A stretch of 43,599 nucleotides of DNA. Source: Oscillospiraceae bacterium (GTDB lineage: Bacteria > Bacillota > Clostridia > Oscillospirales > Ruminococcaceae). The stretch is taken from positions 1-43,599 of the forward strand of contig JAFUWN010000004.1 of assembly GCA_017483465.1 (NCBI GenBank), read 5' to 3'. Below, one piece after another: positions 1 through 43,599 of the stretch (positions are counted from its first letter, which is position 1; every line of letters begins with the position of its first letter). The notes under the pieces are model-generated. The model did not search any database and was not told the origin of the DNA. It saw only the letters and a list, made by a program, of their open reading frames with translations. The position numbers and the translations under genes were made by a program.

Positions 1-255
1 ACATCCACAAACACAACAACATCCACATCTGCTACAACTACCACAACAACGACATCTACAAGCACAACAACATCCACATCTGCTACAACAACTACAACTA
101 CGACATCCACAAACACAACAACATCCACATCTGCTACAACAACTACAACTACGACATCCACAAACACAACAACATCCACATCTGCTACAACAACTACAAC
201 CACAACATCCACAAGCACAACAACATCTACATCTACTACAACGACTACCACAACT
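1..255 (+). repeat. 51-bp tandem repeat, about five copies
   Basis: Copies start at 1, 52, 103, 154 and 205; the last is degenerate. Each encodes 17 Thr/Ser-rich residues with an Ala in the middle of the first four. The copies differ at only a few bases, so the array probably changes length by slippage or recombination. It runs off the left edge. Confidence 0.9.
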
Positions 256-975
256 ACAACCACCACAACTGAAACCACAACGACAACAACACTGTTTGAA
301 GCTGTACAGAGCGAGCATGAATCCAATACTGAAACGGATGATTACTACAGCCACAGCGAAACAGGGGAAACAACTACCGAAACAACAGATGATATGTCCT
401 GGATTGTTGGCAGTGAAACCGAAACTGAAACAACAGACGATATGTCTTGGATCGTAGGCAGTGAAACAGAAGAATCTTCTGAATCTGTAATTTATACAGA
501 AGAAACCGAAACTGAAACAGAAACTGTAGATACCGGCATTGCTGTAGAATCTGACACACAGACAGAACCTACAGAATCCGAAACAGAATCTGTAAGTGAA
601 AGTGAATTTGTATCTGAATCTGAATCCGTATCCGAAAGCGAAACAGAATCTGAATCTGAATCAGTATCTGAATCCGAAACAGAATCTGAAAGCGAATCCG
701 AATCCGAATCTGAATCAGAAAGCAAGACATCCGGTTCATCCGGCTCTTCCTCCGGTTCTTCTTCCGGATCTTCCGGCGGCTCGAACAATTCCAGAACGAG
801 CACGACAGCTTACAAGAGAACTTCTTCTGCAAGCTCTACCACTACCAGCCGCAATAATACAACAAGTACCGCATCCAGCCCGAAGACAGGTTCGGAAGAA
901 GGTATCATGTTAGTACTCGGACTGCTTGCAGTTTCCGGAGCAGCACTGGCAATCACACGCAAAAAAGATGACTGA
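1..975 (+). CDS. Wall-anchored Thr/Ser-rich surface protein, C-terminal part (5' end outside window)
   Basis: The reading frame is open from base 1, so this is the C-terminal 324 residues of a larger protein. Residues 1-100 are almost pure Thr/Ser with a 17-residue repeat. A Glu/Thr/Ser stretch follows with the sequence DDMSWIVGSETE twice, then a long Ser-Glu alternating region and a Ser/Gly linker. The C-terminus is a sorting signal: SPKTGS, a hydrophobic segment of about 19 residues, then RKKDD. Family knowledge: LPXTG-like signals are cut by a class A-type sortase and the protein is linked to peptidoglycan; here the motif is SPKTG. The Thr and Ser-Glu stretches probably form an extended stalk through the wall. 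The functional head lies upstream and cannot be judged. It ends just before a bidirectional terminator. Confidence 0.85.
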   Translation, partial: TSTNTTTSTSATTTTTTTSTSTTTSTSATTTTTTTSTNTTTSTSATTTTTTTSTNTTTSTSATTTTTTTSTSTTTSTSTTTTTTTTTTTTETTTTTTLFEAVQSEHESNTETDDYYSHSETGETTTETTDDMSWIVGSETETETTDDMSWIVGSETEESSESVIYTEETETETETVDTGIAVESDTQTEPTESETESVSESEFVSESESVSESETESESESVSESETESESESESESESESKTSGSSGSSSGSSSGSSGGSNNSRTSTTAYKRTSSASSTTTSRNNTTSTASSPKTGSEEGIMLVLGLLAVSGAALAITRKKDD

Positions 976-1007
976 TACAGTAATCTGAAAAAGAAGTAGA
1001 AAAAATC

Positions 1008-1045
1008 AAGAAGAACGGCATTCTGAAATGCCGTTCTTCTTTTTA
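1008..1045. terminator. Bidirectional intrinsic terminator
   Basis: A perfect 15-bp stem (1008-1022 with 1027-1041) closes a CTGA loop. A T-run follows on the plus strand and a GATTTTTT run on the minus strand. It separates the convergent surface-protein and protease genes and can serve both. Confidence 0.9.
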
Positions 1046-1074
1046 TAATTAAATAATTAATAGGATAATAAAAA

Positions 1075-3459
1075 TTAATTGATAATTGCCGGTGTCCAGT
1101 ATTCCTGATGATACATATCTGTGAAACGATACATAATCCGGACTTCTCCTGTTCCGACATCGGTATTGCTGATTTCAAGATTTTTGGAGACGGTTACCGT
1201 ATCACCAAGATAATAGCTGTTCTGATAATTTCCGTTATAAGAATAGTAATCACAAAGAAAATCAAGTTTATCGCCGTTTTTGACTTCGGTAAGGCTTTTC
1301 GGAACGGTATCTGTTTCGTTTGTGACGTAATTTGTGGAAGCTCCTGCAATATAGCCGGAGGGTGTTTCGTTATCAAAGACTAAAATTAAATTCACACGTT
1401 CGCCGTTGAGCATTGCCGGAACATAGCCTGTAATTGTATATTCATCGCCGTTTTCGACTGTATCGGTATGATAATAGGCAACCGGCTGGCCGTTGATAGA
1501 AAGCCATGTTCTGTCGGTATCAGCGACAAAATTTCCGTTTTCATCGAAACTGTAGAGATTATCAAGACCAAGATCGACATAGCCCATGCCGTCATCATAG
1601 AACATATTCAGATCTACCTGATGAATCATAGACCATTGAGAATCGGGAAGAGCCATGGTATAATTTCCGGCAGCATCCTGATTCCAGACAAGGTTAGAGG
1701 CATCGAAATAATTCATGGAAATATAATTGGCTGCCTGTGAGTCAGAAAGAGGATTTTCAGTCATGAAGCTGATATTGTTTTCATCCAGGCCGTCAATGCT
1801 GCGTCCGGAGCCGGAAGGACTCGCCACAAAGCTGGTGAGCAGGCTGCCGAGCATAGCCGCACCGCCGTTGGATAAGACCGAACTGCCCAGATCAAGAAGC
1901 GAGGAAACAGGAGAACCTGTGCCGCCTGCGGAAATCTGACCGCTGGTTTCGAGCTTGGCAAATTCCCGGATACAGTCGCTGTATTCGCTGTCCATGCCAA
2001 TGTCGGTATAAGTCGAGCAGGCCTTGTCTACATAGGAAGTGCGTTTATAAGGGAAATAAATAGAAACGCCGTAAGCATTGGACATATTGGAAGAAGTCCG
2101 GTTGTATTTGACAGCTTTTTTGATGGCTTCGCTGAGATTTCTGCCCTCGGGAGTGTTCATGTTTTCAGCGAAATTCACCAGATCAATCTGGTCAATTTTG
2201 GAACTCTGGGCAAATTCTCTGGTTGTGTATCTGGCCTGGGAAACGTCCTGATATTCCTGATTTTTGATTTTCATGCTGATGGATTTCGAGAAAGCTGTCA
2301 GATTCTCCGGAATAGTATTGGAAAATTCTGCCAGATCAATAACAGAGAGCGTTGTTTTCTGCCCCTGACATTTTTCAGCACATTTGGAAACGAAATCATC
2401 TACGATTGTTTTGCCGATTTCGACAGTCGGCAGAGAAGTATTTTTTCCCAGAGTATTCAGCCAGTTGGTATAATACCAGCCGATACCGGGTTCAGTTTCT
2501 TCGGAAGCAATCAGATAATCAGCATAGTCATTGAGCATAAGTGCGGTTTCGGCTGTTGCCATCAGACACGCATCAAAGCCGATAAAATCAAATTTGACAC
2601 CGCCGTTGCTCAGAGCCTGCCGGATGCCGGAAAGAGACATAGAACCGCTGGAACGGTATTTTTCATCATAGCCGTATCCGCTAACAGAACCGCCGCCGTG
2701 ATCCCAGAGGATCAGAGCACGGCGATTTGACGGGAAATTGGAATTGCAGTACTGGATAAAATAAGAAAGTGTGCTTGGTTCTGTCATGGGCTTTGCACCG
2801 TTATCCATGACAAGCGGCTGAAGACCGCCGTTGATTACTTGATAAATCTGGTTTGTCGTACTGCTGATTTCTTTGGTTTTCCATCCGGTGCAGCCGCCTG
2901 TATAGACAATGATTCTGACATTATCGCCGTATTTGGCGTTTGCCATTTCCTGCAAATCCGAAGAAGCCATGCCGTATTTGGATTCCAGATCTGTGCCGCA
3001 CATGTAGACCATCAGCGTGACAGTATCGGTATTATCGCCCTTGATGGATGTATATTTTTCCCGTGAACCTTCTGCGACAGAAGTATCTGCTGCTCCGCCG
3101 GAGCTGGCAAAGTAATTGCTTCCGGAAGCGGCAGAAAGAAAGTTTGCCGGAATCTGACTTCCGCCGCTGCCGGTACTGGAGATACTGGGAGTATTTTCTG
3201 CAGTATTGGAAGCCGGAGAAGGTTCGGTGGTTGTTTCCGTGCCGAAATTGCCGCCGAATAATAAGGCAATAATAATCGCAAGCAGAGTGATACCGCCTCC
3301 GCCTGCGGCTTTTTTTCCGATGCCGCCGGATGACGGGCGACCCTGACCTCCGGCACCGACCTGCCCTGTATTGAGACCGTCACCACGTTTATGAACGCCG
3401 CTTCCGCCGGATGTGACATTCTTTTCACGGGAGCGTGGTCTGTTGCTGTGATTGTCCAT
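1075..3459 (-). CDS. Clostripain-family (C11) cysteine peptidase, membrane-anchored
   Basis: 794 residues. A Gly-rich basic N-terminal region is followed by one hydrophobic segment (about 57-69) and a Ser/Thr linker, so the protein is probably anchored with its catalytic part outside. The C11 domain begins near residue 145 (TLMVYMCGTDLES). The catalytic pair is visible: His254 in LWDHGGG and Cys298 in GFDACLM. C11 enzymes cleave mainly after Arg or Lys and often need self-processing. The C-terminal 300 residues look like a beta-rich accessory region that I cannot name. The ATG at 3459 has GGAGG nine bases upstream and a consensus promoter behind it. Its target is unknown; a role in processing surface proteins or host and diet proteins is inference. 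Confidence 0.88.
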   Translation of the reverse strand: MDNHSNRPRSREKNVTSGGSGVHKRGDGLNTGQVGAGGQGRPSSGGIGKKAAGGGGITLLAIIIALLFGGNFGTETTTEPSPASNTAENTPSISSTGSGGSQIPANFLSAASGSNYFASSGGAADTSVAEGSREKYTSIKGDNTDTVTLMVYMCGTDLESKYGMASSDLQEMANAKYGDNVRIIVYTGGCTGWKTKEISSTTNQIYQVINGGLQPLVMDNGAKPMTEPSTLSYFIQYCNSNFPSNRRALILWDHGGGSVSGYGYDEKYRSSGSMSLSGIRQALSNGGVKFDFIGFDACLMATAETALMLNDYADYLIASEETEPGIGWYYTNWLNTLGKNTSLPTVEIGKTIVDDFVSKCAEKCQGQKTTLSVIDLAEFSNTIPENLTAFSKSISMKIKNQEYQDVSQARYTTREFAQSSKIDQIDLVNFAENMNTPEGRNLSEAIKKAVKYNRTSSNMSNAYGVSIYFPYKRTSYVDKACSTYTDIGMDSEYSDCIREFAKLETSGQISAGGTGSPVSSLLDLGSSVLSNGGAAMLGSLLTSFVASPSGSGRSIDGLDENNISFMTENPLSDSQAANYISMNYFDASNLVWNQDAAGNYTMALPDSQWSMIHQVDLNMFYDDGMGYVDLGLDNLYSFDENGNFVADTDRTWLSINGQPVAYYHTDTVENGDEYTITGYVPAMLNGERVNLILVFDNETPSGYIAGASTNYVTNETDTVPKSLTEVKNGDKLDFLCDYYSYNGNYQNSYYLGDTVTVSKNLEISNTDVGTGEVRIMYRFTDMYHQEYWTPAIIN

Positions 3460-3510
3460 GTTGTAAAACCTCCGTTGTAATTTCAGTTAGGATAATTCTT
3501 TCTGTTTTAC

Positions 3511-3539
3511 AGTATACATGATTTTTCGGCAATTGTCAA
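3511..3539 (-). promoter_or_regulatory. Sigma-A promoter for the C11 peptidase gene
   Basis: On the minus strand, TTGACA (3534-3539) and TATACT (3511-3516) are separated by 17 bases. It points at the peptidase gene and is divergent from the next promoter. Confidence 0.8.
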
Positions 3540-3598
3540 GGTTTGAACGAAAAAACAGATATGTTTTTAGCCTTTTGCATAGAAATTCGGTCAGGCAA

Positions 3599-3627
3599 TT
3601 GACAAATCAAAGCCGATATGTTATAAT
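3599..3627 (+). promoter_or_regulatory. Perfect-consensus sigma-A promoter
   Basis: TTGACA (3599-3604), a 17-base spacer and TATAAT (3622-3627), 60 bases before the DUF2079 gene. Both hexamers match the consensus exactly, which suggests strong constitutive transcription unless an unseen regulator acts. Confidence 0.88.
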
Positions 3628-3686
3628 AAAAGCTGATATTTGATCACGGGTTCAAACAAGAGAAAGACAAAAGGAGACTATGATAA

Positions 3687-5645
3687 ATGAAACAGATCGT
3701 ATCAGAACGATGCAGGGAATGGATTGATTTTTTTAAGTTTTTTATGAAAAAATGCGGTATTCCTGAAATGTTTATGTGCCGCTTCGTAGGTGTGTATTTT
3801 CTGATTTCCGGTGTAGTGTTCCAGATGAGAAAAACTGCCGGGCTGAATGCTGTGAATGACTGGAAAGATTATGTCAGGGAATTTCCGCTGTGGCATAGTG
3901 CTATGTGGATGATTTTCGGCTTTCTGGTACTGACAATCGTACATTGTCTTGTACCGCCGAAATGGAGGATATTTGATCAGATTGTACTGCTGATCGGAAC
4001 AATGTTTCTGGCATGTTCTATTCTGTGGCGGAATGAGAATTATCATCTGGCTCTGGGTCTGTGCGGAATTGCTGTAGTATTTGTCAGTCATCTGATAGGG
4101 AAATTTTCAGAAGAACAGTTTGAAGCACTTCCGGAAAAAGCCGGGATTGGAATCATTGCAGTGATGGCCTGTGCAGTCATGGTGTTTGTCAGTGTGACTT
4201 CTGTTATGCATCATAAGATTTTCGGAACGTCCTGTTATGATTTCGGCATTTTCGCTCAGATGTTCTATTCGCTCAGAACTAATCTGACAGCAGTAACAAC
4301 CTGTGAAAGAGATGTGTTCCTGTCACATTTCAATGTTCATGCGTCGTTTATTTATTATCTGCTTGTGCCTCTGGGATGGCTGATTAAAGACGAATGCGTG
4401 CTGTTTATCGTGCAGGCAGTCACGGTCATGGGAGGAATTATCCCGCTGTATCTGATCGCAAAACAGCATAATTACAAAGGCTTTGCCCGGCTGGCTCTGT
4501 GTCTGATGTATATTTTCTGCTGTGAACTGATTCTGCCTTGTTATTATGATTATCATGAAAATGCATTTCTGCCGACACTCCTGATGTGGCTGCTGTATGC
4601 CATTGATCAGAAAAAAATGATCCTGATGTATATTATGGCGGCTCTGACTTGTATTGTAAAAGAAGATGCTCCGTTATATGTGATCTGTATCGGTATGTAT
4701 TTCTTTTTTGACGAACAAAGCCGGAAAAAATGGCACGGAGCAGTTATGACAGTCGTTTCGGGAATTTATTTTATTGCCATCAATCACTGGCTCGGAGAAT
4801 ACGGCGATGGTGAAATGATGGCTTCCAGCCGTTTCGGAAATCTGGTGCTGGAACCGGGTGACAGTCTGATGAGTATTGTCGGGAATGTACTGAAAAATCC
4901 GGGATATTTTTTCAGTATGTTCGTCAAGGAAAATACAGTGCTGTTTCTGGTGCAGATGTTCCTGCCCCTGGTGTTCCTGCCGTTTATGACAAATAAAATC
5001 CGGCGGTTTTTGCTGATCATTCCGTTTGTGATTATGAATCTTGTTGTCGGTGTCAGCTATGCTTATGCGGCAAGTATTGCGTATCAATATATTTTCGGCC
5101 CTGTCTGCCTGCTGCTGTATATGGCTGTGCTGAATGCCGATGATCTGGAAATTAAAAAACGCAATAGCTTTATTACCGTTGCGGCTTGTATCAGTATGAT
5201 TATGGCGGTATGCTGTGCTTCAGGGAAGCTCGGCTTTTTGAAGAGCTATCAGGACAGAAAAGAATTTTTCCAGCATATGGAAACTTGCTTTGATACCGTT
5301 CCGGAAGACGGCAGAGTCATTGCAAACGGCTGGTTTCTGCCGCATCTGGCAGACAGACCTGAAATTTATCTGTTTGACAGAAATGATTTTGAAACTGATC
5401 CCAGTCTTGCCAAAGAGGGAGAAGATAATTTTGAAGAAACTGTAACAGGCCTGAAAGATATTCAGCGTTATGATTTCTATGTCATGAGCCACGGAGACGG
5501 AAATACTGCCATTGCTGTTCCGTATCTCGAAGAAGCCGGCTTTGTGCCGTTTGCAACTACAGAAAATTATGTGATTATTTATGTCAGTCAGAAATATCTG
5601 GACAGTCATGACATGAACCCGTTCAGTGTGATAGAAATATCTTAA
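3687..5645 (+). CDS. DUF2079 family polytopic membrane protein
   Basis: 652 residues with around ten or more hydrophobic segments. The DUF2079 core runs from about residue 165 to 500 and includes YDFGIFAQMFYS, LSHFNVHAS and YDYHENAF, which are typical of the family. The last 120 residues are soluble. DUF2079 proteins resemble GT-C type lipid-linked glycosyltransferases (the YDFGIF acidic motif sits in the position of a catalytic Asp), but no substrate is known, so a role in glycosylation or envelope polysaccharide is inference. AGGAG precedes the ATG by ten bases; an ATG at 3680 is out of frame. The next gene follows after 26 bases, probably in the same operon. Confidence 0.8.
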   Translation: MKQIVSERCREWIDFFKFFMKKCGIPEMFMCRFVGVYFLISGVVFQMRKTAGLNAVNDWKDYVREFPLWHSAMWMIFGFLVLTIVHCLVPPKWRIFDQIVLLIGTMFLACSILWRNENYHLALGLCGIAVVFVSHLIGKFSEEQFEALPEKAGIGIIAVMACAVMVFVSVTSVMHHKIFGTSCYDFGIFAQMFYSLRTNLTAVTTCERDVFLSHFNVHASFIYYLLVPLGWLIKDECVLFIVQAVTVMGGIIPLYLIAKQHNYKGFARLALCLMYIFCCELILPCYYDYHENAFLPTLLMWLLYAIDQKKMILMYIMAALTCIVKEDAPLYVICIGMYFFFDEQSRKKWHGAVMTVVSGIYFIAINHWLGEYGDGEMMASSRFGNLVLEPGDSLMSIVGNVLKNPGYFFSMFVKENTVLFLVQMFLPLVFLPFMTNKIRRFLLIIPFVIMNLVVGVSYAYAASIAYQYIFGPVCLLLYMAVLNADDLEIKKRNSFITVAACISMIMAVCCASGKLGFLKSYQDRKEFFQHMETCFDTVPEDGRVIANGWFLPHLADRPEIYLFDRNDFETDPSLAKEGEDNFEETVTGLKDIQRYDFYVMSHGDGNTAIAVPYLEEAGFVPFATTENYVIIYVSQKYLDSHDMNPFSVIEIS

Positions 5646-5671
5646 AATAATAAAGCAGGAGAATAGTTGCT

Positions 5672-6349
5672 ATGAGAGATTTTTTAATCGCCAGTGCCCC
5701 TGTCATGATCTGGGTGCTGACAATTGCAGAAGTAATTATATTGATTTTATTATTAAAAATTTATCGGGAAAAGAAACATAAAATGCCGCTGTTCATGGCT
5801 CTGGTCTGCCTCGGACTGGTTTATGATGCGTTTGTGATGGCCATTGGCAGCTGGATTCCGGAAAGTCTGCTGTTCGGCATCAGCCGGATTCGCTTTATCA
5901 GTCATGGGGTACTCGTACCATTGAATTTACTGATCGGCGGCTATGCTCTGAAATGGGACGGCTTGAAATTCAAGATTTTAGCCGGAATTACGGGCTTGAT
6001 CAGTCTTGCCGGACTCGCCGCCGGAATCGCACGTAAATTAGAGATTCAGGAAATGGCCGGGATTATCCGGTGTAAATCTTCCGAAGCTTCTCCGGCATGG
6101 GCAGAGGGCATTAACAGTCTGCTGTCTTACGGAACTGTGATTCCTTTGATTATTTTCGGCATTATCGTCTTGGTAAAACAGAAAACACCGTTTATCTTCC
6201 TGTCCGGTCTGCTGATGTTCGTCTTTGCGGCTTTAGGCCCTGCAACCGGAAATTTCGATCTGATTTTCTATATCAGCATGTTCGGGGAATTGTGCATGGT
6301 TCTGTTCTTCTGGCTTTATGCAAGAAAATATACTGACCAAAAATCTTAA
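5672..6349 (+). CDS. Seven-helix integral membrane protein, unknown
   Basis: 225 residues, with roughly seven hydrophobic segments separated by short basic loops. I do not recognise a family and see no catalytic motif. It follows the DUF2079 gene by 26 bases with an AGGAG ribosome site, so co-transcription is likely and a shared envelope role is a guess. The next gene has its own promoter. Confidence 0.6.
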   Translation: MRDFLIASAPVMIWVLTIAEVIILILLLKIYREKKHKMPLFMALVCLGLVYDAFVMAIGSWIPESLLFGISRIRFISHGVLVPLNLLIGGYALKWDGLKFKILAGITGLISLAGLAAGIARKLEIQEMAGIIRCKSSEASPAWAEGINSLLSYGTVIPLIIFGIIVLVKQKTPFIFLSGLLMFVFAALGPATGNFDLIFYISMFGELCMVLFFWLYARKYTDQKS

Positions 6350-6375
6350 ATATAGAAAGAATTTCCGGTCAGGAC

Positions 6376-6404
6376 TTTACAAAACTGAATTTTTAGTGTA
6401 TAAT
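6376..6404 (+). promoter_or_regulatory. Sigma-A promoter for thrH
   Basis: TTTACA (6376-6381), 17-base spacer, TATAAT (6399-6404), 56 bases before the thrH start. Confidence 0.8.
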
Positions 6405-6459
6405 AAATAAGGGAAAATTCCCGTAATATTTATTTTTATCAATCAGGAGGAATTTTATT

Positions 6460-7062
6460 ATGATGACAATTACTTGTCTTGATCTCGAAGGCGTACTCGT
6501 ACCGGAAATCTGGATTGCATTTGCCGAAGCAAGCGGCATTCCGGAACTCAGAAAAACTACCCGTGACGAGCCGGATTATAACAAGCTCATGAATTACAGA
6601 CTTGCAATCCTGAAAGAACACGGCCTCGGCCTGAAAGAAATTCAGGAAACAATTGCTAAAATCGATCCCATGCCCGGTGCAAAGGAATTTCTGGATGAAC
6701 TCCGCTCTCTGTGTCAGGTGATTATTATCAGTGATACATTTACACAGTTTGCCGCTCCTCTGATGAAGAAACTCGGCTGGCCGACTATTTTCTGCAATAC
6801 ACTCGAAGTTGCTGAAAACGGTGAAATTACCGGCTTTAAGATGAGATGTGAAAAATCCAAGCTGACAACCGTAAAAGCCCTCCAGTCCATCGGTTTTGAA
6901 ACCATCGCAAGCGGCGACAGCTATAACGACTTAGGCATGATTCAGGCAAGCAAAGCAGGCTTTTTATTCAAGAGTACCGAACAGATCAAGGCAGATCATC
7001 CGGAACTTCCGGCATTTGAAACCTATGATGAACTGCTGAATGCAATCAAAGCAAATTTATAA
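6460..7062 (+). CDS. thrH: ThrH-type HAD phosphatase (phosphoserine/homoserine phosphotransferase)
   Basis: 200 residues, the usual length for ThrH. The HAD nucleophile motif is CLDLEGVLVPE with Asp8; Glu10 replaces the second Asp of DxD, as is typical of ThrH. Motif II is IIISDTF near residue 90, and motif III/IV is GDSYNDLGMI near residue 152. ThrH dephosphorylates phosphoserine and can transfer the phosphate to homoserine, linking serine and threonine synthesis in the cytoplasm. AGGAGG lies upstream and translation can start at either of two adjacent ATGs. The gene is monocistronic, between its own promoter and a terminator. Confidence 0.9.
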   Translation: MMTITCLDLEGVLVPEIWIAFAEASGIPELRKTTRDEPDYNKLMNYRLAILKEHGLGLKEIQETIAKIDPMPGAKEFLDELRSLCQVIIISDTFTQFAAPLMKKLGWPTIFCNTLEVAENGEITGFKMRCEKSKLTTVKALQSIGFETIASGDSYNDLGMIQASKAGFLFKSTEQIKADHPELPAFETYDELLNAIKANL

Positions 7063-7094
7063 TAATATTATAATAAATTTAATCTGTAAAGAAT

Positions 7095-7130
7095 AACGGC
7101 ATTGTATTTCTGTGCAGTGCCGTTTTTATT
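7095..7130 (+). terminator. Intrinsic terminator after thrH
   Basis: AACGGCATTG pairs with CAGTGCCGTT (one G-T pair) around a TATTTCTGTG loop, followed by TTTTATTTT. Confidence 0.8.
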
Positions 7131-7148
7131 TTCAGAAAGGAGCGGACT

Positions 7149-7523
7149 ATGCTGAAAAAAATTTTTGAATATGCTGAAAATACATATCAGTCCGAACCGG
7201 AATATCTCTGGAAACGGCTCCCTGAAGCCGCTGTGTTCCGGAATAAAAGCAATCAAAAATGGTATGCCTTATGTATGAAAATCGGCCGGGATAAGCTCGG
7301 CCTGAAAGAAAAAGCTTCTGTCTGGATATTGAATCTCAAATGTGATCCGCTGTTTATCGGTTCACTTCTGGAAATGGACGGTTATTATCCGGCCTATCAT
7401 ATGAATAAAAACCACTGGATTACCATTCTGCTCGACGGAACTGTCGAGGAAAAACAAATTCTGGAACTTCTGGATTTCAGCTATCATCTTACAGAAAAGA
7501 GGAAAAAACATGAATCAGCTTGA
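7149..7523 (+). CDS. MmcQ/YjbR family protein
   Basis: 124 residues. It matches the MmcQ/YjbR (DUF419) family by length and by WKRLPEAAVFRN, KWYALCMKI, LNLKCDP, YYPAYHMNKNHWITI and the LDFSYHL end. The family has a CyaY-like fold and is annotated as DNA-binding, but its biochemical role is not settled. It has an AAAGGAG site and overlaps the next gene by 14 bases, so it is the first gene of the 7149-9923 operon. Confidence 0.85.
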   Translation: MLKKIFEYAENTYQSEPEYLWKRLPEAAVFRNKSNQKWYALCMKIGRDKLGLKEKASVWILNLKCDPLFIGSLLEMDGYYPAYHMNKNHWITILLDGTVEEKQILELLDFSYHLTEKRKKHESA

Positions 7524-8307
7524 AAAAGTAAAGAAACTGAATCGTATGCTTCTGGCAGAAATGCCCGAATATCGCTTACAGGCCAACAGACTGGATGCGG
7601 ATGACTATAAAGAACAGAGAATGCTGTTAAGAAGCCTGATGAATCTGAGAAATCCGATGCCGGTTTCACAATATTTTCTGGATTTGCAGGATGAATTTCT
7701 GAAAGCTGAAGCCGAGGAAAAAGGGATTGTGGATGTGAAGCAGATTCCGGGCAGTCAGAAAGATGACCGGCTTTGTCTCTGGCAGGGCGATATTACGAAA
7801 TTAAATGCCGATGCGATTGTCAATGCAGCAAATGCGGCTTTGTTAGGATGTTTTATTCCGTGTCACAGATGTATTGACAATGCCATCCATTCTGCCGCAG
7901 GTGTTCAGCTCCGTGATGTATGTTTCCAGATGATACAGGAACAGGGGCATGAAGAAGCAACAGGTTCAGCCAAAATTACAAAAGGCTATAATCTTCCGGC
8001 AAAATATGTGATTCATACCGTAGGGCCTATTATCTATGATGAAGTTACGGCAGAAGATAAGATCATGCTCGCTTCGTGTTATGCATCCTGTTTGCAGGTC
8101 TCCGCTGAGAAAAATTTAGAGAGCATTGCTTTCTGCTGTATCTCGACCGGAGAATTTCATTTTCCGAATGATTTAGCTGCTGAAATCGCAGTCGATACGG
8201 TTCAGACCTATCTGAAACAGAATCCTGATACCAGTCTGAAAAAGATTATTTTCAATGTCTTCAAAGATCTTGATAAAGAAATCTATGAAGAAATCCTGAA
8301 AGGCTGA
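7510..8307 (+). CDS. Zinc-dependent macro-domain protein-ADP-ribose hydrolase
   Basis: 265 residues. The first 85 form a helical extension typical of the Zn-macro subgroup. The macro domain starts at about residue 87: WQGDITKLNADAIVNAANA is the ADP-ribose binding start, and LLGCFIPCHRCIDNAIH (112-128) carries the Cys114/Cys118/His119/Cys121 cluster that supplies zinc ligands in this subgroup. Zn-macro enzymes remove mono-ADP-ribose from proteins. In pathogens they pair with SirTM sirtuins and GcvH-L; neither is seen here. It overlaps mmcQ and is the second gene of the operon. Zn-macro identity is firm from motifs; the physiological target is unknown. Confidence 0.88.
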   Translation: MNQLEKVKKLNRMLLAEMPEYRLQANRLDADDYKEQRMLLRSLMNLRNPMPVSQYFLDLQDEFLKAEAEEKGIVDVKQIPGSQKDDRLCLWQGDITKLNADAIVNAANAALLGCFIPCHRCIDNAIHSAAGVQLRDVCFQMIQEQGHEEATGSAKITKGYNLPAKYVIHTVGPIIYDEVTAEDKIMLASCYASCLQVSAEKNLESIAFCCISTGEFHFPNDLAAEIAVDTVQTYLKQNPDTSLKKIIFNVFKDLDKEIYEEILKG

Positions 8308-8372
8308 TATTTATGCTGTTTATACAAATCATTCATATTACTTATACTAAAAATTCCCGTTCCGGAGAAAAA

Positions 8373-8840
8373 ATGCATCAGATTAATCATATCCGATTTA
8401 AAGAAATTCCGGCTCTGAAAAAAGATCTCTCTGCCGGAGAAATCTGTATCTGCAATAACAGCAATACAAGAACCTCTGTGAATATTTTTCCCTATCAGGA
8501 AAATTTTAACGCTTCTGGTGCGTTAGGCAGAGCGTTTGTTCATAAGCAGGATGAAAATTATCAGATTTTCTATTCCGATCGTCCGGCTCTGCCGTTTTCC
8601 AAGCCTGTCTTCACACTCGCAAAAAATCAGTACGGCAGAATCATCTATAATGAACGATATGTTACTTATGACAGTGAATGGTATTATACTCGGACGATTC
8701 TGAATTTTCTTCATGCGGATAGTTCAGCATATAAAACAAAATTATTCTTCCGGAAAGAACCAGATTTCCTGTTTCAGGATTTAAAATGGCTCCGCTACTG
8801 CGGAACGTATCATAAAAGGAGAATCACAAATGCACGGTAA
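8373..8840 (+). CDS. Hypothetical protein, basic, 155 residues
   Basis: The frame is open from an ATG at 8313, but the ATG at 8373 has CCGGAG six bases upstream and fits better. That start gives 155 residues beginning MHQINHIRFKEIP. The protein is rich in aromatic and basic residues (NERYVTYDSEWYYTR, LFFRKEPDFLF), has no membrane segment, and matches no family I recognise. It ends 11 bases inside the thymidylate kinase-like gene, so translational coupling is likely. A role near nucleotide metabolism is only suggested by position. Confidence 0.55.
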   Translation: MHQINHIRFKEIPALKKDLSAGEICICNNSNTRTSVNIFPYQENFNASGALGRAFVHKQDENYQIFYSDRPALPFSKPVFTLAKNQYGRIIYNERYVTYDSEWYYTRTILNFLHADSSAYKTKLFFRKEPDFLFQDLKWLRYCGTYHKRRITNAR

Positions 8841-9516
8841 AATTATCATCATCGAAGGTCTTGACGGATGCGGAAAATCTACTCAGGTTGATCTGCTGAA
8901 AAATCATTTCACAGGCGAAAAATACAGATTTCTGACGTTTCCGGATTATCAGTCACTTGCCGGAGAAATTATTCTTGAATATCTGCATAAAAAAATCCCT
9001 GAAACGGATTCTGAAAGAAGTGCCTATTCTGCAAGCAGTTTCTATGCAATTGACAGATATATCAGCTATCGCAGAGACTGGCGAGTTGATTATGCTCAGG
9101 GAAAAACGATCATCTCAGCTCGATATACGACTTCTAATGCCATCTATCAGATGACAAAGCTCCCTCGTGAAAAATGGGAGGATTATCGCAACTGGCTCTA
9201 TGATTATGAATATCAGAAATTAGGCATTCCGCAGCCGGATGAAGTCATTTTCCTGGATGTCCCTGTCGAAGTTTCACAGAAATTATTATCCGAACGCTAT
9301 CAGGGCGAAGAATCGAAAAAAGATGCTCATGAATCAGATATTGCATATCTCAGGCATTGTCATGATGCCGCTCTTTATGCCGGAACAGTCGGAAAACCCT
9401 GGAGATTTCTCCAGTGCTGTGAAGAGCATCAGATGAAATCCATCGAAACGATTCAAAATGAATTGATTGCTCAGATTGAGGAGATTATAAACTCATGTCC
9501 AGAGAAGCAAGCATAA
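8830..9516 (+). CDS. tmk: Thymidylate kinase-like P-loop nucleotide kinase
   Basis: 228 residues. The P-loop is GLDGCGKST (10-18), and a second block AIDRYISYRRDW sits near residue 75. ARYTTSNAIYQ (near 97) stands where dTMP kinases have DR(Y/F)xxSxxAYQ, so the usual Asp is Ala here. DEVIFLDVPVE (near 137) is the next strand and a Lys/Arg lid (LSERYQG, EESKKD) follows. dTMP kinase makes dTDP from dTMP with ATP in the cytoplasm. The Asp-to-Ala change and the odd operon make a specialised paralogue possible. It overlaps both neighbours (11 and 22 bases). Confidence 0.8.
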   Translation: MHGKIIIIEGLDGCGKSTQVDLLKNHFTGEKYRFLTFPDYQSLAGEIILEYLHKKIPETDSERSAYSASSFYAIDRYISYRRDWRVDYAQGKTIISARYTTSNAIYQMTKLPREKWEDYRNWLYDYEYQKLGIPQPDEVIFLDVPVEVSQKLLSERYQGEESKKDAHESDIAYLRHCHDAALYAGTVGKPWRFLQCCEEHQMKSIETIQNELIAQIEEIINSCPEKQA

Positions 9517-9923
9517 CTCTCCGGATTCATAATGCACCGGAACGGATTACGGAGATTATTAAAATTTTTCAGCGAATCGGCTGGAATTTCCATCCTGAAA
9601 TTGAATATCTGCCTTTGCATGATGAGGATGATTATAATTGGCAGAAAGAAAAAATATCTCCTGAAGAACTGTTTTCGATCATAGACGAAGAACAGAAGAA
9701 TCAGGAGATAATCGGCTTGATTCTGTATTATCTGAATACGGATATTGGAATTACTCTGCTGATAAAAAATCATGATGAAATAATTATCATGCTGAATATC
9801 AACAGAAAAACACTGAAAAATTCTGAAATCACAGATATTTCTTTTTATATAGAGAAAATCGCTGTAAAATTAGAAGAATCGGGGTATCTTATCACAAGAA
9901 TCGAAACTGATGAGATGATCTGA
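9495..9923 (+). CDS. Hypothetical acidic protein, 142 residues
   Basis: Starts 22 bases inside the tmk-like gene. It opens SITLRIHNAPERITEIIKIFQRIGWNF, which has the rhythm of an ACT or ferredoxin-like regulatory fold, but I cannot confirm a family. It has an acidic middle and no membrane segment or signal. It is the last gene of the operon; its 3' end overlaps the convergent DUF1624 gene by 32 bases with no terminator visible between them. Confidence 0.6.
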   Translation: MSREASITLRIHNAPERITEIIKIFQRIGWNFHPEIEYLPLHDEDDYNWQKEKISPEELFSIIDEEQKNQEIIGLILYYLNTDIGITLLIKNHDEIIIMLNINRKTLKNSEITDISFYIEKIAVKLEESGYLITRIETDEMI

Positions 9924-10677
9924 AACAAAGCCATAAAATTCCATAGATCACAGGCTGATGCAGAACATAAATTTCAAGGGCATGTCTGCCGATCAGATTC
10001 AGAATGCCGATGCCCTGCCATTTGCTATTTAAAATTTTCTCACCGAACTGCTGATAGATAAAAAATCCGGTCAAGAATAAGAACAGCCATGGAAGCAAAG
10101 AAAAATAATCTGTCGAATAAAATCCGATCTGCGGAAAGCCGAAATATGCAGTAAAATAATTCTGATAAAGAATCTCCGGAAGATGAAAAAATTCTTTCCG
10201 GAAAAATCCTAAGAATCCGCTGTTGATGTGCTTGGTAAAGGCGAATAAGAAAAAGCTGATCAGGATTCCGATCACAGACGGAATTTTTTGTAACAGTTTC
10301 CGGCAGAGTGCCATAATCAGCATACAAGAGCCGATTAGTGTCAGAACGCCGAATATAATTAAATCTTCCGGCATGAACAGAGCCGTAAAGAGCGTAATCC
10401 CCGCACCTAAGCCGAATACGGTCAGACCTCTCCGGAGCAGATGTCTGCTCATTCCGGAACAGAATCCGGATAATAAAATAAAACTCCAGCAGATACCCTG
10501 CTGCCAGATGTAAGCCCCCTGACCGTGATACCATGTCCAGTTGATTCCGAAAATATAGACTAAATCCCAGATGGCATGAAATGCGGTCATATTTAAGACC
10601 GTCAGTCCCCGGAGACAGTCCAGTAAATGACATCGGTCAGCAGTCGGCTTGGATTGCAGAAAATTTTTAAAATTCAT
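9892..10677 (-). CDS. DUF1624 / heparan-alpha-glucosaminide acetyltransferase-like membrane protein
   Basis: 261 residues with about seven membrane helices. It begins with the family signature LLDCLRGLTVLNMTAFHAIWDLVY, containing the conserved Arg and the membrane His. The end GRHALEIYVLHQPVIYGIL is the typical last helix. Family knowledge: DUF1624 is related to HGSNAT and other membrane acyltransferases that move acetyl groups across the membrane; the bacterial substrate is not known. AAGGAG lies before the start, and a consensus promoter lies at 10702-10730. The 3' end overlaps the opposite-strand gene by 32 bases, so antisense interference is possible. Confidence 0.82.
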   Translation of the reverse strand: MNFKNFLQSKPTADRCHLLDCLRGLTVLNMTAFHAIWDLVYIFGINWTWYHGQGAYIWQQGICWSFILLSGFCSGMSRHLLRRGLTVFGLGAGITLFTALFMPEDLIIFGVLTLIGSCMLIMALCRKLLQKIPSVIGILISFFLFAFTKHINSGFLGFFRKEFFHLPEILYQNYFTAYFGFPQIGFYSTDYFSLLPWLFLFLTGFFIYQQFGEKILNSKWQGIGILNLIGRHALEIYVLHQPVIYGILWLCFRSSHQFRFL

Positions 10678-10701
10678 GAAATACGCTCCTTTCTGATTTT
10701 T

Positions 10702-10730
10702 ATGATAGCATATCCTGAATTTTCTGTCAA
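10702..10730 (-). promoter_or_regulatory. Sigma-A promoter for the DUF1624 gene
   Basis: Minus strand TTGACA (10725-10730), 17-base spacer, TATCAT (10702-10707). Confidence 0.78.
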
Positions 10731-10839
10731 GCGGAAATAATAAAACTGTTCTGAATCCGGATTTTTGTTTGTTATGACTATAATTTTGAACTAAATTTTG
10801 TGATATTTTACAAATCTGGTATAAATTTCAAAAAAATAC

Positions 10840-10867
10840 TTGACATTCCGGAATTTTGTGCTATAAT
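10840..10867 (+). promoter_or_regulatory. Sigma-A promoter of the Ro60/Y-RNA locus
   Basis: TTGACA (10840-10845), 16-base spacer, TATAAT (10862-10867). It lies about 210 bases before the rsr start, so the transcript has a long leader. Confidence 0.8.
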
Positions 10868-10870
10868 AGA

Positions 10871-11050
10871 TATTGTTGAGGAGATGCACCTCAGCAATAC
10901 AGAAGCGACAGTTGTGGAATGTTGTTTCGTTGTGATAGTTCCAAGATTAATATTTGTCAGTGTACGCCGTGATTACTTTAAGACTTTCAGATTTTCAGAA
11001 CAGTTTTTGTATGAATTTTTATTAAAGTAAAATCAGGGCTTCGTTTTTTT
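10871..11050 (+). ncRNA. Structured leader or independent small RNA upstream of rsr
   Basis: Starting four bases after the -10 box, 10871-10881 and 10889-10899 form an 11-bp hairpin with one wobble. A second nested element pairs GCC and TGA plus TTACTTTAA (10966-10981) with TTAAAGTAA, then TCA and GGC (11022-11039), with an AA bulge. The stem is followed after five bases by seven Ts (11044-11050), so termination before rsr is possible. It resembles no riboswitch I know. The outer stem, bulge and inner stem layout recalls the three RNA units after rsr but lacks their motifs. The ORF at 10800-11030 in this stretch is probably not real. Confidence 0.5.
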
Positions 11051-11075
11051 CTCTTTATTCGGACAGGAGGCAAAT

Positions 11076-12722
11076 ATGAGCAGAATTTCCAAAGAAGTTT
11101 CCCTTATGCAGGAAGAAAAAAGACTCAGACGGGAAGAAACTGTCGTCAATTTTATGGGCGGTGATTCTTATCTGATCAATCCGCTCGATACGCTTAAAAT
11201 GATCGCCGCTTCTTCTATTTTCGGAGAGGCTTCTTATTACCGGAATAACGTCCGTGACGGCCGGTTCCGTTTTGATGAAAAATTCAGCGATGAATTCGCT
11301 AAAAAAATTTTCAGACTCTATGACGGAAAGTCTACTACTGAAATCTTCCAGGAGGCCATTGATCAGGCACTCTCCTATGATTTCAGAGGAACGCTGGAAC
11401 TCGCCGCAGAACTCCGGAATATTTACAATATGCGGCTGAATCCGCAGGTGATTATGGTCAGAGCGGCCATGCATCCGGACAGAATCGCTTTCACAAAAAA
11501 AAATCCGAACGAGTTTCACCGGATAAATCAGCTGGTTATGAAACGCCCGGATGAACCTGTCACACAGCTGACATATTATCTGTATCTGTGTGAGGGAAAG
11601 AAAAATAAAATTCCTTCGCTTCTGAAAAGAAGTACTGCTAAAAAGCTTTCTTCTCTGTCGGCATATGCCGTCAATAAATATAAAAATGCAGAGATCGGCA
11701 TGATCAATGCGGTTCGCATTACACATGCAAACAGTAAGGTCATTGACGAGCTTATGAAAACAGGTGCCGTTACGGTTTCCGAACAGGAACAGACCTGGGA
11801 GCAGAAACGCTCTGCTGGGATGGACTGGCGTGAAATCGTCAATACGACCGATATGGGGCACATGGCTATGCTCCGGAATCTCCGGAATATCTTCACAGAA
11901 ATTGAAGATCTTCAATTCTGTATGGGATTTCTGGACAAGCTCAAAGCCGGTGTGCTGACCGGAAAGCAGTTTCCGTTCCGGTATTATTCGGCATATAATG
12001 CCGTAAAAACAGCACACGATCTGCACCACAGAAACGAGATTCTCCAGGCTCTCGAAGAATGTATGGAAATTTCCATACAGAATATGCCGAAGCTCAAAGG
12101 CCGGACAATGTGCCTGTCAGATAATTCCGGTTCTGCATGGGGGTGTATTACTTCTGAGTATGGTACTGTGACAATCGCTGAGATTGATAATCTCTCTGCT
12201 GTGATCGCAGCAAAATGCTCAGAAGAAGGCGAAGTCGGAAAGTTCGGCGACAAGCTGATCAAATTTAATGTCAAAAAACCCGTCCTTCAGCAGACAGAAG
12301 CCATCACAGCAAAAAGAAGCTCCGATGTCGGAGCGGCTACCGAAGGCGGTATCTGGAAATTCTTCCGTGATGCAATTAAAAATAAAATATTCTATGATAA
12401 TATTTTTATCTTCTCCGATCAGCAGGCCGGCACAGGCGGTCTGTACGGAACAGATCAGGATATGAGTGAATATAAGAAAGCAGGCTTTGCCTGCCGCAGC
12501 AGTTATGTCAATGTCTATAAGCTGGTGCTGGACTACCGGAATCAGGTGAATCCGAAAGTCAATGTATTCAGCATTCAGACAGCCGGCTATAACAATATTC
12601 TGCTTCCGCAGATGTCCTATCGGTGTGCAATGCTCACAGGCTGGACGGGAAAAGAAATCCAGTTCGCTGCCGAGTATATCCGTCAGTGGGATGCACTGGA
12701 ACAGAAACAGCTTGAAAATTAA
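11076..12722 (+). CDS. rsr: Ro60 orthologue Rsr: TROVE plus vWA domain RNA-binding protein
   Basis: 548 residues, close to the usual Ro60/Rsr length. Residues 15-330 form the TROVE HEAT-repeat ring, with NFMGGDSYLINPLDTLKMI at the start and VIMVRAAMHP inside. Residues 340-530 form a vWA domain whose MIDAS is LSDNSGS (Asp349, Ser351, Ser353). Ro60 holds misfolded RNAs in its ring and Y RNAs on its outer face. In bacteria it works with PNPase or in rRNA and tRNA processing. AGGAGG stands before the ATG. The Y-like RNA units start seven bases after the stop codon, which strongly supports the assignment. No RtcB ligase or PNPase gene is in the window; the partner here may be the EndoU-type nuclease downstream. 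Confidence 0.93.
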   Translation: MSRISKEVSLMQEEKRLRREETVVNFMGGDSYLINPLDTLKMIAASSIFGEASYYRNNVRDGRFRFDEKFSDEFAKKIFRLYDGKSTTEIFQEAIDQALSYDFRGTLELAAELRNIYNMRLNPQVIMVRAAMHPDRIAFTKKNPNEFHRINQLVMKRPDEPVTQLTYYLYLCEGKKNKIPSLLKRSTAKKLSSLSAYAVNKYKNAEIGMINAVRITHANSKVIDELMKTGAVTVSEQEQTWEQKRSAGMDWREIVNTTDMGHMAMLRNLRNIFTEIEDLQFCMGFLDKLKAGVLTGKQFPFRYYSAYNAVKTAHDLHHRNEILQALEECMEISIQNMPKLKGRTMCLSDNSGSAWGCITSEYGTVTIAEIDNLSAVIAAKCSEEGEVGKFGDKLIKFNVKKPVLQQTEAITAKRSSDVGAATEGGIWKFFRDAIKNKIFYDNIFIFSDQQAGTGGLYGTDQDMSEYKKAGFACRSSYVNVYKLVLDYRNQVNPKVNVFSIQTAGYNNILLPQMSYRCAMLTGWTGKEIQFAAEYIRQWDALEQKQLEN

Positions 12723-12729
12723 ATAAAAT

Positions 12730-12823
12730 GCAGTCATGAAGCAGATTCAGGAGTTACTTCTATTTTGTGATTATGAAAAAATGATTTGATGAAAAACACT
12801 CCTGATAAAATTCTCATGACTGC
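12730..12823 (+). ncRNA. Y-like RNA unit 1
   Basis: The ends pair perfectly over 10 bp (12730-12739 with 12814-12823). After an internal loop containing AGCAGA, an inner 8-bp perfect stem forms (12747-12754 with 12798-12805). Its 5' strand runs into AGTTACTTCTA (12752-12762). The 3' internal loop carries ATTCTCA. Total about 94 nt, the size of a Y RNA. It starts in the rsr 3' UTR without an obvious promoter of its own, so it may be cut from the rsr transcript. Y-RNA identity rests on position next to rsr, the nested-stem shape and recurrence in units 2 and 3; it is inference. Confidence 0.7.
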
Positions 12824-12840
12824 TGTAAAAAAGATTTGCC

Positions 12841-12932
12841 TCCGGTGTGATGCAGAGCGTTACAGTTACTTCTATAGTATTTTGGAACTATATCTGATCT
12901 TTTTACACTGTCGCTGAGATTCTCACACCGGA
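12841..12932 (+). ncRNA. Y-like RNA unit 2
   Basis: The outer stem is 10 bp and perfect (12841-12850 with 12923-12932) but has a different sequence from unit 1, which is covariation-like support. The inner stem is AGCG-(TT bulge)-ACAG (12856-12865) with CTGTCGCT (12908-12915). The apical part has a further hairpin, TATAGT with ACTATA. It shares TGATGCAG after the outer stem, AGTTACTTCTA (12864-12874) and ATTCTCA (12919-12925). About 92 nt. Confidence 0.7.
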
Positions 12933-12948
12933 TTGATAAAATCAATAT

Positions 12949-13280
12949 ACAGTCATGAAGCAGTCATATCAGTTACTTCTAAATCTTGGATATTTATTTT
13001 TAAAAGCGGCTTAGTGAAGTCCGAATGGAAGAAAACCATGTAAAAAAATTGAAAGAATGGACTCAACCATCTTAAAAAAGAGATGTCGCAGAGCATTGAA
13101 AAAACTGCTGCGGAGCGTTCGCATAAAAAAGCAGAATGCAACAGGACATTCTGAAAAACCTGTCATGAGGCCGTTCATGTAAAAAAAAGACACTGGAAAA
13201 TAACCAGGTAAAAAATTAATAATTGAATAAATTTAAATAGTATGTATTGCTGATATAAAAATTCTCATGACTGTTTTTTT
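12949..13280 (+). ncRNA. Y-like RNA unit 3, long form ending in an intrinsic terminator
   Basis: Outer stem ACAGTCATGA (12949-12958) with TCATGACTGT (13265-13274); inner stem ATATCAG (12966-12972) with CTGATAT (13250-13256). It shares TGAAGCAG, AGTTACTTCTA (12971-12981) and ATTCTCA (13261-13267). Between the stems lie about 270 extra bases with many small hairpins: ATGG/CCAT inside AGTCC/GGACT, CATCT/AGATG, CAGAATG/CATTCTG, CATGA/TCATG and CTGG/CCAG. The outer stem runs straight into seven Ts, so this unit ends the transcript. At about 332 nt it is far longer than known Y RNAs. Short ORFs on the opposite strand here look like chance. Confidence 0.65.
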
Positions 13281-13331
13281 ATTGAAAAAAATCTGCTCCA
13301 GCAGAAAATGAAATAACAAGGAGGAAAAATA

Positions 13332-13853
13332 ATGCCCGATGTTAATATTAAAGGAATTACTGATACCCATGGCATTAAAATTGAAAAATTGAAACATATT
13401 TTTCTGGGGTGTGTTGATATTAAAAATAAAAGAATACTAGGCTATCATTGTGATAATGCCGAAGCCAGGGACGATCCGGATGTTTTGTGCAGAGTGGAAA
13501 AGAAAGAAATACTTGAACCCGCAGCGATCCGTTTGAAAGAAAACTGCAATCTGGGGATTGAAAAAGGAACGGTCATGGCAAAACAGCAAGGCGTACTTAT
13601 AAGAGGAGAAAAAGAAATTACAAAATTTTCTACTTTTTTTAATCATAACTGGACAAGACAACAAATTGTTGATGGAATTGCAAAGCTGAAAAAAAGTGCT
13701 CCGGAACAGAAATTAACAGCAGACTATCTGGAAAAAAATCCCCAATACGCTGAACCGGAAAAAAAGACAGGCATTTATGTAATGGATTGTGCAGATCATA
13801 ACGTCATTGTTGTGGACTGCATTTCGTCAACATACCCTATTATAAGAATATAA
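13332..13853 (+). CDS. Stand-alone bacterial EndoU-type ribonuclease
   Basis: 173 residues. Three blocks match the bacterial EndoU pattern. First, LKHIFLGCVDIKNKRILGYH carries His22 and His39, with the spacing of the catalytic His pair. Second, ITKFSTFFNHNWTRQQIVDGI (Lys98, Ser100, Thr101) corresponds to the KxSTFFPxxW block with the catalytic Lys nearby. Third, STYPI sits at the C-terminus. EndoU enzymes cut RNA, often at U, leaving 2',3'-cyclic phosphate. In bacteria the domain is usually the C-terminal toxin of large contact-dependent effectors. Here it has no secretion or toxin-delivery part and follows the Y-like RNAs by 51 bases with a strong AAGGAGG. A role in processing Ro60/Y-bound RNA, or as a toxin with the next gene as partner, is inference. 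Confidence 0.7.
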   Translation: MPDVNIKGITDTHGIKIEKLKHIFLGCVDIKNKRILGYHCDNAEARDDPDVLCRVEKKEILEPAAIRLKENCNLGIEKGTVMAKQQGVLIRGEKEITKFSTFFNHNWTRQQIVDGIAKLKKSAPEQKLTADYLEKNPQYAEPEKKTGIYVMDCADHNVIVVDCISSTYPIIRI

Positions 13854-13869
13854 AAAGGAAAGATGAGAT

Positions 13870-14781
13870 ATGGAAAATTTTAGCTATGAAGTGTGGTATA
13901 TTAATCATAATAATAACAGAATGTTTTTCTCAAAAGAGAATACTTCAGCTAAAAAAAATAATCAGCTGCTGATGATGTGTTCCGGAGAAAATGCTTCTCC
14001 GGAAGAAAAAGCAATCGCACAGGCATTCTCTTACGATATCCGTGGCGAGTACGGAAATTTGATTCTTGAGGCTAGAAAAAAGAAATCGGAACAGAATTCC
14101 AGTGAACCGTTTGTCTGGCAGGGAAATCTTTTCTGCATTACCATTGAAAAGAACGAAGTTATTTTTGAAAGACCGGAACTGAAAAAAACGGGCTTCAAAG
14201 CTTTTGTGCCGCCCGGTGCTAAGATGAAAACAGAAAATCCGGAAGAAATAATAGAAATTAAAGTTCCTACTTTTTTTAAAGAAAGATGTGAAATTGTCTT
14301 TAAAGAAGCAGCTCGGATTAATATTGAAACATGGCTGGAGATTCTGTCAGAATGGAAAAAATTTTATCTTGAAAATCTGGGATTTAATTTATATCCTCTT
14401 GCCTGTGACAGCCATTTTTTCGGAGTTCTGATTATGATTAATGAGAGAATTGTCCGCCCGTCAGAGGAAATTTCAGATGACAGCATCAGAACAGCAATGC
14501 AGGAATGTGCTTCAAGATATGGTCTCACAGCCGATACCATAGGAAAACATTGCAAAAAAGCTCTTGCGAAATATATTCCTGAATCGGCCTGGGGTACAGA
14601 CAGAAAAACAATGCCTGTCAACCTGGTTTATGATTTTATCAGAACATTCTTTTCCGGTGCAGATTCCGGAAAAATCAGTTCAGATAACCCTGTAATTGTA
14701 AAGGCTGTGGAAACTTATCTTTCTGAAAAAGAAGTCCGTAAAAACTGTTTTGCTTATCTTTTCGGCTTTGAATGGCTTTAA
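13870..14781 (+). CDS. Unknown 303-residue protein, partner of the EndoU gene
   Basis: Starts 16 bases after the EndoU stop with an AAAGGAAAG site, so the two are almost certainly co-transcribed. The protein is soluble, with alternating beta-like (FVWQGNLFCITIEKNEVIFE) and helical segments, and a C-terminal helical region (RTAMQECASRYGLTADTIG, AVETYLSEKEVRKN, YLFGFEWL). It has no membrane segment or signal peptide and I recognise no family. Position suggests an immunity protein, an inhibitor or an RNA-binding partner. A terminator follows immediately. Confidence 0.6.
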   Translation: MENFSYEVWYINHNNNRMFFSKENTSAKKNNQLLMMCSGENASPEEKAIAQAFSYDIRGEYGNLILEARKKKSEQNSSEPFVWQGNLFCITIEKNEVIFERPELKKTGFKAFVPPGAKMKTENPEEIIEIKVPTFFKERCEIVFKEAARINIETWLEILSEWKKFYLENLGFNLYPLACDSHFFGVLIMINERIVRPSEEISDDSIRTAMQECASRYGLTADTIGKHCKKALAKYIPESAWGTDRKTMPVNLVYDFIRTFFSGADSGKISSDNPVIVKAVETYLSEKEVRKNCFAYLFGFEWL

Positions 14782-14783
14782 TC

Positions 14784-14811
14784 AAAATCCCTGCTCCGGC
14801 AGGGATTTTTA
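14784..14811 (+). terminator. Intrinsic terminator closing the Ro60/EndoU locus
   Basis: AAAATCCCTGC (14784-14794) pairs perfectly with GCAGGGATTTT around a TCCG loop and ends in Ts. Confidence 0.9.
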
Positions 14812-14819
14812 GTTTTCTG

Positions 14820-14848
14820 TTTACAATTCTGAATTATTATGCTATAAT
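14820..14848 (+). promoter_or_regulatory. Sigma-A promoter for the ecfT operon
   Basis: TTTACA (14820-14825), 17-base spacer, TATAAT (14843-14848), 18 bases before the ecfT start. The short leader leaves no room for a riboswitch. Confidence 0.8.
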
Positions 14849-14865
14849 AAAACAGAGGTGATGTC

Positions 14866-15744
14866 ATGCAGACACTTGAAGAATTGCACCCGATGACAAT
14901 TCTGCTTTATTTTCTGGCTGTGACCGGAATTACCATGTTCAGTATGCATCCGGCAGTATTAGGCTGTTCTCTGTTCGGAGCAGTATTATATTTTATTGTC
15001 CGGAACGGCAGAAAGCATTTTAAAAGACATATTTTCTCAGGAATTTTATTTTTGATGTTAACTCTGATTAATCCGCTTGTTTCGCATAATGGTGTTACTG
15101 TATTATTTGTCCTGAATGATAACCCCATTACACTCGAAGCCTTATTATATGGTGCGGATTCTGCCTTGATGATCACAGCGGTTCTGTACTGGATCGGCTC
15201 TTTCTCGCAGATTATGACCAGTGAAAAAATATTATGCATTTTCGGGAAATTTTCTCCGAAAATTGCTCTTATGCTTTCAATGACACTCCGGTTTGTTCCG
15301 CTTCTGAACCGGCAAAGTAAGAATATCAGCGATACACAGAAAGCTCTTGGATATTATCAGAGTGATAATATCATAGACAGTATCAGAGAAAAAGCAAAAA
15401 TTTTTGATATTGTCATCACATGGGCACTCGAAAACGGAATTATTACAGCAGAATCTATGGATGCAAGAGGTGCAAATCTCGGCAGAAGAACAAGCTTTTC
15501 GATTCATCATATCAGGAAAGAAGATGTATTTTTTATTATTATTTTAGCATTATTGACAGGTATTACTGTGAGTGTGCTGCTCCTGCACATGCTGTCAGCA
15601 GAATTCTATCCGTCTGTTTCCCTGCCGGAATATCGTATAGAAAATCTGACCGGAATCCTGACTTTTCTCGGACTGGCTCTGATGCCGTCCATCCTGCAAG
15701 CGGAGGTTTCTTTGAAATGGAAATACTTACAGTCGAAAATCTGA
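14866..15744 (+). CDS. ecfT: ECF transporter transmembrane subunit EcfT
   Basis: 292 residues with several membrane helices. SMDARGANLGRRTSF (near residue 202) contains the Ala-Arg-Gly motif of the EcfT coupling helices, and MTLRFVPLLNRQ is the typical motif before it. EcfT links the ATPases to a substrate-binding S component for vitamin or metal-ion uptake. It has AGAGGTG before the ATG and overlaps the ATPase gene by 28 bases. No S-component gene is next to it, so the substrate cannot be named. An S component encoded elsewhere, as in group II ECF systems, is likely. Confidence 0.85.
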   Translation: MQTLEELHPMTILLYFLAVTGITMFSMHPAVLGCSLFGAVLYFIVRNGRKHFKRHIFSGILFLMLTLINPLVSHNGVTVLFVLNDNPITLEALLYGADSALMITAVLYWIGSFSQIMTSEKILCIFGKFSPKIALMLSMTLRFVPLLNRQSKNISDTQKALGYYQSDNIIDSIREKAKIFDIVITWALENGIITAESMDARGANLGRRTSFSIHHIRKEDVFFIIILALLTGITVSVLLLHMLSAEFYPSVSLPEYRIENLTGILTFLGLALMPSILQAEVSLKWKYLQSKI

Positions 15745-17327
15745 ATTTTATCTATCCGCTTTGTCAGGAACCGGCAATTCAGGAGATTTCTTTCAGCATT
15801 CAGAAAGGAGAATTTATCGTTCTGTGTGGTGCGACCGGATGCGGAAAATCTACACTGCTCCGGATGTGTAAGCCGGAACTGACTCCCAACGGGCAGAAAT
15901 CAGGGGAAATTTTTTTGAATCACAAAAAAATTTCTGAACTCTCTCCGGAAGAATCGGCCGTTAAAATCGGCTATGTTATGCAGAATCCGGAACAGCAAAT
16001 TGTAACTGACAAAGTATGGCATGAACTGGCTTATGGTCTGGAAAATCTGCATCTGTCACAGGAGAGCATTGCCCGGAGAGTCGCAGAAATGGCAAGCTAT
16101 TTCGGGATTGGTGCATGGTATGAAAAATCTACAGCAGAACTATCCGGCGGACAGAAACAGCTTCTGAATCTGGCTTCTGTGATGGTCATGCAGCCGGAAA
16201 TTTTGATTCTTGATGAACCTACTGCTCAGCTCGATCCGATTGCCGCTTCTGATTTTTTATCTGTGATCAGAAAGCTGAATCAGGATTTCGGCCTGACTGT
16301 ATTTCTGACAGAACATCGGCTGGAAGAAGCTATTCCGCTCTGTGACAGGCTGATGATCATGCAGTCCGGCAGACTGCTGAATTTTGATACGCCCAGAAAA
16401 GCAGTCAGTTCTGTGAAAGATCATGCTGATCTGTTATGTGCTATGCCTGCGGCAGCGAGAATCTCTCTGAATTTGCAGCCGGAAAGCGATTTCTGTCCTC
16501 TGACTGTCAGAGAAGGAAAAAATCTGCTTGAAAAATATATGCAGAAAAAGAAAATTCCGGATAAAAAATATCAGCATTCTGAGAAAAAAGCTCTGGAAAT
16601 GAAAGAAGTGTATTTCCGGTATGAACGGCATTCACCGGATATTCTTCAGGGCGTGAATCTGACTGTCTATGAAAATGAAATTTTCTGCATTCTAGGGGAA
16701 AATGGCAGCGGAAAATCTACTTGTCTGAAAGCAGCGGCAAATTTACTGAAAATCTACAGCGGAGAAATTAAAATTTTTGATAAGAAATTGAAATATTATA
16801 AAAATAATATGCTATATCAGAACTGTCTTGCCCTGCTTCCGCAGGATGTCCGGACGGTATTTCTCCGGAATACTGTCCGGAAAGAACTCGAAGAAGCCGG
16901 AACAAAACTCGCTCTTCTGCCGTTTGATGCCGAAAAATTATTAGATCATCATCCTTATGATCTTTCCGGCGGAGAACAGCAGCTCGCCGCCCTCGCCAGA
17001 GTGCTCGCCTCAGAACCGAAACTTCTGCTTCTGGATGAACCGACAAAGGGGATTGATGCCTGCTCGAAACAGAAAATCATACAAGTGCTCCGGAATCTGA
17101 AAAAATCCGGCATGACGATCATCGCCGTTACACATGATGTCGAATTTGCCGCTGAATGTGCCGATCGCTGTGCTATGTTTTTCCGTGGGAGAGTCATGGC
17201 TTGTGAAACTCCGGAACATTTCTTTTCTGAGAACAGTTTCTATACCACATCTGTCAGCCGCATGACAAGAGATTTCTGCAAAAATATCGTAACTACAGAA
17301 GAAGCTGTCCGCTTATGCCGGAATTGA
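15717..17327 (+). CDS. ecfA: Fused double ATPase of an ECF transporter (EcfA-EcfA')
   Basis: The frame is open from 15420, but the ATG at 15717 has GGAGG 11 bases upstream and begins the ABC fold (MEILTVENLNFIYPL), giving 536 residues. Domain 1: Walker A GATGCGKST (38-46), Q-loop YVMQNPEQQ, signature LSGGQKQLL, Walker B LILDEPTAQLD. Domain 2: Walker A GENGSGKST (about 327), signature LSGGEQQLAAL, Walker B LLLLDEPTKGID. Both sites look active. Two ATPases are normally separate ecfA1 and ecfA2; fusion occurs in some Firmicutes. Together with EcfT this is an energy-coupling module without a local S component. Confidence 0.88.
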   Translation: MEILTVENLNFIYPLCQEPAIQEISFSIQKGEFIVLCGATGCGKSTLLRMCKPELTPNGQKSGEIFLNHKKISELSPEESAVKIGYVMQNPEQQIVTDKVWHELAYGLENLHLSQESIARRVAEMASYFGIGAWYEKSTAELSGGQKQLLNLASVMVMQPEILILDEPTAQLDPIAASDFLSVIRKLNQDFGLTVFLTEHRLEEAIPLCDRLMIMQSGRLLNFDTPRKAVSSVKDHADLLCAMPAAARISLNLQPESDFCPLTVREGKNLLEKYMQKKKIPDKKYQHSEKKALEMKEVYFRYERHSPDILQGVNLTVYENEIFCILGENGSGKSTCLKAAANLLKIYSGEIKIFDKKLKYYKNNMLYQNCLALLPQDVRTVFLRNTVRKELEEAGTKLALLPFDAEKLLDHHPYDLSGGEQQLAALARVLASEPKLLLLDEPTKGIDACSKQKIIQVLRNLKKSGMTIIAVTHDVEFAAECADRCAMFFRGRVMACETPEHFFSENSFYTTSVSRMTRDFCKNIVTTEEAVRLCRN

Positions 17328-17369
17328 TCAGTATGCGGACGGCTTTTCTCTGCGGTTTTTAATAAAACA

Positions 17370-17395
17370 AAAAAGAGCGGTCAACGCTCTTTTTC
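17370..17395. terminator. Intrinsic terminator after the ECF operon
   Basis: AAAAAGAGCG pairs perfectly with CGCTCTTTTT around GTCAA. T-runs occur on both strands. Confidence 0.88.
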
Positions 17396-17736
17396 ACTAA
17401 ATTTTACAACTTTCAGTAATATTCAGGAAATGGCGATAAATCAAGAAAATACAGCAAGTTACAAAAAGCTGTTTCCTCCGGTTTTTTATTAACTTTATGC
17501 AGGATTAACGGACAATTAACGGACAACTTTTTTGATATATCCTCGTACAACATTATTTGTTCGTTACTTGACTATTATGGTATAATAGAATTAACTGCTG
17601 ACAAATAACTTTTCAAGCAAAGTCCGATGCAGACTTTGCTTTTTATTTTAATTGTGAACTTTTTGTAAACTTTCAGAATCATGCGACAGATTTTAAGCAT
17701 TTTTGGACGGGTATAGACAGAGAGGAGTAAAAGTAC
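17396..17736 (+). promoter_or_regulatory. Sigma-operon control region
   Basis: This 340-base stretch has no gene. It holds an 11-bp direct repeat TTAACGGACAA at about 17505-17526 (two copies three bases or fewer apart), an extended -10 promoter (TGGTATAAT ending at 17586, weak -35 TTGTTC at 17557) and a leader with a terminator-like hairpin. The repeat has the look of an operator or alternative-sigma element, but I cannot assign a regulator. Confidence 0.5.
17615..17650 (+). terminator. Terminator-like hairpin in the sigma-factor leader (possible attenuator)
   Basis: AAGCAAAGTC (17615-17624) pairs perfectly with GACTTTGCTT (17632-17641) and is followed by TTTATTTT. It lies 30 bases after the promoter and 90 bases before the sigma gene. 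Transcription may stop here and need anti-termination, or a tiny RNA is made. Confidence 0.6.
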
Positions 17737-18213
17737 ATGTACAATAAAATTCTGAGTACGCACTACACAGAAATCCTTCTCTATTGCTGTGTCCGGCTGA
17801 ATGGTGACAGATTCGCAGCAGAGGACTGTACACAAGAAATATTCCTGACATTATACAGAAAACAGGAAACAATTGATTTTTCAAAAGAAATCCGTCCGTG
17901 GCTCTATGCGGCGGCAGACAGGGAAATCAAAGCATATCGGCGGAAAAATCCAGAGTCTGTTGATATTGAAACGATTCCCGAACCCTCTGCCGAACCGGAA
18001 TTCACACAGGCACAGGCAGAAAGTATTCTCGATACACTCAATTCCAGAGAACGGAAACTGATAGAAAATTATTATTCACAGGCTGACCGGGAAACACTGG
18101 CAAAAAATATGGGTATCAGCATGAATGCCCTGTACCTGAAAATCAAGAGAATCCGTCAGAAACTCAGCAAGCTGTACCACACAGACAAAGGAGAGAAGCA
18201 TCATGAAACATAA
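17737..18213 (+). CDS. ECF-type RNA polymerase sigma factor
   Basis: 158 residues. Region 2 is residues 5-65 (AEDCTQEIFLTLYRKQ, IRPWLYAAADREIKAYRRK). Region 4 is 95-148 with a helix-turn-helix (DRETLAKNMGISMNALYLKIKRIRQKL). It directs RNA polymerase to its own promoters, probably including the genes that follow. GGAG precedes the start. It overlaps the next gene by 11 bases, the common coupling of sigma and anti-sigma genes. Confidence 0.88.
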   Translation: MYNKILSTHYTEILLYCCVRLNGDRFAAEDCTQEIFLTLYRKQETIDFSKEIRPWLYAAADREIKAYRRKNPESVDIETIPEPSAEPEFTQAQAESILDTLNSRERKLIENYYSQADRETLAKNMGISMNALYLKIKRIRQKLSKLYHTDKGEKHHET

Positions 18214-19564
18214 CAGCCGTCTGCTGACGGAAATTTTACAGGATACGCAGTTTGAGCAGAATGCTGTCCGGCATATCCGGCAGATGATGGAACAGGAACT
18301 TTCTCTGCCGGAATCAGAAAGAGATTATCAGAAAATTGCTGAATTATCCCGTGATGCCTGTGAACTGCTCGGCATCCGTCAGGAACTCGAACAGGCTTCA
18401 TCAGTCGGAATCAGCAGGATTCAGCAGAAAATTCATCAGCAGGAAGAACCGGAAGAAGCTTTTATTCCGGAAACGGACGAAATACCCGAAATCAGGAATA
18501 CAGGGATTTATAAAACAATTCTGTCGGCAGCCGCTTGTCTGCTCGTCTGCCTCGGAAGCGTTGCCGGAGCTTATGTTCTGGAACGGAAACTTCAGCCGGA
18601 ATCCGCACAGCCAGAAATTTCCACAGAAGCCACTTCTCTGCCGGAATCAGAATTATCTGAAATTACAACACAGAGTTATCCGGCAATTCGGGAAAAAGAA
18701 ACGGCTGTGCAAAGCAGTACTGTGACAACTTCTGTACAGTCCGGTGCTGCGGTGACTGAGTCCGAAAAACTCAACCTTTCTGTTTCAAGTGAAACCGCTG
18801 TCACGGAACTGCCTGCTGTTATGACTGAGAGGGAAGCGGCAGTTTCCACAGCGGCACTTTCACAAACGGAATCCGGTACAGAACGTATCTTTTCCGGAAC
18901 TTCCACAGCAGAAACTTCAAACCGGAAATCAGAAACATCTTCCACAACGGTTATGACAACAAGTACATCTGCCACAACGACATCTACGACAACAACTACA
19001 GTCATCACAACAATAACAACAACGACAACCGCAACTACTACATCAACTACTGTCACAACACCAGAACCGGAAACCATCCCCACTGAACCTGAAACAACTG
19101 TTCCGCCGCTTCCGGCAGAAGATTCCATTCCAGGCTATTTCTATCAGACATGGACAAGTCAGGATATTTCTTACGGAAAGCTGATTCCCATTCTGAACGA
19201 TACTCCGCCAAGCCGGATAGTTCAGAAATATACTCTTGATGCACCGGATTATCAGACATTCTATATCAGAACAGATAATTTCAAACTATGGCAGCTGTAT
19301 ACAAGTTCTGTTACATTCAGTCAGAGAATTTCATCATTGCAGTCAGAATCCGCACTGGAAACACAGTTCTGCATAGAGGATTACTGGCTTGAACCTGTTA
19401 CCATTGCCGATTGTTCCGGCTATATCGCTATGAAGAAAAATAATATCCGTGAGGTATATATCGGCTGGCAGAACGGCGAATACGCTTTCACGCTGTTCGC
19501 TTCTACAGACGATGCCGAACAGATCATTCAACTCGCACAGACTTTTCATATCTATGAAGAATAA
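18203..19564 (+). CDS. Transmembrane anti-sigma-like protein with Thr-rich extracellular sensor
   Basis: 453 residues. An N-terminal cytoplasmic part of about 105 residues is rich in Glu, Gln and Leu and should bind the sigma factor, though no zinc anti-sigma HxxxCxxC motif is visible. One membrane helix follows (about 108-128, TILSAAACLLVCLGSVAGAYVL). Residues 130-305 are a Ser/Thr/Glu stalk ending in almost pure Thr. The last 145 residues are a globular domain resembling DUF4367-type domains of anti-sigma proteins (GYIAMKKNNIREVYIGWQNGEYAFTLF). The layout fits a membrane sensor that holds the sigma factor until an outside signal arrives. Confidence 0.75.
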   Translation: MKHNSRLLTEILQDTQFEQNAVRHIRQMMEQELSLPESERDYQKIAELSRDACELLGIRQELEQASSVGISRIQQKIHQQEEPEEAFIPETDEIPEIRNTGIYKTILSAAACLLVCLGSVAGAYVLERKLQPESAQPEISTEATSLPESELSEITTQSYPAIREKETAVQSSTVTTSVQSGAAVTESEKLNLSVSSETAVTELPAVMTEREAAVSTAALSQTESGTERIFSGTSTAETSNRKSETSSTTVMTTSTSATTTSTTTTTVITTITTTTTATTTSTTVTTPEPETIPTEPETTVPPLPAEDSIPGYFYQTWTSQDISYGKLIPILNDTPPSRIVQKYTLDAPDYQTFYIRTDNFKLWQLYTSSVTFSQRISSLQSESALETQFCIEDYWLEPVTIADCSGYIAMKKNNIREVYIGWQNGEYAFTLFASTDDAEQIIQLAQTFHIYEE

Positions 19565-19590
19565 ATTACTAACTGAAAGGAGAATTTCTT

Positions 19591-20880
19591 ATGAAAAAAT
19601 TAGTATCCTGTCTGCTGACTGCTTCTCTGGCTGTGATAATTCTGCCTATACAGGCTTATGCTGAAAATCCCATTCGTTCCGAAAACCCTATTCGTTCCGC
19701 TATAATCAATCATCTGGAATATTGGGAATATGAAACATATTATGCTTTGGAGGGTGTTGAAGAAGATGCCGTTTCTGTTGTCATTCCGACAGAAATTGAC
19801 GGGAAACCTGTGATTCTGGCTGAAACACATAGTGACAGCGAAGTTTATCATCTTAATGTATTCCAGTATTCCAATCTGAAAGAAATTCTTACAGAAGAGG
19901 ATAATCCCTACTATACAAGCATTGACGGCGTTTTATTCTATACGCCGGAAGAAGGTGTTCAGCAGTTACTGGCTTATCCATGTGCAAAAGAAGATACTGT
20001 CTATACTGTTCCGGAAGGTACAACAGACATTCTTTCAAAAGCTTTCTGCGACTGTCAGAATCTGGAATCTGTTTCTTTTTCAGATTCTGTCGATACCAAC
20101 CACGCCGGAATGTTTTGCAGATGTCCGGCTTTACGGGAAATTCATGGAACTATCAGCCATGTGGGAAGTGATGCTCTCTGGGAATGCCCTGAAATCTGTT
20201 ATCTGCATTTTGGCAAAGAAAATCTGAATCTGTCCTCTTTTGAACTGAATTTTCCGTCTTTGAAAACTGTCCTGATAGATGAAGATACTGTCACGAAAAA
20301 TTTTGTATCCTCAGAAAATGCTTTAAAAGAACTTTCTGTTCCTAAAGCAGATACTGTTGAAATCAGCCATTGTCAGAACCTTGAAATCCTGCATCTGCGA
20401 AATGATTCTCCGAAACAAACTATTCAGATTATGGATTGTCCAGTTTTGAAAGAAATTATTTTTGAAGACGGAAAAACAGCAGATTCTGTTTCCACTCTGA
20501 AGCTCACAGGGCTTCCCTCTCTGGAAAAGATTACCTATTACGGAACGGAAGCCTATCGAGCAGAAATTAAAATGCCGTTATTCTGCAATCATTTTACAGT
20601 CTATTGCAGTAATGAGAACACTGTCCTGAAAAATTCCTGTGAAAAATATCAGATTCCATTTCAAATTCTTTCTGATGAATACAGCATCGGCGATGTTACC
20701 GGAGATTCTAAAGCTGACATTCTGGATGTAATTGCAATCAATAAAGCCGTTCTCGGAAAAGAAAACCTCACCAGCGAACAGGTAAAGGCAATTGATTTCA
20801 ACGGCGATGGCAAGCCGGATGCTTCGGATTCTCTCACACTGATGAAATACATTGTCGGCTTAATCGAAACACTCACCTGA
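19591..20880 (+). CDS. Secreted leucine-rich-repeat (BspA-like) protein with type I dockerin
   Basis: 429 residues. Signal peptide 1-24 (MKKLVSCLLTASLAVI, cut after QAYA). Residues 30-360 carry BspA/LRR_5-type repeats (FQYSNLKEI, FCDCQNLESVSFSDSV, FCRCPALREI). The last 64 residues are a type I dockerin with two calcium loops, GDVTGDSKADILD and DFNGDGKPDASD. Dockerins bind cohesins on a scaffoldin, so the protein is probably docked on a cell-surface complex. The LRR part may bind proteins or glycans. AAGGAG lies before the ATG. It sits 26 bases after the anti-sigma gene, so control by that sigma factor is likely. Confidence 0.88.
   Translation: MKKLVSCLLTASLAVIILPIQAYAENPIRSENPIRSAIINHLEYWEYETYYALEGVEEDAVSVVIPTEIDGKPVILAETHSDSEVYHLNVFQYSNLKEILTEEDNPYYTSIDGVLFYTPEEGVQQLLAYPCAKEDTVYTVPEGTTDILSKAFCDCQNLESVSFSDSVDTNHAGMFCRCPALREIHGTISHVGSDALWECPEICYLHFGKENLNLSSFELNFPSLKTVLIDEDTVTKNFVSSENALKELSVPKADTVEISHCQNLEILHLRNDSPKQTIQIMDCPVLKEIIFEDGKTADSVSTLKLTGLPSLEKITYYGTEAYRAEIKMPLFCNHFTVYCSNENTVLKNSCEKYQIPFQILSDEYSIGDVTGDSKADILDVIAINKAVLGKENLTSEQVKAIDFNGDGKPDASDSLTLMKYIVGLIETLT
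20750..20880 (+). repeat. Dockerin-coding direct repeat, copy 1
   Basis: 131 bases almost identical to 22063-22193; only about six positions differ, while the LRR-coding parts differ widely. Copies are 1313 bases apart. Confidence 0.9.
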
Positions 20881-20894
20881 AAGGAGAATTTTTC

Positions 20895-22193
20895 ATGAAA
20901 AAATTAGTATCTTGTCTGCTGACTGCTTCTATGACTGTGATGATGCTCCCTGTACAGGCTCACACCGAAACGCTTACGGATAATATTCTGATATATCAGT
21001 ATGATGAAAATACAGATTGTTATCTTATCACAGGCGTGGAAGATAAGACAATTACTTCTGTCACAATTCCGGCTGAATATCACGGTGCATCTGTGAAAGT
21101 GGAAAGCAATATCTTTGCAGATTGTCCAAATCTGACAGAAATCAATGTTGAAAAAGAAAATACTTATCATACAAGCATTGACGGCGTTCTGCTGGACAGT
21201 CAGCAGAATTTAATCGCCTATCCCTGCAATAAACCCGATATTGCCTATACTGTGCCGAATACGGTGCAGGCACTTGAAATCAGAAGCTTCCAGAATTGTG
21301 CTAATCTTGTATCTGTAACATTTTCGGATTCTGTTAAAGCCGAAACAGGACATATCTTTGAAAACTGTCCGAATCTGGAAGAAATCAATGGAATTATTAC
21401 AGTTTCCGGAACTTATGCAGTTCAGAACTGTCACAATATTCGCTATCTGCATTTCAGCGGCGGAATTCATACCAATCTGCCGCCTTTTGAAAAACTCGAA
21501 AAAGTAGAATTTGAACCGGATAATCCTCTGACTAAGGTAACAGTCAGCAATCCGGAACTGAAGGAACTGATTCTTCCTGTGAAATGCAAAACAATTCAGA
21601 TTGCAGGCTGCCAAAAAATCGAGAAAATCAGACTGCTGAATTCGTCTCTGGATGATGCACAGAATACGATTGAAATTACAAACTGTCCTAATCTGAAAGA
21701 AATCATAATTGACAGTCAGGAAGGATATTCTTCCTATAGTATGCTGAAATTAACAGGGCTTTCCTCTCTGGAATCTGTTATTTACTACGAACCGCAAAGT
21801 TATGAATCAGAAAGGCAAAGTCGGTTAGAAGCATTGGAAGAACATTCGCTTGAAGAAGTTTCTGTTCCAAAATTGATAAGTTCTATTTTCTGTGGAAATT
21901 ATACAGTCTATGGCTGGCAGGAAAATGATATTCTCCGGCTGTTCTGTGAAAAATATAATCATCCGTTTGAGGCTCTGGACGATACTGCTGTCTATGAAAC
22001 AGGCGATATCACTGGAGATTCTAAAATTGACATTCTAGATGTGGTGACAATCAATAAAGCGGTTCTCGGAAAAGAAAATCTCACCAGCGAACAGGTAAAG
22101 GCAATTGATTTCAACGGCGATGGCAAGCCGGATGCTTCGGATTCTCTCACACTGATGAAATATATTGTCGGCTTAATCGAAACGCTTGTCTGA
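20895..22193 (+). CDS. Second secreted LRR-dockerin protein (tandem paralogue)
   Basis: 432 residues, same layout as the gene before it: signal peptide (MKKLVSCLLTASMTVMM, cut after QAHT or nearby), LRR_5-type repeats (FADCPNLTEINVEKEN, FENCPNLEEINGI) and a C-terminal type I dockerin (GDITGDSKIDILD, DFNGDGKPDASD). It starts 14 bases after the previous stop with AAGGAG. The middle has diverged, but the signal peptide and dockerin are nearly identical to the first copy. An extra 14-residue stretch around ERQSRLEALEEHSLEE is unique to this copy. No terminator is visible after it; mobile-element debris begins at the stop codon. Confidence 0.87.
   Translation: MKKLVSCLLTASMTVMMLPVQAHTETLTDNILIYQYDENTDCYLITGVEDKTITSVTIPAEYHGASVKVESNIFADCPNLTEINVEKENTYHTSIDGVLLDSQQNLIAYPCNKPDIAYTVPNTVQALEIRSFQNCANLVSVTFSDSVKAETGHIFENCPNLEEINGIITVSGTYAVQNCHNIRYLHFSGGIHTNLPPFEKLEKVEFEPDNPLTKVTVSNPELKELILPVKCKTIQIAGCQKIEKIRLLNSSLDDAQNTIEITNCPNLKEIIIDSQEGYSSYSMLKLTGLSSLESVIYYEPQSYESERQSRLEALEEHSLEEVSVPKLISSIFCGNYTVYGWQENDILRLFCEKYNHPFEALDDTAVYETGDITGDSKIDILDVVTINKAVLGKENLTSEQVKAIDFNGDGKPDASDSLTLMKYIVGLIETLV
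22063..22193 (+). repeat. Dockerin-coding direct repeat, copy 2
   Basis: Partner of 20750-20880. The higher identity at the ends than in the middle suggests gene conversion or strong constraint on cohesin binding. Confidence 0.9.
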
Positions 22194-22276
22194 AAAACTC
22201 ACCAGACAGCAGAACAGTATATTGAACAGCACATCAAGATGTTTCTGGATTTCAACTTCAAATAGATATGATATAA
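22194..22276 (+). other. Junction: short ORF in frame with the dockerin stop
   Basis: Directly after the TGA of the second dockerin gene the same frame stays open for 23 codons (KTHQTAEQYIEQHIKMFLDF...) to a TAG at 22263-22265. It has no start codon or ribosome site. It is probably the tail of a mobile-element gene cut at the insertion junction. Confidence 0.4.
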
Positions 22277-23119
22277 CATAAAAATGAGGATATGCTCAGA
22301 GTGACAAGAACCAAATTCGGCGAATACAAGATCGAGGGGAAATATCAGGACAGGTCAGTTTCGGCAACGGAAATGTTCGGTACAAACCGGATGAGCAGTT
22401 ATCATATTTTTGAAAATCCGCTGAATCAGCGTGATGTTATCGTCCGTGACCGTGTGGAAGATGAGGAAGGCAGGCATCATTATGAAATCAATCCTAAAGA
22501 AACACAGCTTGCCAAAGAAAAAGCCCGTCAGATGAAAGAAAAATTTAAAAGCTGGATTTGGGATGATATTGAACAGCGTGAAAAGTATGTAGAAAGATAT
22601 AACTATCTGTTCAATGCAATTCGTGGCAGAGAATATGACGGCAGTCATCAGAGTTTTCCGGGCATGAATCCGGCAATCCGGCTCAGACCGCATCAGCAGA
22701 ATGCTGTACTCCGTACGAAACTCGGCGGCAATACGCTTCTGGCTCATTGTGTGGGTGCAGGCAAAAGTTTTGAAATGATTGCGGCGACTATGGAACAGGC
22801 GATTATGATGCTGTTATCATGAGTTTTACGCAGTTTGAACGGATTCCCATGTCTGACGAATATCGCAGACAGTTTATGGAACACGAACTGGATGAAATTA
22901 TAGATGCTCTGGAAGATGTGGATTCAGGTGACAGAATTTCCGTCAAGGCTCTGGAATTGCAGAAAACCAAAATTGCGGAAAAACTCAAGAAATTATTGGA
23001 TTCTCCGAAAGACAATTCGCTTTGTTTTGAAAAGCTCGGCTTTGATTATCTCGTATGCGATGAGGCTCATTACTATAAGAACTGCTTCGTTTCAACAAAT
23101 GTCCACACCATTTATCGCA
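22277..23119 (+). pseudogene. Conjugative-element SNF2/DEAD-type helicase, remnant with internal deletion
   Basis: Two pieces in different frames. Piece 1 (from 22277, no proper start) reads FGEYKIEG, WIWDDIEQREKY, REYDGSH, LRPHQQNAVLR, then Walker A HCVGAGKSFEM. Piece 2 continues in another frame as GDYDAVIMSFTQFERIPMS to the Walker B-like CDEAHYYKN and stops matching at about 23090. In the intact family (giant helicase/methylase proteins of Firmicute integrative conjugative elements, from memory) about 70 residues lie between these pieces and over 1000 follow. So the gene lost its start, an internal block and most of its C-terminal part. It should be non-functional. Confidence 0.75.
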
Positions 23120-23136
23120 AATTTTACTTTCTTTGT

Positions 23137-23164
23137 AATGCCCCCGATTATTCGAGGGCATTAT
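23137..23164 (-). terminator. Hairpin at the recombinase 3' end
   Basis: TAATGCCC and CG pair with CG and GGGCATTA over about 11 bp around ATTATT, spanning the recombinase stop codon. There is no T-run, so it may be a terminator stem or part of an attachment site. Confidence 0.45.
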
Positions 23165-24076
23165 GTTTGTTGGTCAGCGGTTTGTCTATGAGCTTGTAAA
23201 AGACCTCAATGGTTCTCGGTGCTTTGTGCTTGCCTGGGTGTGTATCGACCTTGACATACTCAATCAGCGTGAGAGCCATTTCACGGGTGAGTTTCTCTGC
23301 TCCTGCATAGGACTTCATACGGCGGATATATTCGTCAACATCTTGTTCGTCCTGAGATGCATCATCGGTACGCTTCACAAGCTCGTCACGCTCTGCCCTC
23401 AGTCCGTCCTTTTCGGTCTGATAATCACTGAGGAGTCCGGCACATACCTTGTCCTCATACACGCTCTTAATCAGACGGTCAGGCTCTCTGATGTGCTTTT
23501 CAATATCGTGAAGCCTTTTCTTGGCGGCGGTATTACGCTCTGTCTGATCGCCCTGCTTGTAAGCGAGGAGCTTCTCACGAATAATCAGGCTCGTTCATTA
23601 CAATGTCAATCTGTCTCTGAATATCCGCAAGCACAAGGCTTTCAAGAAGTGGTTGCCTGATCGTATGCGTGGTGCAGTAGTTTTTTCCGTATTTGGAGTA
23701 TCTGCTGCATACATAGACAGATGCGGTATAATTACTTTTGCAGCCGCCGTTGTGTCGCATTTTACTTCCACAGTCTGCACAGTAGCACAGCCCTGAAAGT
23801 GGGCGTAACTTCTGCCCCTTTGTATGCCGTCCCGTAGCAACCGAAGCATTCATAAGCTGAACTTTGTCACACAACTTTTGAGAAATAATAGGCTCATGAT
23901 TATTTTCGATCACTGCCCATTCGGATTCGTCCTTCTGAATGACCTTGTGTTTTTTATAGCTCACAGTTTTTGTGCGGAGCTGTGTCGGCCTGCCGAGATA
24001 GATCGGATTATTCAGAATACGGGTAACAGAAGATATACATCCCAATTTTATATTCAGTCTGCTTTGGCAACATCAT
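23148..24076 (-). pseudogene. Large serine recombinase, catalytic domain deleted and frameshifted
   Basis: From the ATG at 24076 (AAAGGAG upstream) the frame reads MMLPKQTEYKIGMYI, the usual N-terminus, then breaks. The rest resumes in another frame at SSVTRILNNPIYLG in the recombinase domain, so the resolvase catalytic domain with its Ser nucleophile, about 250 residues, is gone. The zinc-ribbon region follows (CYCADCGSKM, VCSRY, NYCTTH). At about 23575 a second frameshift follows NEPDYS; the other frame continues REKLLAYKQGD to the C-terminal DUF4368-like part ending at 23148. Such enzymes integrate and excise mobile elements. This copy cannot act, so the element is fixed in place. Confidence 0.85.
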
Positions 24077-24085
24077 AACTCCTTT

Positions 24086-24458
24086 CTATTCCAAAGCATC
24101 CTTTTCCGATATGAGTCTATTATAAGTCAGCTTACGGCTTGAAATATAATAATGCCATTCACTCGAAATCCCCTTTTTTGTCTGAAATTCGGTGTGTATT
24201 GCACCAATACAGCAGAGATTTGTCCATTCCTCTCCGTCCAGAGCAATTGTCATCTGTGCATTTGGGGGCATAAACGAATACACCCAATCCTTGAAACACT
24301 GACGATGCCCACTGATGTATCTGCTTTATATTTTTCAGTCCGCACATACATCCCAGTATTACAATTGTGATGACTTCGGGTATTCTGCAAAAGTATCCAT
24401 TGGATTCCTCTTCTGTTTCGACTTCTTCAAAGTACTCCATAATTCCGTTATTTTTCAT
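24086..24458 (-). pseudogene. ISAs1-family transposase remnant
   Basis: The N-terminal piece (from 24458) reads GYFCRIPEVITIVILGCMCG, GLKNIKQIHQWA, the DDE_Tnp_1-associated start of ISAs1 transposases. Near 24320 the sequence shifts frame to VFKDWVYSFMPPNAQMTIALDG (first catalytic Asp region), then jumps to EEWTNLCCIGAIHTEFQ and YYISSRKLT near the family C-terminus. The central catalytic portion is missing. The start has no good ribosome site. It lies between the recombinase remnant and the surface-protein operon. Confidence 0.75.
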
Positions 24459-24524
24459 AATTCTATTATACCATACCCTGTCAAGTTTTAAGAATTGATT
24501 TGCATGATTTTTTGTAAATAGCTA

Positions 24525-24553
24525 TTGATTTTTTGACGGATATATAGTATAAT
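24525..24553 (+). promoter_or_regulatory. Promoter of the plus-strand TasA-like operon
   Basis: TTGATT (24525-24530), 17-base spacer, TATAAT (24548-24553), 47 bases before the first gene start. A TTGACG at 24534 is too close to the -10 to be the -35 but could bind a regulator. Confidence 0.7.
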
Positions 24554-24600
24554 AATAAGTAGGTAACTGCATATATTGAATGCGAATAGGGGGTGTCGGA

Positions 24601-25317
24601 ATGAATAAAGGAAAAATCAGAATGTTGGCTATATCCTTAGCTTCTTTCACGGTCATATCCGGACTTGCTGCTTATTTCACAAGTGAGGATAATGTAACAA
24701 ACGCATTCAAGTCTGCAACTCTTCAAATCAAGGTAGTCGAGCCAAACTGGAAACCGGACCCGACAATTGTTCCTGAACAGAAAATAGACAAAGACCCGTC
24801 AATCGTGAACATTGACGATACTCCGGCGTATGTTTTCATGGAGGTAACAGTTCCGGCAGATGAAGTGACTGTTGAAAAGGTAGATGGAGAAAACAAAGGC
24901 GAACTGAATTCCACACAGAATGTTCCGATGTTTCGTTTCATAAATAGTGATACGACCGATAACTATACATCTGATCAGTTTAGCACAGCACAAAAAGTCA
25001 ACGCCGGCTGGTATGCTATGTCAGGCTATCCGAAAGCAAACAAAGATAGTTCGGAAGAAACTGTAAGCTATACCTATCTGTATGCCTATACAGGCACAAA
25101 TAATGATGATACAATGGTCGCACTCAATCCAAATGAAACAACTCTTAATCCGCTTTTCAAACAGGTTTTGTTCTGTAATGCAAGAGAAGATGATTCTATT
25201 TCTGCAAGCCGGCTGAACATAAAAATAAAGGCATACGGGATACAGGAAAAGTATCTGAAATCTTCCAACGAAACCGAAACAAAGGCTGAATTGGTATGGC
25301 AGTATCTTTCAAAATAA
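24601..25317 (+). CDS. SipW-dependent TasA/camelysin-like secreted protein 1
   Basis: An upstream in-frame ATG at 24580 exists, but the ATG at 24601 has AGGGGG seven bases upstream, giving 238 residues. The N-terminus (MNKGKIRMLAISLASFTVISGLAAYFTSEDNV) is the SipW-type signal, with the family pattern A-Y-F-T followed by N-x-F and VxxxEPxW. The mature part is beta-rich with no membrane anchor. TasA and camelysin relatives form extracellular amyloid-like or polymeric fibres. It overlaps the signal peptidase gene by 22 bases. Conserved as the first of four operon genes; role as a fibre subunit is inference. Confidence 0.8.
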   Translation: MNKGKIRMLAISLASFTVISGLAAYFTSEDNVTNAFKSATLQIKVVEPNWKPDPTIVPEQKIDKDPSIVNIDDTPAYVFMEVTVPADEVTVEKVDGENKGELNSTQNVPMFRFINSDTTDNYTSDQFSTAQKVNAGWYAMSGYPKANKDSSEETVSYTYLYAYTGTNNDDTMVALNPNETTLNPLFKQVLFCNAREDDSISASRLNIKIKAYGIQEKYLKSSNETETKAELVWQYLSK

Positions 25318-25838
25318 GCGGTAAGTCTGTACTTCGTTCAATTTGGAAGTGTCTTAAAGGGATAGGTTCTTTTCTTACTTCGTTGGTAATACTGACCGCA
25401 GTTATCGTTGTGGCTCTTTATGCCTTGAAAGTTAAGCCGTATATTGTTACAAGCGGCTCAATGGAACCGGCTATACCTGTTAAAAGCGTTTGCTTTGTGA
25501 ATGAAAAAGCTCCGCTTGACGATATAAAGGTCGGAGAGGTCATTTCTTTCCGCAAGGGTGAAATGCTTGTAACTCACCGTGTAATGGAAATACAAGACGG
25601 TGAATATGTCACGAAAGGCGATGCTAACAATACCGAGGATTCAGGCACAGTTACGGAAGATAATTATGTTGGAAAAACTATTGTTGTGATACCAAAAGTC
25701 GGTGTGTTTTTGGCGTTTCTGCACAGCCGCTGGGGTAAAATCATTGCTTGTGCGGTTATTGTACTCTTGATCGCTGTCAGCTTTATTCCTGACAAAAAGA
25801 AAGATGAACAGGAAAAAAGTGAGGAGAGGAGGATTTGA
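25296..25838 (+). CDS. sipW: SipW-type signal peptidase I
   Basis: 180 residues. N-terminal membrane helix (about 25-45) and a second near the C-terminus (about 147-165). The catalytic Ser55 is in SGSMEP and His94 in VTHRV replaces the Lys of normal bacterial enzymes. KGDANNTED supplies the acidic residues. This Ser-His arrangement marks the ER/SipW subtype (S26B), which in Bacillus processes TasA and TapA. It is flanked on both sides by genes with SipW-type signals, so they are its likely substrates. The initiation site is weak and overlaps the upstream gene by 22 bases, suggesting translational coupling. Confidence 0.9.
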   Translation: MAVSFKISGKSVLRSIWKCLKGIGSFLTSLVILTAVIVVALYALKVKPYIVTSGSMEPAIPVKSVCFVNEKAPLDDIKVGEVISFRKGEMLVTHRVMEIQDGEYVTKGDANNTEDSGTVTEDNYVGKTIVVIPKVGVFLAFLHSRWGKIIACAVIVLLIAVSFIPDKKKDEQEKSEERRI

Positions 25839-26662
25839 TGAATAAAGCAAAAATCAAAAAGGGAGCTTTTATAGCAAGTCTTGTTGCTCTTGTATTGGTC
25901 GGCTCAACTGCTGCATTTCTGACGAGTACAGATATTGCCGATAACTGGTTTACTGTCGGAAAGGTAGATCTTGACATTACAGAAACCTTTGAGGAGGGCA
26001 AGACCTTAGCTGCCGGAGAGATAATCACAAAGCAGCCGTCTGTAAAGAACGAAGGTACTGTCAATCAATTGTTTTTCGCTGAGGTGTGTGTTCCGGTAAT
26101 GAAAACAACTCTTGTCGGCACGGACGGACAAAGGATCATTCCTAACGGCGTAACAATGCCTGCATCAGCTGACGATTACAGACAGCCTGCGGAGATATAT
26201 AACCTGCTGGCAAATACCAATACATCACCTCTAAGCGTTACACATACGCCTGCCGATTCAAAGTTCGGGACGATCTCATACAATAATGCTTCTGATACTG
26301 TCAAGGGCTGGTATTTTATTAAGCAGGGTACTTCTTTCACCGTTGATACCGAACACAAGCTCCAGGGCTTTAATGACGGAACTTATAATACTTACCTGTT
26401 CGGATATAATGCCTGGGTCGCTCCAAATAACAGCACGATACCGATATTTGATGAATTGCAGCTCCGCAGTATGGTGGACGGCGATATAGAGGGCGGTACG
26501 ATAGGTCAGGTCACCATCAGAGCCTGTACTATTCAGGCGGATTCGCTTGAAATCAGCGGACTAAGCGGAAACGGCAGTACGTCGCTGTATACAAAAACAG
26601 ACCTTGAAAAGATATACAAGGTCTGTGAAAACAAGGAAAATACTGTGCAGGAGGGTAACTGA
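25838..26662 (+). CDS. SipW-dependent TasA/camelysin-like secreted protein 2
   Basis: ATG at 25838 with GAGGAGG seven bases upstream (a TTG one codon earlier is less likely); it overlaps the peptidase stop by one base. 274 residues. Signal MNKAKIKKGAFIASLVALVLVGSTAAFLTSTD, then NWFTVGKVDLDITETF, the TasA-type strand, and SVKNEGTVNQLFFAEVCVPV. The rest is beta-rich, with one Cys near residue 78 and another near 231. No sorting signal. It probably leaves the cell and polymerises with proteins 1 and 3. Confidence 0.8.
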   Translation: MNKAKIKKGAFIASLVALVLVGSTAAFLTSTDIADNWFTVGKVDLDITETFEEGKTLAAGEIITKQPSVKNEGTVNQLFFAEVCVPVMKTTLVGTDGQRIIPNGVTMPASADDYRQPAEIYNLLANTNTSPLSVTHTPADSKFGTISYNNASDTVKGWYFIKQGTSFTVDTEHKLQGFNDGTYNTYLFGYNAWVAPNNSTIPIFDELQLRSMVDGDIEGGTIGQVTIRACTIQADSLEISGLSGNGSTSLYTKTDLEKIYKVCENKENTVQEGN

Positions 26663-26664
26663 CT

Positions 26665-27288
26665 ATGACAAAGAAAAAGCCCCCCCTGCTTGCCGCTGTC
26701 TCAGCTGCTGTCGTTGCTGCACTTGTCGGCATCGTATGGGCTTATTTCGGAGCTAAAGATCAAGAACCGAACCTTGTTGGCGTAGGCGAGGACGATATAA
26801 GCGTAGTCGAGACATTTACACCGCCGGAGCAGACGGACGATCCGTTCAAATACCGCAAGCTCGTAAAGATCGAGAACACCGGCAGTATTCCATGTTATGT
26901 GCGTGTGCGGCTGGAATTCTCCAACTCAGATGTGCAGTCCTACGCTTCATTCTCGGCAGATGAAACGGACACGCCTGCCGACGATACTTTTTACAGTGCG
27001 GATATAAACGCATCTGACCCCTATATTTCACATCTTCCCAAAGATTGGGTCTATGTGAAAGAGCAAGGCACGAACGAGCCGACCGCAGGCTATTATTACT
27101 ACACAAGCCCTGTCGCCCCCGAAAGCTCGACTGACGTGCTGATCTCATGGGTGAAAATGAACTATAACGGAAATGAAATACAGGCACACGACATTTATGT
27201 GTATTCCGAAAGCGTGCAGACGATCGACCCGACTACGGGAACAGCTTATGCGGACTGGAAGGCTGCATGGCGTAATTTTGAAGGATAA
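26665..27288 (+). CDS. SipW-dependent TasA/camelysin-like secreted protein 3
   Basis: 207 residues, starting two bases after the previous stop. The signal MTKKKPPLLAAVSAAVVAALVGIVWAYFGAKD is SipW-like though its AYF motif is followed by GAKD. VETFTPPEQTDDPFKYRKLVKIENTGSIPCYVRVRLEF matches the same strand-turn pattern in the minus-strand TasA-like protein (EDFTPPEDW...VNTGNVDAFVRVWLE). This suggests that the two operons make parts of one structure. A shared terminator follows. Confidence 0.78.
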   Translation: MTKKKPPLLAAVSAAVVAALVGIVWAYFGAKDQEPNLVGVGEDDISVVETFTPPEQTDDPFKYRKLVKIENTGSIPCYVRVRLEFSNSDVQSYASFSADETDTPADDTFYSADINASDPYISHLPKDWVYVKEQGTNEPTAGYYYYTSPVAPESSTDVLISWVKMNYNGNEIQAHDIYVYSESVQTIDPTTGTAYADWKAAWRNFEG

Positions 27289-27305
27289 TTGAATATAGAA
27301 AAAAG

Positions 27306-27336
27306 CCCCCACAGGTTTGTGCCTGTGGGGGTGTTT
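27306..27336. terminator. Strong bidirectional terminator between convergent surface operons
   Basis: CCCCCACAGG (27306-27315) pairs perfectly with CCTGTGGGGG around TTTGTG. The minus strand has GGGGGC followed by TTTTTT, so it is best as terminator of the giant gene; the plus strand has TGTTTG. Confidence 0.88.
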
Positions 27337-27359
27337 GATTGTGTATGGTCACTTACTCA

Positions 27360-30300
27360 TTATTCATCAGGTGTGTATCCGTTTATTTGTAAGTTATTAC
27401 CAATTGTCAGTTTTCCACCGTTACAATCGTATGTTCCAGCAGGAAAACCATTTTTATTCATATTTCTATTGGATGCAGCCAATGACAAGAAACTTGCATT
27501 TTCGTCACAAGTCCATGTTTCTATCATTTTAATAATTTTTTCATTTGAAATATTTGAAGATGCAGCACCGCCAAACGTATTCCACGAATTTGTAATATTA
27601 GAAATGTTTAATCCAACAAAGAACGTACTAATATCCGTTAGACTTGAGCAATTACTAAATGTGTTATTTGTGGTTACTATTTGTGCCAAATTACTATTCA
27701 TATCATTTGAGACTGTTTTCAAAGATGTGCAGCTATTAAATGTACCTGCACTCATGGAGCCAGTGTATCGTCCTTGGAAATACTTTAGTTTTTCAAATGA
27801 TGAATTAAATCTAATTTCTTCTATATACTTGTTATTACTAAATGCAGAAACAAGAGCTGTAACTCCCGAAAAATCAAAATCGTAAAGACCAGATACATCA
27901 TTAAGATAGTTTTGGAAAGACCAATAGAACATTCCGGAATAGTCACCTTCAAGATATACTCTATCAGCTTTACTGAACCAATAAATAGTATATCCGTTCG
28001 TATCATCTCCAACTGCATACGCATAAACTGTATCTGGATATGCAGGATCGTAATTCGCATCTCCAATCACTGGTGAAAGGATTAACTTTCTGTTATTAGG
28101 AGAGCTGTCATACAAACTTTGTGCAATTTGAAGATTTGTTTCTCGTTTAAACGCTACCAACTTATTGCTTGTAATAATACTGCTTATTGCAGCTCTAAAA
28201 GAAAGACCTGCCGACCCATTTGTTTCTCCATTAGAATTAACAGTTCCAGATATATTATTATATTTCAGCATTGCCGTCGGGCCGCTTTTTGCTGCAACCT
28301 CCGCCTGGAACGTAAACCCATTGATCTTAGCTACATTTTCAAGATACTTGTCAGCATCATTAAATGCCACTCCCGTGGGAAGAGTACCGTTAAAGATGTA
28401 GTTCTGAATAGCCGTGTAGTCCGCAAACTGCATGACCTCGCCGGTATTCCTGTCAAGTATCGGTCTGCCGTCTGTGCCGAGCAGATACCAGTATTTGAAC
28501 TCATAGCCATTCTCAACAGAAAGTGCTGTAATAGTCGCAGGATCGGAAGTGATCGAGCCGTCCGCCGCCGACTTGATAAAGGCAAGCGAAATGGAAGTCT
28601 TTCCGTTTGTCGGATCATCACCAAACCACGAGCTGTTGCCTGCATCGTTCTTCAATATCAGGCGTTTGCGTGAATCCGCCTGCACCTCACTAAATGTCAG
28701 ATTCAGCGTACCGCGCACCATGCTTGTGTTGTTGATGTCGTATTCTGTCAAACCCTCCTTTGCATAACCGACATCAAGCGAAATGGACTGTCCTGCCAAA
28801 GAAACAGGGTTTTCAACGGTTACTTTCAAAGTAGTTCCGTCTAATATCACACTCTTGATCGGCGTACTGTCGGTATTGTTGAACGCTATGTTGCTTGTCA
28901 AGTCAGCTGAGGTCAATTTCTTGGTTTTGCCCGTGTTATAAGTCAGAATGCCCTCGAAATTTCCGTTTGCAAGTGCCGCAGCAAGATCAATCTGATAAGT
29001 ATAATCTGCTGTGCCGCTGTTGACCGTAACGAGCGGAGTGTATATCGGCTTAAACGCTGTTACATATTCCTGCCCCGGTATGCGGTTGTCAGCAAATGTG
29101 ACCTCGCTAAAGCTGTCATAACGCTTGATCCTATTTTCATACTTTACACGGAATACAAGCACTTCTTCCGAAGCAGCAGCTCCCGTCAGATCGCAGAACG
29201 CTTTATATGTCGTACTGTTCAGTTCATACTTACTGTTATCGAATATGAACTTTGAAGTTTTGGTGTCGGAAGCCGCACTCTTGACCTTAACATTGTCCGC
29301 TGCCGTACCAACGACCTCGATACCATAGCACTCATATCTTGAAACAGGCATTTCCTCGATCAGATACTGTCCGACGGGAACATTTACCATAGCACTGCCC
29401 GTCGTATCGCTCATGTGTATTGCAAGAGTGTATTCCTTGCCGGTTTTCTCGTATTTAGTTGTATTTCTTGTGTAGTCGGCATCATTTCCATCTGTTTCTC
29501 TCAGCTGATAAACCTTAAACATAAATGTAGGCTCACCATAAGCATTGAAATACTCGGTGTTGGGTATCTCCTTGTCAATGATGATTGTCGCTGTTGCTGC
29601 AGGATCTTCACATTTAAGGAATTGGTTATCACAGTTATATGCGTTTATTGTGAAGATAACGTCCTCTGCAATTCCATATCCCTCCGGCGGTACTGTTTCA
29701 CGGAAATAATATGAATCCCAATCCAGTCCGCGCACGTTCAGTCGCCCGCCTTCATCAGCAGTAATATAGCTTGTTGTAATGCGGGCTGATTCACTTGATG
29801 TGATCGCACGGTATTTTTTCGTGTTATCGTCATAAATTTGACTTTCATCATCTGTCACAGCATAATACGCAAGACGAAGATCACCTCTTGTATCGGTGGT
29901 GTTGTAGCCCGTACCGTATTTGGAAGCAAATTCACTTTCGCTGACCGAAACTCCGGTTATTTTCCCGTCTACGGTCATCTCGTAATCAGCCGTTACTGTG
30001 TATGCAGTATTATCGTCATCAAGAATTGAAAAAACGATTTGTGTAGAACTGCTCACAGTAACTGACGTAACAAGGAATTCCTTGCGGTTCTTACTGTCCA
30101 CACCATTATCTGCCGTTTTTGTCAGTCCTCCGAGACGAAGCCGAGGTACGGCTTTAACCTTTACATTATCTTCCGTAAATAGATCAAACTGCGCCCCAAA
30201 TAGTTTTTTGTGAGCTGAGTCTTTTTCCTGCTTATACAGCCATATTTCACCGTATGTCTTATCATCGGTCATGTTGACCTCTATTGTTGTTCCAACGCTG

Positions 30301-33300
30301 CCGGAATTCACATTGAAAAGTTTAGGTGTCGTATCCTGCTGATAGCCAGAAGGTGCTTTTACCTCATAGAAGTAATACACACCCCAATCAAGACCGCTGA
30401 CCGTTTCAGTTGCACCTATCGTCGGATCATCACTTGTTGCAAGTCCCTGCTTAATAACAGTATCGAGGTTTGCTTTAGGTTTATTGTTTTCAAAATGCTC
30501 GCTCTGAATAAAATCCGCATCTGTCAGCGTTATTTTTTCAAGAGCTTCATCGAGCTGTGCTGAGGGCATTGCATTTGCTTCGTTCTCGGTCTTACCGCAG
30601 TATTTGACAACCGCAGCTTTCTTCTCATTATCTGTAAAATTCACTTGATAGAGTGAGAAGTTACCATCTGTCAGCGGTTTGCTGTCAGTACTGCTTTTTA
30701 GCAACCGAGCTTCTCCTGTCTGACGATCATCAAGATGGTTGGAGTAAAAAGCATAGTATTCTGTCTGCTCATAAGCGTAATCATTTCCGTTCTCATCTGT
30801 CCCAATCAAGGTTCGTGTATCAGAATTACGATAAATCGTGTCGGCAGACAATTCGATGATTTGGCTCTCAATCTTTGTCTTATTTTTTGTTGTCCATGTT
30901 GTCCACTTATCGGCATCATTGTTCCAAGTATAGCCAATGGGTGCACGGTATTCGTAGACAAGATAAGTACCAAACGGCATATTGCTGAAAGTAGCAGAAC
31001 CAGTCGTGTCAGTTTGCTCCTGCTTTACATAATTGTAACCCCAGTATTTTTGGAAATCAATATTATCAGTATTGCCTTTGGCATTAGTTGCAGCCGCCTG
31101 TGCTGCGGTGAGATAATCAGCAGCTGTAACAGACTCATCTGTATTCGGCTGTAAACGATATATATTGTACCATGCCCCCTTCAGATAATCAGAGGTATCT
31201 CTATAATCATTCTTTGTCAGAATAATTTGGCTCAGTACCTCATAATCGCTAAGGGTCATTGTATCGTTACTTGCAGAAGAAGTTCCTGTTTCGGCGGAAG
31301 AGCTTTCATCTTCGCTCTCGCTCCCTTGACTTTCACCGCTGTTTTCATCACTTTCGGTACTATCCGAATCTGATGAATCATCAGAGAATATAAGATTGCC
31401 GTTCACATCAATCGTAGTAGCCGATACTCGAAAATATTTTTTTTCGCTGTTCAGTTGATAACCTATTGGTGCTTTGGTCTCTTGCAGGAAGTATGTTCCG
31501 TAAGGCAAGCCGGTCACTTCTATCATGCCCGTTCCATTATTTGTAACTCCGCTCACCAGAGTATCTGTAAATGCGGAATTACCTGACGTTCCTGAGAATA
31601 GATACTGCTTAGTTTCAGTATTATACTCGAAATACAACTTTGTATCAGAACCGTCGCTTTCAACTAAATACATACTGTATTCAGCACCGTTAAGCAGTGT
31701 ACCATAATTATCTCCGGCGGTTGCATCAATTTTTTTGAATTTAGCACTTGCAACCTCTATGGGATCATCTTCAACAATAATACGCCCTGTGTATTCGAGC
31801 TGTTCAGCCGCATAGAGATCAATGCCGCTTTGGTTTACTATGTTCAAAACCGATTTATTTGATTTTTTGAAACCGCTTGGGGATTCTTTTATTGTGAAGT
31901 AGTATTGCTTTAATGGGTCAAGACCGGTTATCACGACTCTACCATCAGACTTTGGTGTAATGCCGGAAGCAGCACCATTTGTTTCAGACGATGATAATGA
32001 ATAAGAACCATCTGTATTCTTTATAAAGCAGCATAACTGGTCGTTTGCCGCAATATCACTGCCCGATTTTTCATAGATATTGTACACTAATCCGCTGCTG
32101 AGTGTACTTTTTTGGATAACTTTAAGTTTAATCGAGCTGTTGTCAGCAACAGAGAAATAGTAGCTGTCCGCATCATTTGGGCTTTTGCCAAAGAAGTATG
32201 TACCAGCTTCAAGATTGCTGATCGTGATAGTACCGTCAGCCTCACAATTTAGATCTGAAATTGGTGATGTGAGTTCAGTTTCATCATAGACATAAGAGTT
32301 GCTTGATGAATCCCATCTAAATTGTCCGACCTGATTTTTATTGCCGTCATAGACATGGAACACTGATGATGTTAGAACATTGTCCTTACCACTGTATACA
32401 GTATCCTTATATTTGTAATACTCGTCATAGTTTATGACAAGGTACTCATCTCTTAATTCATCAGACGTTTTCAGATCTGCCGTATAATAATATACAGCAT
32501 TGGAATCTGCAACAACCCTAAATTGGTAGAGTGAGGGATCTGCTTTAAATCCGGCAGGTGCTTTGGTTTCTTGATAGTAATATATGCCAGGTGCGAGATT
32601 TAAAATCAAAGAACCGCCGAGATCAACCGGCATTTCCTTCATTTCATGCTGTTCATTTTTGTTCCTTTTCTTATCAAACGTATAATATCTAACGTAGTCC
32701 GCAGGGTCAGTTGAATTTAGTACAGAAAACTCAGCTCCTGTCAATCTTCTGCTGTCCTTTGCACTAACCTTTACTAATTCTACGGAATGTCTCAGGATCA
32801 CAAGTGTTTTATTGCTGACAGAATACATCGGAAAATTCTTTCCCGTATTATCCATACCCTTTGCAAACACATGTGCTTCATTGTATGAGGCTCTGTTATT
32901 ATTCGTAGAATTGGTATCATTTTCAAGTGCAGGTGCTCTCATGTTAAGATCAGCCCATAACTGAAGATAACCATCAGCTTCCTGATGACTTCCCGTAAAA
33001 ATAATTGCAACCGCATACACGTTATCACGGTTGATTTCCCATTCGCCCTTAGAATTTAGTGTTGCTTTTGTCCAGCCGTTTTGCTGACCTTCAATTTCTG
33101 TTTTTAGAGCCGAGTATGTGTTCAAATCAGCTGTTATTTGAGCTTCGGGAATAGTATCGTCTATCTCCGTTTTGTTACCATACTGCTGAAATTGATCTAT
33201 TGCCGTCATAATATTAGCGTTTGTTTTCTTATATTCTGCATTTGGTGAGTCTAAAACGCTTGACGAGCTTTCAAGCAGATAATACACGACAGGTTCATAT

Positions 33301-36300
33301 CCGTCTCCCTCATTTAAAGCAGGATAATAGTCCGACTTAAACGATACATTCTTAACATAGCCTTTCCATACAGAATCATTTAATCCTTCAATAATATCAA
33401 GTATCATAGGATCGCTTATGACTTCATTGTCAGTCGTGATTCTATGGAATCCCAGCTCATAAGTGTATTCAGAAGTCATTCTACGGGAATCAGTATCAAG
33501 AAAATCTGTATTATTACCGTCTACTTCCGCAGTATTATCAAATGACCACTCATTATAATAGCTCGCTACTTGCTTTTCGGAATAGTTATTTTTCTGTGAG
33601 CCAAGAGCGGTAATAGATGTATCGTCAGTCCACATTGAAGCCTGTGTATCAGAAAATGGATTTTCAATGGCTTCGATTAGTGATTTCCCATTGAGAGAAC
33701 TAAGCTTAACATCTTTATCAAGAACTGTGGCATAAGTGTTCGTAACGAACTGACTTTGTGTCATTCCCATTGCTTTTACTTTGCCTAATGTGATAGAAGC
33801 CGGGTAAGTATACTTTACAGTAGTCAGTTCATCACCCTTAAGTGAATAGCCGTCAAAGTTGAATTCCGTAACGATCAGACCCTTTTCGCTGTCATAATAA
33901 ATTGATACAGCATCATGATCTAAAACGTATTTCGCATCTATCGGTTCATTTGTACCCTGAATTACACCGAAAAACTCAAAATTATCCTTTAATTGATTCA
34001 GCCACCCTTCCGAGGGAGTTACGCCGGCTGGCAATTCTGAGACCACTACAAAGTGATTTAAGGCCTTTTCGGTATCAGACTGAAACGTACTTTTGGAGGT
34101 AATGTTTGTTGTGTAGTAATCACTTGGACGGAAAGAACCTGCTTCGGTCTTTTCTTCTTCACTAAGCTCCGACCATGCATCATGGTATTTAAAGTCCTCA
34201 ATTTCAGTATAAGAATCTATTGTTGTCGTGGATTCTCTTAACCATGAGAGAGAATATGTGCTGTCGCCGTAATTTGTACTTGTCGGATTTTCATACGTTC
34301 CAACGTACTGTGTTCTTGTAAATGTATTTTTTAAGCGTGTACTTGTATTGGTATCAATAAAAACCTTATTATCGGCCGTCTTAATGTTCGCATTATCAAT
34401 ATTGATGTAAGGATACAGTGAACCATCAATGTTGTACCTGACATCAACTTCTGCTGTGATATTAGCACGTATAGTGAGCTTACGCACAACAAGCCGGATC
34501 TCGTCAATACCATCAGGCAGAAACACCTCTGAATCCTTAGCAGTATTATCGCTGCCGCATAATGTCCACTGACCACCTTTGCTTCTGCCGTATACATCGT
34601 AATTGAAGCCAATTGGGTCTTTGTAGACTATTGTCCCGTCAGGTTCGGTATGATCCACAATTCCAACTGTATTACCATCGATCAGTTTTTTTACTTTCAC
34701 ACGAGTAAAATCGTATTCAGCAGAGAAAAGAGAACGTGCAGTATATCCAAGATCGTAGCTATTACCGTCAGAATCTGTATAGCTACTATTCAAATGCTCG
34801 ATTGTAGGAGCAGTATCTTCATACACAAGATCGTATTCAGCTACGATAGCACTATCACCTTCACCAACTTTTGCCTGATTCGTGTCTGCATAGAGATAGT
34901 ATGTTACTACTTTATCATTAAAAATGGAATCATAAAGAAGTCGATTGACAGGAGAAGCAGGTCTTGCGTGTTCCTCATACCAGATACCATTACTTGCTGT
35001 TCCGGCACGGTTTACCTCATAGGTGTTATGCTTATAAAACTGACTGCCGCCGCTGACACCCTGAGTGTCATCTGTATGGAGAGTGTGTGCAGCAGAGTTT
35101 GTAAAATCATGAATGGCTGTTTCATCATCATACGTTACAACATAGTGACCTGTCAATTTTATTTCTTTGTTTGAAAGTCCATCGTCTGCTACTTTAGTAT
35201 TAAGCACACCGACACGATATACCGTGTTGTAGCTTATACCGGGTTTATAGTTTCCACGACCGATGAAATCATAGAAACCATAATAAGTGTGACCATCAAT
35301 TTCAACTGTTTCAAGGGTAACACGATCACCATTGGCATTTACGATAAGAATATCATTCTTGTCGAAACCGCCGGTGTCAACCTCAATAAAATAATCTGAG
35401 GTTTTGATTCCTCTTGATTTCAGACTACCTTCCTGTGTGGCTTTGCTTTGTCCAACATAGTGGGCATCATAAATGTCATCAGTGGGGTTTGTCTGATTGT
35501 TTTGATCTTGTTCTGTTGCATACTCTGAAATGCCTTTCAGACCAAGCATTGAACGATAACTCCGCCAGTCATAATCCTTGTTTAGATTGTTTACATCTAA
35601 TTTATCAATATCCTCACAAACAATCTTGACTTCATTTTCATCAGCAACAGACTGATACTTGAAAGTAATAGGATTTGTATCAAGCGGTATAGTGGTTGTT
35701 GATATGATTTCTCCGGTATCCGGGTCGGTTTCAATTTCTTTTACTGTACAGCTTGTTTCAAGAGTAATATTAGAATCATTAACGGCACTTCGTGAATTGA
35801 ATTGCCATGTAAAAGTAGTCTGATTATTAGATGTTACCCTTACGAGATTTGTAAACTTGTATTTATCTTCACCAGGTACCTTTTCGATTTTCCATGTTTT
35901 TACCAGATTAGGATCGTTCATATTTAATGTGAGTGTACCATTTCTGATTAGCTCATCCAATCCCGTAATAGTGAATTCCATGTTGCCGGGATCAATGCTC
36001 TTTTTAAGGTTAAAAGAGAAGGTGGTTTTTAATACGGGATTTTCATCTTTATACTCTTTTAATAAAAGTGTGGTTTTACTTGCATCAAGTGTAACATCTC
36101 TCAGTTCCGAATTAGCGGAATCAAATATAGTGGTTGTATCTCCGCTTACACTTGACGAACCCTCATCAGGTATTTGTGTGAGTTCAGATATATCCCATAA
36201 AAAGCCTACGGAATAATCCGTTGCAGCAGCATAAGCACGTAACGTATTAAAAGTTTCCTTTAGCAAACCTGGATCTATCAAATTTATCATAAATACAACA

Positions 36301-36344
36301 GCAAGCAGACCCGAAATAAATCTGTGCTTTTTATGTTTCATCAT
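27360..36344 (-). CDS. Giant surface protein with SpaA/prealbumin-like repeats and C-terminal LRR-like domain
   Basis: 2994 residues. Signal or anchor helix at 10-28 (FISGLLAVVFMINLIDPGLL). Residues 40-1190 are beta-rich with no family I recognise. SpaA/Cna-B-type domains follow, each ending in the G-x-Y-x-x-x-E-x-x-A-P-x-G-Y/F pattern: ETKAPAGF (about 1261), FGKSPND (1385), ESPSGF (1488), ETKAPIGY (1626), EYRAPIGY (1801), EVKAPSGY (1998), ETVPPEGY (2220), EEMPVSRY (2331). An acidic Ser-Asp-Glu linker sits at about 1655-1690. The last 230 residues look like a BspA/DUF285-type repeat (FNSCTSLKTV, FSNCSSLTDI). No LPXTG-like signal is present. Cna-B domains often hold Lys-Asn isopeptide bonds and build adhesins or pili. 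AGGAG stands before ATGATG; either ATG could start. Last gene of the minus operon, after srtB. Confidence 0.85.
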   Translation of the reverse strand: MMKHKKHRFISGLLAVVFMINLIDPGLLKETFNTLRAYAAATDYSVGFLWDISELTQIPDEGSSSVSGDTTTIFDSANSELRDVTLDASKTTLLLKEYKDENPVLKTTFSFNLKKSIDPGNMEFTITGLDELIRNGTLTLNMNDPNLVKTWKIEKVPGEDKYKFTNLVRVTSNNQTTFTWQFNSRSAVNDSNITLETSCTVKEIETDPDTGEIISTTTIPLDTNPITFKYQSVADENEVKIVCEDIDKLDVNNLNKDYDWRSYRSMLGLKGISEYATEQDQNNQTNPTDDIYDAHYVGQSKATQEGSLKSRGIKTSDYFIEVDTGGFDKNDILIVNANGDRVTLETVEIDGHTYYGFYDFIGRGNYKPGISYNTVYRVGVLNTKVADDGLSNKEIKLTGHYVVTYDDETAIHDFTNSAAHTLHTDDTQGVSGGSQFYKHNTYEVNRAGTASNGIWYEEHARPASPVNRLLYDSIFNDKVVTYYLYADTNQAKVGEGDSAIVAEYDLVYEDTAPTIEHLNSSYTDSDGNSYDLGYTARSLFSAEYDFTRVKVKKLIDGNTVGIVDHTEPDGTIVYKDPIGFNYDVYGRSKGGQWTLCGSDNTAKDSEVFLPDGIDEIRLVVRKLTIRANITAEVDVRYNIDGSLYPYINIDNANIKTADNKVFIDTNTSTRLKNTFTRTQYVGTYENPTSTNYGDSTYSLSWLRESTTTIDSYTEIEDFKYHDAWSELSEEEKTEAGSFRPSDYYTTNITSKSTFQSDTEKALNHFVVVSELPAGVTPSEGWLNQLKDNFEFFGVIQGTNEPIDAKYVLDHDAVSIYYDSEKGLIVTEFNFDGYSLKGDELTTVKYTYPASITLGKVKAMGMTQSQFVTNTYATVLDKDVKLSSLNGKSLIEAIENPFSDTQASMWTDDTSITALGSQKNNYSEKQVASYYNEWSFDNTAEVDGNNTDFLDTDSRRMTSEYTYELGFHRITTDNEVISDPMILDIIEGLNDSVWKGYVKNVSFKSDYYPALNEGDGYEPVVYYLLESSSSVLDSPNAEYKKTNANIMTAIDQFQQYGNKTEIDDTIPEAQITADLNTYSALKTEIEGQQNGWTKATLNSKGEWEINRDNVYAVAIIFTGSHQEADGYLQLWADLNMRAPALENDTNSTNNNRASYNEAHVFAKGMDNTGKNFPMYSVSNKTLVILRHSVELVKVSAKDSRRLTGAEFSVLNSTDPADYVRYYTFDKKRNKNEQHEMKEMPVDLGGSLILNLAPGIYYYQETKAPAGFKADPSLYQFRVVADSNAVYYYTADLKTSDELRDEYLVINYDEYYKYKDTVYSGKDNVLTSSVFHVYDGNKNQVGQFRWDSSSNSYVYDETELTSPISDLNCEADGTITISNLEAGTYFFGKSPNDADSYYFSVADNSSIKLKVIQKSTLSSGLVYNIYEKSGSDIAANDQLCCFIKNTDGSYSLSSSETNGAASGITPKSDGRVVITGLDPLKQYYFTIKESPSGFKKSNKSVLNIVNQSGIDLYAAEQLEYTGRIIVEDDPIEVASAKFKKIDATAGDNYGTLLNGAEYSMYLVESDGSDTKLYFEYNTETKQYLFSGTSGNSAFTDTLVSGVTNNGTGMIEVTGLPYGTYFLQETKAPIGYQLNSEKKYFRVSATTIDVNGNLIFSDDSSDSDSTESDENSGESQGSESEDESSSAETGTSSASNDTMTLSDYEVLSQIILTKNDYRDTSDYLKGAWYNIYRLQPNTDESVTAADYLTAAQAAATNAKGNTDNIDFQKYWGYNYVKQEQTDTTGSATFSNMPFGTYLVYEYRAPIGYTWNNDADKWTTWTTKNKTKIESQIIELSADTIYRNSDTRTLIGTDENGNDYAYEQTEYYAFYSNHLDDRQTGEARLLKSSTDSKPLTDGNFSLYQVNFTDNEKKAAVVKYCGKTENEANAMPSAQLDEALEKITLTDADFIQSEHFENNKPKANLDTVIKQGLATSDDPTIGATETVSGLDWGVYYFYEVKAPSGYQQDTTPKLFNVNSGSVGTTIEVNMTDDKTYGEIWLYKQEKDSAHKKLFGAQFDLFTEDNVKVKAVPRLRLGGLTKTADNGVDSKNRKEFLVTSVTVSSSTQIVFSILDDDNTAYTVTADYEMTVDGKITGVSVSESEFASKYGTGYNTTDTRGDLRLAYYAVTDDESQIYDDNTKKYRAITSSESARITTSYITADEGGRLNVRGLDWDSYYFRETVPPEGYGIAEDVIFTINAYNCDNQFLKCEDPAATATIIIDKEIPNTEYFNAYGEPTFMFKVYQLRETDGNDADYTRNTTKYEKTGKEYTLAIHMSDTTGSAMVNVPVGQYLIEEMPVSRYECYGIEVVGTAADNVKVKSAASDTKTSKFIFDNSKYELNSTTYKAFCDLTGAAASEEVLVFRVKYENRIKRYDSFSEVTFADNRIPGQEYVTAFKPIYTPLVTVNSGTADYTYQIDLAAALANGNFEGILTYNTGKTKKLTSADLTSNIAFNNTDSTPIKSVILDGTTLKVTVENPVSLAGQSISLDVGYAKEGLTEYDINNTSMVRGTLNLTFSEVQADSRKRLILKNDAGNSSWFGDDPTNGKTSISLAFIKSAADGSITSDPATITALSVENGYEFKYWYLLGTDGRPILDRNTGEVMQFADYTAIQNYIFNGTLPTGVAFNDADKYLENVAKINGFTFQAEVAAKSGPTAMLKYNNISGTVNSNGETNGSAGLSFRAAISSIITSNKLVAFKRETNLQIAQSLYDSSPNNRKLILSPVIGDANYDPAYPDTVYAYAVGDDTNGYTIYWFSKADRVYLEGDYSGMFYWSFQNYLNDVSGLYDFDFSGVTALVSAFSNNKYIEEIRFNSSFEKLKYFQGRYTGSMSAGTFNSCTSLKTVSNDMNSNLAQIVTTNNTFSNCSSLTDISTFFVGLNISNITNSWNTFGGAASSNISNEKIIKMIETWTCDENASFLSLAASNRNMNKNGFPAGTYDCNGGKLTIGNNLQINGYTPDE

Positions 36345-36383
36345 AACAGCTCCTCTCTAAGATTGGAATTGTATGTTATTATC

Positions 36384-37187
36384 CTATTCAATAACTCCCG
36401 CCAGCACTCCCCTTGCCGCCCAATACTCATAAGTACAGGTAGATAGCAGGAGCAGGCGGAGATCTTCATCTTCTTTCAACTCGTCAGAGTTGAAATTCAT
36501 CGTATAATTCGCTTTATCAAATAAATAATCAAGATATTCCTCTTTTTCAGAAGCGGTATCGAAATCCACATGATACACATAATCATCGCTCGATACCGTC
36601 ATATAAGCAAAAAAGCGGACAGTATACTGCCCGTTTTCCGTCAACAAAGTCCCTGTCGGGCAGCTCATCATGAAATTGCTGTCTTTAAATAAGGATATAT
36701 CGGCGAACATTCGCCTTCCTGTCATGTGATGACCGTATACAATGGAATTGAATCCATTGAAACCGTCCTTACAGCGGTAATCGAGAAATGGACAGCCAAG
36801 TTCATAATTATATGTTTTGTCGAAGCCGTTATGCAGATAAAAATCATTATCTGCTGCCTGTGCTATGGCGAAATCTATATTTGTACCCGGCACCGTGATC
36901 CACCCGACAGCTTCATCATTGACCGCAAGCAGATCGGCAAGGGGATTGGGTGTCGTTTCTTCTGCTTCTGCTGTTTCATCGGCTGAATCAGTATCAGCCG
37001 TATGCTCCGTTTTCGGCTGTGTTTCCGTGAGATCAGGCTTAATGCGGTCGAACAGTTCTCTTTGGGAACTGTCAGCATCGGCGATCTGCTTTTCGGGCAG
37101 ATATGTTTCGCTGTAGTACCGATAACCGCAGTAGCCTCCCACCGCTGTCAGCAGTACTACAAGTGCCCACAGGATTTGCCGTTTCAT
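36384..37187 (-). CDS. srtB: Class B sortase
   Basis: 267 residues. N-terminal membrane helix (about 5-24), an acidic linker, then the sortase fold from about residue 80. The catalytic residues are His153 in VYGHHM, Cys251 in LLSTCTYE and Arg259 in AARGVL. Spacing and the SrtB-type helix region (NGFDKTYNYELGCPFLDYR) fit class B. Sortases cut a sorting motif and join the substrate to a Lys or peptidoglycan. It starts four bases inside the end of the PPYTG protein gene, which is its likely substrate. Class B sortases also assemble pili in some clostridia, so the giant protein may be joined as well; that is inference. Confidence 0.93.
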   Translation of the reverse strand: MKRQILWALVVLLTAVGGYCGYRYYSETYLPEKQIADADSSQRELFDRIKPDLTETQPKTEHTADTDSADETAEAEETTPNPLADLLAVNDEAVGWITVPGTNIDFAIAQAADNDFYLHNGFDKTYNYELGCPFLDYRCKDGFNGFNSIVYGHHMTGRRMFADISLFKDSNFMMSCPTGTLLTENGQYTVRFFAYMTVSSDDYVYHVDFDTASEKEEYLDYLFDKANYTMNFNSDELKEDEDLRLLLLSTCTYEYWAARGVLAGVIE

Positions 37188-38083
37188 TTGTCTTTATCCT
37201 TATCTTTTTTCTTCTGTTTAGCGATAAGCACAAGCAATACGGCGATCATCACACCGATAACGCCCATACTCACGAGCCAAAATGTCCCGTTTTTCAGAAG
37301 AAAGCCTGTGTATGGAGGGAAGAAACTCTCGCTTTTGCTGCTGTCCGGCGTAGATGTATTTTCGTCTGTTGACGAATCGCCGGAAGTCGTTGTCGTGGTT
37401 TGCGAGTCGGTGGAAGATGAATCGTTAGTCGGGGTACTGCTCGTATCTGTTGAGCTTTTAGTGTTAGCGTCGATCTGAGCATAGAATATCCACTTAAACT
37501 CTATCTCACCTTCAACATGCCCCTCCTCGTCCGGACCCACAAGAACGTGTGTGCCGTCCTTATCAACGAGCCTATGCCCGTTGTCGACATTTTTCAGCAC
37601 ATCAAGATCGTCCCAGATGATCTCACAGCGGAGCGTGTGCGAATCGCCCGGGGCATAATAGCCGCAGTCGAAATGCTGTGTTGTCAGGTCGATATTGCCG
37701 TGACCGTTGACATCGCCATTATAAATTTCGCTGCCGTCAAGGTAGAATCGGCAGGTACAGCCTTCTTCGAGGTCGATCTCGCCGTCCTTAAAGAGCGGTT
37801 CGGTGTAGAAATAGATGTGATAGCTTGCATCCTCACGCAGATTGATAAGCTGTATATTTTTAGTATATGTCTCGCCGTACTCCATATCCTCAACACGGAA
37901 GAAATATTCTCCTGTTGCGGAATTGACGGCGTTGCCCTCGTCATCGAGAGCCGCCAGCCGCTCCGGAAGCCCCTTCACCGCACCGTCGGGCAAAGAGGTC
38001 TCCGCAAAGGCTGGGAATGCCAATGCGTTAGAGAAAATAAGGAGACTGCCAAGTGCTGAAATGATAGTTTGCTTGATATTCAT
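37184..38083 (-). CDS. Secreted protein with PPYTG sorting signal, probable sortase B substrate
   Basis: 299 residues. Signal peptide about 1-27 (cut after AFA). A beta-rich globular part (residues 35-215) has Cys at DLEEGCTCRFYL, DCGYYAP and LRCEIIW. A Ser/Thr linker follows, then PPYTG (256-260), a hydrophobic segment and a KQKKKDKDKDK tail. The motif is neither LPXTG nor NPQTN; a dedicated class B sortase is next to it. It probably serves as wall anchor or base for the fibre. The coding end overlaps srtB by four bases. Confidence 0.85.
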   Translation of the reverse strand: MNIKQTIISALGSLLIFSNALAFPAFAETSLPDGAVKGLPERLAALDDEGNAVNSATGEYFFRVEDMEYGETYTKNIQLINLREDASYHIYFYTEPLFKDGEIDLEEGCTCRFYLDGSEIYNGDVNGHGNIDLTTQHFDCGYYAPGDSHTLRCEIIWDDLDVLKNVDNGHRLVDKDGTHVLVGPDEEGHVEGEIEFKWIFYAQIDANTKSSTDTSSTPTNDSSSTDSQTTTTTSGDSSTDENTSTPDSSKSESFFPPYTGFLLKNGTFWLVSMGVIGVMIAVLLVLIAKQKKKDKDKDK

Positions 38084-38136
38084 TTTGACAGCCTCCTTTC
38101 TTTGTTGTTAGAATTTGTTGGAATTAGATGTGAGAG

Positions 38137-39723
38137 TTAAGACCATGCAATCAGTTCAATCTCGCCGTTGGTGACTGTACCTGTAGCACCTGTTGCATCG
38201 CTATAGGTTGTGCCCGTAGCAACGCTCCAAGGAGCAACAGAAGTGTAGCTTTCATTGCCATCATTATCAATCGTAACCTGAACAGAATCCATGAATACAT
38301 TAAGGTCGAAATCAAAAGCTATATAGTCATTTTGTGTGACCGTGCTGTCCATTGTCAGACTATCAACAAGCTGAGAAGTAGTTGCGCCCTCTTCAACATC
38401 ATTGTTATAGTAGAATGTTGTGGTCTTGCCAGTGTCAGTGATCGCCGTCCACTCTTCAACATCTTCGCCCAGATTAGAAAGTGCAATATTGATCAGAACG
38501 CCAGCACCGCCGCCTGTTGTACGCTTAACTTGGAACATATCCACAGCATCATCAATATCCAAAGAAGCCGCTGTAACCTCGGCCGCTGTTAATGCAGTAG
38601 CACCCTTCATCCATGTTGTACCATCATCTGCGGTTGTGTAAGTTACGCCGTCCTTCGTGATACCCTTCAGGAGTGTCCATGTCAGACCACTATTTTCAAC
38701 AGTATCCTGAGTTGCTGTGAACATCTTAATACCATTATTTGCAACTGTATAAGTATTGTTCGTAGCAAGAGTAACTTTCACTACGCTGTCCGGCAGCACA
38801 TAATCAGAACGCTGAGAACTGGTGTTGTCATACTCCAATGCGAAGTAATGCTGTGTACCGCTGATTGTCTTAACATAGTAGCCGCTGAACTCATAATCAT
38901 CTTCGCTTCCCTCAGCAGGAGAACCGGCGGTCAGGTCAACATTTCTTCTGAAAATGTACAAGCCGTCAGTAACAGGTGCAAACGTATTGGAGTCAATTGT
39001 GCGGAACTTAGAAACATCTTGAATTGTAATAGTTGTACCAGAAACAGCAATATCCTTATCAGCAGAACTGTTTACAGTAACCGTGTATTCTGTACCCTTT
39101 GCGAGCTGGTACTGCTTTCCGTCCTCATCCACTACATTGATTGCCTGATTAGGGGTGAACTTATATGAGGCATTGCCAGTAGCAGGAGCTACTAATGCCA
39201 ATTCACCACCAGCCTGAACAGACATAACCTCAGAGTATGCTGCCGGAGAAGTGGCATTCTGTGTCTGGGTTGCGGGGTTCTGAATCGTGTCTGTTGACAG
39301 TTCCTTCAGGTAAACATTATTGCCAACCTTATAATTCAAATTTGCATCAAGCAGTTGCTGGTCTGTAACAGCAGTAGGAGTTGTAGAAGCCATTGATGCC
39401 GCAGCTGTCGCAGAGGTGCTCTGTGCGATCATGCGCATCTCGCCCTCAAGCCAAACTCTTACAAACGCATCAACGTTACCAGTATTTACAACGCCAACGT
39501 TCTTATCAACGGTCTGACCGGGAACCCAGTCCTCGGGCGGGGTGAAGTCCTCGGTGATGGTTACGTTGTAATCAGCACTTGCCGACAGACGGTTAGTAAC
39601 CTCGTCCTTGCTCGTGAACCAAGCGAACGTAGACCCGCCGACCATGACCGCAGCTACGATCAGAGAAGCGACAAGGACACGCTTTTCACGTGCGGACTTT
39701 TTCTTCTTAGTGTTAGTAGTCAT
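38137..39723 (-). CDS. Large SipW-dependent TasA-like secreted protein
   Basis: An ATG at 39741 is in frame, but AGGAGG lies after it and before the ATG at 39723, so 39723 is the start (528 residues). N-terminus MTTNTKKKKSAREKR, a hydrophobic signal VLVASLIVAAVMVGGSTFAWFTSKDEVTN with the SipW AWFT motif, then EDFTPPEDWVPGQTVDKNVGVVNTGNVDAFVRV. The body is Thr/Ala/Val-rich and beta-like with no Cys. It has no sorting signal. As the largest TasA-like protein here, right after a SipW-type peptidase, it may be the main fibre subunit. Confidence 0.82.
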   Translation of the reverse strand: MTTNTKKKKSAREKRVLVASLIVAAVMVGGSTFAWFTSKDEVTNRLSASADYNVTITEDFTPPEDWVPGQTVDKNVGVVNTGNVDAFVRVWLEGEMRMIAQSTSATAAASMASTTPTAVTDQQLLDANLNYKVGNNVYLKELSTDTIQNPATQTQNATSPAAYSEVMSVQAGGELALVAPATGNASYKFTPNQAINVVDEDGKQYQLAKGTEYTVTVNSSADKDIAVSGTTITIQDVSKFRTIDSNTFAPVTDGLYIFRRNVDLTAGSPAEGSEDDYEFSGYYVKTISGTQHYFALEYDNTSSQRSDYVLPDSVVKVTLATNNTYTVANNGIKMFTATQDTVENSGLTWTLLKGITKDGVTYTTADDGTTWMKGATALTAAEVTAASLDIDDAVDMFQVKRTTGGGAGVLINIALSNLGEDVEEWTAITDTGKTTTFYYNNDVEEGATTSQLVDSLTMDSTVTQNDYIAFDFDLNVFMDSVQVTIDNDGNESYTSVAPWSVATGTTYSDATGATGTVTNGEIELIAWS

Positions 39724-39737
39724 AATGACCCTCCTAA

Positions 39738-40355
39738 TCATAATTCGTTTTGTGCCGTGGATTCTTCCGATTGATCTTCATCATCTTCGCCGTTTTTGAG
39801 TTCAAAATACCGTTTCAGCAACTCCATGAAAACAAACAGCAGTACGACCAAAGGTGCGATAAAATACCACCTGAGCTGTACAAACCGTAGAATAAACCCA
39901 AGTTTCGGCAAATGAAACTGAACAGTACCTATCACTCTGTTTTCATCTATCAGAAAAGAATCCTCTGAATCATTGGCATCACCCTTCGTTTTGAAGCAGG
40001 TAACGCCGGTACCCTCATAATCGGGGATTTTCTCAACGACTCTGTGTGTCAGATAAGCTTCGCTGCTTGATGACGGGTTGAACGTGATAATATCCCCATT
40101 CTCGATTTTGTCAGCTCCCATGATCTTTACAAAGACCATATCACCGCTTCTGAAAGCCGGTACCATTGAATCTGTCAGAACGGTGTAGTAACGGAAGCCG
40201 AAAAGTGATTTGTTTGGGCTTCGGTCAGCCGCAAAGAAAGCCGCTGCTACGACGATCGCCAACGCCAGCAGATATACCAAAACCGTCCGCACAATCGAGA
40301 AAATGCGGTATCCGCCGCTCGGCGCTGTATCATGCTCTTCTGTTGTTTTGCTCAC
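39738..40355 (-). CDS. sipW: Second SipW-type signal peptidase I
   Basis: 205 residues, starting at a GTG (40355) with AGGGGGAG ten bases upstream. Membrane helices at about 24-44 and 165-185. Catalytic Ser63 in LTDSMVP, His104 in LTHRV and acidic KGDANDSED, the Ser-His S26B arrangement. The GDxVxVK and KTKGDAN blocks are typical. It heads the minus-strand operon and should process the TasA-like protein that follows 14 bases later. Having two such enzymes in one island suggests each serves its own operon. Confidence 0.9.
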   Translation of the reverse strand: MSKTTEEHDTAPSGGYRIFSIVRTVLVYLLALAIVVAAAFFAADRSPNKSLFGFRYYTVLTDSMVPAFRSGDMVFVKIMGADKIENGDIITFNPSSSSEAYLTHRVVEKIPDYEGTGVTCFKTKGDANDSEDSFLIDENRVIGTVQFHLPKLGFILRFVQLRWYFIAPLVVLLFVFMELLKRYFELKNGEDDEDQSEESTAQNEL

Positions 40356-40433
40356 TCTTAGGCAACTCCCCCTTCACTGCTAATTGTTGGTGTATGCAAT
40401 CCTGCAAATGCAGTTTGCAGCCTTTACATTGGT

Positions 40434-40532
40434 TCAGGAGCTATCCTGAAACTTGCACTCATCGGTGTCAATTGCTGTATAGTCGTGGTTGCCAATGTAT
40501 CCAATATCTAACTGCATATTATGCCATTTCAT
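40434..40532 (-). CDS. Possible 32-residue peptide upstream of the minus operon
   Basis: The ORF MKWHNMQLDIGYIGNHDYTA... has a strong GGAGGGGG site 11 bases upstream of its ATG. It ends before the GTG of the signal peptidase gene. A 7-bp stem CTGCAAA/TTTGCAG (about 40401-40420) lies between the two. It could be a leader peptide with an attenuating hairpin or a broken end of an element gene. I recognise no family. Confidence 0.35.
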   Translation of the reverse strand: MKWHNMQLDIGYIGNHDYTAIDTDECKFQDSS

Positions 40533-40559
40533 GATTTTTCAACCCCCTCCGTCAAACAT

Positions 40560-40706
40560 GATTCTTGTATTGTATGTCCTTATCGGATCATATAACCGGA
40601 ACAACAAAATACCACCTGTCGCTCTAAAAGAGAATTGAAGCCCTCACGGGACATTCTTGCTGTTTCACCGTGTATGCTTTCACGGCTTTCACCGCTACTC
40701 ATAAGT
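40560..40706 (-). other. Probable TnpB 3' end and guide-RNA remnant
   Basis: After the TnpB stop the minus strand carries short stems, including CCGTG/CACGG around 40670-40687, and CCCGTGAGGGCTTCAATTC. In IS200/IS605 elements this place encodes the omega RNA and the right end. Identification is by position only. Confidence 0.35.
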
Positions 40707-41820
40707 TCAAGTACACTCCACAGCCGTAGATTCCCGCCTGACCGGCGGTAATTGTATTTTCTGATTATCCTGTTGTGTATATGAGCATATCTCTCAGATT
40801 ATAGCTTGCGTTCAAAGACCTGTCCCCGGAATAACCGCACGAACACTTGAACTTATCAGAAGAAATAGAAGTGCTCCTATTCAGCTTTCCACATGAACTG
40901 CAAATACTCGCTGAGCGGAAGCTTTTTTCTGCTATATCCGAAATAGTGATATCAAAGATGGCTTGGTTTTCACTATCTCTGCTATTGTCTGGTCGATATA
41001 ATTGTCACGGATATTGCTGATCTTGCGGTATATCCGCTGTAGCTTCAGCTTTTGCTTTTCAATGTTTCTGCCCAGCGTTGCACCGCTGTGCTTTTCATTT
41101 TCCAGTTTCCTTGAAAACCGTCTATGCTCACGGCACAGCCGCTTTTCAAGCTTTCTGACCGCTTCGGTCTTGTTGATATTCTCATAACTGACTCCCGTAC
41201 TTGTAAGAGCCAACTCACGGATACCGGGGTGAAGCCCAATACCGTCCGTCATATCGGTGGTAACAGGTTCGGTATCCTCTTGTGTATCAAGCAGAACGGA
41301 AACAAAGCAACGCCCTGCACGTTTGGAGATCCTGCCGCTTTTTACCCATACTCCCGAAGCTGTTGTCGGTATGTAGCCCTTTTCTTTAAGCCACACCCAG
41401 CCGAGAGGCGGGATTTTGAGCCTGTGCCGTTCACATTCGCAGTCACAGCTGCCCTTCCTGTAAAAATACATCTTCACATCGGAGTCCTTTTTCTTTTTGA
41501 ATTGCGGAAATCCGCCTTTCTTCTTAAAGAACTTCTGAAATGCGTGATCGGCATCGTCAATACTGCACTTGACAGCACTGGTGTTTACATCTTTTATCCA
41601 CATATATTCAGGATTGTTTGGCAGAAAATCATGATTCATCCACACGTTGAAAGCATGACCTCTCATGAACGGCTCACCGTTATCGTACCATTCCTTGTTC
41701 TGTGAACTTGTTCTGTGAGATAAACAGATTGTAGATAAATCTGCATACGCCTATTGTTTTGTTGATTTTTATGATCTGTTCAGGTGTTGGGTCTATTTCG
41801 ACTTTATAGCTCCTGTACAT
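40707..41820 (-). pseudogene. tnpB: IS200/IS605-type TnpB (RNA-guided nuclease), broken in at least two places
   Basis: The ATG at 41820 (AGGTGAGGCG upstream) reads MYRSYKVEIDPTPEQIIKINK and breaks by frameshift at about 41690. The main piece runs to 40932 (EWYDNGEPF, GGFPQFKKKKDSD, KRAGRCFVSVLL). It breaks again after KTKPSLI; the zinc finger and RuvC-III (CSSCGKLNRS, CSCGYSGDRSLNAS) lie in another frame. At RuvC-I the family has GIDLGI but here the sequence is GIGLHPGIREL, so the catalytic Asp is lost, and the RuvC-II Glu lies in the deleted part. No TnpA is nearby. The protein cannot cut DNA. Confidence 0.85.
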
Positions 41821-41884
41821 TTCGCCTCACCTCCAAATCACAAAAATCATTCTTAAAAATGGAAAGAGCATTCAAACTGTCAAA

Positions 41885-41926
41885 TCCCTATCTGTAATAT
41901 GAAAATACTGTATAATGAGATAGGGA
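41885..41926 (+). promoter_or_regulatory. Inverted repeat around a -10 box
   Basis: TCCCTATCT (41885-41893) and AGATAGGGA (41918-41926) are perfect inverted copies. TATAAT (41911-41916) lies just inside the right arm. This looks like an operator that could block a promoter, but no intact gene follows. Confidence 0.45.
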
Positions 41927-42001
41927 CGGTATAACATGCGGAAGTGTATGCCGTATTCTCAAAATAAACAAATTAACGAAATGCGTAGCAACACTTCAAA
42001 A

Positions 42002-42015
42002 TCGGCGATCGCCGA
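42002..42015. repeat. 14-bp perfect palindrome
   Basis: TCGGCGATCGCCGA is its own reverse complement and unusually GC-rich for this AT-rich stretch. It could be a protein-binding site or an element end. Confidence 0.6.
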
Positions 42016-42145
42016 CAACTATATATAATTATATTATACAAGATTTTCGGTGATATTTCAAGATGTTTTCCCAAAAACGAGGAAATTTGTTATTATCGTC
42101 ATCAATTTAACAAATGATTTATGCAATATGCACAAATCGCAAATA

Positions 42146-42675
42146 TCAAAGGAGTGAAACATGACGTTTCATTTTTTTGTCGAATGGTTCACCGTTATCT
42201 TCCTGCTCCTCAATGCCAACATATCGCCCTGGAGTTAGGTGCGACCGAGCAAATCTTTACTATCCTCAGTATCGGTCATATCCATATTGGTGAACAGATC
42301 GACCACATCACCAAGCACACGCTTGTCAAGGTCTGGACTTGCGTAATTCTTAGGCAGAACATTCTTCAAAGTCTTGTTCTCGTCCTCGATAGCTCTCATA
42401 GCATCATCAATGACCGAGCCAATTTCAGGCGTATGGGCGGCAGCGGACACCACCGAGCCTTTTCAGGTACAAAGAAGATATTGTCCATAAGGTAGGCATC
42501 AGGCTCGTCCTCAAATCCGTCACCCTCAGCCACAAGCTTATTATAACGCTTCTCAAATGCACTCGATATGTACCGCAGGAAGATAAGTCCCACGATCACT
42601 TTTCTATATTCGGCAGCAGGAATATGCCCCATAACACACAGGCAGCATCCCAAATCTGCTTTTCAAATCCAAATG
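42146..42675 (-). pseudogene. hsdM: Type I restriction methylase hsdM remnant, catalytic domain deleted
   Basis: The N-terminal part (42675 down) reads FEKQIWDAACVLWG, then after a one-base slip HIPAAEYRKVIVGLIFLRYISSAFE, the HsdM N-terminal domain. At about 42445 a second frameshift leads to AAAHTPEIGSVIDDAMRAIEDEN and ends DLLGRT. Then the frame changes again and the C-terminal HsdM motif [13 protein letters not shown] follows to a stop at 42146. The SAM-binding and NPPF catalytic region between DLLGRT and PGRYVG is missing. The start is cut by the adjacent transposase remnant. No hsdR or hsdS is seen. Confidence 0.82.
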
Positions 42676-43218
42676 GCAGACATTACAATCTGTTTCATAT
42701 CAATGCAATGTACGACCTCGTCCGACATACATATACAGACACTGTTATCCAGAAAAAACGTACAGCCAAAGAAATCACCGCATTTATTGATATGATAAAA
42801 AAGCATTGCGGCGACACCGTTCCCATCATTTTTACTGCTGACCGTGGTTATGAATGTTACAATGACATGGCTCATATTACAGAATGCGGACACAAATTCG
42901 TGCTTCGTGTAAAGGATATCGACGATCAGGGTATCCTGTCTGGTCTGGGATTGCCCGATACCTTACAATTTCTGTCAGCTGACAACAAACAGTGCCGATG
43001 TCAAGCCATCCAAATCGAGAAAAGGCAGAAAATTCGCATATAAAATCAATTTTTCACAAGCCGTACAGATATGCCGGGAATTTCTGCGGAATAAAATCAG
43101 GTGCAAAGATGCTTTAGCACTGATTGAAAAATATATTCTTCCAATACGGAGTGGAAAAACTCACCCAAGGACAAATTCTCCTCGACGTGAGATATATTTC
43201 AATTTCCGATTAGCCTGA
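42670..43218 (+). pseudogene. IS4-type DDE transposase remnant
   Basis: No N-terminal part: the match begins at the hsdM junction with NGRHYNLFHINAMYDL. FTADRGYECYN holds the second catalytic Asp, followed by KFVLRVKD. At about 43030 a frameshift occurs, and the other frame gives FSQAVQICREFLRNKIRCKDALALIEKYILPIRSGK to a stop at 43218, the family C-terminal region with the third acidic position. First Asp and N-terminus are gone, so it is inactive. Confidence 0.75.
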
Positions 43219-43483
43219 GTTATGTGAATCGATACTTTTTAGGCAGCTTTTGTAAGCTGCCAGCTTTGCTGTACCCTGTTGTACATGGTGCATTGCTGAT
43301 TTGTCAAGTAATTTTCGCTAAAATTTACATTATGATCCAGTGCTCCGAGGTCGGCAAGCGATGCCGTGAATACTTCAGTCTTGGACATAAAAATAACTGA
43401 CAGACGATGTACGCTGACCGTCAAGGTCGGCAGCAGTATCTTGACAACTTAATATGAAAGTAAGCGTAAAATAAAATAGCGAC
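43219..43483. other. Non-coding stretch after the transposase remnant
   Basis: A perfect 8-bp hairpin GGCAGCTT/AAGCTGCC with TTGT loop stands at 43242-43261. A 61-residue minus ORF (43239-43424) overlaps it but has no recognisable family and no clear ribosome site; I do not call it a gene. A TTGACA at 43441 lacks a well-spaced -10. Confidence 0.45.
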
Positions 43484-43512
43484 TTTCCAAGAATAAAAAT
43501 CTCGTGTATAAT
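43484..43512 (+). promoter_or_regulatory. Probable promoter for a gene beyond the right edge
   Basis: TATAAT at 43507-43512 with a weak -35 (TTTCCA, 43484-43489) 17 bases upstream. Confidence 0.5.
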
Positions 43513-43520
43513 AAAGGCTA

Positions 43521-43599
43521 AGCAGCTCCATAGAGCAGATGAGAAAATGCAATTTAGTCTATGGAGTAAGCTGGAGTAAATGAGACACGGGAGGAAAAG
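43521..43599 (+). promoter_or_regulatory. Structured leader and ribosome site at the right edge
   Basis: CTCCATAGA (43526-43534) pairs perfectly with TCTATGGAG (43558-43566), and AGC/GCT extend the stem across a bulge. GGGAGG (43589-43594) follows, so a gene should start just past the window. The stem does not cover the ribosome site. Confidence 0.6.

Follow-up and report, generated by a model that had tools for sequence, protein, structure and literature searches.

Organization of the rsr locus

The locus originates from a Ruminococcus-like bacterium (contig JAFUWN010000004.1, analysed as a window of 43,599 nucleotides) and comprises a promoter, a leader, the rsr gene, three putative Y RNA units, a gene for an EndoU-type protein, an open reading frame for a protein of 303 amino acids and a terminator, in this order and all on the forward strand. 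The promoter of the rsr transcript at 10840-10867 matches the sigma-70 consensus in 12 of 12 positions (TTGACA-16-TATAAT) and could be aligned in all eight genomes with a close rsr, the genome of the window included. The operon ends in this genome with an intrinsic terminator at 14784-14809, which consists of an 11-pair stem with a T tail and aligns to the terminator following the array at locus L003. Thus, the promoter and the closing terminator proposed in the preliminary description were both confirmed. A degenerate form of the array's terminator hairpin was found at 13292-13305 (+), which also aligns to the L003 terminator; the T-run after the hairpin is absent on the plus strand. This hairpin was scored as terminator-like on the opposite strand only. 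Neither the hairpin nor the conserved leader had been listed in the preliminary description.

For the rsr 5' leader at 10874-11078 (+), a consensus fold was calculated from eight sequences, comprising 25 pairs of which 10 showed changes on both sides. In a predicted helix of nine pairs, a segment of the leader pairs with both the terminal part of the ribosome-binding site and the initial bases of the rsr start codon; here both sides changed in one pair, and three pairs were broken in L009. According to this model, the conserved leader may mask the ribosome-binding site of rsr.

The gene at 11076-12722 (+) encodes a protein of 548 amino acids, which showed a TROVE domain with 28 bits at a cut-off of 23. 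Residues 17-533 match PHROG 850 (phrog_850, RNA-binding protein) with an E-value of 6e-42, a phmmer search gave the solved TROVE proteins 9l5y and 9kop (E 7e-9), and a distant Rsr of the same genus was matched by BLASTP with an E-value of 2e-27. The C-terminus is presumably vWA-like. Based on the TROVE domain and the similarity over the full length, the product is assigned as a bacterial Ro60, in agreement with the preliminary description.

Three Y RNA units downstream of rsr

The preliminary description had also claimed three related structured RNAs seven bases past the rsr stop, which is well supported by predicted stems, conservation, covariation and covariance models. The boundaries of the units given here are those of the predicted stems. 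Unit 1 (12730-12823, +) starts seven bases after the stop codon in the position of class A and scored 48.8 bits with model R1, which was built from class B units; it is short and lacks the additional domain seen in the rest of class A. Unit 2 (12841-12932, +) is the short class B unit and scored 55.7 bits with model R2, which was built from tRNA mimics. Class B is represented by one unit in each of the eight genomes, with changes on both sides in 6 of 17 pairs. The long unit 3 (12949-13274, +) belongs to class C and was matched by neither R1 nor R2 in the window; its assignment is based on the anchors and the stem common to the other units and on its alignment (A4).

Unit 3 comprises six small hairpins, each followed by an A-run, and none of 200 shuffled sequences reached six such elements, by a counting rule that was fixed after the pattern had been noticed. 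As counted by eye, 23 of the 27 hairpins of class C carry a GGA on the 5' side, and a CsrA-like partner was thought of for these GGA-bearing hairpins. A tRNA-like module was not found in the units of the window, as GGTTC is absent from 12730-13274 and ARAGORN reported no hit. Without the T-arm/D-arm module, an assignment of the three units to the YrlA (tRNA-mimic) class was rejected. In an Rfam search no Y RNA family was found and no family reached its gathering score.

The array occurs 3' of rsr in all eight genomes with a close rsr. For the outer stem, 42 units were compared, of which 22 are linked to rsr and were found by their position, while 20 originate from a second site and were found with R1, a model that favours paired stems. 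The comparison omits the units at the second site of G029, G037 and G035 as well as those next to distant rsr genes, and a further unit-like stretch in L009 without TACTTC was left out of the count. Altogether, 234 of 252 positions were paired with 28 distinct arm pairs, compared to a maximum of 199 in 2000 shuffles. Since the anchors by which the units were located already determine the two innermost pairs, the calculation was repeated without these pairs, which resulted in 178 of 196 paired positions (shuffle maximum 140). For the rsr-linked units alone, 82 of 91 anchor-free positions were paired, with a shuffle maximum of 75.

With R1, RNAs were matched at seven of nine distant rsr loci with E-values from 4.5e-5 to 0.012, while L031 gave only 0.2 and L035 was not reported. 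R2 matched all seven class-level rsr loci and all eight class B units (42-58 bits). Two weak R1 matches, in G035:C106 and G023:C15, fall within open frames and were regarded as fortuitous. Within the genus, Y RNAs were detected in 10 of 10 rsr-positive genomes compared to 1 of 28 rsr-negative ones (Fisher p 2.3e-8), and in 6 of 6 compared to 0 of 27 (p 9e-7) when the five genomes that supplied the R2 units were omitted. In G020 (77% complete) second-site Y RNAs are present and rsr was not detected, while G025 (72% complete) contains rsr and the second-site array was not detected. The units thus lie beside rsr and co-occur with it, comprise a basal stem of paired 5' and 3' ends and show homology to other rsr-adjacent RNAs. 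By every sequence test at hand they are Y RNAs, and the reading as Ro60 with Y RNAs, already put forward in the preliminary description, is strongly supported by conservation, covariation, co-occurrence and the models linking the units to tRNA-mimic Y RNAs.

A second Y RNA array at the S10 site

Four more Y RNAs with T-arm-like motifs, which had been missed in the preliminary description, were found on another contig ahead of the gene of ribosomal protein S10 (identified by Pfam), resulting in a total of seven Y RNAs at two unlinked sites in this genome. A pattern search in the second-site units gave the T-arm-like motif in 19 of 20 and the D-arm-like motif in 10 of 20. A lone tRNA-like unit with a promoter-like sequence was matched by R2 in G035:C68, away from the S10 site.

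The EndoU-type protein and its neighbour

The gene at 13332-13853 (+) encodes a stand-alone protein of 173 amino acids. Its match to the EndoU family PF14436 reached 21.4 bits (E 3.4e-4) and thus stayed under the curated cut-off of 25.3, and the genome-level search for this family missed it. The motif blocks align with those of three well-scoring members (L047-L049), with His22 and His39 in register, while the other five domains in the alignment spell the blocks differently. The order of the blocks is that of EndoU: two His, Ser/Thr-Phe-Phe and a C-terminal Tyr-Pro. We take His22, His39, Lys94 or Lys98 (both positioned by eye), Ser100/Thr101 and Tyr168 to be the functional residues. Of the EndoU identity proposed in the preliminary description, the motif part therefore stands, whereas the profile score falls short; membership in the family is supported by the aligned motifs. 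The match starts at residue 21 of 173, which leaves no N-terminal delivery domain of the kind expected for a polymorphic toxin with immunity protein. EndoU may have its own promoter, as a weak promoter-like site (9 of 12) was detected at 13282-13309.

The open reading frame at 13870-14781 (+) encodes an orphan protein of 303 amino acids, which by its position is a candidate immunity or antitoxin partner. No convincing family was found for it in Pfam, NCBIfam, PADLOC and PHROGs, and neither protein showed convincing relatives in plasmids, phages, viral contigs and genomes, with scans of viral contigs that reach close relatives only. A weak match in G408 (E 0.004), whose frame contains three stops, was set aside, and a stretch of 14 residues common to the 303-residue protein and Rsr (E 0.01) was judged as chance.

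Origin of the EndoU pair

Among 150 relatives, EndoU was detected in one, the genome of the window itself. Both genes are absent from the seven other rsr-array loci (L006 being covered for about 390 bases 3' of the array). The order HGSNAT-rsr-array-cbiQ is found in four loci, one of which contains EndoU, and the nearest relative shows an empty site with an uninterrupted array-terminator-cbiQ junction. Sequence matching the terminator stretch of L003 is present at either end of the insert; a search for repeats around the insert gave no transposon-like ends.

The preliminary description had linked EndoU functionally to Ro60 and the Y RNAs. Rsr, Y RNAs and EndoU would then form one machine, in which EndoU cuts Y RNAs or Rsr-bound RNA. 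The common strand, the lack of a forward terminator-like site from the array end to EndoU and the ribosome-binding site ahead of this gene are consistent with such a machine, but the seven arrays with neither gene and the empty site in the closest relative argue against it. Moreover, EndoU was detected near rsr in none of the 16 other TROVE genomes, although this family search misses the EndoU of the window as well; among the 17 TROVE genomes examined, only that of the window showed the arrangement. In two class-level rsr genomes both occur on one contig at larger distance: about 62 kb in G766, and about 870 kb for a sub-cut-off EndoU in G708. Since the pair is found in one of eight arrays and in one of the four with the same neighbours, and the nearest relative is empty, a fixed Ro60-Y-EndoU system is unlikely, and the link could not be upheld. 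Even less probable is a function of the array RNA as antitoxin of EndoU in the manner of type III toxin-antitoxin systems. The order of RNA array, weak hairpin and RNase gene, which is typical for type III loci, indeed recurs here, but arrays occur without a nuclease in seven of eight loci, the RNA repeats thus failing to travel with the toxin; the units have the Y RNA stem, and the protein family searches matched no ToxN-like family.

The occurrence of one orphan copy in a single genome would also fit inactive debris that is being lost. Contrary to this, both frames are open with a start and a ribosome-binding site, a terminator follows, and the EndoU motif residues are retained, which makes decay unlikely. 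Altogether, EndoU and the 303-residue protein probably represent an orphan toxin-immunity cassette, and our best guess is a toxin held by the 303-residue protein as putative keeper. The striking EndoU link would thus most likely result from an insertion, and a false lead is avoided.

Proposed function of the locus

The proposed explanation builds on the observed genes, their conservation, covariation and co-occurrence and the empty sites. With a probability of roughly 80%, the locus is a Ro60 RNP operon with a 3' Y RNA array, into which EndoU and the 303-residue protein entered as a strain-specific cassette at the array terminator. The Y RNA units are probably cut out of the rsr transcript. 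Rsr would grip each of them by the basal stem, which contains an internal loop with UGCAG or AGCAG opposite, usually, AUUC, and the middle of each Y RNA would be left free as tether or gate for another factor. By analogy with YrlA, the Y RNAs of the S10 site are likely PNPase tethers, while the rsr-linked units, whose modules differ from these (one short hairpin, or several hairpins in a row joined by A-rich linkers), may serve different partners. The inserted cassette is presumably now transcribed from the rsr promoter by read-through and would most likely comprise an RNase toxin together with an inhibitor of it.

The Y RNA is generally considered to direct bacterial Ro60, and to our knowledge only a small number of Y RNA designs from bacteria have been investigated so far. 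With two separate Y RNA sets that have one type of Rsr stem but differ in their middle modules, what a Y RNA tethers can be tested directly. A tentative extension, to which we would assign somewhat less than even odds, is that Ro60 works as a programmable adaptor, for which two unlinked loci supply seven Y RNAs: the four tRNA-like units of the S10 site would serve one partner, and the rsr-linked units, especially the beads-on-a-string RNA with its GGA hairpins and A-runs, another one that is new to Ro60 biology.

Comparison with known systems

In the titles and opening parts of abstracts searched, a set that does not cover the bacterial Y RNA survey of 2014, neither an S10-site Y RNA array nor a Ro60-EndoU locus was mentioned. 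A role of Ro60 from commensal bacteria in triggering lupus autoimmunity has also been discussed (PMC8394870). The YrlA-type locus of Salmonella is arranged as rsr-yrlBA-rtcBA (PMC7790460, PMC8394870). As in the YrlA Y RNAs, the units of the window adjoin rsr and their paired 5' and 3' ends would form the Rsr-binding stem, and the second-site units share T-arm-like and D-arm-like motifs with YrlA (PMC7790460, PMC8394870). In contrast to YrlA, the units of the window lack the T-arm motif and form a 3' array of three, while the tRNA-like units are located at an unlinked site. The EndoU-type protein resembles the CdiA-CT STECO31 EndoU toxin in its motif blocks with two His, and may have a tRNA target; unlike this toxin, it is a stand-alone protein of 173 amino acids with no delivery part and an orphan of 303 amino acids as neighbour (PMC9086364). 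As in RYPER of Deinococcus radiodurans (Rsr, Y RNA and PNPase), the Y RNA is expected to act as tether and gate on Rsr, whereas the middle region of class C at this locus differs from the tRNA-like tether (PMC4726728).

Ro60 locus and its conservation

The locus opens with a strong promoter recognized in the sequence (10840-10867), followed on the same (+) strand by a conserved leader of about 200 nt (10874-11078) 5' of rsr, the rsr gene itself (11076-12722, 548 aa, TROVE), three structured RNA units (12730-12823, 12841-12932 and 12949-13274), a 173-aa ORF (13332-13853) and a 303-aa ORF (13870-14781), and it ends with a terminator (14784-14809). Judged by its sequence, Rsr is a divergent yet full-length Ro60. 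In the profile search its TROVE score of 28 bits exceeded the cut-off of 23, and residues 17-533 matched phrog_850 with an E of 6e-42. Against the distant Rsr from its own genus it showed 26% identity over 456 columns, with an aligned DxSxS stretch, the metal-site motif of vWA domains.

A match to rsr was present in 10 of the 150 relatives searched, and in eight of them, the window's genome included, the gene was close (78-100% identity). All eight carry an array of two to four units directly 3' of the rsr stop codon; the units were assigned to classes A, B and C, names coined in this analysis, which correspond to window units 1, 2 and 3. The order HGSNAT-rsr-array-cbiQ is common to the window and the related loci L003, L004 and L009. 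At L005/L006 and L007/L008, none of the HGSNAT/cbiQ neighbours was found in the stretches examined, and the downstream genes differ. Since the flanking genes differ among the eight loci, promoter, leader, rsr and array look like a unit that stays together at apparently three chromosomal places.

For the leader (10874-11078), which gave no Rfam match, the consensus fold of eight sequences comprises 25 pairs, 10 of them with changes on both sides. A predicted 9-pair helix includes the start codon's first two bases and, ahead of them, the end of the ribosome-binding site; three of its pairs are invariant, one shows a double change and three are broken in L009. We propose the leader as a candidate autoregulatory RNA that would control translation.

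Identity of the array units

The preliminary description had read the units as Y-like RNAs. Array conservation, stem pairing and the cross-matches of two covariance models strongly support this reading and extend it beyond the original proposal. The 9-bp outer stem, whose two innermost pairs follow from the anchor sequences that served to excise the units, pairs in 234 of 252 cells (42 units, 28 distinct arm pairs), compared to a mean of 173.9 and a maximum of 199 in 2000 shuffles. The seven non-anchored pairs reached 178 of 196 (shuffle maximum 140); restricted to the 22 rsr-linked units, the count was 82 of 91 (shuffle maximum 75). A shift of the stem by one or two positions reduced the pairing to 57-83 of 196-224. 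The internal loop, part of which is also fixed by the anchors, reads TGCAG in 36 of the 42 units and AGCAG in the remaining 6; ATTC faces it in 38, and 40 units have a TACTTC centre.

Class B alone comprises 17 consensus pairs, six with a change on both sides. The model built from it (R1) found RNAs adjoining seven of nine distant rsr genes with E from 4.5e-5 to 0.012; at the other loci, L031 reached only E 0.2 and L035 gave no match. The model built from tRNA-mimic units (R2) found RNAs at all seven class-level loci and at L022, a distant rsr locus of the genus, but not at the second such locus, L023 (E 0.18). R2 also matched 8/8 class B units with 42-58 bits.

The build of the rsr-linked units is unusual. 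A motif search found the T-arm motif in none of the three window units. The class A units of L004, L005, L008 and L009 contain an extra hairpin domain that window unit 1 lacks. Class C units are long. In the window and L003-L006 they contain three to seven small hairpins with an A-run after each, a count reached by 0 of 200 shuffles; these hairpins (12949-13274 in the window) mostly carry GGA on the 5' side. L007 comprises two such elements (reached by 3/200 shuffles) and L008 a single one (35/200, not significant).

A second Y RNA site

Model R1 further matched a site away from rsr in the window's genome (G000), on the unlinked contig C83, and sites in other genomes. At G000:C83:3499-4052 (- strand, locus L070), four tandem Y RNAs preceded by a promoter-like sequence lie upstream of the S10 ribosomal protein gene. 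Each contains a T-arm-like motif, degenerate in one, and the fourth is short and without the D-arm motif. Together with the three rsr-linked units, the genome therefore contains seven Y RNAs. Second-site arrays comprise two to four units downstream of a common gene set, with syntenic arrays in several other genomes of the genus. S10, identified by Pfam in two genomes and by nearly identical protein starts in the others, follows the array in G000, G008, G014, G018, G027 and G037; the contigs of G020 and G029 stop short of its expected position. In G025 (72% complete) the array was not seen.

R2 matched 11 of 38 genus genomes, namely all 10 rsr-positive ones and G020 (77% complete), in which rsr was not found. 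Without the five genomes that contributed units to R2 (G000, G008, G018, G020 and G027), the matches comprise 6/6 rsr-positive and 0/27 rsr-negative genomes.

At G035:C68:42037-42179, remote from rsr and upstream of a different gene, a lone Y RNA of the tRNA-like kind was observed together with a promoter-like sequence. In the same genome, CRISPR-like repeats were seen by eye at L023, 1000-1330, where they directly precede the distant rsr with its Y RNAs. In the window, 40657-40724 (-) matched RAGATH-18 RNA with 56.2 bits, exceeding the Rfam gathering score.

The EndoU pair

The 173-aa protein is taken as EndoU, as first suggested, based on its blocks HIF-G...GYH-DN, STFF-W and YP, which align with L047-L049 (about 90 bits each), while its PF14436 score of 21.4 lies below the Pfam cut-off of 25.3.

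The functional link of EndoU, Ro60 and Y RNA that had been proposed is not upheld by the comparison with relatives. A protein search of 150 relatives found EndoU in one, the window's own genome, and tblastn found neither EndoU nor the 303-aa gene in the seven other rsr loci (L006 covered to about 390 bases past the array). Profile searches did not find PF14436 in the nine other rsr-positive genus genomes or near rsr in seven class-level TROVE genomes; since the threshold misses the window's own EndoU, distant EndoUs were possibly overlooked. In L003, the nearest relative, the array runs uninterrupted into terminator and cbiQ, and the window's insert matches this terminator stretch at both of its ends. 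For the 303-aa protein, searches of 297 genomes of the family and 391 of the class gave one weak broken-frame match and otherwise no relatives, and the phage, plasmid and viral sets gave none. Altogether, the adjacency of EndoU to Ro60 and the Y RNAs is most likely accidental.

The left terminator copy has no T-run, which would permit read-through transcription. A separate start for EndoU is possible at a weak promoter-like site (13282-13309, 9/12), although such sites are expected by chance.

Comparison with known systems

In published systems, Rsr binds the lower stem of the Y RNA, which tethers it to PNPase (PMC4726728, PMC8394870); the basal stem of the window units would be expected to bind Rsr in the same way. 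Because some EndoU toxins cut tRNA (PMC9086364) and nuclease inhibition has been proposed for a tRNA-like Y RNA (PMC7790460), an EndoU insertion next to Ro60 might conceivably bring some benefit. The class-level loci comprise GGTTCGA alongside the shared TTACTTC motif, a combination that resembles the description of tRNA-mimic Y RNAs in PMC8394870.
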